The notes under the pieces were generated by a model, which had not been told where the DNA came from, did not search any database, and saw only the letters and a list, made by a program, of their open reading frames with translations. From contig NZ_SIJK02000001.1 of NCBI RefSeq assembly GCF_004762035.2, positions 84,302-136,400 of the forward strand: DNA of 52,099 bases, written 5' to 3'. This DNA is from Candidatus Chloroploca mongolica. GTDB taxonomy: Bacteria > Chloroflexota > Chloroflexia > Chloroflexales > Chloroflexaceae. Shown here piece by piece: positions 1-52,099 of this stretch. A program made the position numbers and the translations under genes. The first letter of the stretch is position 1. Every line of letters starts with the position of its first letter.

Positions 1-193
1 GCACCCGCAAGGGGTGCCCCTACTGGGGGCCGGGCCCGGTGTACGGGCACCCCTTGCGGGTGCCCTGGCGGGGCACTCGCCACCAACCGGGCACCCCTTG
101 CGGGTGCCCCTACAGCCGGGGGCCGGGCCCGGTGTACGGGCACCCCTTGCGGGTGCCCTGGCGGGGTCCATACGCAGAAGATGCCATCGCCCT
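1..193. mobile_element. Right part of a MITE-like element (copy A)
   Basis: The right end carries a variant of the terminal inverted repeat (GATGCCATCGCCCT, 180-193; one base different from the family GATGCAATCGCCCT). The interior consists of inverted and direct copies of the GGGCACCCGCAAGGGG / CCCCTTGCGGGTGCCC core at 1-160. The left end lies outside the window. The same terminal sequence bounds elements at 4739-4933, 31126-31207, 38463-38735 and 41958-42187. No gene is seen here; the short reading frames are by-products of the repeats. Confidence 0.7.
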
Positions 194-240
194 ACATTGC
201 CACCCATGGCGGTTGCAATGTCCCGGTAGGGTTAGATAGT

Positions 241-299
241 GTCCGCAGATAACGCAGATGCGGAAGCCCTCATCTGCGTCATCTGCGTTATCTGCGGAC
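241..299. repeat. Perfect 20-bp inverted repeat
   Basis: Arms at 241-260 and 280-299 are perfect reverse complements (GTCCGCAGATAACGCAGATG), with a 19-nt spacer that itself contains a further ATCTGCG copy. It lies upstream of the first gene and could form a long hairpin. Function unknown; it is not followed by a T tract. Confidence 0.75.
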
Positions 300-473
300 G
301 ATCAGACGGACTTTGCATCAGCCCTAGGCGGTAACCGGCGTGTGCAGCACGGCACCCCGGATCTGGTACAATCACTGGGGGGCGTCACAGGGCAGCGATG
401 ACACCCGCAACGATTTCATGTGCAACGGCCCGAACGACGATGTCGTGTTCGACAAGGTTTGCGGGGGCAGGCA

Positions 474-854
474 ATGCACGTACCCACGAAAACCTGCCCG
501 CAGTGCGGAGCAGGCATCCGCGAAAACGATGCTCATTGCCCGGACTGCGGCGCAGCGCTGCACATGTCGCAGGCCAAGGCACCCGCACACACGGGCAGCC
601 ACGCCGCCGCGCCGCCCCCAATCCCAACGCAAGCCAAGCTGCCGCCCGAACTGGCCGATCTCCACGCGCCGAAGCCCAGTCAGCCGCTGGAGGCTTCGGG
701 TTGCACGCTCTTCTTTTTCCTGGCCTGGACGCTGTTCAGCGCCCTGTTCCTGGTGGTAGGGGTGGGAACCTATCTCCGCGACAGCAGCGCCTATCACCGC
801 CTGTTGCGTGAAGGCCTTCCCGCTGTTGCCGTCATCACCGAGCTTGGACTTTGA
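474..854 (+). CDS. Zinc-ribbon membrane protein, N-terminal part of a frame-broken gene
   Basis: About 126 residues. The N-terminus has a double-CxxC zinc ribbon (CPQC...CPDC, about residues 8-25), then a Pro/Ala-rich linker, then one hydrophobic membrane segment (about residues 82-103). The frame ends at TGA 852-854 just as the DUF3592-like fold begins (...AVAVITELGL). The next frame (+1) continues the same domain, so this and the following entry are probably one gene. The start at 474 is chosen because it follows a GGGGGCAGG ribosome-binding sequence; ATG 420 is also in frame. The last two codons are CTT TGA, the same pair used for +1 frameshifting in prfB, but no Shine-Dalgarno-like G run precedes it. 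An assembly indel or a true pseudogene are the alternatives. Function unknown. Confidence 0.6.
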   Translation: MHVPTKTCPQCGAGIRENDAHCPDCGAALHMSQAKAPAHTGSHAAAPPPIPTQAKLPPELADLHAPKPSQPLEASGCTLFFFLAWTLFSALFLVVGVGTYLRDSSAYHRLLREGLPAVAVITELGL

Positions 855-1407
855 TTCCGACGAAGACTCCATCAGGTACTATGTTGCGTACCACTTCCAG
901 GCTTCCTTTGAGGGCGCTACGACCCGTTTTCAAGGGTTGGATCATGTCAGCAGCGCATTGTTCAGCCGCCTGGAAGTCGGCCAACCGCTTGAGATCCTCT
1001 ACTGGCCTGCTGACCCGTCGCTTTCGGCGGTCAAGGCGGAACTACAGCCCCCCTCGCTGACCGTGTTGCTCGGTTTCGGTGGCATAGGCGGACTGTTCAC
1101 GCTGATTGGCCTGGCGATGATTGTGTCGTCCATCATCGGCATCGTCAATATGAGTCGCCTGCGCATGGGCGGGCAAGTCGCCCAGGGCATCGTGTTCAAA
1201 AAATGGATCGACACCGATGCAGATGGCGACACGACCTACTTCGTCGCCTATGCCTTCAATGCTGAAATGCCAGGCAAAGGCTTTCAACGCATCCTCCGCG
1301 CCGAGCAGAACAAACGCTTGTACGACGCCGTGCCGGTGGGAGAAGGGCTGATGGTGCGCTACCTGCCGGATGATCCACACATCTGTCGGGCGGATACCAT
1401 ACGATGA
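808..1407 (+). CDS. DUF3592-like membrane protein, C-terminal part of the frame-broken gene
   Basis: This frame continues the preceding gene after a +1 shift near 850. From the junction it reads DSDEDSIRYYVAYHFQA, which resembles the start of a DUF3592 domain, with the pattern Y-V-x-Y-x-F, a Gly-rich turn and YWPADPSLSAV. One or two transmembrane helices follow (TVLLGFGG...SSIIGIV), and then a second similar half ending YLPDDPHICRAD. A GTG at 808 could start it independently but sits inside the upstream frame and has no clear ribosome-binding site. The domain assignment rests on the visible pattern only. Function is unknown, probably a membrane or envelope protein. The next gene begins 28 nt downstream on the same strand. 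Confidence 0.6.
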   Translation: MKAFPLLPSSPSLDFDSDEDSIRYYVAYHFQASFEGATTRFQGLDHVSSALFSRLEVGQPLEILYWPADPSLSAVKAELQPPSLTVLLGFGGIGGLFTLIGLAMIVSSIIGIVNMSRLRMGGQVAQGIVFKKWIDTDADGDTTYFVAYAFNAEMPGKGFQRILRAEQNKRLYDAVPVGEGLMVRYLPDDPHICRADTIR

Positions 1408-1435
1408 AACCGACGAGGTGAAGAAAGATTGCTCT

Positions 1436-2278
1436 ATGCATAAACGTAGAATGCTCATCCTCAATGCCCTGACCGCCGCGTTGCTGGGCGCGCTGGGTGC
1501 GCAAATCCTCCACGAAGCCTGCCACGGTGTCACCGCTGTGCTGGTCGGCGCAGAGTGGCAGGCATTCAACCTGTTTGCCGTCCTGTGGGACTGGCCCGGT
1601 ACGCCGAATGAGACCGGCACCCTCCTGGTCGAGGCGCTTCCCGCGTTGTTGAATATCCTGCTTGGTTTCCTGGGCGTGATCCTGTTTCACCAGAGCGCCC
1701 GCCAGCAGCGTTCGATGGCGGCTCTGTTTTGGATGTACGTTGCCGGGTATAACCTGTTTATGGGGTTTGGCTACCTGTTCGTTGATCCGCTGTTCTACCA
1801 GTCGGGGCGTGAGCAGGTTGGTGACTGGCAGAAAGTTGTTGACAGCTTGGGCGGCTCGTGGGCGGTGCGCTTGCCCATCCTGCTGGTCGGTGCATGCGGC
1901 CTGCTGTGGGGTTTCTTCTGGCTGGCGCGCGCCGCCCTGCGCTTTGCAACCGACGCCAGCGACAAAGCCGAACGGCTGCGGGTTGCCCTGCCCCTGCTGC
2001 TGGTTCCCTATCTTGTTTTCAACGTCTTGTTCACCGTCTTAGCCATCTGGCATCCACTCGGTTGGCAGGGCGTGATCATTGTGGCGTTGCAATACTGGTT
2101 TGGCTATGTTGGTTTCTTCTGGGGCTTTTTCCTGGCAGCCTACTGGCTGGATGTCCACGCGCCTCTGCCCAACCCGGTTCCCCTGCCCGATCAGCCGCAG
2201 CCGGTCTGGTGGCTTGCTGCGGGGTTGACGTTCCTGTTCGCAGTGGCGGTGTTGCTGCCAACGGTGTGGTTGGGATAA
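1436..2278 (+). CDS. Polytopic membrane protein with HEACH metalloprotease-like motif
   Basis: About 280 residues with six or seven hydrophobic segments. The first segment runs into ILHEACHG (about residues 24-31), an HExxH zinc-binding signature placed in an N-terminal membrane helix, as in site-2-protease (M50) families. A second M50-type motif (NxxPxxxxDG) is not evident, so activity is uncertain. The start at 1436 is preferred over the upstream in-frame codon at 1370 because GAGGTGAAGAAAG precedes it and because 1370 overlaps the previous gene. Lineage-specific membrane protein; the substrate cannot be named. Confidence 0.7.
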   Translation: MHKRRMLILNALTAALLGALGAQILHEACHGVTAVLVGAEWQAFNLFAVLWDWPGTPNETGTLLVEALPALLNILLGFLGVILFHQSARQQRSMAALFWMYVAGYNLFMGFGYLFVDPLFYQSGREQVGDWQKVVDSLGGSWAVRLPILLVGACGLLWGFFWLARAALRFATDASDKAERLRVALPLLLVPYLVFNVLFTVLAIWHPLGWQGVIIVALQYWFGYVGFFWGFFLAAYWLDVHAPLPNPVPLPDQPQPVWWLAAGLTFLFAVAVLLPTVWLG

Positions 2279-2566
2279 AAGAAAGATCTTCACGCAGGGC
2301 GTCATCAACCTTCACTATCGTGGGTTCGCGGCTATGGTATGCTCAGACCAGGAGCCTCCCCGCATCATCGCCACGCTGGCCGTGCGTTGGGTTGTTCCCG
2401 CGGTGGGTCGTGCCCACCTGTTCCTTTCCGTACGCCGGCGATGAAGCGTCGCGATGCGCAGGAGACCGTCTTTGCCCACCCTGCGCCCGTGGCGCGCCCG
2501 CGGCTTCGCTGACGCCATCGTGTGGCTAGGCACGGGCGCTGGAGATGGCACGAAGGGAGAACCGTG

Positions 2567-4408
2567 ATGCGTCGCATGTTCATGCTCTTGCTCATGATCG
2601 TCGGGCTCGGGGTTCCGCTGTTGCTGACCAGCCTCACGTCGCTGGCGGCGCCGCCAGTGCATGAACCGCTGGGATCGGCGGCTGCACGAACAGTGATGGA
2701 TCTGCGCTCGTCCACTATCCGCGTTCTTAGCAGCACCGACCTGCCCCAGGTGAGCGCTGGTGGTCGCCTAACGTGTGTGATCAATCGCGCCGGGCAGTTG
2801 TATTGCTGGGGCGCGTGGTCTGATGTCCCCAACGATCTTGGTTTGGTCACGCAGGTGAGCGCAGGGTGGGAGTATGGGTGTGCGGTGCTCATGGGTGGGG
2901 CTGTCCAGTGCTGGGGGAAGAACGAGCTCGGCCAGACGACCGTGCCGGCGAATCTGGCTGCGGTCAGCCAGGTCAGCGCCGGCGGGTACCATGCATGTGC
3001 GGTCACGACCGCAGGGGTGGTGCGCTGCTGGGGAAACAACGCATCGGGCCAGACGACCGTGCCGGATGACCTCGGCGTGGTCACGCAGGTGAGCGCAGGT
3101 CGGTTTCATACCTGTGCGGTGACGGCGGACGGGGCGGCGCGTTGCTGGGGACTCAACACCGATAACCAGGCGACGGTGCCAGGATCGCTCGGCCAGGTTA
3201 CGCAGGTGCAGGCGGGCGATGACCACACCTGTGCCCTGAGGAGGGATGGCATGCTGCGCTGTTGGGGCAACAACGCCGCGGGTCAGGCGACGGTACCAGC
3301 GGATCTGGGCCTGGTCAGTCAGGTCAGCGTTGGGCGATCATATACATGCGCGGTGGCGACGGGCGACCAGTTGCGCTGCTGGGGCGTGGATGGACGTGGT
3401 CAGGAGACGGTGCCAGATGACCTCGGTGCGGTGCGCACGATCAGCGCTGGTTCGTTGTCTACATGTGCAATGACGCTGGCCGGGGCGCTGCGTTGCTGGG
3501 GGAACAACGCATATGGACAGGCGACCGTGCCAGAGGATCTGGGCCTGGTGCTCGAGGTGAGTGGGGGAGCACAGCACACGTGCACGGTGACCAATGCAGG
3601 AACCCTCTGGTGCTGGGGAAACAATTTCTTAGGCCAAAGCACCGTGCCCGACGACCTCAGCCCGGTCAGACAGGTGAGCGCCGGGGCAGAGCACACATGC
3701 GCGGTGACGACGGCGGGCACGGTGCGCTGCTGGGGACGGAACGCTGATGGTGAATGCACGGTGCCAGAGGATCTGGGCCAGGTCAGCCAGGTGAGTGCGG
3801 GATGGCGGTACACGTGTGCGGTCACGACGGCGGACGGGACGCTGCGTTGCTGGGGGAACAACGAGTACGGCCAGGCGACCGTACCAGGGGATCTGGGCCT
3901 GGTGCGCCAGGTAGGTGCGGGGGAGCGCCATACCTGTGCGAGGACCAGCGCGGGGGCGGTACGGTGCTGGGGAGCAAGCACGGGTGGTCGGACGAGCGTA
4001 CCGCCCGATCTGGGCGAGGTTAGCCAGATCAGTGTGGGAGTGTGGCACACATGTGCCGTGACGACAGCGAACACCATCCGCTGTTGGGGCGAGCTCTTTG
4101 GCACGGTGCCAGGCACCCTCGGTCTGGTCAGGCAGGTCAGCGTGGGCGGGGAACATACATGCGCGGTCACGACCGACGGGGCGCTCCGCTGCTGGGGGAG
4201 CAACCGGGACGGCCAGACCCTGGTGCCAACGGATCTTGGGTTGGTTGGCTCGGTCAGCGCAGGGCGTGATCATACCTGTGCGCTAACGCTGGATGGGGGC
4301 GTGCGTTGCTGGGGGGCGAATATGGATGGCCAGACGACCATCCCCCGTGATCCGTTGCGGGTCACGGGTCGCGATGAACGGGTCTATGTGCCAGTGCTGC
4401 GCCGGTAA
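2567..4408 (+). CDS. Secreted RCC1-repeat beta-propeller protein (14 repeats)
   Basis: About 613 residues. An N-terminal signal peptide (MRRMFMLLLMIVGLG...) is followed by about 14 repeats of roughly 39 residues with the pattern QVSAG-x-x-H-T-CAV-T-x-x-G-x-x-RCWG-N-N-x-x-GQ-x-TVP-x-DLG-x-V. Both Cys of each repeat (TCAV and CWG) are kept in nearly all copies, so each blade may carry a disulfide, which fits secretion. Fourteen repeats equal two seven-bladed propellers. The C-terminus ends VYVPVLRR, a tail resembling that of other exported Chloroflexota proteins (inference). The start is chosen at ATG 2567 after AAGGGAGA; the earlier GTG at 2522 would bury the signal peptide. Role unknown, perhaps surface binding. 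It is an isolated gene followed by a repeat region. Confidence 0.88.
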   Translation: MRRMFMLLLMIVGLGVPLLLTSLTSLAAPPVHEPLGSAAARTVMDLRSSTIRVLSSTDLPQVSAGGRLTCVINRAGQLYCWGAWSDVPNDLGLVTQVSAGWEYGCAVLMGGAVQCWGKNELGQTTVPANLAAVSQVSAGGYHACAVTTAGVVRCWGNNASGQTTVPDDLGVVTQVSAGRFHTCAVTADGAARCWGLNTDNQATVPGSLGQVTQVQAGDDHTCALRRDGMLRCWGNNAAGQATVPADLGLVSQVSVGRSYTCAVATGDQLRCWGVDGRGQETVPDDLGAVRTISAGSLSTCAMTLAGALRCWGNNAYGQATVPEDLGLVLEVSGGAQHTCTVTNAGTLWCWGNNFLGQSTVPDDLSPVRQVSAGAEHTCAVTTAGTVRCWGRNADGECTVPEDLGQVSQVSAGWRYTCAVTTADGTLRCWGNNEYGQATVPGDLGLVRQVGAGERHTCARTSAGAVRCWGASTGGRTSVPPDLGEVSQISVGVWHTCAVTTANTIRCWGELFGTVPGTLGLVRQVSVGGEHTCAVTTDGALRCWGSNRDGQTLVPTDLGLVGSVSAGRDHTCALTLDGGVRCWGANMDGQTTIPRDPLRVTGRDERVYVPVLRR

Positions 4409-4509
4409 AGGATGGCGACTGCCCGCTTTGGCAGTTTATGCAACACACATAAGGTTGGGCTGTTGAATGTCAACTAGATTTGCCGCCCGTTCTGCCTCAC
4501 GAGAGAATC

Positions 4510-5130
4510 TTACTTTGGCGGGCTCGTTGCCTCACGAAAGAGTTTACCACCAGGTGCCACAACGCACCTGGAGCCGATCAATCTGACGTAGCAGGCGCAC
4601 CGGGTCGAGCCCCGCAAACAGGGCCGCGAGGCGGGCCTGCTGCTCATCCGACACGACCTCGGCAGCAATGCCGATCGCCGCCTGGCTGCGTACACCGGCG
4701 ATCGGGCACGCCCTCGCAACCCTGGCACCGCTCTGGCTAGGGCGATTGCATCTTCCGTGCATGCACCCCACCAGGGCACCCCTTGCGGGTGCCCGTACAC
4801 CGGGCCCGGCGTACGGGCACCCGCAAGGGGTGCCCCTACAGGGCCGGGGGCCGCCGTTTGCGTCGCTGGTTGCATGCCCATGCTGCCACAGAAAGCGTAT
4901 TTTTTATCCGGTTTCGTATGATGCAATCGCCCTACCGCTCTGGCTGAGCGAGGTGGCCCGCCTCGTGCCGGAGGTGCTAGCAAGAGAAAGAGCCACGAGG
5001 CTGGTTCGGGCGGATAGAAAAGCAAGCCAAAGATCGGTTCGCGCCAGAGCACCGTGAGCAACAGGCTGAGCCCTGCGAGCACGAGCACCTCGGGCTGGCT
5101 CCAGGTTGTCATGATCGCGTCGAGCGCCAT
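4510..5130 (-). pseudogene. Remnant reading frames interrupted by a mobile element
   Basis: The 5' part on the minus strand (5130 to about 4960) begins with a plausible hydrophobic N-terminus (EVLVLAGLSLLLTVLW, then ASWLFLLL). It is then interrupted at 4945 by the repeat element at 4739-4933. Beyond the element, a different minus-strand frame (about 4700-4544) ends AALFAGLDPVRLLRQIDRLQ, which faintly resembles the C-terminus of transposase or integrase proteins. The insertion plus its duplication is 207 bp, so the frame stays open through it, but the joined product is not recognisable. Read as debris of one or two older genes; a living small membrane protein cannot be excluded. Confidence 0.3.
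4739..4933. mobile_element. MITE-like element with 12-bp target duplication (copy B)
   Basis: A 195-bp element bounded by perfect 14-bp terminal inverted repeats: AGGGCGATTGCATC at 4739-4752 and its reverse complement at 4920-4933. It is flanked by a perfect 12-bp direct repeat ACCGCTCTGGCT (4727-4738 and 4934-4945), the hallmark of transposition. The interior holds inverted CCCCTTGCGGGTGCCC / GGGCACCCGCAAGGGG cores. No transposase is encoded, so it must be moved in trans. Confidence 0.85.
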
Positions 5131-5187
5131 AAACCTTCGCGCCTTTGCGCCTTTGCGTCAAACGATCCACCCTCTTTGCAAGGTATT

Positions 5188-5232
5188 GCGACTAGACCTC
5201 GCAGCTCTGCCAGAGCTGTGAGGTCTAGTCGC
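5188..5232. terminator. Hairpin downstream of dnaA
   Basis: Two 22-nt arms at 5188-5209 and 5211-5232 are complementary except for one position that can pair as G-T. It begins 7 bases beyond the dnaA stop and is probably the end of the dnaA transcript. No clear T tract follows. The nearby 5135-5160 CGCCTTTGCG-type repeat recurs at 47170-47258. Confidence 0.5.
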
Positions 5233-5238
5233 ATGCCC

Positions 5239-6636
5239 CTACGCACTCTGCGCATAGAGGCGTTCGCGGATCATAAGCACTTCGTTGCGCAGGCGGGTAT
5301 CGGTATTGATATCTTCACCGATCTTCTCATAGCCATGCATAACCGTGGTATGGTCGCGCCCGCCGAGCAGATTGCCAATATCAACCAGGCTGCACTCGGT
5401 CTCTTCGCGCAGCAGATACATTGCGACCTGGCGCGGGCCAACGATATTGCGTGAGCGGCCCCGGCCCTGCAGAATGCGCACATCAATGCCATAGTGCTCA
5501 CTGACCGCCTGAATAATCATGTCGGGCGTAATGCGACGGCGGCGTGACGTGCCGAGCAGATCAGCCAAGGCGAGCGTGGCTACTTCGACGTTAATGGGCA
5601 GGCCGTGCAAATCGGCGTAGGCCGCGACACGATTGAGACTCCCCTCGAGTTCCCGGATATTGCTCTGAACCTTATAGGCGAGGAAATCAAAGACTTCGTC
5701 GGGAATATAGACATTCATCTGCTCGCCTTTGGCGCGCAGGATGGCTGTACGGGTCTCGAGATCGGGCGGCTGCACATCGCAGATCAGGCCCCATTCAAAG
5801 CGGCTGCGCAGGCGCTCTTCAAGGGTCAGGATCGCTTTGGGTGGCTTATCCGAGCTAATCACGATATGCTTGGCCGCCGAATGCAATGCATTGAACGTAT
5901 GAAAAAACTCCTCCTGGGTGGCATCCTTGCCCGCAATAAACTGAATATCGTCAATCAACAGCACATCAATATTGCGGTAACGAATGCGAAATTCTTCGGT
6001 CTGCTGGCGACGAATTGCATTAATCAGATCATTCGTAAACTTTTCGGAAGAGACATAGAGCACATTGATTTCAGGGTCGCGATCGAGGACATAATTACCA
6101 ATCGCGTGCAACAAGTGCGTCTTGCCGAGTCCTACCCCGCCGTAGAGGAAGAGAGGATTGTAGGCCTGGCCGGGATTATCGGCCACCGCAAGGCAGGCCG
6201 CGTGGGCCATCCGGTTGCTTGAGCCGACAATAAACCGCGAAAAAGTATACTTTGGATTGAGCATCCCGGTGCGGAGCGCGCTCGACAGATCGAGTTGCAC
6301 GGCCCGCTCGTTGTTGCCATACGCCTCATCATCAGCTGCCGTGATCAGGGGCGTCGTCGTGGCTAGCTCATGGCGAAACATCCCGCTGGTGCCATTGGCA
6401 ATCACGATCCGCACCTGCACTGGGTAGCCGACCACATCGCCGAGCGAACGGCGGACGGGCGTAATATAACGCGTCTCGATCCCCTCTTTATGGAAGGGCG
6501 AGCTCGTCCCGACCGTTGCCGTACCACCATCGAGCGCAAGCAAGGTGGTACCACGGAGCCACGTATCAAACTCTTGACGGGATGTCTGCATCTGAATGGT
6601 GCCCAGTGCTGCTTGCCAGATCTGGTTCAGATTCAC
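5239..6636 (-). CDS. dnaA: Chromosomal replication initiator protein DnaA
   Basis: About 465 residues. Domain I is at residues 1-80 ([11 protein letters not shown]...). The linker is short. The AAA+ domain has Walker [17 protein letters not shown] and Walker [14 protein letters not shown]. The C-terminal DNA-binding domain has the DnaA signature [14 protein letters not shown]...[17 protein letters not shown]. It binds 9-mer DnaA boxes to open the origin, and such boxes lie just upstream (6977-7130). The start at 6636 (GTG) is chosen because AAGGAGG lies 5 nt ahead of it; a GTG at 6642 overlaps that site and is less likely. dnaN and recF do not follow. Confidence 0.97.
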
Positions 6637-6976
6637 AGGCACCTCCTTGTCCTACATAGACAATACAAAGCCAGGGGGCAAGGCACAGTGCCTTCCCGCA
6701 GACTTTTCACGATAAAGCGGGGCCGCTGCCCCTTACACATCAAAATGAACCTGAAAAGCGGGCCAGTGGGCCCTCATGTAGCTCGCTTCTGTTCACACAA
6801 GCTGCGAGTGAAGCAGGAGTAGTCGCCGTTGCGTTCTTAGTCTGCTGGCAATCATACTCGATCTTCCCATCCATTTCAAGCAACATAACGTACGATCTCT
6901 ATAATTCTTGCTTATAGTTTTGCACGTTGCTCTAGGGCTGAAACTTTCGATCCTAGTGCTTGATTCACGGGTCTAT

Positions 6977-7130
6977 GTTGACAACTATGAACGATCCATG
7001 TGGATAACTTTTCGTGGTGTCATGGCTTTTTGTCTGGTGAGAAAGCATTGCAGCGGCATGGAAGGCCTGTTGCAAGGCAAGCAATGCTTCGCAACAAAAT
7101 TGTGGATAACTGGGGGGTGAGTGTGGACAA
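6977..7130. other. Candidate origin region (DnaA-box cluster)
   Basis: The roughly 500-bp gap between dnaA and scpB contains two perfect DnaA boxes (TGTGGATAA at 6999-7007 and 7101-7109, reverse complement of TTATCCACA). It also has one near-match (TGTGGACAA, 7122-7130) and a weaker one (TGTTGACAA, 6977-6985). An AT-rich stretch (about 6885-6925) precedes them. The rest of 6637-7138 shows no gene. The boxes may serve as oriC, as dnaA autoregulatory sites, or both. Confidence 0.6.
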
Positions 7131-7138
7131 AGCGTGGG

Positions 7139-7666
7139 TTATTGCGCAGCGTCGATCGGGGGGAGATCGAGGGGCGGCAGATCAGTGAGGCTGAGCAGGC
7201 CAAATTGTTGGAGAAACGCGGGCGTGGTGGCATAGAGAATCGGCCGACCGATGGTTTCGAGGCGCCCGGCCTCGCTGATCAGGTCACGGGCAAGCAGGGC
7301 GCGCAGCGTGCCACTACTATCCACCCCGCGGATCGCGTCGACCTGGGCGCGAGTGAGCGGCTGGCGATAGGCGATAATGGCCAGCACTTCGAGCGCAGCG
7401 TTTGAGAGCCGTCCACTAGCCTGGAGACCAAGCAGCCGTGTGATGGCTGGCGCAGCCTCTGGCGCACTGACCAGTTGCAGTTCGTCACCGTGGCGCTGGA
7501 GGCGGATGCCACGGGTCTGCAAGTGCGTTGCCAGTTCTTGCAAGGCCTGTTCAACCGCCTCAGCCGACACCTCAAGTGCTCGCGTGAGATCAGCCAGCGT
7601 CAGTGGCTCCCCCGCCACAAAAAGCAGGCTCTCCACCATTTGAACCAAACGGGATTCGCTCTCCAT
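7139..7666 (-). CDS. scpB: Segregation and condensation protein B
   Basis: About 175 residues, matching ScpB size. It has two winged-helix domains: an N-terminal SRLVQMVESLLFVAGEPLTL segment and a central LEVLAIIAYRQPLTRAQVDAIRGVDSSG stretch, the most conserved ScpB signature, followed by LLARDLI and GRPILYATT. It works with ScpA and SMC in chromosome compaction and segregation. scpA is not in the window. The start at 7666 follows GAGG; a longer frame upstream runs only into tandem repeats. The position beside the DnaA boxes suits a chromosome-segregation gene. Confidence 0.93.
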   Translation of the reverse strand: MESESRLVQMVESLLFVAGEPLTLADLTRALEVSAEAVEQALQELATHLQTRGIRLQRHGDELQLVSAPEAAPAITRLLGLQASGRLSNAALEVLAIIAYRQPLTRAQVDAIRGVDSSGTLRALLARDLISEAGRLETIGRPILYATTPAFLQQFGLLSLTDLPPLDLPPIDAAQ

Positions 7667-7694
7667 CACAGTAAACCTCGACCTCATCAGAAAC

Positions 7695-7843
7695 CCCGCT
7701 TGCGCCGCAACCCGCTTGCGCCGCAACCCGCTTGCGCCGCAACCCGCTTGCGCCGCAACCCAGCTTCCGCAGCGGCCCAGCTTCCGCAGCGGCCCAGCTT
7801 CCGCAGCGGCCCAGCTTCCGCAGCGGCCCAGCTTCCGCAGCGG
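7695..7843. repeat. Two adjoining short tandem arrays
   Basis: Four perfect copies of a 16-bp unit (CCCGCTTGCGCCGCAA, 7695-7758) are directly followed by five copies of a 17-bp unit (CCCAGCTTCCGCAGCGG, 7759-7843). The units share the CCCGCTT/CCAGCTT start, suggesting one derived from the other. They lie just upstream of scpB, within what would be its 5' leader. Confidence 0.85.
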
Positions 7844-7856
7844 CCCGCTTGCACTC

Positions 7857-7895
7857 GCTTATGCAGAGGCCAGCGAAGCTGGCCTCTGCATAAGC
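7857..7895. terminator. 18-bp hairpin between scpB leader and arsJ
   Basis: Perfect 18-nt arms (7857-7874, 7878-7895) with a GAA loop and the core GGCCAGC-GAA-GCTGGCC. The same core recurs at 30575-30613, 38842-38858 and 50310-50368, always between genes. It lies 15 bp beyond the arsJ stop, so it probably terminates the gapdh-arsJ transcript. Confidence 0.55.
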
Positions 7896-7909
7896 ATATC
7901 CTACCACAG

Positions 7910-9235
7910 CTATTCACCAAGATCGCCAAGCGCAATCGGGCGGGTGCGCGGGGCGGTGTGGCGGGGCAGCAGCAGCGAGATCAGGCCAGCCAGCAACACA
8001 AAGGCCACCGAGGCCCAGAGACAGATGATCAAACCGCCGTAGGTGCTCAGGTTCATCCCGATCTGGTAGAGCAACCCGGAGAGCACGGTTCCGGCGAGGC
8101 GGCCCATCGCATTCGCCATATAATAAAAGCCGACATTCATGGCGACTTTATCACTGTCAGTATAGGCGAGAATAAGGTAGGAATGCACGGCTGAATTGAA
8201 GGCGAAGACAATGCCAAAGACGATCAACCCGGTCACGACTGAGAAGGCTGGCGCAACAGCATTCATCAGGGCAAGAGCAATTGCTGCCGGAAACAACGCC
8301 AACCCAAAGGCGAGCAGGGTCGCGGTGCGACCATCAGGCTCGTGATTGCCCTCGACGCGTCGGCGGATCAGGCGCGGGGTTGCGGCCTGCACCACGCCAT
8401 AGCCAATCGTCCAGGCGGCCATAAAGCCCCCGGCGAGCCAGAAATCCCAGCCCAGCACACTCACAAAGAAGATCGGCAGCGCAACCACAAACCAGACATC
8501 CCGCGCCCCAAAAAGGAAGATCCGGGCGGCAGCCAGCATGTTGACGGCCCGGTTATGCGAAAACATCTGGGTAAACTTTGCCTTCTTATTGGCCGTACCG
8601 AGATCGCCGCGCATCAAGAGCGCCGTAGTGACCAGGGCGGTCAGCACCAGGACGGCCAGCACCAGCATGGCGAGCTGAAACCCGATTAGGGTGAGCAGCA
8701 ACGCCCCGAGAAAGAAGCCGACGCCCTTGATCGCATTCTTTGAACCGGTAAGCACGCTCACCCAGGTATAGAGTTGCCCCTGCGTCTCGCCTGCGACCAG
8801 CTTGACTGCACTCTTGGACGACATCTTGGTCAAATCTTTGGCGATACCCGAAAACGCCTGCGCGAGCATCACATACGGCACCACCAGGAGTGACGGCGGC
8901 GCAAACGCGAGCAGGCTCAACGCGATCATCTGGGTACCAAGGCCAAGAAAGAGCGTCGTCTTGAGCCCGAAGCGTGCGCCCAGATAGCCACCAAAAAGAT
9001 TGGTCAGAATGCCAAAGATCTCATAAAAGAGAAAGAGCGAGGCGACTTGTAGCGGGGTAAAGCCGAGTTGGTAGAAATAGAAGAGCACGAGCATCCGAAT
9101 GGCGCCATCGGTAAGCGTATCGGCCCAGTACGCGAACGTCACGAGCACATAATTGCGCAGGTTCGTTTGGCGTTGCGCCAGGGCCTCGGTCTCACCAAGG
9201 GGCGCTGGTGCTTGCGGCGTCCTGGTCGTGGTCAT
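7910..9235 (-). CDS. arsJ: ArsJ-type MFS exporter of 1-arseno-3-phosphoglycerate
   Basis: A 441-residue major-facilitator protein with about 12 hydrophobic segments and a typical ArsJ N-terminus ([20 protein letters not shown]). The start ATG overlaps the stop of the upstream GAPDH gene by 4 nt (ATGA). This gene pair is the known arsenate detoxification module: GAPDH makes the unstable 1-arseno-3-phosphoglycerate and ArsJ exports it, after which it hydrolyses outside. Family identity rests on sequence style plus the GAPDH partner; a generic MFS transporter is the alternative. The arsRDA genes lie 2.5 kb away. Confidence 0.88.
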
Positions 9236-10239
9236 AACAACCCTGCCACCTTACGAGCCAGCTCAACCAGACGATTGGCATAGCCCCACTCATTATCGTA
9301 CCAGGCATAGATCTTCACCTGGGTCTCATTCGTCACCATCGTGCAAGCCGCATCAACAATCGCCGAACGGGGATCGGTGACATAATCCATCGAAACAAGC
9401 GGGCGCGTCTCATAGCCAAGAATGCCGGCAAGCGGGCCAGCGGCGGCGGCCTGCAAGAGGGCATTGACCTCGGCGACACTGGTCGGGCGCGTGACTTCAA
9501 AGACACAATCGGTCAGCGAGGCATTGAGCAACGGAACGCGCACCGCCTGCCCATTGAGCTTGCCATTCAACTCGGGGAAGATCAGGCCAATCGCCGTGGC
9601 CGACCCAGTCGTCGTTGGCACAAGCGAAAGACTCGAAGCCCGTGCGCGGCGAAGATCGGTGTGCGGCGCATCATGCACCGTTTGCGTATTGGTCGAGCTA
9701 TGCACCGTCGTAATCATCCCGTGCTTGATGCCAATGCCCTCGTGGATCACTTTGACCACCGGCCCAAGACAATTGGTCGTACACGATGCCGCCGTCAGCA
9801 GATGGTGGATCGTGGGATCGTACCAATGATCATTCACGCCCATCACAATATTCAGCGCCTCACCCTTGACGGGGGCGGCGACGATCACCTTTTTGACCCC
9901 GGCGGCAAAATAGGGGGCCAATTGTTCGGGCGTGCGGAACTTGCCCGTAGCCTCGATCACCAGATCAACCCCGGCGTCGGCCCATGGTACTGCGGCGAGA
10001 TCTTTGATGCGACTAAAACCAAGCGTCTGCCCATCAATCAGCAACTGGGTGCCCTCACCCGAAGCTTCGCGGCCCCAGCGACCATGCACCGAATCAAACA
10101 TCAAGAGATGGGCACAGGCAGCGGCATCACCCGCCACCTCATTGACATGGACAAACTGCACCTCGGGCCAACCCCAGGCTGCACGCAATGCCAGACGCCC
10201 AATCCGCCCAAAGCCATTAATACCAACCCGCATCGTCAC
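9232..10239 (-). CDS. ArsJ-associated glyceraldehyde-3-phosphate dehydrogenase
   Basis: A 335-residue GAPDH with an NAD-binding Rossmann start ([18 protein letters not shown]) and the catalytic SCTTNC motif near residue 150. Its early [14 protein letters not shown] and [11 protein letters not shown] segments are those of the arsenic-linked subgroup rather than the glycolytic enzyme. It accepts arsenate in place of phosphate to give 1-arseno-3-phosphoglycerate for ArsJ. The GTG at 10239 has AGGAG at 7 nt; the ATG at 10233 (giving the usual MRVGINGFG start) is equally possible. A TCGACA-17-TATACT promoter lies upstream (10275-10303). Confidence 0.92.
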
Positions 10240-10274
10240 AAGCCTTCTCCTCTACTACAACAAATTCCATTGAT

Positions 10275-10303
10275 AGTATACGAGCTTCACGGCTTCCTGT
10301 CGA
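10275..10303 (-). promoter_or_regulatory. Promoter of gapdh-arsJ
   Basis: On the minus strand, -35 TCGACA (10298-10303) is followed 17 nt later by -10 TATACT (10275-10280), 36 bp ahead of the gapdh start. The -35 box is part of a small palindrome CTGTC-GAT-GACAG (10297-10309). It does not resemble the arsR operator at 11697-11712, so co-regulation is not evident. Confidence 0.55.
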
Positions 10304-10392
10304 TGACAGAGCGCGTTAAGGCTCTGTTAAGCGAGAATTAACACAGTTTAGATTGATATAAATATGCCAGGGCTATGCTCCATGCATCCTTC

Positions 10393-10455
10393 GCAATGCT
10401 CGCAAAAAACAGCGCAGCTAATTTTTTGCGAGCATTGCAGAGAACGTGTTACAAT
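10393..10455 (+). promoter_or_regulatory. bioY promoter with overlapping 17-bp palindrome
   Basis: Perfect 17-nt inverted arms (10393-10409 and 10422-10438, GCAATGCTCGCAAAAAA) lie upstream of bioY. The second arm covers a -35-like TTGCGA (10426-10431), which is followed after 18 nt by TACAAT (10450-10455). The palindrome could be an operator, or a terminator shielding bioY from other transcription. It does not match known BirA or BioQ sites by eye. Confidence 0.5.
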
Positions 10456-10495
10456 AGTGCCCATCATTCGTACGATCTATGAAGGAGTGACCTGT

Positions 10496-11137
10496 ATGAC
10501 CACTGGCGTGACGACTGTTGGAACCCTGGCCGACCGCCTGGTCCCCGCCCGCGGGTCTCTAGCCAATCCCATTGTGCGTGATGGATTGCTGATCGTAGCT
10601 GGGACAATCTTGATGGCAATGCTGGCGCGGATCAGCATTCACCTGCCCTTTACCCCCGTGCCAATCACTGGTCAGACGCTTGGCGTCTATCTGATTGGTG
10701 CCCTGTACGGCCCGCGCCTGGGGGCGCTGACCCTGCTCGCCTACCTGGGTCAGGGTCTACTCGGCTTACCGGTCTTCTCGATGGGTACGAGCGCGTGGAG
10801 CCCGAGCCGCATTCCGGGGCTGCCGGTCATCTTTGGCCCGACGGCAGGCTATCTCTTTGCCTTCCCGGTGGCTGCGGCGGTCGTTGGCTACCTGGCGAAC
10901 CGCGGGTGGGATCGCAAGATTCGCACCGCGCTGCCTGCGATGCTCGCTGGCGAGGCAATTATCCTGGTGATGGGCTTCACATGGCTTGTGGTCGCTACGG
11001 CATTGTTGACTGGCAGTGTCAGCATTTCAGCCCTGCTTGTTGCGGCTGTCCTGCCCTTCCTCCCAGGTGCGGCGCTGAAGATCGGGCTGGCCTCAGTCGC
11101 CTTGCCGAGTGGCTGGCGCCTGTTTGGTCATCGCTAA
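10496..11137 (+). CDS. bioY: Biotin transporter BioY (ECF S-component)
   Basis: 213 residues, six hydrophobic segments. It contains the BioY signatures LPFTPVPITGQTLGV, GPRLGALTLLAYLGQGLLGLPVF and GPTAGYLFAFP. BioY is the substrate-binding membrane subunit of biotin ECF transporters and works alone or with shared EcfA/EcfT units, which are not in this window. The start at 10496 follows AAGGAGTG at good spacing. It is a monocistronic unit with its own promoter and a terminator-like hairpin after it. Confidence 0.95.
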   Translation: MTTGVTTVGTLADRLVPARGSLANPIVRDGLLIVAGTILMAMLARISIHLPFTPVPITGQTLGVYLIGALYGPRLGALTLLAYLGQGLLGLPVFSMGTSAWSPSRIPGLPVIFGPTAGYLFAFPVAAAVVGYLANRGWDRKIRTALPAMLAGEAIILVMGFTWLVVATALLTGSVSISALLVAAVLPFLPGAALKIGLASVALPSGWRLFGHR

Positions 11138-11154
11138 CTCGTTCTGCTTCAATG

Positions 11155-11184
11155 CGCGCTGGCCCATCATGGTGGGCCGGCGCG
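11155..11184 (+). terminator. Hairpin after bioY
   Basis: Twelve-nt arms (CGCGCTGGCCCA, 11155-11166; TGGGCCGGCGCG, 11173-11184) pair with one T-G wobble. It lies 17 bp after the bioY stop. There is no strong T tract. Confidence 0.55.
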
Positions 11185-11258
11185 TATCATGAATGCAATC
11201 AGCGAGCGACGCTGCATTCCCCCATTGCCGAGCCACGTCGGCTTGAGCAACCTCATAT

Positions 11259-11334
11259 GCCCCCGTAGCTCAGAGGATAGAGCAGCAGTTTCCTAAACTG
11301 CGTGTCGTGCGTTCGAGTCGCGCCGGGGGCGCCA
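11259..11334 (+). tRNA. tRNA-Arg (anticodon CCT)
   Basis: 76 nt including an encoded CCA (11332-11334). The acceptor stem GCCCCCG pairs with CGGGGGC (11324-11330). The D arm is AGCTC-AGAGGATA-GAGC, the anticodon arm is CAGTTTCCTAAACTG with anticodon CCT, and the T arm contains GTTCGAGTC. It reads AGG. The arsenic operon and gene fragments begin just beyond its 3' end, a common integration-site arrangement, but no duplicated attachment sequence is visible. Confidence 0.96.
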
Positions 11335-11359
11335 CTGTTTAGGGCTTCCTAATGCGAAA

Positions 11360-11381
11360 CGCCGATCCGGCTGGATCGGCG
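11360..11381 (+). terminator. Hairpin downstream of tRNA-Arg
   Basis: Arms CGCCGATCC (11360-11368) and GGATCGGCG (11373-11381) with a 4-nt loop, followed by a T-rich CTTTGTGTGTTTG. Probable terminator of the tRNA transcript. Confidence 0.6.
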
Positions 11382-11399
11382 CTTTGTGTGTTTGACAGC

Positions 11400-11597
11400 C
11401 TAACTCGTCGATCCACGCCCATCCGTCGCGTCCCCTGGCTGTTCGTCGGCTCTGGCTTCCGCATCGTTCTTCTTCTCGGCACCCGTTCCCTCCGCCGCAT
11501 CTGCATTCTCCGGGTCATCTGCGTCCCCCGTATCTGCCTCCGCTCCCGCAATCTTCTTGTCTTCACCCTGCGGTACCGGCTCGTCGTGCGTGACCAT
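11400..11597 (-). CDS. Short acidic low-complexity protein or gene remnant
   Basis: A 65-residue minus-strand frame, extending in frame upstream about 12 codons without a start. It is rich in Asp, Glu, Ala and Gly (GAEADTGDADDPENADAAEG) with no hydrophobic segment. The codon preceding the ATG region reads QPPPTTSPIVRV, which looks like protein, so it may be the tail of a larger truncated gene. No family recognised and no ribosome-binding site is clear. It lies between tRNA-Arg and the ars promoter. Confidence 0.3.
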   Translation of the reverse strand: MVTHDEPVPQGEDKKIAGAEADTGDADDPENADAAEGTGAEKKNDAEARADEQPGDATDGRGSTS

Positions 11598-11668
11598 GAC
11601 CCGGACGATTGGCGACGTCGTCGGCGGCGGTTGGGCTGTCTAGTTGCGTGATAGTAACCCTGGTACCC

Positions 11669-11712
11669 TTGATCTCGTTCAGACCATCAGATATAATTCA
11701 ACTGTAGTTGAA
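11669..11712 (+). promoter_or_regulatory. arsR promoter and ArsR operator
   Basis: -35 TTGATC (11669-11674), a 17-nt spacer and a perfect -10 TATAAT (11692-11697). Immediately overlapping the end of the -10 box is a perfect palindrome TTCAACTGTAGTTGAA (11697-11712). It sits where the RNA polymerase start would be and resembles ArsR/SmtB operator palindromes. This is a classical autorepression layout for the arsR-arsD-arsA operon: arsenite binding to ArsR would release the operator. Confidence 0.85.
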
Positions 11713-11731
11713 GCATTGTCCCGAGGTCGCA

Positions 11732-12115
11732 ATGATGGTCATAGAACAACCCACGACCCAACAACTCGCCCACTGGCTCAAGGTACTCGCTGAGCCGCGG
11801 CGCTTGCAGATCTTGAACCTGCTGATGGCTGGCGTGCAGTGCAACTGCGAGCTGGGCGAGCAACTGGCCCTGGCCCCCAATCTGATCTCGCATCACCTGA
11901 GCGTGCTGCGCAAAGCCGGGTTGGTCGAGGTGGAGCGCGATGCCGCAGATGCGCGCTGGGTCTACTACGCGATCAATCGCCCTAATCTGGAGGTACTCAA
12001 CACCGCGTTCGCCGCTTTCTTTGACCCGGGGCGCATCCAAGCCCGCCAGCCCAGTTGTGGTCCACAGGCGACGGTCGTGCCGGACGATCTGATTACCGTT
12101 GGCTGTGACAGCTAG
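11732..12115 (+). CDS. arsR: ArsR-family arsenite-responsive repressor
   Basis: 127 residues with the winged-helix ArsR fold (LKVLAEPRRLQILNLLMAG, then LAPNLISHHLSVLRKAGLV, then DARWVYYAIN). A CNC pair at the start of the recognition-helix region (GVQCNCELGEQL) matches the arsenic-sensing CxC of ELCVCDL-type ArsR proteins. Further Cys lie near the C-terminus (PSCGP, GCDS). The start at 11732 has GAGG at 5-6 nt. It is first in the operon and directly behind its own operator (11697-11712). Confidence 0.94.
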   Translation: MMVIEQPTTQQLAHWLKVLAEPRRLQILNLLMAGVQCNCELGEQLALAPNLISHHLSVLRKAGLVEVERDAADARWVYYAINRPNLEVLNTAFAAFFDPGRIQARQPSCGPQATVVPDDLITVGCDS

Positions 12116-12128
12116 AGGGAGTTTCGCA

Positions 12129-12303
12129 ATGACGCGCCGTTCCCTGATGGTTATCCTGGCTCACCCCGATGACGAGGGCTTCTCGATTGGCGGCACCCTG
12201 GCCGCCTACGCTGCCCAAGGCCACCAAGGCCTTCGACGTGGCGGATCTCCCCGAGGCCCGGCTCTACTATATCGCCCCCTTACCCGCGATGATTGCGGCG
12301 TAG
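12129..12303 (+). pseudogene. Deleted LmbE/PIG-L-type deacetylase fragment
   Basis: The frame opens with a genuine PIG-L/LmbE N-terminus containing the zinc-binding AHPDDE motif (MVILAHPDDEGFSIGGTLAAYAAQG). At about 12214-12225 it jumps in frame to a C-terminal-looking tail (ATKAFDVADLPEARLYYIAP...) ending at TAG 12301-12303. The central 150-200 residues of the family are missing and the two halves are in different frames. This is an internal-deletion pseudogene lodged between arsR and arsD. The junction lies in a short repeat (AAGGCCACCAAGG), compatible with slippage or recombination. Confidence 0.8.
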
Positions 12304-12343
12304 CCGCTCCGGTTACGCCTGAACCGCATAGGAGTCCCGACCC

Positions 12344-12700
12344 ATGAGTTCTATCTCACTGCTCGCCACCGCCCCAGCCGCCCATGCCCAGGCCGATGTG
12401 GCGCTCTATGACCCACCGATGTGCTGCTCGACCGGCCTCTGTGGCCCGGCCATCGATCAAAGCCTGCTCGATACCAATGAACTGGTGGTCGCGCTCAAGG
12501 CGCGCGGCCTGCACGTCGAGCGCTACCAGATGGCCAGTGCGCCGCAAGCCTTCATCGGTCATCCCGAGGTGATGCGCCTGGTACGCGAGCGCAATATGGA
12601 GGCGCTGCCGATCACCACCGTGCGCGGTACCGTGATCAAGAGCGGGGCCTACCCCACGGCGACCGAGATCGAGGCGGCCCTGGAAGGAGCGTCCGCGTGA
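12344..12700 (+). CDS. arsD: Arsenite metallochaperone ArsD
   Basis: 118 residues. It has the ArsD metal site LYDPPMCCSTGLCGP with Cys27, Cys28 and Cys33, the equivalents of Cys12/13/18 in the E. coli protein. The C-terminal vicinal Cys pairs of some ArsD proteins are absent. It delivers As(III)/Sb(III) to ArsA. The N-terminus is about 15 residues longer than usual, but the ATG follows AGGAG at good spacing. Its stop overlaps the ArsA start by 4 nt (GTGA), so the two are translationally coupled. Confidence 0.95.
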   Translation: MSSISLLATAPAAHAQADVALYDPPMCCSTGLCGPAIDQSLLDTNELVVALKARGLHVERYQMASAPQAFIGHPEVMRLVRERNMEALPITTVRGTVIKSGAYPTATEIEAALEGASA

Positions 12701-14592
12701 CCCAGTTTCTCTTCTTCTCGGGCAAGGGTGGCGTGGGCAAGACCAGCATGGCCTGCACCACCGCCGTCTATCACGCCGACGCCGGCCAGCGTACCTTGAT
12801 TGTCACCACTGACCCGGCCTCGAACCTGAGTGATGTCTTTCAGCAGCCGATTGGCCACGCAATTACGCCCATCGACGCCGCACCAAACCTCTTCGCCATG
12901 GAGATCGACGCCGACCGGGCGACCGAGGAGTATAAAGATCGCGCCCTGGCCCCCATCCGCGCCGCCTTTCCGCCCGCCATGGTCGCGGTGATGGAGGAGC
13001 AGATGAGCGGCCCCTGCACCGCCGAGGTGGCTGCTTTCGACCGCTTCACCGACTTCCTCGACGTGCCCAGCGACGCCGGTGGTGACTTTGATGTGGTCAT
13101 CTTCGACACTGCGCCCACCGGTCACACCCTGCGCCTGATCGAACTGCCGGTCGAGTGGAGCCGCAGCATTGATGCCGCCGAGCAGGGTAGCGGCCAGACC
13201 TGCATTGGCCCCGCTGCGGCCATCCAGGACGCCAAGCACAAGTACGAGCGTGCCGTTGCCGCCATGCGCGACCCCGCTGCGACCACCTTCACCTTTGTCC
13301 TCCAGCCCGAGGCGACGTCGCTCAAAGAGACCCGGCGGGCTATGGATGAGCTGGGTAAGCTCGGCATCAGCAGCCAGCACCTGATCGTCAACGCGGTCAT
13401 CCCCGCCGAGGAGGCCGCCAACCCGCTCTTCGCCGCCCGCCGCACCATGCAGCAGGGCTACCTGGCCCAGATCGCCCGCGAGTTACCGCTGCCCACTCGC
13501 CAGATGCCGCTGCTGGCGGGCGAGATCACGGGCGTGGATCGCTTGCGCGCCGTGGGTCGGCTGCTCTTCCACCATGACGCGACCGCGCTGGTTGATCTGG
13601 CGGTAAACCCCGACGCTATCACTCCGCTCGAACCTGACCTCATGGCCATCCTGCCGCGCCTGCTGCCCGATGGCGGGCGGCGCACGATCTTCTTCGCGGG
13701 CAAGGGCGGCGTTGGCAAGACCGTCGCCTCGTGCGTCACCGCCGTCTGGCTGGCCCACCAGGGCTTCAAGACTCTGCTCCTGACCACCGACCCCGCCGCC
13801 CACCTCGGCGATGTACTCGATGTGCCCGTGGGCGATACGGTCGCCCCGGTGTCCGGCGTGCCGGGTCTCTTCGCGACCAAAATCGACCCCAAAGCCGCCG
13901 GTGAAGCCTACAAGACCCGCATCCTTGCTGATGCGCGGGCGCGCGGGCGCAGCCCTGCGTCCATCGCCATGATGCAGGAGGAGCTCGATTCGCCCTGCAC
14001 CGAGGAGATCGCGGCCTTCGATCTGTTCATCGACTATGCCGCCCAGGCCGACTGGGAGGTAATCGTCTTCGATACGGCACCGACCGGCCACACCCTGCGC
14101 ATGCTCGAATTGCCGATGGACTGGAGCCAGCAGATCGATGTGAAGGTCTTTGCCAGCGTGGACGGGGCCCAGGCCGACGAGGTAGCCAAAGCGCGTTTCG
14201 GCGGGGTGATTGAACTGATGCGCGACCCACGCCAGAGTACCTTCGCCTTTGTGCTCTACCCTGAGGCAACGCCGATCCTTGAGGCCGCACGAGCGGTCGA
14301 GGAACTGAGCTCGCTGGGCATTGCGCCGGGACTCGTGGTCGCCAACTACGTCCTGACGGAAGCGGCGGCCACGACGCCCTTCGGCCAGGCGCGCCGAGCG
14401 ATGCAGGCGCGCTACCTGGCCGAACTGCCCAGCCGCTTTGCCGCCCCGGTATTGCCCATCCCACTGCTGCCGCAGGAGGTCAAGGGACTGGCCCTGCTGA
14501 CCGAACTGGGTGAGCAGTTGTATAATGCCGACGTGCCGACGGCGAGCGGTGGATCTGAGCGACAAGGTTCCCCGGAGGCATACGGTTCCTGA
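12697..14592 (+). CDS. arsA: Arsenite-stimulated ATPase ArsA (two-domain)
   Basis: 631 residues made of two homologous halves. P-loops GKGGVGKT lie at about residues 9-16 and 335-342. Each half has the signal sequence DTAPTGHTLR. The metal-site Cys are visible: GPCTAE and GQTCIG in the first half and SPCTEE in the second, corresponding to Cys113, Cys172 and Cys422 of the E. coli protein. ArsA powers an ArsB or Acr3 efflux pump, but no pump gene follows. Third-position G/C content looks higher than in neighbours such as uvrB, hinting at a different origin. It starts with GTG inside the arsD stop. Confidence 0.96.
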   Translation: MTQFLFFSGKGGVGKTSMACTTAVYHADAGQRTLIVTTDPASNLSDVFQQPIGHAITPIDAAPNLFAMEIDADRATEEYKDRALAPIRAAFPPAMVAVMEEQMSGPCTAEVAAFDRFTDFLDVPSDAGGDFDVVIFDTAPTGHTLRLIELPVEWSRSIDAAEQGSGQTCIGPAAAIQDAKHKYERAVAAMRDPAATTFTFVLQPEATSLKETRRAMDELGKLGISSQHLIVNAVIPAEEAANPLFAARRTMQQGYLAQIARELPLPTRQMPLLAGEITGVDRLRAVGRLLFHHDATALVDLAVNPDAITPLEPDLMAILPRLLPDGGRRTIFFAGKGGVGKTVASCVTAVWLAHQGFKTLLLTTDPAAHLGDVLDVPVGDTVAPVSGVPGLFATKIDPKAAGEAYKTRILADARARGRSPASIAMMQEELDSPCTEEIAAFDLFIDYAAQADWEVIVFDTAPTGHTLRMLELPMDWSQQIDVKVFASVDGAQADEVAKARFGGVIELMRDPRQSTFAFVLYPEATPILEAARAVEELSSLGIAPGLVVANYVLTEAAATTPFGQARRAMQARYLAELPSRFAAPVLPIPLLPQEVKGLALLTELGEQLYNADVPTASGGSERQGSPEAYGS

Positions 14593-14741
14593 GGCGCAGT
14601 GCCTCGCGTTCGATGGGCTCTTTCGTATCTCCCGTGCTCAGGCAAAAAGCTGAGGCATCGGCACCGAAAGAAATGTGAATCAGCGGAAGATGAATAAGCG
14701 GAAGATGCAAGCGCCCTCGCTCCCAGGAGAAGTGCGAACTG

Positions 14742-15803
14742 TTATACCAACCGCGATGGTTCAGGCCGAGCCTCTTCCAGCAGAAAGAGGTGCTCGGGTG
14801 GGATGTGCAGGAAGACGCCGCTTCCGTTGCTCCAACACGCTGCGTTGGTGCGGACGCGCAGCACCGTTTCGCCCAGGCTGACCTGCACTTCCACATGATC
14901 GCCGCGGTAGATCTGGCTCTGTACCGTGGCAGCGAGGCTGTGCGCACACGGTTCATACCCGAGGCTCAGATGTTCGGGCCGAATGGCGTAGAGCGCTTCG
15001 CCTCCGTGACTCGGCACCTCTTTGACCGTCAGCGGCCCAAACTGACTCTGTAGGGTGGTGCCCGTGACGCGCCCGGTGAGAAAGGTGTCTATGCCCATTT
15101 GCCGCGCTGCCTGGCGATGCGGCGGTCGTTCATAGAGCCGCTGCGGCGGCGCGTGGGCTACCAGCCTGCCTCGTTCGATCAGGGCCACCTGATCGGCCAT
15201 CGCCAGCGCTTCGCTGCGGTCGTGCGTCACCAGGATCGTTGTGATGCCAAGTTCGCGCTGGATGCGCCGTACCGCTTCCTGCAGGTTCTGGCGCACCGCC
15301 GGATCGAGGCTGCTGAATGGCTCGTCGAGCATCAGTACCTGCGGCTGCACCACCAGCGCACGGGCGAGCGCAATGCGCTGCTGCTCGCCCCCCGAGAGTT
15401 GCGCCGGGCGGCGGTGCGCCATCGCGGGCAACCCGACCAGTTCGAGCATGCGCTGCACTTCGGTCTGTATGGTCGCCTTGTTTACCCCTTTTGCGCGCAG
15501 GCCAAAGGCGATATTGTCGGCGACCGAGAGAAAAGGGAAGAGGTACGCTTTCTGGAACATCAAGACGGCCCCACGCCGATGCGCCGGGATGCTCAAGATG
15601 CTGCGCCCGTCAAAGCAGATGTCGCCCTGATCGGGATCTTCGATGCCGGCGATCAGCTTGAGGATTGTCGATTTACCGCTGCCCGATGGCCCGAGCAGGG
15701 CCAGGAGCGTGTGGGCTTCAACCTCAAGCGAGAGTCGTTCAAGCGCGGGCGCGGCCTGCCGGGGATAGGTTTTGTGCAGGTGTTCGAGTGCAATCCGTGT
15801 CAT
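14742..15803 (-). CDS. ABC transporter ATP-binding protein, YnjD-like with TOBE-type C-terminus
   Basis: About 353 residues. Walker A is LLGPSGSGKST, the Q-loop lies in MFQKAYLFPFLSV, the signature is LSGGEQQRIALARAL, Walker B is VLMLDEPFSSLDP and the switch is VTHDRSEALAMADQ. The C-terminal third looks like a TOBE domain (IRPEHLSLG, VQVSLGETVLRV). It is the energy-coupling subunit for the two permeases upstream. The start at 15803 is 2 nt after the preceding permease stop. Family members import sulfate, iron or polyamines; the partner binding protein is YnjB-like, so the substrate is unknown. It is last in a seven-gene operon. Confidence 0.93.
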   Translation of the reverse strand: MTRIALEHLHKTYPRQAAPALERLSLEVEAHTLLALLGPSGSGKSTILKLIAGIEDPDQGDICFDGRSILSIPAHRRGAVLMFQKAYLFPFLSVADNIAFGLRAKGVNKATIQTEVQRMLELVGLPAMAHRRPAQLSGGEQQRIALARALVVQPQVLMLDEPFSSLDPAVRQNLQEAVRRIQRELGITTILVTHDRSEALAMADQVALIERGRLVAHAPPQRLYERPPHRQAARQMGIDTFLTGRVTGTTLQSQFGPLTVKEVPSHGGEALYAIRPEHLSLGYEPCAHSLAATVQSQIYRGDHVEVQVSLGETVLRVRTNAACWSNGSGVFLHIPPEHLFLLEEARPEPSRLV

Positions 15804-15805
15804 AG

Positions 15806-16642
15806 TTAATACTGTTGTCCTACCGTGGTGGTGCGTTCGGTTAAGGCTCGCGCTGCCAGCGCGATGGCAACCAGGGGCGGCCCGGCGAAGATCAGGGCAA
15901 GTGCCGCAATGGTGGCCGGATTGCCGCCTGCAACGGCGGCAAAAAGCAGCATCGGCAGGGTGATCACCTGCCCGCCGCCGATCAGCAACGTCAAGACATA
16001 CTGGCTCCAACTGACGAGAAAGGCAAAGAGCGCCGCCACGGCGATGCCGGGGCCGGCCAGCGGCAACGTCACCTGCCAGAGGATGCGCAACGGGCCAGCG
16101 CCCAGCGTCCGGGCCTGTTGCTCGTAGCCCTCGTCGTAGCGCACAAAGACGCCAATTAGCGCAAAAATGGTGTAGGGCAGCACCGGGATCAGATGAACTA
16201 GCACAACGCCCGCCAGGCTGCCGGCCAACCCGAGGCGCAAAAAGATGATGTTCAGCCCCATCCCGGTCGCAAGTGGGGGCACAATCGTCGGCAAAAAGAG
16301 CAGCAAGAGCACCAGCGACCGCCCAGGAAAACGCTCAAGGCCGAGCGTACGGGCGGCCGGGAGCGCAATCACCAGGGCGAGCAGCGTGACGACACCCCCG
16401 AGCAGCAGGCTTGTCCCGATCGCTTGCTGCGTGCGCGCGTTGCTCAACTGTCGCCAGAAGGTCTCGAAGGTCCAGGTGGCTGGCAGAAGATCGGGGAAAA
16501 ACCAGCGCGTTGATCCGGCATAGAGCACCAGGCCAACGACTGGCCCGAGCAAAAGCAGATAGAGCAACGCATAGCCGAGGTAGGCAGGCCATGGGGAAAA
16601 GCCGCCCCCGGACGCCAGATTGTCTTCAGCGTTCCGAGCCAT
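15806..16642 (-). CDS. ABC transporter permease, second YnjC-like half
   Basis: About 278 residues, six transmembrane segments. It has the inner-membrane permease EAA-type loop EQQARTLGAGPLRILWQVTLPLAGPGI, the contact site for the ATPase. The start at 16642 has GGAGG at 4-5 nt and overlaps the upstream permease by 17 nt; a longer frame to 16681 lacks this site. Together with the next gene it corresponds to the single long permease YnjC of E. coli, here as two genes. Confidence 0.9.
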   Translation of the reverse strand: MARNAEDNLASGGGFSPWPAYLGYALLYLLLLGPVVGLVLYAGSTRWFFPDLLPATWTFETFWRQLSNARTQQAIGTSLLLGGVVTLLALVIALPAARTLGLERFPGRSLVLLLLFLPTIVPPLATGMGLNIIFLRLGLAGSLAGVVLVHLIPVLPYTIFALIGVFVRYDEGYEQQARTLGAGPLRILWQVTLPLAGPGIAVAALFAFLVSWSQYVLTLLIGGGQVITLPMLLFAAVAGGNPATIAALALIFAGPPLVAIALAARALTERTTTVGQQY

Positions 16643-17504
16643 CAATCCTCCGCACCAGAATGCCAACCCCAAGGACAACAACTGTCATGATGAGACTGAT
16701 CGCCATGCCCTCGGCGCGCCGGTTGAGATCCGCGTTGAGAAAGTAGTCGAGCGCTAGCACCGCTAGTACCCGTGGATACGAGACCCCAAGCAGCGCCGGG
16801 ACCTCGTAGGCCCCAAAGATAAAGGCAAAGACGAGCAAGGCTCCCGCCGATAGGCCCGGCCAGACCAGCGGCAGCGTCACGCGCCACACCCGCATCCAGG
16901 GGCCAGCGCCGAGCGTCGTGGCAACCTCGGCATAGGCGTGGCCTTGCGTGCGCAACACGGCCAGCACGATCAACACAAGAAAAGGGATCTCTTTGCTCAC
17001 ATAGTGCAGAATGATGCCGATCCCCGCCTGATCGCGCACTAGCACCGGAAATTCGGCGGGCGTCGCAATCAAGCCGAGCGCTGCGGCAACCCGGGCGATC
17101 AGGCCACTCTGGGCCAGCAACAGCAACAGGGCAATCGCCCAGACCATATGCGGCAGCGCGAGATTGGCATTCAGCGCAAGCAATGTCGCCTGGTGCGCCG
17201 GGCGGCGACGATGGCTCAGTATCACCGCGAGCAGCAGCGCCGCCACCGACGAGAGCAGCGTCGAAACCCCGGTGACCCAGAGCGAAAAACCGAGCGCTGC
17301 CCAGAATTCGCGTCCTGCGGGTGTCGCGCCGCCAAGCACGCTCGCATATGCATCGAGGCTCACTCTGGTCGCCCCGATAAACGGTAGATACCCGAGGCTC
17401 TGGCTGATGCCGTAGTACATGCTCACCCCAAAGAGCACGCCTGTCACGAGGAGGGCCGGGGTGAGCATGAGCCAGCGGCGTAGCGTTGGGCGATCCACGC
17501 GCAT
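16626..17504 (-). CDS. ABC transporter permease, first YnjC-like half
   Basis: About 292 residues, six membrane segments, with the EAA-type loop AEVATTLGAGPWMRVWRVTLPLVWPGL. It pairs with the following permease to form the channel. The ATG at 17504 lies one base after the stop of the binding-protein gene; a TTG at 17516 overlapping that stop is possible. No good ribosome-binding site is seen, so translation probably depends on the upstream gene. Confidence 0.9.
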   Translation of the reverse strand: MRVDRPTLRRWLMLTPALLVTGVLFGVSMYYGISQSLGYLPFIGATRVSLDAYASVLGGATPAGREFWAALGFSLWVTGVSTLLSSVAALLLAVILSHRRRPAHQATLLALNANLALPHMVWAIALLLLLAQSGLIARVAAALGLIATPAEFPVLVRDQAGIGIILHYVSKEIPFLVLIVLAVLRTQGHAYAEVATTLGAGPWMRVWRVTLPLVWPGLSAGALLVFAFIFGAYEVPALLGVSYPRVLAVLALDYFLNADLNRRAEGMAISLIMTVVVLGVGILVRRIDGSER

Positions 17505-17505
17505 G

Positions 17506-18789
17506 TTACGGCCCAATCAACACAAACTGACGCCAACCCTCTTCAACAAGCGTCTGATACTCGCCCGACGAGTCGGCCACCAGCGAACCGGCAAGATCCT
17601 CGGCGGGGGTTGCCGCCTCGCCAAGTTGGGCCTGAGCCTCTTCGAGGGCGGCGATCTGGGCCGGGTCGGTCACGCGGGTGACATCAATCGCGTAGCCCAG
17701 GCCAAAGCCATTTTCTGGCAAAATCTGGGCCGCTTGAAATTCTGGCTCGAGGATCAGATTGGCGAGCACCAGCGCGGCGGCTTTGTGCGGCGCATTGCTG
17801 GGGATCGTCAGATAGTTGAAATCGCCGATCATATAGTCATCAAAGACAAAGGCCCGTGATGTCTCAGGAATCAAGCCCTGGGCAATCAGCGGCCCGGCAC
17901 CGGCAATCGCCTGCGTAATGCTGAAATCAATCTCGCGGTTGGCAAAGAGACTATGCAACTCATTCTCGTCACGGGGATAGGTCGTACCCTCACGCCAGAG
18001 ATGAGGCTTCATCGCGTTGAAATAGTCCCAGACTTGGGGTGACCACTCGTTCCAGACGGCTTCATCATATTCAAGCCAGAGCCCTGGATCGCCGCTCAGT
18101 TCAAAGAGCGCCCCTTTGACAAAGCGTGTCCCCTGGAAAGCCCCCGGCCCAGGCGCGATATAGGTGAAGCGTCCGGGGTTCGCCTCCACCCAGGTCATCA
18201 ATTCGGCATACGAACGAGGCAATTCATCAGCGCTCATCCGTGCCGAGTCATAGATCAACTGAAACTGCGCCGACGACCAGGGACTCTCATAGCCTTCGAC
18301 GGGTTCGCCGAAGTCAAGGTAGATCGCCGGATTATCCCAGTCAACCAGAGATGCATTGGGAAGGCGCCGCGACCAGTCGGGCAAGAGCATCTCCGCCTGT
18401 TTGAGCGAGAGGAAGTTTTCGCCATTGATCCAGATCACATCGACCGCGCCGGGATCAACGCCAGCCTCTTTTTCACTGAGGATCTGATTGACGACATCAG
18501 CGGCATCAGCCACAGGCACGCGATTCAGCGTAATGTCATACCGCTCCTTGAGCGCTGTGCCATAAAATTCGTCAACAAAACGATTAATGCTTTCCGATCC
18601 ACCCCACATATACCAATTGACCGTCTGGCCTCGTGCGGCAGCCTCGACACTCGCCCAATCATCAAGGTCAAACGCCTCGGCGTCAGGTGCCTCGGGCTGC
18701 GCTGGTGCCGCAGGTTGACCGCCACATGCCGCGAGCACCACCACAAAGATCATCATCAAACTAATTACTGAAAAACGCTGGAACTGCAT
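17506..18789 (-). CDS. YnjB-like ABC substrate-binding lipoprotein
   Basis: 427 residues. The lipoprotein signal ends with the lipobox LAAC (Cys21). The mature part opens with VNWYMWGGSESINRFVDEF, continues with ITLNRVPVADAADVVNQIL and carries DVIWINGENFLSLKQAEM. These are hallmarks of the YnjB family, distinct from polyamine or maltose binders, although the fold is a type-2 periplasmic-binding cleft. The YnjB substrate is not firmly known. It is co-transcribed with two permeases and an ATPase downstream and a VTT membrane protein 6 nt upstream. Confidence 0.9.
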   Translation of the reverse strand: MQFQRFSVISLMMIFVVVLAACGGQPAAPAQPEAPDAEAFDLDDWASVEAAARGQTVNWYMWGGSESINRFVDEFYGTALKERYDITLNRVPVADAADVVNQILSEKEAGVDPGAVDVIWINGENFLSLKQAEMLLPDWSRRLPNASLVDWDNPAIYLDFGEPVEGYESPWSSAQFQLIYDSARMSADELPRSYAELMTWVEANPGRFTYIAPGPGAFQGTRFVKGALFELSGDPGLWLEYDEAVWNEWSPQVWDYFNAMKPHLWREGTTYPRDENELHSLFANREIDFSITQAIAGAGPLIAQGLIPETSRAFVFDDYMIGDFNYLTIPSNAPHKAAALVLANLILEPEFQAAQILPENGFGLGYAIDVTRVTDPAQIAALEEAQAQLGEAATPAEDLAGSLVADSSGEYQTLVEEGWRQFVLIGP

Positions 18790-18795
18790 ACGTTA

Positions 18796-19512
18796 TTAAT
18801 TCCCTTCATCGTAGACACGCCACCGGCGGCGCACAAGTACCACAACGGCGATGCTGAGCAGCACGCCGGCCACCACACCAAACACAATTTCCGGTTTGAT
18901 CTGACCGAGTTCATGCAAGGCGCTGCCAGCAAGCACAATGACGATCACCCCTGGCAGGCTCCCCAGTGTATTCGCGAGTAAAAATGAGCGTAGCGGAATA
19001 TGTAACAGGCCGATCAGATAATTAATCGGATCATAAGGTAAAAAACTTAAGCGCAAAACCAGAACACCAAGAAAGGGCTTACGTTGCAAGCGGTCGCCAT
19101 AACGGGCGCAGAGGCGGGCAATGCGATTATCACCGTGCCCTGTGATCCTGCCCATGCTATAGGTCAGCAACGCCGAAAGATTGCACCCGATCAAGGTGTA
19201 GAGAATGCCCAAGCCTGGGCCGAAACAGACCCCCGCAACGCCTCCCAGCAGCGCCGCAGGTAGCAGCAAGATGGGACTCAACATCGCCGCACCAATAAAC
19301 AGGAACGGACTGGCCGGGTGAACCTGGCAGACCGTGACCATGCCTTGAAAGAGATCGAGTGGTTGCACCATCTGGGCACGGGCATACACCTGGATCGCTG
19401 CCACCAGCAGCAGCCAACCCCCGAGCACCAGCCCAAAGCGCTGAAGATCGCGCAGGCCACGTCGCTGACTGATTGGTTGCGGTGCGACCAGTTCCTGTTC
19501 CCGCTCGATCAA
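18796..19512 (-). CDS. TVP38/TMEM64 (VTT/DedA-related) membrane protein
   Basis: 238 residues, five or six hydrophobic segments. The VTT core includes [41 protein letters not shown] and [17 protein letters not shown]. Relatives are YdjX and YdjZ of E. coli, which lie next to ynjABCD there, so the linkage seen here is conserved. The family is linked to lipid or ion movement but the role in this operon is unknown. The start is TTG, overlapping the stop of the upstream flavoprotein (TTGA). Confidence 0.88.
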
Positions 19513-21218
19513 GCTATTCCCCCCAACTTCCGCCGAAAACCCACCTGTTTGCGTATGTTGAGCATCGAACCGGCGTACTTAATGCTTTCGCTGACAAAAA
19601 ACCTTGTTACTTGACGTAAGCTTGCGTCACCAAAGAAGTGCTGGCGAAATGGCCCATCGCCAAGAAAGCCCTTCTGATCCTGGCGGAGCAAGCTCAGGCG
19701 TAGTTTATTCGCTGGCAGATGGTTCGCGCCCGCGAGTACTTGCTGAAAGGCCCACGGCATCCATGGAAAGTTGGCCAAGAGCGCACGGATCTGACGCACC
19801 GTCTGGTCAACCGCTGCCTCGTCGCACGGGTCAACCGCCTCGATCAGCGTATCAATCTGGTCGGCCAGCGTCTTGAACGGCCCAAAGCCCCCCCCAACGA
19901 GGCGTAGATCGGCAAGCTCGGCAAAATAGGCCGCACGACTCGTCGCCCGACCTCTTGTACTCAACAACTTCAGATACTCCAGATACGCGCCGAGCAACCA
20001 GAGTATCGCATAGACCGACCAGAGCTTTGGGTTGGACCAGGCTTTATACGAATTTGCCACAATCCGGTCGTGGGCTGCGACAAATCGCAACGTCAACCGC
20101 TCAAGCGGCTCGAATTGCGCCGTCCCATAGTCCTGACGCCGATGCGCTTCGAGCAAGAGATGCCCAAGCAGCGCGGTGCTCATCAGCGTGGTATACAGCC
20201 CCTTCGAGTAGAGCGGATCAATGAAGCCAGCGGCATGCCCAAGGAGGCAAAAGCGTTCACCGACGACATGCGTTGATGTGTATTGCAAGCGCTCGGTGCG
20301 TGTCCAGGCACGTGCCGCTCGCGCACCGGCAAAATGGGCCTTGATGCTTGGAAAGCGATCAATGAAGCTAAAAAATTCTTCTTCAGGCGAAAGATCCGTC
20401 CGCATCGGGTGAATGCGCGGGTCAAGTTGCAAACCTACGCTCACCAGGGGATTGGTTGAACGGGCGTGGTTGTTGAACGGAATCACCCAGAGCCACCCCC
20501 CGTGGAAGACGTGATGCAGCGTGCCTTCCGAGACCGGGAAGGGAAGGCCATACGCCTGATGGCTTGCGCCAACCTGGTTATAGCAGGGCAAATCAACCAT
20601 ATGGGTAAAAATCGTACGAGTATGACTCTGCAAATCCCGGCTCCGCCAGCCAAACTTCTCGGCCAACAGCGAGCGCATCCCGCCTGCATCAACCACAAAA
20701 TCAGCTTCGTACGTCTGACCCTGGGCCGTCAGGATCGTCACTCCATCAGTCGTCACGTCAATATCCTTGACCGGCGTTCCCTGTAGAACCGTGGCGCCAT
20801 AACGCACCGCCACCGACGTAAGGAAATAGTCGCTATCCTGGCGATGGATATGCAACTCGTAGCCGTGCGGACGCTGTGGAATTACTGCTTGCAGCGCATG
20901 GCGCATGTTCTGTGGCTGATCGGCGATATGGTGGAGATAGCTAAAATGGCGCTTGATCCCGTGCGATGTGCCAATATGCGCCATATAGTTTTCGGAACTG
21001 AAATAGGCTAATTCGGGCACATCAAAAAACTCGGCCATCGCCCGCATTGTTTCCGACGTTTCGAGGATCATCGACTCGCCCACAGCAAATTTGGGATGCA
21101 TGCCTGCTTCAAAGATAATGACGCGCACCCCGTGGCGGGCAAGGATCGCCCCCAGGCTCGATCCACTGATGCCCGAGCCGATAATGGCAATGTCATAGCG
21201 CGTCTGTTTGGTGTTCAA
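19509..21218 (-). CDS. Halogenase-like FAD-dependent monooxygenase
   Basis: 569 residues. The N-terminal dinucleotide fold is [18 protein letters not shown]. It has the GES motif of flavin-dependent halogenases and their relatives ([10 protein letters not shown]). The sequence GGWLWVIPF fits the halogenase fingerprint WxWxIP. A C-terminal region of about 200 residues ([14 protein letters not shown]...) follows the catalytic core. The catalytic Lys of true halogenases cannot be placed by eye, so hydroxylation or another flavin reaction is equally possible. The start is TTG 21218 with a weak upstream site, 28 nt after the preceding gene's stop. It ends overlapping the VTT gene. Confidence 0.8.
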
Positions 21219-21246
21219 GAAGGCGTCTTTCTAAGCTATGGCTGGT

Positions 21247-22728
21247 TTATTCCCCTGGGAGCATAGTTCGCTCAGCCGCCCGTGCTCCCACGGGCACAGT
21301 GACATCAGCCACTCGCGCTGGCCGTGCCCAGCGATAACGCAGATAGGTAGCCAGTTCGCCTCGTAGATTGGGCAGCGTCTCGCGCATAAAAGCGTCGGCG
21401 ACCTTCTGGATGCCACTGGAAAAAGTCGGGTACGGATAGACAACCCGATAGAGCCGGTAGAGCGAGATGCCCTCTTGAATCGCCAGGGTAAAGAGCGAAA
21501 TCATTTCCGAGGCGCGTGGTCCCACAATCGTTACACTCAAGATTTTGCCCGTCAGTCGCACGGTATCTACGATGATGAAACCATGTTGGAGATCATCAGT
21601 ATACCCACGATCAGTCTGGGTGACAAGGTCAACTCGGATGCGTTTAATCAGCGCCGGGTGATAACGAGTGGCTAGGTCGCGTTGACTCATGCCAGCCGTG
21701 GCAACTTCGGGATCCGCAAACGTTGCACTTGGATAGAAAGGCTCAGGGGTGGTCGCGGGCAGCCAGGGGAACGCAATGCGCTGCACGACTCGCCGTCCCT
21801 GCGCATTGGCAGAATGGGTAAACGCCGAAGTTGTTGTGACATCGCCAATCGCATAGATGCCTGGCACATTGGTACGGCCATAGCTGTCGGCGGCAATGCC
21901 ATTGCGGAGATCAAAGGTAATGCCGACATCTTCGAGGCCCAGCCCATCGAGGTTGCGTTGGCGGCCAACCGCCACGAGCACATAGTCAACCTCGTGCAGC
22001 GTCGCGATCTTGCCATTGCGTTCGATCTGCAACGCTTGCATCGCCTCGTCGTAGCCCTGCACACTCGTCTTGAAATGAAGCTCGACGCCTTTGGCGGCAA
22101 GCGAGGCCTCGATGGCCTCGGCAGCCTCGGGCAGGTGACGGGTGAGCAGGCGCGGTGAAGAGTCAATCATGCTGACATGGCTGCCAAGCTTGCGAAACGC
22201 AAAGGCCAGTTCGACCCCAATCACTCCGCCACCAATGATTGCCAGGTGGTGCGGCACAACCGGCAACTCAAAGACCGTCTCGTTGGTAAGCATGCGTTGT
22301 TCGGGTAGGCCGGGAATAACCAGCTTGCGGGGGCGGGCCCCGGTGGCGATCACAATGTTCTCTGCCTGCAACATTCGTTCACCGCCCTCGGCCAACCTCA
22401 CTGCCACCTGCGTACGACTGACCAGACGCGCTCGCCCAAAGATCAGGCTGAGATTGGGTATCTCCCCAAACTCGTGCGTCTCCTTTTCACGCAATGCATC
22501 GCGCTTGCGCCGCACCTCAGCCAGCACGCCATCCGGGTCGAGCGTGCCCCGCTCTTCGGCCTGATGGATCAGCGTCTTGGAAGGGACACACCCAACATTG
22601 GTGCAGTCGCCACCAACATGCAATGCCTCAAGCACCGCCACCGATTTGCCAAGGCTGCTGAGGCCAACGGCAACCGTCAGCCCCCCTGAACCGGCCCCGA
22701 TGACAATGGTATGAAACTGATCATACAT
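21247..22728 (-). CDS. Mercuric-reductase-like pyridine nucleotide-disulfide oxidoreductase
   Basis: 493 residues. The FAD-binding start is VIGAGSGGLTVA and the redox-active disulfide is GGDCTNVGCVPSK. An NAD(P) fold (LAIIGGGVIGVELA) and the FAD-contact motif GIYAIGDV follow. In the C-terminal dimer domain the usual catalytic His-x-x-Pro is replaced by Tyr (VVYPYPTFSSG), as in the MerA-like subfamily often found beside VTT proteins. No heavy-metal HMA domain or C-terminal Cys pair is present, so Hg reduction is unlikely. First gene of the seven-gene operon that ends with the ABC ATPase. Confidence 0.92.
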   Translation of the reverse strand: MYDQFHTIVIGAGSGGLTVAVGLSSLGKSVAVLEALHVGGDCTNVGCVPSKTLIHQAEERGTLDPDGVLAEVRRKRDALREKETHEFGEIPNLSLIFGRARLVSRTQVAVRLAEGGERMLQAENIVIATGARPRKLVIPGLPEQRMLTNETVFELPVVPHHLAIIGGGVIGVELAFAFRKLGSHVSMIDSSPRLLTRHLPEAAEAIEASLAAKGVELHFKTSVQGYDEAMQALQIERNGKIATLHEVDYVLVAVGRQRNLDGLGLEDVGITFDLRNGIAADSYGRTNVPGIYAIGDVTTTSAFTHSANAQGRRVVQRIAFPWLPATTPEPFYPSATFADPEVATAGMSQRDLATRYHPALIKRIRVDLVTQTDRGYTDDLQHGFIIVDTVRLTGKILSVTIVGPRASEMISLFTLAIQEGISLYRLYRVVYPYPTFSSGIQKVADAFMRETLPNLRGELATYLRYRWARPARVADVTVPVGARAAERTMLPGE

Positions 22729-22862
22729 AATTTCACTCTTTCTAAAAGGCTATCTTATGGTAAACTAGAACGCCGGTAGCGCGGGTGGGGAGGGCCAGAC
22801 CTCCAGGCCCTGACCGGGGAGCATACGTTCATAGCGAGTAAACAAGGCAAGGATCGGATCAT

Positions 22863-23111
22863 ATGCAGCCAGGTGAGATTACAATGTACGGTGCGTTCTG
22901 GTGTGGCGATTGCCGTCGGGCCAAGAAGTTTATGGACGAGCGAGGTGTCCTCTACACCTGGGTTGATATCGACCACAATCCCGATGCGGTCGTTGAGGTT
23001 GAACGGCTCAATCGCGGGATGCGTAGCATTCCTACGATTGTTTTTGCTGATGGCAGCACCCTCGTTGAACCGAGCAATGCCGAACTGGCACGGAAACTTG
23101 GCATCGCCTGA
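22863..23111 (+). CDS. Glutaredoxin/mycoredoxin-like protein
   Basis: 82 residues with the thioredoxin fold. The active site is FWCGDCRRAK (CxxC), the cis-Pro motif is RSIPTIVFADG, and GSTLVEPSNAELARKLG matches mycoredoxin-type proteins. It is a cytosolic thiol-disulfide reductant, perhaps using mycothiol-type or bacillithiol-type cofactors. The start at 22863 follows AAGGCAAGGA; ATG 22884 is less likely. It is divergent from the MerA-like operon, with a shared 134-bp promoter region. Confidence 0.92.
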   Translation: MQPGEITMYGAFWCGDCRRAKKFMDERGVLYTWVDIDHNPDAVVEVERLNRGMRSIPTIVFADGSTLVEPSNAELARKLGIA

Positions 23112-23148
23112 ACGCTGCCTTATGAAATGAAGCATGAAAACGGGCATA

Positions 23149-23204
23149 CAGGAGTGCCGACTTCAGTCGGCTGAGCCGGAAGCCGACTGAAGTCGGCACT
23201 CCTG
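23149..23204. repeat. 23-bp perfect palindrome (AGTGCCGACTT family)
   Basis: Arms at 23149-23171 and 23182-23204 are perfect reverse complements. The core AGTGCCGACTTNAGTCGGC recurs at 45908-45949. It lies between the plus-strand glutaredoxin gene and a minus-strand gene, so it may terminate both transcripts. Confidence 0.8.
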
Positions 23205-23261
23205 CATCCAATTCTTCATAGCCATCACATCATGCTGGCACCACCTAGTTGCGCACTGCAT

Positions 23262-23507
23262 TCAGCCATCTTCCCTGAACAGGTTTAACAAGGTCTCCAG
23301 AGTTGGGTTGCCCAGTGAAAGAATCCGTCCCTTGAACACGTAGGTTGGCGTGCCAAAGACCATGGCTGGTTTTGTTGTGCCTGGTTGTGCCAGATCAATC
23401 ACTTCAATGGGATACTCAGGCTCCTGCGCACGCACGTCGGCTACGAGTAGCAGCGTACGCGCACAGACGGGACAATCAGCCGAGACATAGACATACAATG
23501 GCGTCAT
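23262..23507 (-). CDS. Small thioredoxin-fold protein with CPVC motif
   Basis: 81 residues. The N-terminal beta strand plus active site is LYVYVSADCPVCARTL, and a cis-Pro region is VFGTPTYVFKGRIL. Length and fold fit a glutaredoxin-like or minimal thioredoxin protein. Probably a cytosolic thiol-disulfide exchange protein with an unknown partner. Lies alone between two convergent or spaced genes. Confidence 0.85.
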   Translation of the reverse strand: MTPLYVYVSADCPVCARTLLLVADVRAQEPEYPIEVIDLAQPGTTKPAMVFGTPTYVFKGRILSLGNPTLETLLNLFREDG

Positions 23508-23588
23508 CTGGATCCTGCTTCTAAAACACGATCACGTATGCACTCAGTCTATGCTCGATCTGGTCTGCCGACTGTAAGCTACTGCACA

Positions 23589-25163
23589 CTACTGGGGAAC
23601 AAGCAGAAAACCCTCGATGACCGCCCGATAGATGATGCCCCGCTCCTCGCGGCCCGCCTCGGTTGGGCCGTCGGCGTAGATCAAGGGCTGGGTGACGTCA
23701 AGCTGGGCGGTGGGGCCGTATGTTTGCCGGGCCTGTTCCAGAAATGCGGTCGCAAACGCGGTTTGCAACCTGCCTTGATCTGTTCCATCTGGGTCAACAA
23801 TAAAAATTTCGGTCGTGAACGGGATCTGCACGAGGGTTTGGGGCGTAGAGATCGGGGCGGCTGGGCCTTCAAAGCCCAGGGTGCGCGGGAGAAAGCCGAT
23901 GAAGAAGAAATCGACTGCAACCAATCCGGCGATCAAAAGGATCGTAATGACCATTGGGCCGATGCACCCAGCGCATCCTCGCCGCTTTGGTTGCACCGGC
24001 GGTGAGGCTGGTGCTGGCGGTGGTACCGGGGTGGGCATGACCGGGCCCGCGGGCGGTGATGATGAAGGCGTAACCGCTGCCTGGGGCGTAGGTTGGACTG
24101 CTCCTGCTGTTTGAACGACTGAAGCAGGCGCGGGTTGTGCCGGGGGCGGTGCGGGTTGTGCCGGTGGTGGTGCGGGTTGTGCCGGTGGTGGCGGTACGGC
24201 TGATGGTGGTGCGGCTGATGTGGCAGGCGTGGGTGCTGGAGCAGCGGTCGGCGTTGGCGTGGGCTGTGCCGAAACTGGAACGCCAAGTGGTCGTGAAGCC
24301 GGTAACACACCGAGGGCTGCCCCAAAGGCCGCAATTGACGCAAAGCGAGCCGTCGGGCGCATCTGCAAGGCCTGTTCGAGGGCCCCCGAGACCTGGGGTG
24401 AAAGAGTTGGCTCGAGGGTGCGCGCTGGCGGGAAAGAAAAAGGCGGATGCGCCTGCGGATCACGCCCGGTCAGCACATGGTGCAGCGTGGCCCCCAGCGC
24501 ATAGACATCCGACTCAATCGTTGCCAACCCCTGGTATTGTTCAGGAGGGGCATAGCCTGGCGTCCCGATCTGCGTGCCACGCTGACCGACCTGCAGCACG
24601 CGGGCAATGCCAAAATCAATCAGCTTGATGCCCCCGTTTTGATGATCGATCATCACATTTGAGGGCTTCATATCACGGTAGATAAGCCCTTGGCTGTGCA
24701 GATAACTGAGCACATCGCAGATCTGGGTTGCCCACTCGAGGACACGAGGCTCGGCAAGCTTGCCTTCCCGTTCCACAATATCTTCGAGATCTTCGCCCCG
24801 AATATAATCCATCACCAGGTAATGGCGGCCTTCATCCTTAAAGTGGCTATAGACCCGAGGAATCCGCGGATGGGTGAGTTGTTCGAGCAGTTCAGCCTCG
24901 GCATTGAAACGCTTGATCGCTTCATCCCGCTCTTTTGGCTCGGTAAAGCTATCGAGCATCTCTTTGACCGCATAGATGTTGCCATCGTCATCAATGCCCT
25001 CATAGACTGCGCCCTGACCACCCGCCTTAATCACGCGGGTGATATAGTAATGCGGGCCAGCATTATTGAGGACCATGTCATGGCCGCAATACTGGCAAAA
25101 ACGCGCCTGACGGCGGCCAGGTTTACGGCAACTCGGGCAGAGGATCTCCTGCGGTTGGGTCAT
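23589..25163 (-). CDS. Membrane-anchored Ser/Thr protein kinase with zinc ribbon
   Basis: 524 residues. A zinc ribbon (CPSC...CQYC, residues 9-26) is followed by a Hanks-type kinase domain (about 40-285): glycine loop KAGGQGAVYEG, Lys in YAVKEM, catalytic loop YRDMKPSNVM (Tyr replaces His of HRD), DFG in LIDFGIA and APE as APPEQY. A Pro/Ala-rich linker with repeated PPPAQPA follows, then one transmembrane helix (PMVITILLIAGLVAVDFFF) and a C-terminal extracytoplasmic domain of about 90 residues. The start overlaps the stop of the upstream histidine kinase (ATGA), so the two kinases are co-translated. Confidence 0.93.
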   Translation of the reverse strand: MTQPQEILCPSCRKPGRRQARFCQYCGHDMVLNNAGPHYYITRVIKAGGQGAVYEGIDDDGNIYAVKEMLDSFTEPKERDEAIKRFNAEAELLEQLTHPRIPRVYSHFKDEGRHYLVMDYIRGEDLEDIVEREGKLAEPRVLEWATQICDVLSYLHSQGLIYRDMKPSNVMIDHQNGGIKLIDFGIARVLQVGQRGTQIGTPGYAPPEQYQGLATIESDVYALGATLHHVLTGRDPQAHPPFSFPPARTLEPTLSPQVSGALEQALQMRPTARFASIAAFGAALGVLPASRPLGVPVSAQPTPTPTAAPAPTPATSAAPPSAVPPPPAQPAPPPAQPAPPPAQPAPASVVQTAGAVQPTPQAAVTPSSSPPAGPVMPTPVPPPAPASPPVQPKRRGCAGCIGPMVITILLIAGLVAVDFFFIGFLPRTLGFEGPAAPISTPQTLVQIPFTTEIFIVDPDGTDQGRLQTAFATAFLEQARQTYGPTAQLDVTQPLIYADGPTEAGREERGIIYRAVIEGFLLVPQ

Positions 25164-26974
25164 CGTGACTCATCTGCTTCAGGTGCTCTTTTTGGAGCGG
25201 GGCCTACCACAGCCAACCCTTGGTCACCAAGGGCTGGCTGGGCCGCAATAAGCTGAGCGACACTACTCAGCAACTGCTGGGTAGTAAATGGCTTGAGCAA
25301 GTAGGGCTGTCCGGTCCCCTGCAAGAAGGCCTGCGTTGTTGGCCGAGTTGCATCACCGGTAATGAAGAGGATGCGATGGCCCAGCGTTGGGTTCAGGCGG
25401 ATCAGGCGTTCATAAAATTCTGTGCCAGGCATTTCAGGCATCAGCAGATCCGAGATGATCACCCCAAATGGCTCATGCAAGACTCGGCGCAAGCCGACTT
25501 CGGGATTGCGTTCGGTACGGACGACATACCCCGCTCGCTTCAACACCCGTTCGAGCAACAATACGATCTGCGGGTCATCATCAATCACCAGGATCAAGCC
25601 TGCGCCACGGTTTTCGGCTTGAACCGGCTCAGTCTCAGCTTTGCGCTTGACACCGGTCGGCAAAAGAATCGAAAACGTTGTTCCACGAAGCGGGCCACTT
25701 TCGAGTTTCAAGTGGCCTTGATGCTCTTCCACAATTGTCCGCACAATACTCAAACCAAGGCCCGTCCCCTCACCAGGTGCCTTGGTCGTAAAGAAAGGCT
25801 CAAAGACGCGTTCGTGCATTTCGGTTGCAATGCCTGGCCCATTATCATGAATGCGCAACTCGACCCATTCAAGGGTATGCTGGCGGACAATGATTTCGAT
25901 CTGCTGTGCTCCAGGCTGCCCGGCCAGGGCCTGAATGGCATTCGTCAACAGATTGATCAGCAATTGTTGAATCCGCACCCGATTTACCAGCACCGGTGCA
26001 ACCTCGGGTTCACTCGTGATGTTCAGGTTGATCCCATAACTTGACATATCTGCACGCACAAAGATCACGGTCTGATCAATAATTTCGTTCAGACTCGCCA
26101 GCGCGGGTTCGCTACTGTTTGGGCGCGCCAGTTGCAGCAAACTCTGCACAATCGTCTGGGCACGTCGTGCCGCTTCAACGATATAGCCGGCCTCTTCGAG
26201 CGTGGTCGGGGCTTGTTCTGGGGTTTCAGCAATCAATCCGGCGAAGCCGAGAATGCCTTGCAGCGGATTGTTCAACTCGTGCGCAACGCCCGAAAGCACC
26301 TGTCCAAGCGCACGCAGGCGTGACTCGTAGGCGAGCATCCTTTCGAGTTGCAACCGCGCCTCGTGTTGGCGAACCAGATCATCAATCATGCGTGTCGTAA
26401 AGAGGGTCAAGAGATGGGCATCCGGCGGTGGTGGCGGAAACCGTTCGATCGCTGTTTCCAGGTCAACCAGGCGGTCAGGACGCTCGCGGGCTACGACCTC
26501 GTGCAAGACAGCGACAATTTCAGTGATCAGATCTGGTTCGAACGTCCAGATGGTATCAAACCGGCGGTCGCCCTCGCTCAGCGTAGGGGCCTGCAGATCA
26601 CGGCCACACAGCACAGCGGCAAAACGCTCGGTCAAAACAAGCAAAAACCATTCCTGGCGCAACGGGTCAGGGCCGTGCAAGCGTACGTGGATCTGTTTCT
26701 GGTCGCTCTCTGGGGGCAACTGACCGCCCGCAAAAATACAGATCTGATGGGCAACGCCAGCCAGTTCGCGGTAGCGCTCGGTCTCTTCACGCCAGTGGCT
26801 CGACTCTTGAAACCCGGTAAAGATCAGGGCCGGCAGACGCTCATGCAGCACAAGATCTTCTAACGTATGACTGACATCAACCAGAGTCGCTTTGGTTGCC
26901 TGAATTGGCTGCAACCGCTTCCCAAGGCGATCAGTGAGGAGCGTAAAGAGTGAGAGCGGTTGCATACTGGACAT
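25160..26974 (-). CDS. Hybrid sensor histidine kinase with DICT-like N-terminus and receiver domain
   Basis: About 604 residues. The N-terminal segment ([20 protein letters not shown], then ICIFAG) resembles the DICT sensory domain. The HisKA box is [13 protein letters not shown] (phospho-His). The HATPase domain has [23 protein letters not shown] and GTGLGLSI. The C-terminal receiver domain (about residues 475-590) has acidic residues LVIDDD, phospho-Asp IISDLLMP and Lys in LLKPF. No transmembrane segments, so a cytosolic sensor. The start at 26974 follows GGAG. It is coupled to the Ser/Thr kinase downstream, suggesting cross-talk. Confidence 0.9.
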
Positions 26975-27052
26975 GATGAGCAGACTCCAGTGTCGTCGGT
27001 CAAAACGGGGCCTTCCTGCAAGCAACAGTATACCATCTGTTCGTAGCGCTTG

Positions 27053-27081
27053 TGGCACAACTAGACACGACTAGGTATAAT
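27053..27081 (+). promoter_or_regulatory. uvrB promoter
   Basis: -35 TGGCAC (27053-27058), 17-nt spacer, perfect -10 TATAAT (27076-27081), about 38 bp before the uvrB ATG. No LexA-like palindrome is evident around it. Confidence 0.65.
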
Positions 27082-27118
27082 ACAGAGACGGACGCGATCG
27101 ACAAGGCTAGGATCAACG

Positions 27119-29134
27119 ATGTCATTTCGAATTGAGGCCCCATATCAGCCAACGGGCGATCAGCCCCAGGCGATCGCACAACTGGTTGAGGGCATTGAGA
27201 AGAATTATCGTCAGCAGACGTTGCTGGGGGTGACTGGTTCGGGTAAGACGTTTGTGATGTCTCACGTCTTTGCCCAGATGCAGCGCCCTGCGCTCGTGCT
27301 TGCCCATAATAAGACGCTGGTCTCACAGCTCTGGGCCGAGTTTCGCGATTTTTTGCCCGATGCCGCGGTCGAGATGTTTATTTCGTACTACGATGAGTAT
27401 ACGCCTGAAGCCTATGTGCCCTCGAAAGATCTCTATATTGAGAAAGAGGCGAGCATTAACGAAGAGATCGATCGTCTGCGGCACGCGGCCACGCAGGCGC
27501 TCTTTACACGGCGCGATGTGTTGATTGTGGCTTCGGTCTCGGCAATCTATGGCCTTGGTTCGCCCCACGATTATGGTCAGGTGATGGTGAGTTTGCGCCA
27601 GGGCGAGATTCGTAATCGTGACAAGTTGCTGCGTCAGTTGATCGATCTGCAGTTCGAGCGCAACGATCTCGATTTTCATCGCGGTACCTTCCGCGTGCGG
27701 GGCGATACCCTCGATGTTTTGCCCGCCAATGCCGAAACCGCCCTGCGCGTAGAGTTTTGGGGCGATGAGATCGAGCGCATGACCGAGTTTGATCCGTTGA
27801 CGGGTGAAGTGATTTTGCTGCGCACGACCGCTGAGATCTATCCGGCGAAACACTTTGTCGCGACGAAGGAGAAGCTTGCGGTTGCGGTTGGCAATATTCA
27901 GGATGAATTGGGTGAGCGCCTGCGTGAACTTGAGGCCGAAGGCAAAAATCTTGAAGCCGCTCGCCTCAAGCAGCGTACGATGTATGACCTCGAGATGCTC
28001 TCGGAGGTTGGCTATTGTTCGGGGATCGAGAACTATTCGCGTCACCTCGATGGGCGGGCCGCCGGGCAGACGCCGTGGACGTTGCTCGACTATTTTCCTG
28101 ACGATTTCTTGCTCTTTGTCGACGAGAGTCATATTACGCTGCCGCAGGTACGCGGGATGTTCCTCGGCGACCGTCATCGCAAGCAGACGCTGGTTGATTA
28201 TGGCTTTCGTTTGCCCTCGGCGCTCGATAATCGCCCGTTGCAGTTTGATGAGTTTAGCCAGCATATCTATCAGGTCGTCTATGTCTCGGCGACGCCTGGC
28301 CCGGTTGAGCGGACGCAGAGCGAGCAGATTGTCGAGCAGATTATTCGCCCCACTGGCCTGATTGATCCGGTTGTGCAGGTGCGCCCGACCAAGGGCCAGG
28401 TTGACGATCTGATTGCTGAAGTTCGTCAACGGGTCAAGGCAGGGCAACGTGCGCTCGTCACGACGCTTACCAAGCGGATGGCTGAGGATCTTGCCGATTA
28501 TCTCAAAGAGATGAGTGTGCGTACAATGTACCTGCACTCCGATATTGATACGATCGAGCGAGTCGAGATCCTTCGCGATCTGCGCCTCGGGGTCTATGAT
28601 GTTGTTGTTGGCATTAACCTGCTGCGTGAAGGGCTTGATCTGCCCGAGGTGAGTCTCGTCTGCATTCTTGATGCCGACAAAGAGGGCTTTTTGCGCTCGG
28701 AGACATCATTGATCCAGACGATTGGGCGCGCCGCACGCCATATCGAGGGAACAGTGATTATGTATGCCGATACGATCACGCCCTCGATGAATGCCGCCAT
28801 CAAAGAGACGCAGCGGCGGCGTGACATCCAGATGGCCCATAATCTCCGTCATAACATTACCCCTGTTGGCATCAGCAAAGGGGTGCGCGACCTCACTGAT
28901 CGCATCAAACGGATGGCCGAAGAACGTGATGCGTATAACGTCAGTGGTAAGGCCCCCGCAGCCGCTCCTCCTGGCCCCGGGGTGCCGCGTGAAGAGTTGC
29001 ATAAACTGATCAAAGATCTCGAAAAACAGATGAAGCAGGCGGCTCGCGATCTGCAATTTGAACAGGCAGCCGGACTCCGCGATCAGATTGTTGAATTGCG
29101 CAAAACCCTGGCGTTGCAAGAGGAAGAAAGGTAG
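27119..29134 (+). CDS. uvrB: UvrABC system protein B
   Basis: 671 residues, the normal UvrB length. Walker A GVTGSGKT, the beta-hairpin region [29 protein letters not shown], the helicase motif [15 protein letters not shown]-like segment ([11 protein letters not shown]), motif [11 protein letters not shown] and a C-terminal UVR domain that contacts UvrC ([20 protein letters not shown]). It is the damage-loading helicase of nucleotide excision repair. ATG 27119 has AGGCTAGGA upstream. The gene carries noticeably more T-ending codons than arsA. It forms an operon with the NERD gene that starts 14 nt later. Confidence 0.98.
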
Positions 29135-29147
29135 TTTTAGGCACCCA

Positions 29148-30530
29148 ATGGCAGTCCAGGTCTGGATCGGTGAAAAGCCCGAACATCCCAATGAACGCCG
29201 CGTCATCATGGCGCTCGCCAATGCGCTCCATCAGATGGAGGGCCTCTATCTGATTCTGTCCAATTTCAGTGTAGGCGGGCGCACGATTGACCTGGTGATT
29301 ATCAAGCACGATGCGATCTTTATTCTTGAATTGAAGCAGTGCGATGGCCGCGTTATTGGGAGCGTGAATGGCCCCTGGTTTGTCGAGGGGCGGAATGGCG
29401 AACGCAAACGGCTCAATGCAGGGCGCAAAAATCCCTATAATCAGGTTATCTCCTATTTTCATGCCCTGACCAATTTCCTCAATGAACATCGGCGCGAATT
29501 TCTCTCGGGCCAGAAGGCCAATGGGATCGATTTTCGTACCTGTAAGCGGGCGGTCGTGATTGCCCCTGCCATTCAGGACGGCTCGGAGATCGAGCTTGAC
29601 TGGAAGGTTGAGCTCAAGGGCATGGATGAATTGCCTGCCTACCTGATTACCGAGCGCTCTTCTGAAATTGAGTTGACGGAAGAAGAGATGCTGGCGATTC
29701 CTTCGTTGCTTCACTGTACGCCCTGGCACGAGATCAATACGGTGCTGCGCGGGCTCGTGCCCAGTACCGAGGCGATGCTTGACCCTGATGAACTTCCGGC
29801 AGAGGGGCCAGTTCTGGCTGAGCCGAGCGCGGATGCCTCAGCGACACCTGCGCTTGTTGATGCGCCTGACCCTGCGGGGTCGCCTGTGCCATCAACGAGC
29901 TTGGTTGCCCAGGTCAGGCAGGCCCTTGGCACAACGACCGGGCGCATTGCAGCCGCAATGGCGGTGCTCGCCGTTATTCTGGCGCTCGCGCTCGTCTTGC
30001 GTCCGGTTCGTCCGGTGCCCCTCGCTGATGATCCGCCCGTCTTGATCGTGGCGGTGACCGGTGTGCCAACGGGTGATGCCCTCTTGATGCAAGCAACCGA
30101 CCTGGAGGGGTGCCTCTGGTCGCATGCTCAACTGGTGGGCAAACGGTATGATCCCACCACCCGGAGTTGGGTCAGTGTGGCCGAGGGGGGCAGTGCGGCT
30201 TCTAATCCTCCGGAGGTGATCATTGCGCTTGAACAGGTCTCGACGTGCGATGGGCAGATTACCCTGACCTGGAATGTGCAGAATAACTCGGATCGGCTGA
30301 TCGAATTCCCGCTTGACAGTGATAACATTCAGATCAGCGACAGTCTGGGCAATGAATATCTGCTCGATGAGACAGCCTCGCGCCCACGCATAATCCAGAT
30401 TGCCCCTGGAAACCAGGAACGTGGCATCGCCGTCGCCAAGCGCCCGCTCAGCAGCAGCGCAACGTCGTTGCGCATCCGGTTACAGGACAAACCCTTCGGC
30501 GAAGCGAGTTTTGTCGTCGCCGTGCAGTAG
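29148..30530 (+). CDS. NERD-domain membrane protein
   Basis: About 460 residues. An N-terminal NERD (nuclease-related) domain carries the PD-(D/E)xK-type pattern GGRTIDLVIIKHDAIFILELKQ, followed by KNPYNQVISYFHAL. An acidic Ala/Pro linker, one transmembrane helix (IAAAMAVLAVILALALVL) and a C-terminal domain of about 150 residues follow. That domain is probably outside the membrane and resembles an immunoglobulin-like beta sandwich (GQITLTWNVQNNSDRLIEFPL). The start at 29148 is preferred; a longer frame would overlap uvrB. The linkage to uvrB suggests a DNA-related role, but this is inference. Confidence 0.85.
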   Translation: MAVQVWIGEKPEHPNERRVIMALANALHQMEGLYLILSNFSVGGRTIDLVIIKHDAIFILELKQCDGRVIGSVNGPWFVEGRNGERKRLNAGRKNPYNQVISYFHALTNFLNEHRREFLSGQKANGIDFRTCKRAVVIAPAIQDGSEIELDWKVELKGMDELPAYLITERSSEIELTEEEMLAIPSLLHCTPWHEINTVLRGLVPSTEAMLDPDELPAEGPVLAEPSADASATPALVDAPDPAGSPVPSTSLVAQVRQALGTTTGRIAAAMAVLAVILALALVLRPVRPVPLADDPPVLIVAVTGVPTGDALLMQATDLEGCLWSHAQLVGKRYDPTTRSWVSVAEGGSAASNPPEVIIALEQVSTCDGQITLTWNVQNNSDRLIEFPLDSDNIQISDSLGNEYLLDETASRPRIIQIAPGNQERGIAVAKRPLSSSATSLRIRLQDKPFGEASFVVAVQ

Positions 30531-30574
30531 CTGCCGGCTAAAGCCGGCACTCCAGCATACCAGCAAACTGCATA

Positions 30575-30613
30575 AGACGCCTACAGGCCAGCAAAGCTGG
30601 CCTGTAGGCGTCT
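30575..30613. terminator. 18-bp palindrome between convergent genes
   Basis: Perfect 18-nt arms (30575-30592, 30596-30613) with an AAA loop and core GGCCAGC-AAA-GCTGGCC, between the plus-strand NERD gene and the minus-strand thioesterase whose stop is 2 bases away. A smaller hairpin GCCGGCTAAAGCCGGC precedes it at about 30534-30549. Likely bidirectional terminator. Confidence 0.7.
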
Positions 30614-30614
30614 G

Positions 30615-31046
30615 TCATGCCGTTTCCTGGCGTTCGGCCACGCGACGGCGAAAGGTCTCAGAGACTGGAACCGTCGCACCGGTTTTGTAGTCGTAAGCGA
30701 CCTGCACGGTTGTACTGGTTGCAATGATGGTTTCGTCGCCTTCACGGGCAATCACATATTCGAGCACAAAGCTCTTGGTGCCAATCGAACTCACCCGCAC
30801 ACCGACGGCGAGGCGTTCACCAAAAAAAGCCGGGGCCAGATACTTGATGCTCATTTCTGCGAGAATCAAGCCCATCTCTTCCAGCTTGACCCCCATCAAA
30901 GTGAGATAATACTGGATCCGCGCCGACTCGAGCCACGAGGCATAGACAACATTATTCACATGGCCCAGGGCATCAAGATCCCGAAAGTGAACTTCTTCCC
31001 AGTGAATATACGGAAACGAACGCAACGGACCTGGTACGACTGGCAT
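30615..31046 (-). CDS. Acyl-CoA thioesterase of the 4HBT hotdog-fold family
   Basis: About 143 residues. The 4HBT signature VHFRDLDALGHVNNVVYASWLE contains the catalytic Asp. The remainder (GVKLEEMGLILAEMSIKYLAPAFFGE, SFVLEYVI, ATSTTVQVAYD) fits the YbgC-like group. It hydrolyses acyl-CoA or aromatic acyl-CoA esters; the substrate is unknown. The start at 31046 has GGAGGAG at good spacing. A longer frame upstream runs into the mobile element at 31126-31207 and is not coding. Confidence 0.92.
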   Translation of the reverse strand: MPVVPGPLRSFPYIHWEEVHFRDLDALGHVNNVVYASWLESARIQYYLTLMGVKLEEMGLILAEMSIKYLAPAFFGERLAVGVRVSSIGTKSFVLEYVIAREGDETIIATSTTVQVAYDYKTGATVPVSETFRRRVAERQETA

Positions 31047-31125
31047 TGGGGGCTCCTCCGTAGGGTTCTTTTTTTGTATGGTACCATACTCTTTACGTTC
31101 GGGCTGTCGCCCTGGCCCCTCCCCC

Positions 31126-31207
31126 AGGGCTTCTGTGTATGCATCCCACCAGGGCACCCGCAAGGGGTGCCCCTACAGGGCAGGGGGCCGCCTGATGCAA
31201 TCGCCCT
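31126..31207. mobile_element. Short MITE-like element (copy C)
   Basis: The right end is the standard GATGCAATCGCCCT (31194-31207). The left end starts AGGGC but lacks the next nine bases of the repeat (GATTGCATC). The 12-bp flanks (GGCCCCTCCCCC at 31114-31125 and GGCCCCTACCCA at 31208-31219) match at 10 of 12 positions, an aged target duplication. The interior has one GGGCACCCGCAAGGGG core. It sits between the thioesterase and the response regulator. Confidence 0.75.
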
Positions 31208-31219
31208 GGCCCCTACCCA

Positions 31220-31259
31220 TACCAGAGGATGCAACGCACGTTGCATCCTCTGGTATAAT
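31220..31259 (+). promoter_or_regulatory. Palindrome overlapping the receiver-gene promoter
   Basis: Perfect 16-nt arms TACCAGAGGATGCAAC (31220-31235) and its reverse complement (31240-31255). The second arm ends inside a perfect -10 TATAAT (31254-31259), 77 bp before the receiver gene. The layout suggests an operator for a dimeric repressor. It also abuts the flank of element C. Confidence 0.6.
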
Positions 31260-31336
31260 AGCCACCAATTTAGCCGTTGGCGTACCGGTCTTCTCAGCCG
31301 TTCAGTGCGGTTTTCTCCTTGCACGAGGCGATGCAT

Positions 31337-31714
31337 ATGACCCGATCTCGAGGACTTATTTTTATCATTGATGATGATCTGACGCTCCAAACCATCCTTG
31401 AGTATGCGTTGCGTAACGCTGGCTACGAGGTGATCCTGGCCCCCGATGGGCAGGAGGGGCTGCGTATGTTGGAGAATCTGACGCCCAGTCTGGTAATTAG
31501 CGACATTATGATGCCTAATATGGATGGCGTTGAGGTGTTCTATCACCTGAAAGAGCGCCTGCAAGATCAGGGCATTCCAATTATGATCATGACGGCGCTC
31601 AACCGTAAGCCCTGGTTTGCCGCGCTTGAGGCCGAGGGTGCTGTGATTATGCAGAAGCCTTTTGAGGTTGATCGCCTTGTTGATATGATCAATGTGACGC
31701 TGGATCAGGACTAG
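31337..31714 (+). CDS. Single-domain response regulator
   Basis: About 125 residues, a receiver domain only. Acidic pocket FIIDDD, phosphoacceptor VISDIMMPNMDG, the T of MTAL and Lys in MQKPFEVD. It has no output domain, so it acts as a CheY/Spo0F-like phosphate relay or by protein contact. The start at 31337 has GAGG at 8 nt; ATG 31331, two codons earlier in frame, is possible. No histidine kinase is adjacent. Confidence 0.93.
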   Translation: MTRSRGLIFIIDDDLTLQTILEYALRNAGYEVILAPDGQEGLRMLENLTPSLVISDIMMPNMDGVEVFYHLKERLQDQGIPIMIMTALNRKPWFAALEAEGAVIMQKPFEVDRLVDMINVTLDQD

Positions 31715-31752
31715 CAACGCGTCGCGTGCGTTGCCCTCCGAAGGTGACGGCT

Positions 31753-31808
31753 CTGATCGCAATACTCCGCGTGACGGCTTGGGGCGTCACGCGGAGTATT
31801 GCGATCAG
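31753..31808. terminator. 23-bp palindrome between convergent genes, covering a stop codon
   Basis: Arms 31753-31775 and 31786-31808 are perfect reverse complements with a 10-nt loop. It lies after the plus-strand receiver gene (stop 31714), and its last bases contain the stop codon of the minus-strand HIT gene (31805-31807). Probable bidirectional terminator. Confidence 0.7.
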
Positions 31809-32320
31809 AAGCTCGCTGAAAATCTTTTGTCCGTGAAATGTGGGCGGAGCCGGGCGTAGGTTGCGTCTAGTTCTTCGGGGATAAGTTTGGTGGTGCCGAC
31901 GATGGGCATAAAGTTGGTGTCACCATTCCAGCGCGGTACGATGTGCATATGGAGATGCTCGGCAATGCCGGCCCCCGCAATGCGTCCCAGGTTCATCCCT
32001 AAATTGAAGCCGTGGGGCTGATACTCGGCCTCAAGGATCGCGACACTCCATTGGGTCAGGTCAAAGAGCTCGTGCGCTGTTGCTACGTCAAGCCCAGCGA
32101 GATTCGCGGTGTGCAAATACGGAATGACCATCATGTGCGCGGTATTGTAGGGGTAGAGATTGAGGACAATAAAGCAATGCCTGCCCCGATAGAGGATCAG
32201 ATGCTCAGGATCATGATCGGGCGGCGCATCGGCGATGGCGCAAAAGACACAGCCATCCTCGCTGATGGCCGGGTCGCGTTTGATGTAGTTCATGCGCCAT
32301 GGGGTAAACTTCGTCTCCAT
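31805..32320 (-). CDS. HIT-family nucleotide hydrolase/phosphorylase
   Basis: 171 residues. The HIT triad motif is HLHMHIVPRW (catalytic His second of three). The N-terminal CVFC pair and NMNLGRIAGAGIAEH-type segment (GMNLGRIAGAGIAEH) match the Ap4A phosphorylase / HIT-like group. It probably cleaves dinucleoside polyphosphates or AMP conjugates. GAGGAG lies 8 nt before the ATG. It precedes a peptidase gene convergently oriented with nothing else. Confidence 0.93.
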   Translation of the reverse strand: METKFTPWRMNYIKRDPAISEDGCVFCAIADAPPDHDPEHLILYRGRHCFIVLNLYPYNTAHMMVIPYLHTANLAGLDVATAHELFDLTQWSVAILEAEYQPHGFNLGMNLGRIAGAGIAEHLHMHIVPRWNGDTNFMPIVGTTKLIPEELDATYARLRPHFTDKRFSASF

Positions 32321-32341
32321 ACAAGTGCTCCTCGTTGAGCG

Positions 32342-33667
32342 TTACGATGTCCGTTTATCGACGCCTGCGAGACGCAGGGCAATGACGACGACAAAGCCGA
32401 CGACGGTTAAGCCGAGAATGATCAGGAAGGCCAGGCCGACCAGGAAAGCCCAGGGTGCCTGTTGCTGGATCTGTTCGAGCCACGCTAGCCCGTCGGGTTG
32501 GTCGGTCTGGGGCACCGATGCGGCCTGGTCAAACCGACTCGGCGGGGCCGTCTGGGGGCCGGGAACCATCGGTACCTCGCGTACCTGGGTGGGTAGGGTT
32601 GTCCGCCATACGGCGTCTACTTCATCAACCGTCATGCCGATGACCTCGGTCAACGCTTCGTCAATGGGCGTTGCGGTGGCAAAGGCGGCAACCAGGGCCC
32701 GCATCGCCTCGGGGCCATGGACATCGAGCATGTACTCGACCATGTCACGGCTCTGGGCATACGAGAGCGTTGCCTGCGCCGGGTCAGCCGGGAAACTCGC
32801 AGCCAGTGAACTCAAAGGGATCAGGCGGCCCTCGATGGCCGCATCCTCAACGAGTTCGTCCCAGCCGAGGTCGCGCTGGATCTGATTGTGGACCGCGAGG
32901 CCTTCATCGAACCAGACGGGAACGCCGCCATACGGATTACGGGTGGCCTGCGCCAGCACTTGATGCGACAGTTCGTGGGGAATAATGCGCTCGATTTCGG
33001 CGGTGTCGCCCGGCATAATGCCCCCGATAATCACCCCAAGCCCTGTCCAGGCGGCCCCGCCAACCCACTCGACCGAGTTGCGCTGGATCGCCGAACGCAT
33101 ATCGCTATTCGATGCATAGACATAGATGCGTACCGGCTGGTCGAGTTGTGCCCCGATCTCCTGCTCAAGCTGATCAAGCGTCTGCGTCGCGACTGTGATC
33201 ACCTCTTCGCCAAAGGCTGCGCCGCCTTCGTACCAGTAGACAATCACATTGCGCTCGCTGCGTTCAGCCCACGGAAAGCGTTCGTCGTGGTAGAGAAACG
33301 TCTCGAGCGGGGTTGTCATCTCATTGCCGTCAGCATCACGGAGCACCCAGCGGTAGCTCATTTCGGTACCGGGTGGGAAGTAGTAGACCTCGGTATCGAG
33401 GCGGTGTTGCAGGGTCACGCGCTGGCCGGGCGTGACGGGCAATTCGACCAGCGTGAGCCCGTTGCTTCGGGCAGGGCCGTACAAGAGTTGGGCCGCCACA
33501 AGCGGTGCCGCTGATGACTCGGCTGTGACCTCAAAGCTGATTGACGTGGGAAAAACGGGTGTCACCGTACTGGCCTCTACCCGGATGGTCTCGGTTGCAC
33601 GCGCATACGCTGGTGCGGCACTCACCAGCAGGATGCTCAAAAAAAGGATGCGAAAAAGAAGATGCAT
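32342..33667 (-). CDS. Membrane-anchored peptidase MA-like metalloprotease
   Basis: About 441 residues. A signal peptide (MHLLFRILFLSILLVSAAPAYA) precedes an N-terminal beta domain. The gluzincin motif is IIPHELSHQVLAQ (HExxH), with the third ligand in VWFDEGLAVHNQ. A C-terminal membrane helix (WAFLVGLAFLIILGLTVVGFVVVIAL) anchors it. Zinc peptidase of the MA clan acting outside the cytoplasm; substrate unknown. The ATG overlaps the prfB stop by 1 nt (TAATG), so the two genes are coupled. Confidence 0.9.
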   Translation of the reverse strand: MHLLFRILFLSILLVSAAPAYARATETIRVEASTVTPVFPTSISFEVTAESSAAPLVAAQLLYGPARSNGLTLVELPVTPGQRVTLQHRLDTEVYYFPPGTEMSYRWVLRDADGNEMTTPLETFLYHDERFPWAERSERNVIVYWYEGGAAFGEEVITVATQTLDQLEQEIGAQLDQPVRIYVYASNSDMRSAIQRNSVEWVGGAAWTGLGVIIGGIMPGDTAEIERIIPHELSHQVLAQATRNPYGGVPVWFDEGLAVHNQIQRDLGWDELVEDAAIEGRLIPLSSLAASFPADPAQATLSYAQSRDMVEYMLDVHGPEAMRALVAAFATATPIDEALTEVIGMTVDEVDAVWRTTLPTQVREVPMVPGPQTAPPSRFDQAASVPQTDQPDGLAWLEQIQQQAPWAFLVGLAFLIILGLTVVGFVVVIALRLAGVDKRTS

Positions 33668-34768
33668 TATGCCTCTGCAACATTCCAACGCAGATACGCC
33701 TCGATAAACGGATCGATTTGTCCATCGAGAACGGCCTGCACATTGCTTGTTTCGTGGTCAGTGCGATGGTCTTTGACGAGCGTCGAAGGATGCAAGTAAT
33801 AGGTGCGCATCTGGCTCCCAAACGCTGCATCGCGATAGGCCCCGCGCAGACGGGCGCGTTCCTCGGCTTGGCGCTGGAGATCGCGTTCGATCAGACGCCC
33901 ACGCAGCACGCGCAAGGCTGTCTCGCGATTCTGGAGTTGCGAGCGCTCGTTCTGACAAACCACGACCAACCCAGTGGGCAGGTGCGTGAGGCGCACCGCC
34001 GAGTCGGTCGTATTGACACCCTGGCCGCCGTGTCCGCCGCTGCGAAAGACATCAACGCGCAGATCGTCAGGCTTGATGACGATCTCGGGCGCATCATCAA
34101 CCTCGGGCATCACCTCGATACGGGCAAACGACGTCTGCCGGGTATGCGCCGAATTAAAGGGCGAAAGGCGGATCAAGCGATGGACGCCGGCCTCGGCGCG
34201 GGCATAGCCATAGGCATACGGCCCACGCACCTCAATCGTGGCGCTCTTGATCCCTGCCTCATCACCGGGGCTCTCTTCCAGCAGATTCACCGTGAACCCA
34301 CGCGCCTCGGCCCATCGCATATACATACGCAGCAACATCTCGGCCCAATCCTGGGCGTCGGTACCACCCATGCCGGCCTGGATCGAAATAAAGGTATCGC
34401 CGTCATCATACCGCCCGCTGAGCAGCAACCCGAGTTCGAGACGGTCGAGTTCGGCCCGACTCGCCGCAACCTCGGTCGTCAGTTCCTCTTGGAGCGAGTC
34501 ATCATCTTCAGCCGAGGCGAGCTCAATCAATTCATCAAGATTGGTCAGCCGCACCCCGATGCTTGTCCAGACGTCGACCTCATTTTTGAGGCGCGTCAGG
34601 CGTTGCATTAGCCCCTGGGCTTCCCGCGGGTCATTCCAGAGCTCGGGATGTGCGGCCCGTTCTTCAAGTTCTTCAATGTGGGCCTGTTTGCTAGCCAGGT
34701 CAAAGATGCCCCCGGATCAGCGCAAAGCGCTCACGGAGATCGGCCACTTCGGTTGCGAGTTCGTACAT
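33667..34768 (-). CDS. prfB: Peptide chain release factor 2 with programmed +1 frameshift
   Basis: About 366 residues after frameshift. A 22-codon zero frame starts at ATG 34768 behind GGGAGG and ends at TGA 34700-34702. The +1 frame then begins DLASKQAHIEELEERAAHPELW and continues to the stop at 33667. RF2 signatures are present: GGQ motif (RSGGHGGQGVN), and SPF (RLIRLSPFNSAHTRQTSFA) for UGA recognition. It releases peptides at UAA and UGA; low RF2 favours the shift, giving autoregulation. Sec-TGA codons elsewhere in the window compete with the same factor. A gene caller that ignores the shift would truncate the N-terminus by 54 codons. Confidence 0.97.
34699..34714 (-). promoter_or_regulatory. 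prfB programmed frameshift signal
   Basis: The minus strand reads CGGGGGCATCTTTGAC. A G run (34709-34713) acts as an internal Shine-Dalgarno element 3 nt ahead of the slippery CTT TGA C. This is nearly identical to the E. coli prfB site (AGGGGGTATCTTTGAC). Slippage from CTT to TTT and termination at poor-context TGAC give the +1 shift. Confidence 0.97.
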
Positions 34769-34845
34769 TGTTACCCTCCCTGATGCATGTGCAAACGCGA
34801 CGCACACTCCTTACATCGTAGCACAGGAAGGGATCCAATGCTAGT

Positions 34846-34864
34846 AAAGCTTCCCGGAAGCTTT
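34846..34864 (-). terminator. Short hairpin after ppc
   Basis: AAAGCTTC (34846-34853) pairs with GAAGCTTT (34857-34864) around a 3-nt loop. It lies 5 bp past the ppc stop. It is a short stem and a weak terminator candidate. Confidence 0.4.
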
Positions 34865-34868
34865 AAGC

Positions 34869-37682
34869 CTACCCCGTATTTTTTAACCCCGCCGCAATGC
34901 CGTTGATTGACATAAGAATAGCCGTTTCAAGGTCATCTTGGTCGTCGTCGGGTGGATTGGCGCGGAGGCGACGCAGCACTTCGATCTGAATGTAGCTGAG
35001 CGGGTCAATATAGGGGTTGCGTTGCTGGATGGCGCGTTGCAAGACGGGTTGCGCATCGAGGGGGGCGTTGATCTGGGCGACGAGGCAGATCTGGCGGATC
35101 GTGGTTTCGTATTCGCGCTGAATGATGCTGTGAATGGCCTGGGCGAGGTTGTGGTCACTGACGAGGGCGGCGTAACGACGGGCGATGTCCATATCGGCTT
35201 TGGTGATGATCAACTGGGCATTGTCGAGCAGCGTGGTAAAGAAGGGCCATTGCTGATACATGTCGCGCAGCAACGTGAGGCGATCCTCGCCACCAGACGC
35301 AAAGGCTGCCAGCGCACTGCCCAGCCCATACCAACCCGGCAGCGTGTGCCGACTCTGCATCCAGCTAAAGACCCATGGAATAGCACGCAGATCTTCGATC
35401 CGGTTGCTGTTGCGCCGCGAAGCCGGCCGTGAGCCAATCCGCAGGCGACTGATTTCGGTAATTGGGGTGGCCGAGCGAAAATAGTCATAAAAACGCGGAT
35501 CATCATAGATCAGACTACGGTAGGCATCACGTCCTGCGGTCGCAATCCCCTCCATGACCGCAATCCAGCCGGGTTCGGGTGGGCGCAGGACTTCGGCAAA
35601 ACCAGCACGCATCACCGCATTGACGACCTGTTCAAGGTGCCGGGTCGCGGTACGCGGATCGAGATAACGATCCGAAATCATCTCGCCCTGATCAGTCATT
35701 TTGATCTGGCCGCGCAAGGTTCCCGGTGGCTGCGATAGGATCGCCTGGCCCGCCGGACCGCCGCCGCGCCCGACGGCACCGCCGCGCCCGTGGAAGAGGC
35801 GCAAGCGCACACCATAGCGGTCGGCCACCTCGGTCAGTTCGACCTGGGCGCGATAGAGCGCCCAGTTGGCGGCGACAAACCCACCCTCTTTGTTGCTATC
35901 GGAATAGCCAAGCATCACCTCCTGGCACTGTCCGCGTAAACGCAGATGATCGCTGTAGACGGGCAGGGGCATCAAATCAGCGAAGAGCCGGGGGGCGTAT
36001 TCGAGATCCGCCCCTGTTTCAAAGAGGGGCACCACATTGAGGCGACTGTAGACCCCGGGTCGATAGAGGCCAGTTTCGCGACAGAGCAGCAAGACACCGA
36101 GCAAGTCGCTGACGCTGGCGGTGGTGCTGAGCACATAGGTATCAATGACCTCGCCGTCGAGCTGCTCGAGGATCGCGGCCAGCGTCCGCAGCGTCTGGAT
36201 AAGCTCAGCCGTCTCGGGCGTATACCCGGTGAGCCGGGCAGGCGTAAGGGGGCGTGTACTGGCAATTTCGCTGGTGAGCAGCGCAATCTTCGCCTCTTCC
36301 TCCAGACCGGCATAATCAGCGCAGATCCCGGCCCTGGCAAAGATCTCGGTGAGCGCACCGAGGTGGCGTTCGCTATGCTGCCTGATATCGAGCGTGGCCG
36401 TATGCAGGCGAAAGATCGCCACCGTAGCCATCACATCACGCAACAAACCATCGGCGACCAGTTCGCCCCCATTGGCCCAGAGACTCGCATAGATAATGCG
36501 CAGATCATCAAGCAATTCGGCACTACGATGATAGACCGTCGGCGGGGGCAAGGCAGGCGGATCACTCGCCCACTGCAACTCGTGGTGCAACGTATGGGCG
36601 AGCGTATGTTCGAGGCGCGTGCGGATCAACTGGCAGAGGCGTCGGTAGGGTTCACGACTATGATGTGGGCTAATGGTACCAGCTTCAGCCGGAAAGAGCC
36701 GGATATAGTGAGCGATCCGCTCATCAACGCCCTGACTCACACTCGTCTGGGTCAGGGATTGGCTCAATTCAGTAAAGAGCGCATCCATCTGACGGATGAG
36801 GTGCCTGAGCATCGAGGCCCGCATCCGACGCACCGTATCAACCGTGACGCTGGAGGTCACAAACGGATTGCCATCGCGATCACCGCCCATCCAACTGCCA
36901 AAGCGGAGCAACGGCGGCAATGACCAGGGATGCGCGGGATAATGCTCGGCCAGTGCACGCGCCATGGCGCGATGGATCTGCGGCAACAGATCATAGAGCG
37001 TCGTCTGAAAATAGAAGAGCCCATTTTCGACCTCGTCGACGACCGACGGTTTATGCAAACGGACATCGTCACTCTGCCAGAGGCCAATAAGCTCCCGCTC
37101 GATGCGGGTAAGGATCGCCCCGCGCTCTTCAGGCGGCAACAGGCGTTCACCGAGACTCAGATCGAGCAGACCATCAAAAATCCGGCGGAGCTTGATCAGC
37201 GTCGTACGGCGCCGTGACTCGGTGGGATGCGCCGTAAGCACAGGCATAATCAGCGCCCCATCGAGCCAGCGCTGCAGCGCCTCGGCGGTCACACCGTGCC
37301 CACAGAGCTCGGCGACAGCAGCGGCGATGCTCTCGGTGCGCGGTGCGGGTGCGGCGCGCAGGTCGCGTTCGCGGAGGACACGGAGGCGTTCGACGGCCTC
37401 GGCGAGATTGACCAGCCCGAAGTAGAGGGTAAACGCCTTGGTGAGCCCGTGCAACTCACTCACTGACAGACTGGCGATGAGCTCCTGCAACTCCTGGACG
37501 AGGCGTTCATCGCCCGAGGCGCGCAACTCTTTGGTCATCCGGCGCACCCGTTCTTCGAGGGCAAAGGCTGCGGCACCGCTTTGATCGGTCAAAACACGCC
37601 CGAGCGCATTGCCGAGGGCGCGAATATTGCTAGAGAGTGGATCGCGTTGATCTGATGCGTGCGAGGGTTGAGCACTGGTCAT
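34869..37682 (-). CDS. ppc: Phosphoenolpyruvate carboxylase
   Basis: 937 residues, normal length. Catalytic His in VLTAHPTESRRRT, the second signature GYSDSNKEGG and the loop FHGRGGAVGRGGGP are present. It ends with the conserved C-terminal KNTG, which is essential for activity. It forms oxaloacetate from PEP and bicarbonate, feeding the TCA cycle, and in autotrophic Chloroflexota it contributes to carbon fixation. A phosphatase gene follows upstream on the same strand with a 17-bp gap. No regulatory Ser phosphorylation motif of plants is expected or seen. Confidence 0.98.
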   Translation of the reverse strand: MTSAQPSHASDQRDPLSSNIRALGNALGRVLTDQSGAAAFALEERVRRMTKELRASGDERLVQELQELIASLSVSELHGLTKAFTLYFGLVNLAEAVERLRVLRERDLRAAPAPRTESIAAAVAELCGHGVTAEALQRWLDGALIMPVLTAHPTESRRRTTLIKLRRIFDGLLDLSLGERLLPPEERGAILTRIERELIGLWQSDDVRLHKPSVVDEVENGLFYFQTTLYDLLPQIHRAMARALAEHYPAHPWSLPPLLRFGSWMGGDRDGNPFVTSSVTVDTVRRMRASMLRHLIRQMDALFTELSQSLTQTSVSQGVDERIAHYIRLFPAEAGTISPHHSREPYRRLCQLIRTRLEHTLAHTLHHELQWASDPPALPPPTVYHRSAELLDDLRIIYASLWANGGELVADGLLRDVMATVAIFRLHTATLDIRQHSERHLGALTEIFARAGICADYAGLEEEAKIALLTSEIASTRPLTPARLTGYTPETAELIQTLRTLAAILEQLDGEVIDTYVLSTTASVSDLLGVLLLCRETGLYRPGVYSRLNVVPLFETGADLEYAPRLFADLMPLPVYSDHLRLRGQCQEVMLGYSDSNKEGGFVAANWALYRAQVELTEVADRYGVRLRLFHGRGGAVGRGGGPAGQAILSQPPGTLRGQIKMTDQGEMISDRYLDPRTATRHLEQVVNAVMRAGFAEVLRPPEPGWIAVMEGIATAGRDAYRSLIYDDPRFYDYFRSATPITEISRLRIGSRPASRRNSNRIEDLRAIPWVFSWMQSRHTLPGWYGLGSALAAFASGGEDRLTLLRDMYQQWPFFTTLLDNAQLIITKADMDIARRYAALVSDHNLAQAIHSIIQREYETTIRQICLVAQINAPLDAQPVLQRAIQQRNPYIDPLSYIQIEVLRRLRANPPDDDQDDLETAILMSINGIAAGLKNTG

Positions 37683-37699
37683 AAAGGCAGACCCCTGAG

Positions 37700-38329
37700 C
37701 TATTCACCACCTTCAGCAACCATATCTTCGACGTGGGCATTATCATTAAAGCGCAGCAAGCGCCAGCCATTGCGCCCCAGGCGCAACTCGGTGAGCGAGC
37801 CATTATCGAGCCACATACGGCCAAAATGAGCCAGATCGAGCCCAATCACATGGCAGAGCAACGCACGGATTGTGCCCCCGTGCGAAACCGCAACAATCAC
37901 CTCATCGGGCTTATGCTGCTCTTGGATCTGATTGAGTGCCTCGAGGGCGCGCGTCTGGAGTTGCGCATAACTCTCGCCGCCGAGGCGCACAGTACGGGCG
38001 GGATCGCGCCGATACTCGGCCATATGATCGGGAAAGCGCCGATAGAGTTCCTCGGGGGTCAACCCCTCCCACTGACCAACATCAATCTCGCGCAGTTGAG
38101 GCATGGCCACTGGTGTCTGCCCGAGGACTGCACCAATCAGTTCAGCGCTCTCCCAGGCGCGGGCAAGATCGCTACTATAGAGCGCCGTCACCCCATAGCG
38201 AGCGACGCGATCTGCCGCACGGCGCGCCTGTTCGCGGCCACGTTCATTCAGGGGCACCTGACCCTGGCCCTGATATTGAAGGGTGACATTCCACGGAGTT
38301 TCGCCGTGGCGCACAAGAATCAGCCGCAT
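37700..38329 (-). CDS. Histidine phosphatase family protein
   Basis: About 209 residues. The catalytic motif is LVRHGETPWN at the N-terminus. ALYSSDLARAWESAE, IDVGQWEGLTPEEL and the second His in IVAVSHGGTIRAL follow. Members act on 2- or 3-phosphoglycerate, alpha-ribazole-5'-phosphate or phosphoserine; the sequence alone does not settle which. The start at 38329 has AGAGA upstream; in-frame codons further upstream lie in the repeat element. It likely shares a transcript with ppc. Confidence 0.92.
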   Translation of the reverse strand: MRLILVRHGETPWNVTLQYQGQGQVPLNERGREQARRAADRVARYGVTALYSSDLARAWESAELIGAVLGQTPVAMPQLREIDVGQWEGLTPEELYRRFPDHMAEYRRDPARTVRLGGESYAQLQTRALEALNQIQEQHKPDEVIVAVSHGGTIRALLCHVIGLDLAHFGRMWLDNGSLTELRLGRNGWRLLRFNDNAHVEDMVAEGGE

Positions 38330-38462
38330 GATATCGTCTCTCTTCTTGATCGTCTCGAGGGAGGCAATGTGGTGCCAGCGTGGCGTTGAGATCCTGCGCT
38401 GGCAACGTGTGCCAGGATACCATCTTCGTTCGCATTGTGCAACCATACCTGGCATAGTTTGT

Positions 38463-38735
38463 AGGGCGATTGCATCATACGAAATCGGATACAACGGGGC
38501 ACCCGCAAGGGGTGCCCGTACCGGGGCGGGGCACCCGCAAGGGGTGCCCGTACCGGGGCGGGGCACCCGCAAGGGGTGCCCGTACCGGGGCGGGGCACCC
38601 GCAAGGGGTGCCCGTACCGGGGCGGGGCACCCGCCAGGGGTGCCTGTACCGGGGCGGGGCAAGGCCGCATCCGGTGTAGGGGCACCCCTTGCGGGTGCCT
38701 TGGCGGGGTGCCTACACGGAAGATGCAATCGCCCT
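38463..38735. mobile_element. MITE-like element with perfect 12-bp target duplication and expanded core (copy D)
   Basis: A 273-bp element with terminal repeats AGGGCGATTGCATC (38463-38476) and its complement (38722-38735). It is flanked by a perfect 12-bp duplication GGCATAGTTTGT (38451-38462, 38736-38747). The interior has five tandem 32-bp units (38496-38655) of GGGGCACCCGCAAGGGG-type sequence, then one inverted unit. Its orientation is opposite to copy B, judged by subterminal sequences. Confidence 0.88.
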
Positions 38736-38744
38736 GGCATAGTT

Positions 38745-38881
38745 TGTCATGCTGAGTACGAAATGGCCCACAGGCCATTTCGTACTCAGCATGACATGCC
38801 TGGGAGCGAGGGCGGGACGCCCTCGCTCCCAGGAAGTTACCAGCCAGCGAAGCTGGCTTAAGAATCAGCCTCTAGGCTGAT
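38745..38881. repeat. Cluster of four different palindromes
   Basis: Four hairpins lie in a row. A 24-bp perfect palindrome is at 38745-38796. One of the GGGAGCGAGGGCG family is at 38799-38833 (same family at 47932-47994, with a single arm near 14710-14727). One AGCCAGC-GAA-GCTGGCT is at 38842-38858, and a small ATCAGCC/GGCTGAT hairpin is at 38864-38881. It lies between divergent genes. No gene is seen between 38330 and 38972; the rest is element D. Confidence 0.75.
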
Positions 38882-38972
38882 CTTGGATTAGTCAAAAATA
38901 TGTTATAGTCATCCACGGGGCGGCGTGGCCCTTGTTTTGTTGTCGGTAGTAGCAAAAAGGGAAAGCGCATTT

Positions 38973-40190
38973 ATGGCTCCGATCGTCACGTCGGCTCATG
39001 TGGCTCGCATTAGCCCACCTGTGTGGCGGATTCTCTTTCACAGTGTGCTCTTTGGTCTCGCCCTCAACATTGCCGACCTGCTCTTCAATTTTTATCTGGT
39101 CAGCCTTGGTTATGGGCCTGACACGGCCGGATTGCTCTCGACGGTAAGTCGTGGCGCAGGCATGCTCTTTGGGGTTCCGTTGGGGTTGCTGATTGATCGT
39201 TTTGGGGCCCAACGCGCAATTATTGCCGCCCTGGCGACCTATTGTCTCGGCTGGATCTTTATCCTGCAGGCAACCGCGCTCTGGCCGTTGATTGCGGCGC
39301 AGTTTATTATCGGGGCTTCGTTCTTGATGGCGACGATGGCGGTAACACCCTTGCTGGCGAGTGTGACCTTTGATCGCGAACGGACGAATGCGTTTGGACT
39401 GAATGCCTCGGCTACGTTGATGATCGGGCTAGTGGGCAGTGTTCTTGGTGGGATGTTGCCCACCCTGGCGGCGGGCTTGCTTGGGGTGGGGCCACAGGAG
39501 ACTGCCGCGTACCGGCTCGCCTTGAGTGTGGTGATCGGCTTGAGTCTGCTCGCGATGTTGCCTCTGTTGCGCCCGCTGCCGATTGCCCAGGAACGTCACG
39601 AAGGTGGCGTTGATGCGCCGGTTGCGCCGCCTTTGCCATTGCGCCGTCTGCTGCGGTTTGCGTTAGCAGGCCTGTTCCTTGGCATTGGGGGCGGGATGAT
39701 TCTGCCGTTTCAGAACCTCTTCTTTCGTGCGCAATTCGGCCTGAGCGATGCAGCGGTTGGGGTGGTGCTTGCGCTCGTCTCGCTCGGGATGGGCATTGGA
39801 GCCTTGCTCGGCCCTCCAGTGACGCAGCGCATCGGCTTGCGGCGTGGGGCCGCACTGTTGCGGATCTGGGCTATCGCCGGCATGCTGATGATGCTTGCCC
39901 CGGTGTTGCTCTTTGCGGTCGTCGGCTTCTTTTTGCGCGGGCTCTTTATTTCGGCCAGTTTCCCGATGAATGACGCCCTGGTGATGCGCTACACGCCAAT
40001 CAACCAGCGCGGCATGGCGGCGAGTTTGCTCAATGTGTTGTGGGCGGGAGGATGGGCGCTTGCGGCGGTGATCAGCGGGTTCATCCAGGTGCAGTGGGGC
40101 TTTACCCCAATCATCATCCTGACAGTGCTGGCCTATCTGCTCTCGGGGGTGACGATCCTGACGTTGCGGATTCCCAACGAGGATTGGTAG
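38973..40190 (+). CDS. MFS transporter
   Basis: About 405 residues, roughly 12 hydrophobic segments. The typical MFS loop motif appears after the second helix (LLIDRFGAQRAIIAAL), with MPDG-like spacing in the second half (TQRIGLRRGAALL). It starts at 38973 after AAAGGGAAAG. The substrate is unknown; it may be a drug or metabolite exporter. It is a single gene, convergent with a helicase gene and separated from it by a large hairpin. Confidence 0.9.
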   Translation: MAPIVTSAHVARISPPVWRILFHSVLFGLALNIADLLFNFYLVSLGYGPDTAGLLSTVSRGAGMLFGVPLGLLIDRFGAQRAIIAALATYCLGWIFILQATALWPLIAAQFIIGASFLMATMAVTPLLASVTFDRERTNAFGLNASATLMIGLVGSVLGGMLPTLAAGLLGVGPQETAAYRLALSVVIGLSLLAMLPLLRPLPIAQERHEGGVDAPVAPPLPLRRLLRFALAGLFLGIGGGMILPFQNLFFRAQFGLSDAAVGVVLALVSLGMGIGALLGPPVTQRIGLRRGAALLRIWAIAGMLMMLAPVLLFAVVGFFLRGLFISASFPMNDALVMRYTPINQRGMAASLLNVLWAGGWALAAVISGFIQVQWGFTPIIILTVLAYLLSGVTILTLRIPNEDW

Positions 40191-40260
40191 AAGGTGTTTG
40201 CGCCGCCCTAGGAGCGCGGGCGGCCTGCCCGTGCTCACAGGACGGTGCGAACACCTTCTG
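40189..40260. terminator. Imperfect nested hairpin between convergent genes
   Basis: AGAAGGTGTTTGC near 40189 pairs with GCGAACACCTTCT near 40260, with an inner stem CGGGC/GCCCG. It lies between the MFS stop (40190) and the helicase stop (40264) and ends both transcripts. Confidence 0.55.
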
Positions 40261-40263
40261 CAA

Positions 40264-41835
40264 CTACCCCCGTGGTTTGGCGAACGAGACGCGCACCGGC
40301 TTGCCGCGAAGACTGACGCCTCCGAGACCGCGGACGACGCGGGGCGCGTGTTCGCTTGGCACCTCGACGAAGGCGAAACGGTCGTAGATATCAATTGAGC
40401 CAATCTGCCGTCCAGGAATGCCAATCTCATTGGCGATAGCGCCAACGATATCGGCCGGTCGAACGCGATCAAGTCTACCGACATCAAGGAACAGCCTGGT
40501 CATCCCTGGTTCCGTCCCGGCCCCATCACCCTCGACCGACACCAGCGTATCTTCCTGTTCAGCCTCGTTGAGGAGCAACTTGAACGCTGCGGCGGCAAGA
40601 TCGGTCACTTCGTGGCTCTCGGCCATCTCTTCGACCATCAGCACATAGGGATCGAGGCTCCCAGCGGCGAGCACCTCGCGCAACGCCTCGCGGAAAGCCT
40701 CGCGACGACGTGCGGCAACATCGGCCAGCGAGGGCAATTTCATCCGCTGAATGTGTGAACGGGTTGTCCGTTCAATGGTCTGGATCTGGCGGCGTTCACG
40801 CGGGGTGATCAGCGAAATCGCGAGCCCGGTACGTCCAGCCCGCCCGGTACGCCCGATGCGGTGGACATAACTCTCGGGGTCACCGGGGACATCGTAATTG
40901 ATCACGTGGGTCACATCGGCAATATCGAGCCCACGGGCGGCCACATCGGTGGCGACGAGCAACTCAGCCTGGCCCTCACGAAACCGCTTCATCACCCGCT
41001 CGCGCATCGCCTGGCTCAGATCACCGTGGATGACCTCGGCCAGATAGCCACGGCCCTGGAGACTCTCGCCCAGGTGGTCGGCCTCGGCGCGGGTGCGACA
41101 AAAGATCATCGCCGAACCGGGAGTTTCCACGTCAAGCACCCGACAGAGCGCATCAAGTTTTTCGCGGGGCAAGACCTCGTAGTAGACCTGTTTGGTACGG
41201 GGCGCAGTCAGGGTTTCGCTGACGACACTGATGCGTTGCGGATCACGGGTATAGCGCAGGGCGAGATCGAGCACACTGGAGGGCATCGTTGCGGAAAAGA
41301 GGGCCGTCTGGCGTTCGGCAGGGGTCTGCTGCAAAATATATTCAATATCTTCGGCAAAACCCATATCGAGCATTTCATCAGCCTCATCAAGCACAACGAC
41401 ACTGATGTTATCAAGCGCCAGGGTGCCACGGCGCATATGATCCATAATGCGTCCAGGGGTACCAACGATGATCTGTACGCCGCGACTGAGGGCACGGAGC
41501 TGGCGTTCGATGGGTTGACCGCCATAGACTGGTGCCACGCGAACCTCGGCGTGCTTTCCATAGCGGAAGAACGCCTCGGCGACCTGCATCGCCAGTTCAC
41601 GCGTCGGGGTTAGGATAAGCGCCTGGGGCACCTTTTCGGGTTTGATGCGGGCAATAATTGGCAGGGCAAAGGCGGCGGTTTTGCCTGTTCCGGTCTGGGC
41701 GTGAGCAATCACATCACGTCCTGACATCACGACCGGAATGGCTTGTTCTTGGATGGGGGTCGGCTCATCATAGCCGAGTTCATGGATGGCTGTGAGTTGT
41801 TCTTCACTCAGCCCAAGGTCACTGAAGATCGCCAT
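40264..41835 (-). CDS. DEAD-box RNA helicase with DbpA-type RNA-binding domain
   Basis: 523 residues. Q motif GYDEPTPIQEQAIP, motif I AQTGTGKT, motif II VLDEADEML, motif III SAT, motif VI HRIGRTGRAGR. The C-terminal domain (about 430-520: RLFLDVGRLDRVRPADIVGAIAN, then DIYDRFAFVEVPSEH, then PVRVSFAKPRG) is DbpA/CsdA-like. It remodels structured RNA in ribosome assembly or mRNA decay. Upstream on the minus strand a TATAAT-like -10 (41909-41914) and a short hairpin (41926-41953) suggest the promoter region. Confidence 0.95.
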   Translation of the reverse strand: MAIFSDLGLSEEQLTAIHELGYDEPTPIQEQAIPVVMSGRDVIAHAQTGTGKTAAFALPIIARIKPEKVPQALILTPTRELAMQVAEAFFRYGKHAEVRVAPVYGGQPIERQLRALSRGVQIIVGTPGRIMDHMRRGTLALDNISVVVLDEADEMLDMGFAEDIEYILQQTPAERQTALFSATMPSSVLDLALRYTRDPQRISVVSETLTAPRTKQVYYEVLPREKLDALCRVLDVETPGSAMIFCRTRAEADHLGESLQGRGYLAEVIHGDLSQAMRERVMKRFREGQAELLVATDVAARGLDIADVTHVINYDVPGDPESYVHRIGRTGRAGRTGLAISLITPRERRQIQTIERTTRSHIQRMKLPSLADVAARRREAFREALREVLAAGSLDPYVLMVEEMAESHEVTDLAAAAFKLLLNEAEQEDTLVSVEGDGAGTEPGMTRLFLDVGRLDRVRPADIVGAIANEIGIPGRQIGSIDIYDRFAFVEVPSEHAPRVVRGLGGVSLRGKPVRVSFAKPRG

Positions 41836-41957
41836 AGCTTGTATATGTCCTGTAGAAGAGCTATTTCATGACAAGAAACCAGGCTTTGCTGCACTGGCAT
41901 AGACTCCTATTATACCATCAGGTGGGCATTCGTGGGGGCAGCCTCACGAATGCTCAC

Positions 41958-42187
41958 AGGGCGATTGCATCATACGAAACCGGATACAACCATACGCTCT
42001 CTGTGGCAGCATGTGCATGCAACCAGCGGCGCACACGGCGGCCCCCGGCCCTGTAGGGGCACCCGCAAGGGCACCCGCAAGGGCACCCGCAAGGGGTGCC
42101 CCTACACCGGGCCCGCCCCCCGGCCTTGTACGGGCACCCCTTGCGGGTGCCCTGGTGGGGTGCATACACGGAAGATGCAATCGCCCT
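41958..42187. mobile_element. MITE-like element (copy E)
   Basis: A 230-bp element with AGGGCGATTGCATC at 41958-41971 and GATGCAATCGCCCT at 42174-42187. The subterminal sequences match copy D in the same orientation. The interior has GGGCACCCGCAA repeats (three tandem 12-bp steps) and inverted cores. The flanks (ACGAATGCTCAC and GCTGATGGACTG) do not match, so the target duplication is lost or the copy is recombinant. There is no gene in 41836-42274 besides this. Confidence 0.8.
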
Positions 42188-42274
42188 GCTGATGGACTGA
42201 TGGACTATAGAGTTGGTGGCAACAATGTGGTATGCTGTAAAGGAGCGATAATTAGTTCGTATGTAGAGTTACGT

Positions 42275-44212
42275 ATGACACGTCCAATCCAGATTTTGAT
42301 CGCCGACGACGATCCCTCCATTCTGCTCCTGCTCCGCGAGACGTTGCAGGATGCGGGATACGAAGTGCGTACTGCGAGTAATGGTGATGAATTGGTACGT
42401 ATGGCGCAGGAGAATCCTCCTGATCTGATGCTCATTGATTTAATGATGCCATTGATGGATGGCTTTGAAGCGATTCGGCAGTTGCGCAATGATACGCGCA
42501 CGTCGCATCTCCCAATGCTTATTTTGACTGCGCGGAGTGCCTCTTCCGAAGTGGTGGTTGGCTTTGACGCGGGCGCTGATGATTATATTGTCAAGCCGTA
42601 TGATCTTGAAATCCTGTTAGCCCGGATTCGCAGGCATTTGCGGCGGGCGGCCACGTTGCCAGTCAGTAATCCTCTGACTGGTCTGCCAGGCAATATTTTG
42701 TTAATCGCTGAGTTGGAACGGCAAATGCAACAAGGTGTTGCGTTTGCCTTGCTCTATGTTGATCTCGACAACTTCAAGGCCTTCAATGATGTGTATGGCT
42801 TTGCCCGTGGTGATCGTGCGATCCATCTGCTCGCCAGCGTCTTGACCGAAGTTGCGCCCCACGAAGACTTCCTTGGCCATATTGGTGGTGACGATTTTGC
42901 GTTGATCCACTATGGTGGGCGCGGAGAAGCGTTGTGCCAGCGCATTATTGATACGTTTGATGCGCGAGTCCGCGAATTGTATGATGCGGTCGATTTGCAA
43001 CGGGGCTATTTACGTAGTGTTGACCGCCAGGGGGTTCCGCGTCAATTTGGGATGCTCAGCCTTTCGATCGCGGTGGTCAATAATAGTGGTCAGCGCTTTG
43101 CGAGTGTTGATGCGATGAGTAGGGTTGCAGCTGACTTGAAACATGCGGCCAAACATATTTCAGGCAGCAGCTATGTGATTGATCAGCGGGTTGCGCATCA
43201 GGCGGCCTCTCTCGAGCGCCGTGGGGGGCGTCGGCCTGCCGCACTTTTGATCTGTGGGCGTGACTTGCTCCGTGACTCGATAAGCACTAGTCTGCGTCAT
43301 CAAGGCTATCGCCCGTTGATCGCCGCCGATGTGATTGCGGCTCAGGGCTTGCTGGCGCGCACGCCTGACCCTGTCTTGATGATTGCCGATATGGCTGACG
43401 AGCAAGCATGGACGATCTGGAAGCAGTGTCCCGAAGGTACGCCCTTGATCGCGCTGGTCTTTCATCAGGCTGAGGCGCATGAGGCCCTCGCCCGTGGGGC
43501 AATGGTAACGCTCGAGATGAATGATAATCTGGTCGGGTTTATCGATCAACTTATGCTCCATCTCCCTCCAGTAACGGTACACGGCCCTGGTTCGGGCACG
43601 AGCATGATGTTTGAAGCGCTAACCGAGCGTAAGCGTGATCTTGAGCGTGAGGCCAACGAGGATGGCCTCACGTTACTGACGAATCATTGGTATGCCAGTC
43701 GCCGTGGCCTCGAGTTCCTTGCGCAGATGCATCGGCAAGGCCGGTTGCTAACGGTGATTATGGCCGATCTTGACCAGTTTAAACTGGTCAACGATCAGTG
43801 GGGGCACCTGGTGGGCAATGCTGTCTTGCGCACCGTCGCGGATATTATGCGCGATGCTTCGCGGTCGTCTGATCTTGTGGCGCGCTATGGCGGTGAAGAA
43901 TTCTTGCTTGCGCTGCCAGATACGTCACTTGAAGATGGGCGTGCTTGCGCTGAAGAGATTCGGGCTGCCGTCGAAGAGTACAACTGGCAGGCGCTGCATC
44001 CGCAGATGAACATCACGTTGAGCCTGGGGGTCGTTGAAGCGTCGGCGTGGCTGAATATCACGTTGCCCTCTTCCGAGCGCCACGATGGTGATCATGCCCT
44101 TGATGCGGCCATGCTTGAGGAGGAATTCGAGCAGGTCATTGCCGAGGCCGATCGTCGTTTGCATATGGCGAAGGCTGCCGGACGCAATTGTGTGGTCAGT
44201 ACGGAAGTTTAG
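42275..44212 (+). CDS. Receiver-GGDEF-receiver-GGDEF signalling protein
   Basis: About 645 residues. An N-terminal receiver (LIADDD, phospho-Asp in LIDLMMP, IVKPYD) is followed by a GGDEF-like domain (NPLTGLPGN, YVDLDNFKAFNDVYG, GHIGGDDFALI). A second receiver-like domain is degenerate (LLICGRDLL, then MIADMADEQ). The last domain is a canonical diguanylate cyclase (MADLDQFKLVNDQWGH, ARYGGEEF) with an RSSD I-site five residues ahead. The first domain lacks the I-site and has Asp for Glu. The second is likely the c-di-GMP synthase, with product inhibition, and the first probably regulatory. The start at 42275 has only a weak ribosome-binding site. Confidence 0.9.
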   Translation: MTRPIQILIADDDPSILLLLRETLQDAGYEVRTASNGDELVRMAQENPPDLMLIDLMMPLMDGFEAIRQLRNDTRTSHLPMLILTARSASSEVVVGFDAGADDYIVKPYDLEILLARIRRHLRRAATLPVSNPLTGLPGNILLIAELERQMQQGVAFALLYVDLDNFKAFNDVYGFARGDRAIHLLASVLTEVAPHEDFLGHIGGDDFALIHYGGRGEALCQRIIDTFDARVRELYDAVDLQRGYLRSVDRQGVPRQFGMLSLSIAVVNNSGQRFASVDAMSRVAADLKHAAKHISGSSYVIDQRVAHQAASLERRGGRRPAALLICGRDLLRDSISTSLRHQGYRPLIAADVIAAQGLLARTPDPVLMIADMADEQAWTIWKQCPEGTPLIALVFHQAEAHEALARGAMVTLEMNDNLVGFIDQLMLHLPPVTVHGPGSGTSMMFEALTERKRDLEREANEDGLTLLTNHWYASRRGLEFLAQMHRQGRLLTVIMADLDQFKLVNDQWGHLVGNAVLRTVADIMRDASRSSDLVARYGGEEFLLALPDTSLEDGRACAEEIRAAVEEYNWQALHPQMNITLSLGVVEASAWLNITLPSSERHDGDHALDAAMLEEEFEQVIAEADRRLHMAKAAGRNCVVSTEV

Positions 44213-45561
44213 GCTTCGTACTCACCCAGCCGTCGCGTGGCATAGGTTAAGGCCCGGGCTCCTGCGCCACTATCCTGCCCCGTCGTTGCAAGCAGTGCCG
44301 CTTCATGCTGACACGCTTCGGCAAGCCCGGTTTCTCCCAGATCGACGAAGCGTCTAGCCGCTGCGTGCAAGAGTTGGGCTGCCCCGGCATGATCGCCCAC
44401 CGTCATCGCTGCCGCAGCACGGCGTTGCAGGCGCACGGCGCTGGCGCGTCCGGCGGCATCAAGGATGGCTGGAAGGGGCGTGTGACGAGCATACTGCGCA
44501 ACAAGGTTCGTCGCAACATGCGCGCTGCCACTCTGTGCAGTCAGGGTCGCGAGGCGTACCCGTGCGCCTTCGACGGGTGGGCGGAGGGGCGCTGGTGGGG
44601 CCACAAACTCGAACAGCAAGCGCACAGGCGTGTCACGTTCAAGGTCGCCGAGGTGGAGCAGGATGCGTCGTTGCGTCGGATCTTCTTCCCACTCCAGGGG
44701 GGCCAGGCTCGGACTGAGGCGGGTCACGTAGCGCAAGACGGTGCCCTGGGGCATATGTGTCAAGGTGAGCATCAGCGAGCGCACGACGACCTGGCGGGCG
44801 GCTTCCAATTCAGCCGCCACGGCAGCGGGAATAGCGTTGGCCTGACGGACATAGACTGCCCGACCGCCGCTGAGATCGGCGATACGGGTGAGCAGTTCAT
44901 CCTGAAACTCGCCACCGAGCCCAAGGGTACTGACACTGATGCCACGGGCGGCAGCTTCGCGAGCGAGGGTTACACACGCCTCGCCATCACGGGTGAAGCC
45001 GTCGGTCAAGAGCATCATCCGGCTTACGCCATCGCGATGTTGTCCAATCTGGGCGAGGGCGAGGCGCATCCCGGCGGCCAGATCGGTTGTTTCGCCGGGA
45101 TCAAGGCTGGCCAGCCGCGACGCCCCGGCAAGAACGGAAGCGCGTTCGGCCCCATTGGTTGCCACGAGCAGCATCGCCTGTTCCGTCGAGGCAATCAGGG
45201 CGATCTGATCAGCCTGATCGAGGCGTTCAACAATGCTATGCAGCGCCCGCACCGTATGATCGAGCGCACTCGGTGCCGAGGCACGGATCGCCTCGGGCAC
45301 CGAGGTGGTCAGTTGCCAGACGGGCACCCCATCAACGAGAACTTCTTCGGCCCCACCGGCCCGCACGAGATCGCGAAACTGCGCCTCACTCACAATCGGG
45401 ATGCGCATCGACCGACTAGCATCAGCCACGATGGCCCAGTTGATCGGCAGAGCGGCACCACCTGCATCAGCCGCAATCGTTACGATCGCATAACCAACCT
45501 GCACCCCAGTTGAAGGGTGCAGGGGCATTTCAGGTGGGAGGATGTGGATGCGTATGCTCAC
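44209..45561 (-). CDS. von Willebrand factor A domain protein
   Basis: 450 residues. The VWA domain has MIDAS motifs ADASRSM (DxSxS), the Thr in GETTDLAAGM and the Asp in LLTDGFT, so metal binding is plausible. A C-terminal beta-rich region and a helical tail with Ala-rich repeats follow. No signal peptide or membrane segment is seen, so it is cytosolic. It may be part of a metal-dependent complex; partner unknown. Its last 4 bases overlap the stop of the convergent GGDEF gene (44209-44212). Confidence 0.88.
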   Translation of the reverse strand: MSIRIHILPPEMPLHPSTGVQVGYAIVTIAADAGGAALPINWAIVADASRSMRIPIVSEAQFRDLVRAGGAEEVLVDGVPVWQLTTSVPEAIRASAPSALDHTVRALHSIVERLDQADQIALIASTEQAMLLVATNGAERASVLAGASRLASLDPGETTDLAAGMRLALAQIGQHRDGVSRMMLLTDGFTRDGEACVTLAREAAARGISVSTLGLGGEFQDELLTRIADLSGGRAVYVRQANAIPAAVAAELEAARQVVVRSLMLTLTHMPQGTVLRYVTRLSPSLAPLEWEEDPTQRRILLHLGDLERDTPVRLLFEFVAPPAPLRPPVEGARVRLATLTAQSGSAHVATNLVAQYARHTPLPAILDAAGRASAVRLQRRAAAAMTVGDHAGAAQLLHAAARRFVDLGETGLAEACQHEAALLATTGQDSGAGARALTYATRRLGEYEA

Positions 45562-45588
45562 GCATTGATTATAGCGTAGCTTGTTCTA

Positions 45589-45625
45589 CACGACAAAACG
45601 CCAACTCTGTTGGCGTTTTGTCGTG
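45589..45625 (-). terminator. 16-bp hairpin after the small membrane gene
   Basis: Arms CACGACAAAACGCCAA (45589-45604) and its reverse complement (45610-45625) with a 5-nt loop. It lies 28 bp past the stop of the 63-residue gene and before the VWA gene start, so it ends the small transcript. Confidence 0.65.
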
Positions 45626-45652
45626 CGACCTCATAGTTTACGGGGTTGATGT

Positions 45653-45844
45653 TTAGACCCCGAAGCTGGCAAAGAGGCGATCAAGCGAGAAAGCAACCGT
45701 GGCAACTGTGCCGACGGTAATCACTACGGCGATGATTGTGGCTACACCATGCGAAAGATTTCCCAAAATACCACGGGTCTCCAGGGTTCCGTTGCGCTGA
45801 CTGGCCTGCTTCATGCGACGCGAATCTGTTGATCCCATAGTCAT
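45653..45844 (-). CDS. Small single-span membrane protein
   Basis: 63 residues, Met-rich/polar N-terminus and one hydrophobic segment (VATIIAVVITVGTVATVAFSL) near the C-terminus. AAGGATACA precedes the ATG and a TATAAA lies about 20 bp upstream of the start. It has its own terminator hairpin. It resembles pilin-like or toxin-like small membrane proteins in size only; no family assigned. Confidence 0.6.
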   Translation of the reverse strand: MTMGSTDSRRMKQASQRNGTLETRGILGNLSHGVATIIAVVITVGTVATVAFSLDRLFASFGV

Positions 45845-45907
45845 TGTATCCTTATGCTTTATACGTTAGACAAGTTTCGTAGGCACTTGACCGTTTGCGC
45901 CCGCCGT

Positions 45908-45949
45908 AGTGCCGACTTTAGTCGGCTGAGGCCGACTAAAGTCGGCACT
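45908..45949. repeat. 19-bp palindrome of the AGTGCCGACTT family
   Basis: Arms AGTGCCGACTTTAGTCGGC (45908-45926) and its reverse complement (45931-45949), loop TGAG. Same family as 23149-23204. Between the small membrane gene and selD. Confidence 0.8.
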
Positions 45950-46064
45950 CCAACGGTCACGTTCAAAGGCGCTTTCGCAAATCTTGTCTTACTATAGCGA
46001 AGTATGGTTGTCTCAGCGAGAGGAGTTTGTCACACAGATAGGGGAAAAACCCCCTGATACGGGC

Positions 46065-47108
46065 TTAGCGAAGTTCGATGCCCGGCGTGGCGATGACCTC
46101 GCCGATGGCCCAGCATGGTTCGCCGTGCGTTGCACAAGTGGCCTGGAGTTGTGCGGCGGCAGCGGGAGGCAGGGCGATCAGCAGGCCGCCCGAGGTCTGT
46201 GGGTCAAAGAGGATCAGGCGGATTGCTTCTTCGATCGAGGCACTGTAGTGGACGTAGCCTTCACCTTCGAGGTACTCGCGATTGCGCCGTAAGCCACCGG
46301 GGACATACCCCTGGCGGGCGGCTTCGAGGGCCCCGGGGAGCAGGGGAAGATTCGCCGTTTCGATGCGCAGGCCAACCGCGCTGCGCCGGGCAATTTCGGC
46401 GGCGTGCCCAAGCAAGCCGTAGCCGGTAATATCGGTCGCGGCATGGACTTCAACCGTGGCACTCAATTCAGCGGCACGGCGATTGAGCCGGAGCATGCTG
46501 GCAACGGCGGCTTCGAGGTGCTCGGCTGGCGCGGCCCCGCGTTTCAGCGCGGTGGTAATGAGACCAGTGCCGAGTGGTTTGGTCAACAAAAGACGGTCGC
46601 CGGGGCGCGCACCGACTTTCGCGGTAATACGCGCCGGATCAACGAGACCAGTGACACAGAGGCCGTATTTTGGCTCGCGGTCAACCACGGTATGGCCGCC
46701 AGCAACGACGGCGCCTGCCTCGGCAGCCTTATCGGCCCCGCCTTGCAAGATCGCTGCGGCGATCGCCGGGTCGAGATCGTCGGGGAAAGCCGCAATGGCG
46801 AGCGCAAGGATCGGTCGCCCGCCCATCGCATAGATATCGCTGAGTGCATTGGCCGCCGCGATGGCCCCGAAGGTGTAGGGGTCGTCAACAATTGGCGGAA
46901 AAAAGTCCACCGTCTGGACAAGCGCCGTCTGCGCGTCGAGTTGATAGACGGCCGCATCGTCACTGACGGCCAACCCGATCAACAGATTGGGACTCGCTGG
47001 CAGTTGCAGGGTTGCTAACAGTTTGGAAAGGGCACCCGGCCCCAACTTTGACGCTCAGCCAGCGCTGCTTGCCAGACTGGTGAGGCGTATCTGCTCACGT
47101 TGATCCAC
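46065..47108 (-). CDS. selD: Selenophosphate synthetase, itself a selenoprotein (in-frame TGA)
   Basis: About 347 residues. The start is GTG 47108 with GGAG at 8 nt, reading MDQREQIRLTSLASSAG, then TGA (47055-47057) as Sec18, then ASKLGPGALSKLL. The TGA falls exactly at the catalytic Cys17 position of E. coli SelD, with the essential Lys20 retained and Cys19 replaced by Ser. Downstream it has AVSDDAAVY, TVDFF, ANALSDIYAMGG, AGGHTV and LFDPQTSGGLL, typical of SelD. It makes selenophosphate from selenide and ATP for Sec and selenouridine synthesis. Without recoding, an automatic call would begin at TTG 47045 and lose the active site. selA, selB and selC are not in the window. Confidence 0.92.
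47020..47057 (-). promoter_or_regulatory. selD Sec codon and candidate bSECIS
   Basis: TGA 47055-47057 is followed on the minus strand by a possible hairpin. AGTTGG-GGC (47039-47047) pairs with GCC (47031-47033) and CCAAACT (47020-47026), with a small bulge and apical loop CGGGT (47034-47038). The loop begins 17 nt after the TGA, within the spacing of bacterial SECIS elements. Folding was done by eye. Confidence 0.6.
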
Positions 47109-47169
47109 GGGTTATCTCCGATAGGGGCGAAACGACGTAGGGGTCAAGACAAATAAGGTTGACCCATGT

Positions 47170-47258
47170 TGACGCAAAGGCGTAAAGCGACGCATAGAGA
47201 TTAATCAAATCTTAGCGCCTTCGCGCCTTTGCGTCAAAAAACCAGCGCCTTTGCGTCA
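47170..47258. repeat. CGCCTTTGCGTCA inverted and direct repeats
   Basis: TGACGCAAAGGCG at 47170-47182 is inverted relative to CGCCTTTGCGTCA at 47224-47236 and 47246-47258, the latter two being direct copies. A related GCGCCTTTGCGCCTTTGCGTCA-type tail is seen at 5135-5160. These lie between selD and the CBS gene; no gene is seen in 47109-47287. Confidence 0.7.
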
Positions 47259-47287
47259 AAAAACCATCGCCCGTACAACGGATACCG

Positions 47288-47761
47288 TCAGGCAAGATGA
47301 TTATCGAGTTGCTGCACGAGGGTCTCAAAGAGATCGCTTTCGGTGATGATGCCAATGACGCGGCCTTGATCATCAACGACCGGCAACCCACCGATCTTAT
47401 TTTCGATCATCAGCATTGCAGCTTCGCGAATGCCTGTTTCGGGGGTGATCGCGATCGGATCTTCAGTCATGATCTCGTACACTTTGACATGGCGCAAGGC
47501 GTGCGCAATGTCGAGGGGGTCAAGCCCGGCGACGCGCATGACATCGGCACCGCGAATATCGCCTTGGGTGATCATACCACGGAGTTCGCCGGTATCAACC
47601 ACTACGGGGAGGCGTCGTACATCGTGCTCGCGCATCAAGGCAAGGGCATCACTGAGTGGTGCGGCAATGTTGAGGGTGATAGCCGGTGTGCGCATATAGT
47701 AGCGTACTTCGTATTCGGCGGGAACGTGGTGAGATGCGGTTTTGATTGTTGTATAGCCCAT
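47288..47761 (-). CDS. CBS-domain pair protein
   Basis: About 157 residues. Two CBS motifs: MRTPAITLNIAAPLSDALALM...RRLPVVVDTGELRGMITQGDI and MTEDPIAITPETGIREAAML...GGLPVVDDQGRVIGIITESDLF. It senses adenine nucleotides or similar ligands. No other domain is attached, so it acts by partner contact. The start at 47761 has GGAGG at 5 nt. A longer frame upstream is not supported. Confidence 0.93.
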   Translation of the reverse strand: MGYTTIKTASHHVPAEYEVRYYMRTPAITLNIAAPLSDALALMREHDVRRLPVVVDTGELRGMITQGDIRGADVMRVAGLDPLDIAHALRHVKVYEIMTEDPIAITPETGIREAAMLMIENKIGGLPVVDDQGRVIGIITESDLFETLVQQLDNHLA

Positions 47762-47931
47762 AGCGTGCCTCCTTTGGCTCGCGATAGTCTGCCAAGGTCT
47801 CCACCATAATTGTTGACATGACCTGTGCATCTCATGGTAGCCTGGATCGCTCTGGTTTCAGGGCAAGATGTGCATACGTGGGGTGATAATTTGTCAACTC
47901 GAGGTGCCATAGTACATGGGTAACAGGCAAG

Positions 47932-47994
47932 CCTGGGAGCGAGGGCGTCCCGCCCTCGCGGGCCTCCCGAGGGCGGGACGCCCTCGCTCCCAGG
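47932..47994. repeat. 27-bp palindrome of the GGGAGCGAGGGCG family
   Basis: Perfect 27-nt arms (47932-47958 and 47968-47994) with a 9-nt loop. Same family as 38799-38833 and the single arm near 14710-14727. Upstream of the glutaminyl cyclase gene; no regulatory role shown. Confidence 0.8.
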
Positions 47995-48105
47995 GGAAGT
48001 GTGAACGCTCGGAAGAGGCAATTGCCTTACTACGCAGGGAGATATGGTATGATGCGACAGATATAGGACTGCTATCGCTTCAAAGATTGGTCAGGATAGG
48101 TTCTG

Positions 48106-49137
48106 GTGAAACGTCGATCGCTTCTGCGACAATGCCTTGCGCTGCTTGTTGTGCTGCTCCTTACGACTGGTTGTACCACGACGGTTGAGGAGACGGTGCT
48201 TGCGCAGCCGCCTACGGTGCTTGCTGCTCCTTCCGCTGTCGTATCGCCAAGGCCAACCCCTGAGACGGATCTGTTGACCCTGCCCGATTCTGGGCCAATC
48301 AATCGGACGGCCCAGGTGCTGCCTGATGTGATCCGTCGCAGCGGGGCACCGGTGGTTGAGGTGGTGGTCGTGGCGACGTATCCGCACGATCCCGAGGCCT
48401 TTACCCAGGGGTTGGTTTACCACGGTGATGACCGTTTCTATGAGAGTACGGGGCTGTATGGGGTTTCGACTCTGCGTGAAGTAGCGCTTGATGGGACACA
48501 GGTGCGTGAGCCGCATGTGCTCGAGTCAAACTATTTTGCCGAGGGGATTGCGCTTGTTGGCGACCTGATCTTCCAGTTGACCTGGCAAGAGCGCACCGGT
48601 TTTGTCTATGACCGCGCTGATTTTCGTGAGGTAGATCGTTTTCGTTATCCTCCTCAGGGCCGCAGCCTCCCGCTAGAGGGGTGGGGGCTGACGTTTGATG
48701 GCACGCACCTGATCATGAGTGATGGCACGGCTAATCTCTACGTTATTGATCCTGAGGTAACCTTGCAAACGGGTGAACTCACGGTGGTTGATCAGGTTGA
48801 GGTGTATGATCGCCTTGGTCTGGTACCACGTCTCAATGAACTCGAATATATTGAAGGCGATGTGTATGCCAATATCTGGTTTTCTGATCTGATCGCACGG
48901 ATCGATCCGAAGACCGGGCAGGTCAAAGCCTATCTTGACCTCAGCGAGTTGCGCGATCTGTTGCCCGCGAATCCGCCGGGCTTGCGATCACCCGAAGTGT
49001 TGAATGGCATCGCCTATGATGCCGAAGGCAAGCGCCTCTTTGTGACGGGGAAACTCTGGCCGCAGCTGTTCCAGATCGAGCCGTTGTGGCGTGTCCATAT
49101 GCCGTATGTGCAGAGTCGTTTAGATGGGAGTTTGTAG
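48106..49137 (+). CDS. Glutaminyl-peptide cyclotransferase lipoprotein (plant-type fold)
   Basis: 343 residues. The lipoprotein signal ends LLTTGC. The mature domain begins YPHDPEAFTQGLVY, the hallmark of the five-bladed propeller glutamine cyclotransferases. LPLEGWGLTFDGTHLIMSDG, LNELEYIEGDVYANIWFSD and LNGIAYDAEGKRLFVTGK complete the family pattern. It converts N-terminal Gln to pyroglutamate on exported proteins. Start GTG 48106 after AGGATAGG. menC follows after 8 bp, so the pair forms an operon. Confidence 0.92.
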   Translation: MKRRSLLRQCLALLVVLLLTTGCTTTVEETVLAQPPTVLAAPSAVVSPRPTPETDLLTLPDSGPINRTAQVLPDVIRRSGAPVVEVVVVATYPHDPEAFTQGLVYHGDDRFYESTGLYGVSTLREVALDGTQVREPHVLESNYFAEGIALVGDLIFQLTWQERTGFVYDRADFREVDRFRYPPQGRSLPLEGWGLTFDGTHLIMSDGTANLYVIDPEVTLQTGELTVVDQVEVYDRLGLVPRLNELEYIEGDVYANIWFSDLIARIDPKTGQVKAYLDLSELRDLLPANPPGLRSPEVLNGIAYDAEGKRLFVTGKLWPQLFQIEPLWRVHMPYVQSRLDGSL

Positions 49138-49145
49138 GTTGCCGT

Positions 49146-50267
49146 ATGAAGATTGAGCAGATTGAGCTTCGGCGGATTGCATTGCCGTATGTGGCCCCTT
49201 TTGAGACGAGTGGCTGGCGTGAACTGGCGAGCCATGCGCTGCTGGTGCGAGTTGAGGCCGATGGGATCGTTGGGTGGGGCGAGTCACCAGTCGGAATTGG
49301 CCCCTGGTATAACGAGGAGACGAGCAGTACCGCCTGGGTGATGGCCCAGGAGCATCTGGCCCCGATGTTGCTGGCGTCTGAATTGACGCAGCCTGAGGAT
49401 GTGTCAGCGGTCTATGCTCGCGTGCGCGGCAATCGCATGGCGTGTGCTGGTTTTGAGTTTGCGGTGTGGGATCTCTTTGGGCGGGCCACCGGGCAGAGCC
49501 TGCGGGCGATGCTGGGTGGGCAACGCGAGCGCGTCGAGGTGGGGGTCAGTGTGGGGGTGCAACCCGATCTTGATACGCTGCTGCGCGTGGTCGGCGACTA
49601 TGTTGCGGCGGGCTATCAGCGGGTCAAACTGAAGATCAAGCCGGGCTGGGATCTTGAGCCAACGCGGCTTGTGCGTGAGACGTGGCCTGATCTGCGGTTG
49701 CAAGTTGATGCGAATAGCATCTATACGCTTGATCACGCGGCGCACCTAGCGAAACTCGATGCGTACGATCTGCTCTTGATCGAGCAACCCCTGGCCCACG
49801 ATGACATCGTTGATCATGCCAAGTTGCAGCGCATCGTGCAGACGCCGATCTGTCTTGATGAGAGCATTGTCTCGCCCGATCACGCTCGCTGGGCGCTTGA
49901 GTTGCGGGCGTGTGGCGTGATCAATATCAAGCCGAGTCGGGTTGGAGGGTTGCACGCAGCGCGTCAGATCCACGACATGGCGGCAGCGGCTGGCGTGCCC
50001 GTCTGGTGCGGCGGCATGCTCGAAACGGGCATTGGCCGCGCCGCAAATGTCGCGCTGGCGAGCCTGCCGAACTTCACCTTGCCGGGTGACATCAGTGCCA
50101 GTGCGCGCTACTTTGCCCGTGACATTGTCACCAATCCCTTTGTGCTCAATGCCGATAGCACCCTGACAGTACCTGATGCACCAGGATCTGGGGCTGACAT
50201 CGATGTCGATTTTCTTGACCAAGTCACGGTAGAGAAGGTGATTCTTCGTGGCAGGCTGGCGGGCTGA
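49146..50267 (+). CDS. menC: o-Succinylbenzoate synthase (type 2 MenC / N-acylamino-acid racemase group)
   Basis: 373 residues of the enolase superfamily. Catalytic KLKIKPG (KxK), metal ligands in LQVDAN, LLIEQP and CLDESI, and INIKPSRVGG with the second Lys. Length and the KIEQIELRRIALPYVAPFET start match the OSBS/NSAR subgroup. It dehydrates SHCHC to o-succinylbenzoate in menaquinone synthesis; some relatives racemise N-acyl amino acids. The start at 49146 is 8 nt past the upstream stop; the longer frame to 49086 overlaps it. Confidence 0.92.
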   Translation: MKIEQIELRRIALPYVAPFETSGWRELASHALLVRVEADGIVGWGESPVGIGPWYNEETSSTAWVMAQEHLAPMLLASELTQPEDVSAVYARVRGNRMACAGFEFAVWDLFGRATGQSLRAMLGGQRERVEVGVSVGVQPDLDTLLRVVGDYVAAGYQRVKLKIKPGWDLEPTRLVRETWPDLRLQVDANSIYTLDHAAHLAKLDAYDLLLIEQPLAHDDIVDHAKLQRIVQTPICLDESIVSPDHARWALELRACGVINIKPSRVGGLHAARQIHDMAAAAGVPVWCGGMLETGIGRAANVALASLPNFTLPGDISASARYFARDIVTNPFVLNADSTLTVPDAPGSGADIDVDFLDQVTVEKVILRGRLAG

Positions 50268-50309
50268 CGCCCGCCTGCCTGCCACGGGGGTGAGGGCCTG
50301 CGATTCAGG

Positions 50310-50368
50310 AAGCGTTTCTTGCACGAAAAAAGCCAGCAAAGCTGGCTTTTTTCGTGCAAGAAACGCTT
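50310..50368. terminator. 28-bp palindrome between convergent genes
   Basis: Perfect 28-nt arms (50310-50337 and 50341-50368) with an AAA loop and core AGCCAGC-AAA-GCTGGCT. The arms contain A and T runs on opposite sides, so each strand has a T tract within the hairpin. It sits 42 bp after menC and 11 bp before the end of the next gene on the minus strand. Strong bidirectional terminator. Confidence 0.8.
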
Positions 50369-50379
50369 TCAGGCTACTG

Positions 50380-51123
50380 TTATGGGACGATGGGGGTGGG
50401 TGGGGCGGGGATGTCGCAGGCGAGGCGGCGGACGAGGTCGCGCCCGTCGCGTTCGCGGATTTCGACGATGTGGGTGCCTGGCCGCTCGTCACCGATCTTC
50501 AGGTTGAGCTTGTACCGTCCGTCGGCCCGCGAGAAGCCCCCGCCAACCGGGCGGCTGTTGAAGTAGAGCAGCAGCGCCGTATTGGGCTCGGCTTCGCCCG
50601 TCAACTCGACGGTGGACTGGGCAAAGCAGGTCAGGATCTCGATCCCATCAGGGAGACTGGTGGGCGTGATGGTGGCAACCCCGCCATTGGGGGTTCCGGT
50701 CGCCGTTGGTGTTGATGTCAACGTGGAGGTGGATGCTGCGGTTGGGTTCCCGTTGTTTACCGGGGTGGCCGTTGGTGTATTGGTTCGGGTTGGGGTGGCC
50801 GTAGGTTCATTCATTGTGCCGCCGCCTGCTCCGCCCTGGGTGGCGGTTCTGGTAGGAGTTTGGGAGGGCAAGCTTTGTGCGGTTTGCGTCTGACTCTCTG
50901 GTGTTTTCGTCAAAGGGTAGGCGGCTGTTGCTGTCAGATCAGTAATACGCTGTGCTGTTTGTGTCTGAATTTTCTGTGCTGTTTGTGTAGGGTATATCGT
51001 AGACGTTGGTGTCGTCGTTTGAGCTGAGGTCATACCTGAGATCGTGCCACTCACTAAGATGAGCAGCAAGACAACCCCGGTGAAAATGAGGCTCAGTGGC
51101 AAGAAGAGATTGTTGCGTTGCAT
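50380..51123 (-). CDS. Membrane-anchored Thr/Pro-rich surface protein
   Basis: 247 residues. An N-terminal membrane segment (LPLSLIFTGVVLLLILVSG) is followed by a long Thr/Pro/Ala/Gln-rich stretch (TPTATPV-type repeats, about 35-155), typical of cell-surface linkers. A C-terminal domain of about 85 residues (VELTGEAEPNTALLLYFNSRP, then SRADGRYKLNLKIG) follows, which looks like a small Ig-like beta sandwich. Role unknown. Lies next to the selenoprotein gene with a 12-bp gap and the same strand. Confidence 0.7.
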   Translation of the reverse strand: MQRNNLFLPLSLIFTGVVLLLILVSGTISGMTSAQTTTPTSTIYPTQTAQKIQTQTAQRITDLTATAAYPLTKTPESQTQTAQSLPSQTPTRTATQGGAGGGTMNEPTATPTRTNTPTATPVNNGNPTAASTSTLTSTPTATGTPNGGVATITPTSLPDGIEILTCFAQSTVELTGEAEPNTALLLYFNSRPVGGGFSRADGRYKLNLKIGDERPGTHIVEIRERDGRDLVRRLACDIPAPPTPIVP

Positions 51124-51135
51124 CGAGGTCTGCTC

Positions 51136-51912
51136 CTAACTTCCTGAAGCCTGGGCAATCAGATCTTGAAAGACAGTAAAGGGCTGCGCGCCAATCAGGG
51201 TACGTTCGCCGAGGCGAAAGACCGGGCGTGAACGAATGCCCTCGGCGGTGGCAGCGTCGTGATCGGCGCGGACGGCAGCGCGATGCGTTGCGGCGTCGAG
51301 GCAGGCGTTGAGTTGCGCGAGGTCTACGTCGGCGTCAGCAGCGGCAGCGGCAAGTTCCTGCTCGGTGTCAAAGAGGATCTGATTGTAGCGCGCATAGATT
51401 GCCTGACGCATTGGCCAGAACTTGCCCTGGTCGGCGGCGCATTCACTGGCTTCGGCAAGCCGCAGCGAGCGATCGCCAAGCTGGACGAGATGGCGATAGA
51501 CCAGTTTCACAGTTCCCGTCTTGATATACTGCTCGATCAGTTGTGGCTCAGTCTCCAACACGTGGAGTGCACAGGCCGTTCAGAGAAAATCGGAAAACAT
51601 CTCCAGGGTCACTGGGGCTTCAGGATCGCCAAGCACATGATAGCCCTCGGCGGTACGACTTTCGGCGATTGTTGCCGGTGGGGCGACGGTGGCGGTTGGT
51701 GGCACAGGTAGGTCAGTTGGTCGAGGCGGGAGCGTTGGGGTGGCGGCAACCTCGGGGGTTGGCAACGCTGGCGTCGCAGTTGGCGCAGCGGTAGCGACGG
51801 CGAGCGTTGGTGGCACTGCGGTTGGCGACGGCGTCACAACGACAGACCCGCCGCACCCGACGAGCAGCAGCGCCCACACTACGAGCAGCATTGGTATCCG
51901 ATAGACCATCAT
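51136..51912 (-). CDS. DsbA-like thiol-disulfide lipoprotein, selenoprotein (UxxC)
   Basis: About 258 residues counting Sec. The start at 51912 follows AGGG; the signal ends at the lipobox LLVGC. A Thr/Pro linker leads to VLGDPEAPVTLEMFSDFL, then TGA (51580-51582, codon 111), TAC (Cys114), then ALHVLETEPQLIEQYIKTG. The TGA occupies the first position of the CxxC active site, and the same frame continues with normal DsbA-like helices (HLVQLGDRSLRLAEASECAADQGKFWPM) and the cis-Pro segment RSRPVFRLG. Without recoding this would look like two genes (51136-51561 and 51580-51912). With selD also recoded, Sec is the most likely reading. Confidence 0.9.
51553..51582 (-). promoter_or_regulatory. Sec codon and candidate bSECIS of the DsbA-like gene
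   Basis: TGA 51580-51582. Downstream on the minus strand, CTCCA (51563-51567) pairs with TGGAG (51553-51557) around loop CGTGT (51558-51562), which begins 17 nt after the TGA. An outer GGC/GCC and TGTG/CACA pairing could extend it. The loop distance is the same as in selD. Folding was done by eye. Confidence 0.6.
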
Positions 51913-51973
51913 TTGCCCTGCCTCTCTATGATCCTGGCACGTATACTGTACCACAGGCGGGGAGGAGCAACAA

Positions 51974-52099
51974 GGTTACGCTGAAAATGGGGGAACGTGG
52001 TTCCCCCATTTTCAGCGTAACCCTGGTGAGCTATAAGGGTTCCGCATTTTCAGCGTAACCCTGGTGAGCTATAAGGGTTCCGCATTTTCAGCGTAACCC
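51974..52099. repeat. Palindrome plus 38-bp tandem repeat at the window edge
   Basis: A 23-nt inverted repeat (51974-51996, 52000-52022) is followed by tandem copies of a 38-bp unit containing ATTTTCAGCGTAACCC and GGTGAGCTATAAGGGTT (from about 52007, running to the window end). Each unit can itself fold through AACCCT/AGGGTT. The copies are adjacent with no unique spacers. The array continues beyond the window. Confidence 0.8.

Follow-up and report, generated by a model that had tools for sequence, protein, structure and literature searches.

Organization of the locus

The window, by which we mean the whole stretch of 52,099 nucleotides analyzed here, carries two adjacent minus-strand genes near its end: a selenolipoprotein gene of the NF041057 family (DsbG-like, Rcas_1661 family; 51136..51912) and, downstream of it, a conserved partner gene (50380..51123). 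The selenolipoprotein gene starts with an ATG at 51912 and stops at a TAG (51138-51136), and its predicted product is 258 aa long with Sec at residue 111. The frame has a single in-frame TGA (51580..51582, minus strand), with 110 codons on its 5′ side and 147 on its 3′ side, and the codon occupies position 1 of a UxxC motif (UTAC, within SDFLUTAC); the earlier note had placed a TGA at the first Cys of a CxxC motif (U-T-A-C), and its coordinates are exact. Upstream of the gene, at the end of the window, there is a tandem repeat (51999-52099; period 38, 2.6 copies), and in the adjoining 51975-52023 its motif appears, by eye, to recur as an inverted repeat.

The translation begins with a putative signal peptide (51853..51912) that includes a lipobox, L-V-G-C (residues 17-20; Cys20), followed by a Thr/Pro/Ala-rich linker with approximate limits of 51664..51852. 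In the AlphaFold model, the part before residue 84 is of low confidence and lacks secondary structure. From about residue 84 on, two Pfam models and no others match at E 0.001, Thioredoxin_4 with 89.1 bits and DSBA with 34.5 bits, and 168 residues, essentially this domain, are modeled with a pLDDT of at least 90. The top Foldseek hits are Corynebacterium diphtheriae DsbA/TsdA (4pwo, 7unn), Wolbachia DsbA1 (3f4r), and Bacillus subtilis BdbD (3eu3), with E values of 1.7e-13 to 7.1e-11 over the first nine rows and BdbD within the top ten. The DsbA-like character that the earlier note saw past the TGA is supported. The protein has the features of DsbA-fold Thioredoxin_4 proteins, namely, the Trx fold with an inserted helical domain, the UxxC motif, and a conserved Pro; this residue, Pro230, is invariant in 55 rows of the family alignment, and its cis conformation is assumed from the superfamily. 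It has the DsbA-type fold in common with DsbA/TsdA, BdbD, and Wolbachia DsbA1 but differs from them in its Thr/Pro linker, in the R that precedes the cis-Pro, and in that Sec replaces the first Cys. Two further cysteines, Cys158 (51439-51441) and Cys204 (51301-51303), are nearly invariant (≥90%) across the family alignment and could be a second, structural pair.

A catalogued selenoprotein family

The protein matches NCBIfam NF041057 with 257.7 bits (E 1e-76; residues 10-254 against positions 2-246 of the 247 in the model). This is an equivalog model, "Rcas_1661 family thioredoxin-like (seleno)lipoprotein", with a curated cutoff of 190 bits, and as its name allows for both Sec and a lipoprotein, this kind of protein has already been named by the NCBI curators; the protein here does not differ from it in kind, although the model lumps subfamilies with and without the downstream partner described below. 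The closest named record is from Candidatus Chloroploca asiatica B7-9, with 97% protein identity. In passages of a 2026 review, the "DsbG-like protein" is listed with NF041057 and a UxxC motif, citing Kryukov and Gladyshev 2004, and the functions of such selenoproteins are described as largely uncharacterized (PMC13188914); a 2022 review places the DsbG-like family under pfam13462, also with UxxC (PMC9312934). The words "Chloroflex" and "lipoprotein" do not occur in the main text of either review. A 2006 paper counts two DsbG-like selenoproteins, and three selenoproteins in Chloroflexi whose identities are unnamed there (PMC1794560).

The family is thus already catalogued, the gene is a further member of a known selenoprotein family, and the selenoprotein itself is not novel. 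The earlier note had considered a Sec-containing exported thiol oxidoreductase unusual in this lineage, a view that does not hold, since the family is described in NF041057 and the reviews, and, of the 158 class genomes searched, 51 are at or above the cutoff (one of them, G019, only by summing neighboring matches). True DsbG/DsbC disulfide isomerases have an N-terminal dimerization domain, which was not found here, with only Thioredoxin_4 and DSBA matched in Pfam at E 0.001 and no secondary structure in the modeled N terminus; "DsbG-like" is a name and not a statement of membership.

Evidence that the TGA codon is read as selenocysteine

A profile search of the 158 genomes gave, among the matches listed, 57 places that are over the cutoff on their own, and together with three below it (one in G028 and two in G018) these constitute a family sample of 60 loci. 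Two other TGA-flagged places below the cutoff, G057:C1:687154, in which no motif was found, and G011:C335, with three TGA codons flagged and a CPYC motif, were left out of the counts, and G019:C221, which is over the cutoff only with summed neighboring matches, is outside the sample. At the active-site position, 41 of the 60 loci, the window among them, have TGA and the other 19 have a Cys codon (TGC or TGT), with CTAC among the Cys-form motifs. The earlier note had suggested looking for Cys homologues with CTAC in relatives, and these exist. TAG codons flagged inside the matches in G039 and G036 lie at the C-terminal ends of the matches and are ordinary stops.

One alternative is that the TGA is a plain stop, either created in a DsbA-like gene of the Cys type by a nonsense mutation or a sequencing error, or serving a deliberate truncation. 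Standard annotation would indeed end at the TGA, a Sec-blind pipeline truncating the protein at residue 110, and a DsbG-like example appears only in truncated form in its annotation, according to PMC9312934. Three observations argue against it: the recurrence of TGA in 41 of the 60 loci, covariation in the hairpin described below, and purifying selection past the TGA, where synonymous and nonsynonymous codon differences are 16:4, 23:3, and 22:7 over 146 codons in the three pairs formed by three Chloroploca genomes. We reject a pseudogene or sequencing error on these findings, and we regard a stop of any of these kinds as highly improbable.

The TGA is followed by a bSECIS hairpin (51553..51567, minus strand) with a 5-bp stem, CUCCA/UGGAG, and the loop CGUGU. 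The 5′ arm is at 51567-51563, the loop at 51562-51558, and the 3′ arm at 51557-51553, and the TGA-to-loop distance is 17 nt; the earlier note had placed the apex 17 nt after the TGA. The stem is paired in all 195 cells of an alignment of the 41 TGA loci, window included (39 distinct sequences, gapless from the TGA). Between columns 16-20 and 26-30, both partners are changed in 42 cells and a single partner in none, four of the five pairs vary on both sides, and the covariation score is 0.585, compared with 0.245 in shuffles; none of 500 shuffles scores as high, or matches the paired fraction or the number of doubly changed cells. The other two measures of the five are not above the shuffles (pairs with both-side change, 172/500; further pair types, 500/500). 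Slid registers are only 25 to 64% paired, and RNAalifold, run unguided, recovers the same helix. The earlier note had put forward a bSECIS prediction as a check, and a bSECIS hairpin is supported.

In the Sec loci, CGUGU is the commonest loop, with G as its second base, and the geometry (a 5-nt loop, 5-bp stem, G in second position, and spacing of 17 nt) agrees with the bSECIS model as given in PMC13188914, which has a loop of 3 to 9 nt, a stem of 4 to 16 bp, G at loop position 1 or 2, and spacing of 16 to 37 nt. Set beside the bSECIS energy criterion of −7.5 kcal/mol or lower, the minimum free energy is −10.2 kcal/mol for the 42 nt from the TGA, for which flanking pairs are needed, and −5.5 kcal/mol for the 27-nt hairpin alone. 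The hairpin is not seen in single-sequence folds of several family members, and an Rfam scan of the window reports one tRNA and nothing else. At the Cys loci (n = 16), 66% of the cells are paired; pair 19-27 is broken in 15 loci and a further pair in 7. These loci are also above most shuffles (3/500 for cells paired), which may reflect relic pairing, the relatedness of the loci, or constraint on the codons.

The genome of the window has the full complement of Sec genes: tRNA-Sec with a UCA anticodon, SelA, SelB, and a TGA-bearing selD. The tRNA-Sec scores 70.8 bits against a cutoff of 47 with a model that also has hits in 14 of 14 control genomes (5 over the cutoff), and ARAGORN names it tRNA-SeC. 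The selD gene is in the window itself (46158..47087, minus strand; TIGR00476, 379.2 bits), where it was detected by HMM search and not by a pattern search, and it has one in-frame TGA (47057-47055) near its start. The predicted fold after this TGA has the loop CGGGU 16 nt downstream, so the suggestion that the spacing is the same in the two genes holds to within 1 nt. A strong SelA match is present in 35 of the 37 genomes with a U member (34 over the cutoff, and a partial one at 220 bits in G076), compared with 6 of the 15 with C members only (Fisher p 5.7e-5); the association is based on 57 of the 60 loci, the remaining three being Cys forms in genomes already counted. The two U-type genomes without a good SelA match, G057 (none) and G067 (weak only), are 75% and 71% complete.

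These data also bear on a different reading of the codon. TGA is reassigned in some lineages, and it could be read here by near-cognate or reassigned decoding, for example, as Trp or Cys, without Sec insertion. We find nothing specific in its favor. The Sec machinery is present, and the association of U members with SelA leads us to reject it; moreover, the intact hairpin goes with the TGA forms, and the aligned residue is the catalytic Cys. It is as improbable, in our estimation, as a plain stop.

We conclude, with a probability of roughly 0.93, that the gene is a genuine selenoprotein gene coding for a thiol-disulfide oxidoreductase of the DsbA fold with Sec as the first residue of its active site (U-T-A-C); the enzyme would be exported and lipid-anchored, with Sec as the nucleophile. 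The earlier note had called it a second selenoprotein, a UxxC lipoprotein. A UxxC selenoprotein with a lipoprotein-like start is supported, along with the Cys homologues, the bSECIS hairpin, and the Sec machinery. Of the two outcomes named as fatal to that view, neither is seen: the downstream frame is under purifying selection and not decayed, and the genome has the Sec machinery.

Exchange of selenocysteine and cysteine within the family

The family tree has two groups, subfamily A (45 rows, SH-aLRT 96) and subfamily B (14 rows, SH-aLRT 99), with the G057 member outside both. The tree is of a quick kind, with long branches flagged, and its outgroup is the TGA paralogue group described in the last section; as that outgroup was selected for TGA, the tree does not allow inference of ancestral Sec in the wider family. 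Mapped onto it, the Sec/Cys label requires 6 changes, at least 5 of which are forced by the starred branches, compared with 17.0 in shuffles. One Cys form (G052:C82, L149; CTAC) is nested among Sec forms; its bSECIS stem is complete and its genome has SelA. It is most simply viewed as a recent Sec-to-Cys change with the stem as a relic. With a covarying bSECIS and a Cys form that retains the whole hairpin, the family is a good natural series for studying the replacement of Sec by Cys.

Active site and redox role

The family assignment, the Sec codon, the covarying bSECIS, the Sec machinery, the purifying selection past the TGA, and the two-gene arrangement are each supported at the level of sequence. 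The UGA would be decoded by SelB and tRNA-Sec at the hairpin, the loop of which starts 17 nt downstream, and the product would be exported and anchored by lipid. A surface role, as suggested in the earlier note, is plausible. In the DsbA superfamily, the N-terminal active-site residue attacks and the second Cys resolves; by analogy, Sec111 would attack disulfides and Cys114 would resolve. Having Sec at this position lowers the pKa and makes exchange faster.

In this superfamily, the position that precedes the cis-Pro modulates redox power and the choice of substrates. It is R before Pro230 in all 45 rows of subfamily A and Q in 13 of the 14 rows of subfamily B (one gap), and T before the conserved Pro in all nine members of the TGA paralogue group and in every one of 24 distant Cys relatives except for one gap. 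The active site is thus distinctive, and the difference between A and B is in step with the presence of the partner.

In organisms that lack DsbB, DsbA-type proteins are commonly oxidized by VKOR, and the enzyme could be a VKOR-coupled general oxidase in the role of DsbA, rather than an isomerase or reductase. In favor of this role, the genome of the window has VKOR, and the folds closest to the model are C. diphtheriae DsbA/TsdA, with BdbD in the top ten; the genome also has a DsbD_TM protein. However, VKOR was not found in 8 of the 17 U-type genomes, five of which are 98 to 100% complete, and R or Q before the cis-Pro, as opposed to T in the distant Cys relatives, suggests a specialized active site. 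A DsbD_TM match over the cutoff is present in 41 of the 41 genomes searched, although DsbD_TM proteins also serve cytochrome c maturation. The incidence of VKOR and DsbD_TM weakly favors a reductase or isomerase, and we consider the oxidase role rather unlikely; the action of the selenoenzyme would be closer to that of a reductase or isomerase than to that of a VKOR-driven oxidase.

A conserved two-gene arrangement

The partner gene (50380..51123, minus strand) codes for 247 aa and starts 12 nt past the selenoprotein stop codon, which is overlapped by a GGAG. Its product looks like a secreted protein: a hydrophobic segment at the N terminus is followed by a Thr/Pro-rich linker and then, at the C terminus, by a two-Cys Ig-like domain (50404..50652), in which about 75 residues are bracketed by the two Cys. 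The earlier note does not mention this gene. Neither Cys varies among the 25 sequences of alignment A4, although this invariance, like that of VGGG, is in part a product of selection, as the seeds were picked by a pattern containing the Cys pair and VGGG.

Searches with the partner in the window find nothing in Pfam up to E 1 or in NCBIfam up to E 0.001, and there is no NCBIfam match for either of the two partner proteins scanned. A PDB profile search with the domain finds the Ig-like domain of a biofilm-associated surface protein (7dm0; E 6.2e-7), matching positions 11-66 of the partner domain, a match that stops short of spanning the two Cys; compared with the 7dm0 protein, the partner has one such domain, located behind the hydrophobic segment and Thr/Pro linker. 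An AlphaFold model made from three sequences is all-beta (mean pLDDT 77), with weak, general Ig-like resemblances in Foldseek.

The partner first surfaced as family 1 of a neighbor scan in which raw open reading frames from both strands, shadow frames included, were clustered, and its distribution was determined with a profile built from 31 partner domains. It is downstream and on the same strand in 41 of the 45 subfamily A loci, spanning two families of the order and including 16 of 16 Cys forms and 25 of 29 Sec forms (for G075 and G076, the partner rows are placed in the near-identical loci of G073 and G072, with partner matches also on their own contigs). The domain starts 456 to 758 nt past the enzyme stop in 35 loci and 1020 to 1843 nt past it in six (the G030 group and G039). 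None of the 14 subfamily B members has an adjacent partner, three of these having less than 900 nt of downstream sequence, and a profile scan of the G057 neighborhood finds no partner adjacent there.

We did not find the gene pair described in full-text literature searches or in the Chloroploca genome paper (PMC6180586), although older or specialist sources could mention it, and the conserved pairing looks to be the new part of this system. A neighbor with a Cys pair provides a concrete, testable candidate client for the enzyme, and the pairing is the part that warrants a test at the bench.

We propose, tentatively and at somewhat short of even odds, that the selenoenzyme has among its clients the Ig-like domain with the Cys pair in the product of the next gene. 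The larger arrangement that this would imply is also tentative, and to the same degree: subfamily A and the two-Cys Ig-like protein could constitute, in filamentous phototroph-type Chloroflexota and relatives of these, a two-gene module dedicated to disulfides. A Sec enzyme tethered at the surface would maintain or remodel the disulfide of a single, specific cell-surface protein, and this partner would have been kept through repeated Sec/Cys changes. It is nearly an even chance that the enzyme is as described and the downstream gene is a bystander, a cotranscribed surface protein kept for unrelated reasons and not a client. Partner-type domains are present in 64 of the 158 genomes, at other loci as well and in some genomes without an NF041057 match over the cutoff (e.g., G006 and G013), and four subfamily A loci are without a partner; two of these have just 258 and 777 nt of downstream sequence (G078 and G040, respectively), and two have more than 3 kb and are apparently partnerless (G028 and G031). 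Against a bystander, the adjacency extends over two families of the order and over Sec and Cys forms and is absent from the sister subfamily, and the partner Cys pair is of the kind on which such an enzyme acts.

A second group of TGA-bearing paralogues

At least nine further TGA-bearing DsbA-like paralogues, with UPFC or UPYC motifs, are present among the matches listed (L137, L138, L139, L141, L142, L145, L146, L147, and L148); they were picked for their TGA, and the group is not a census. They form a clade separate from NF041057 (SH-aLRT 99), and the four of the nine that were scanned score 141 to 173 bits, under the NF041057 cutoff of 190. They have a hairpin of their own in another register, with 44 of 45 cells paired between columns 20-24 and 30-34, and they are likely a second seleno-DsbA group that is left out by the current model.
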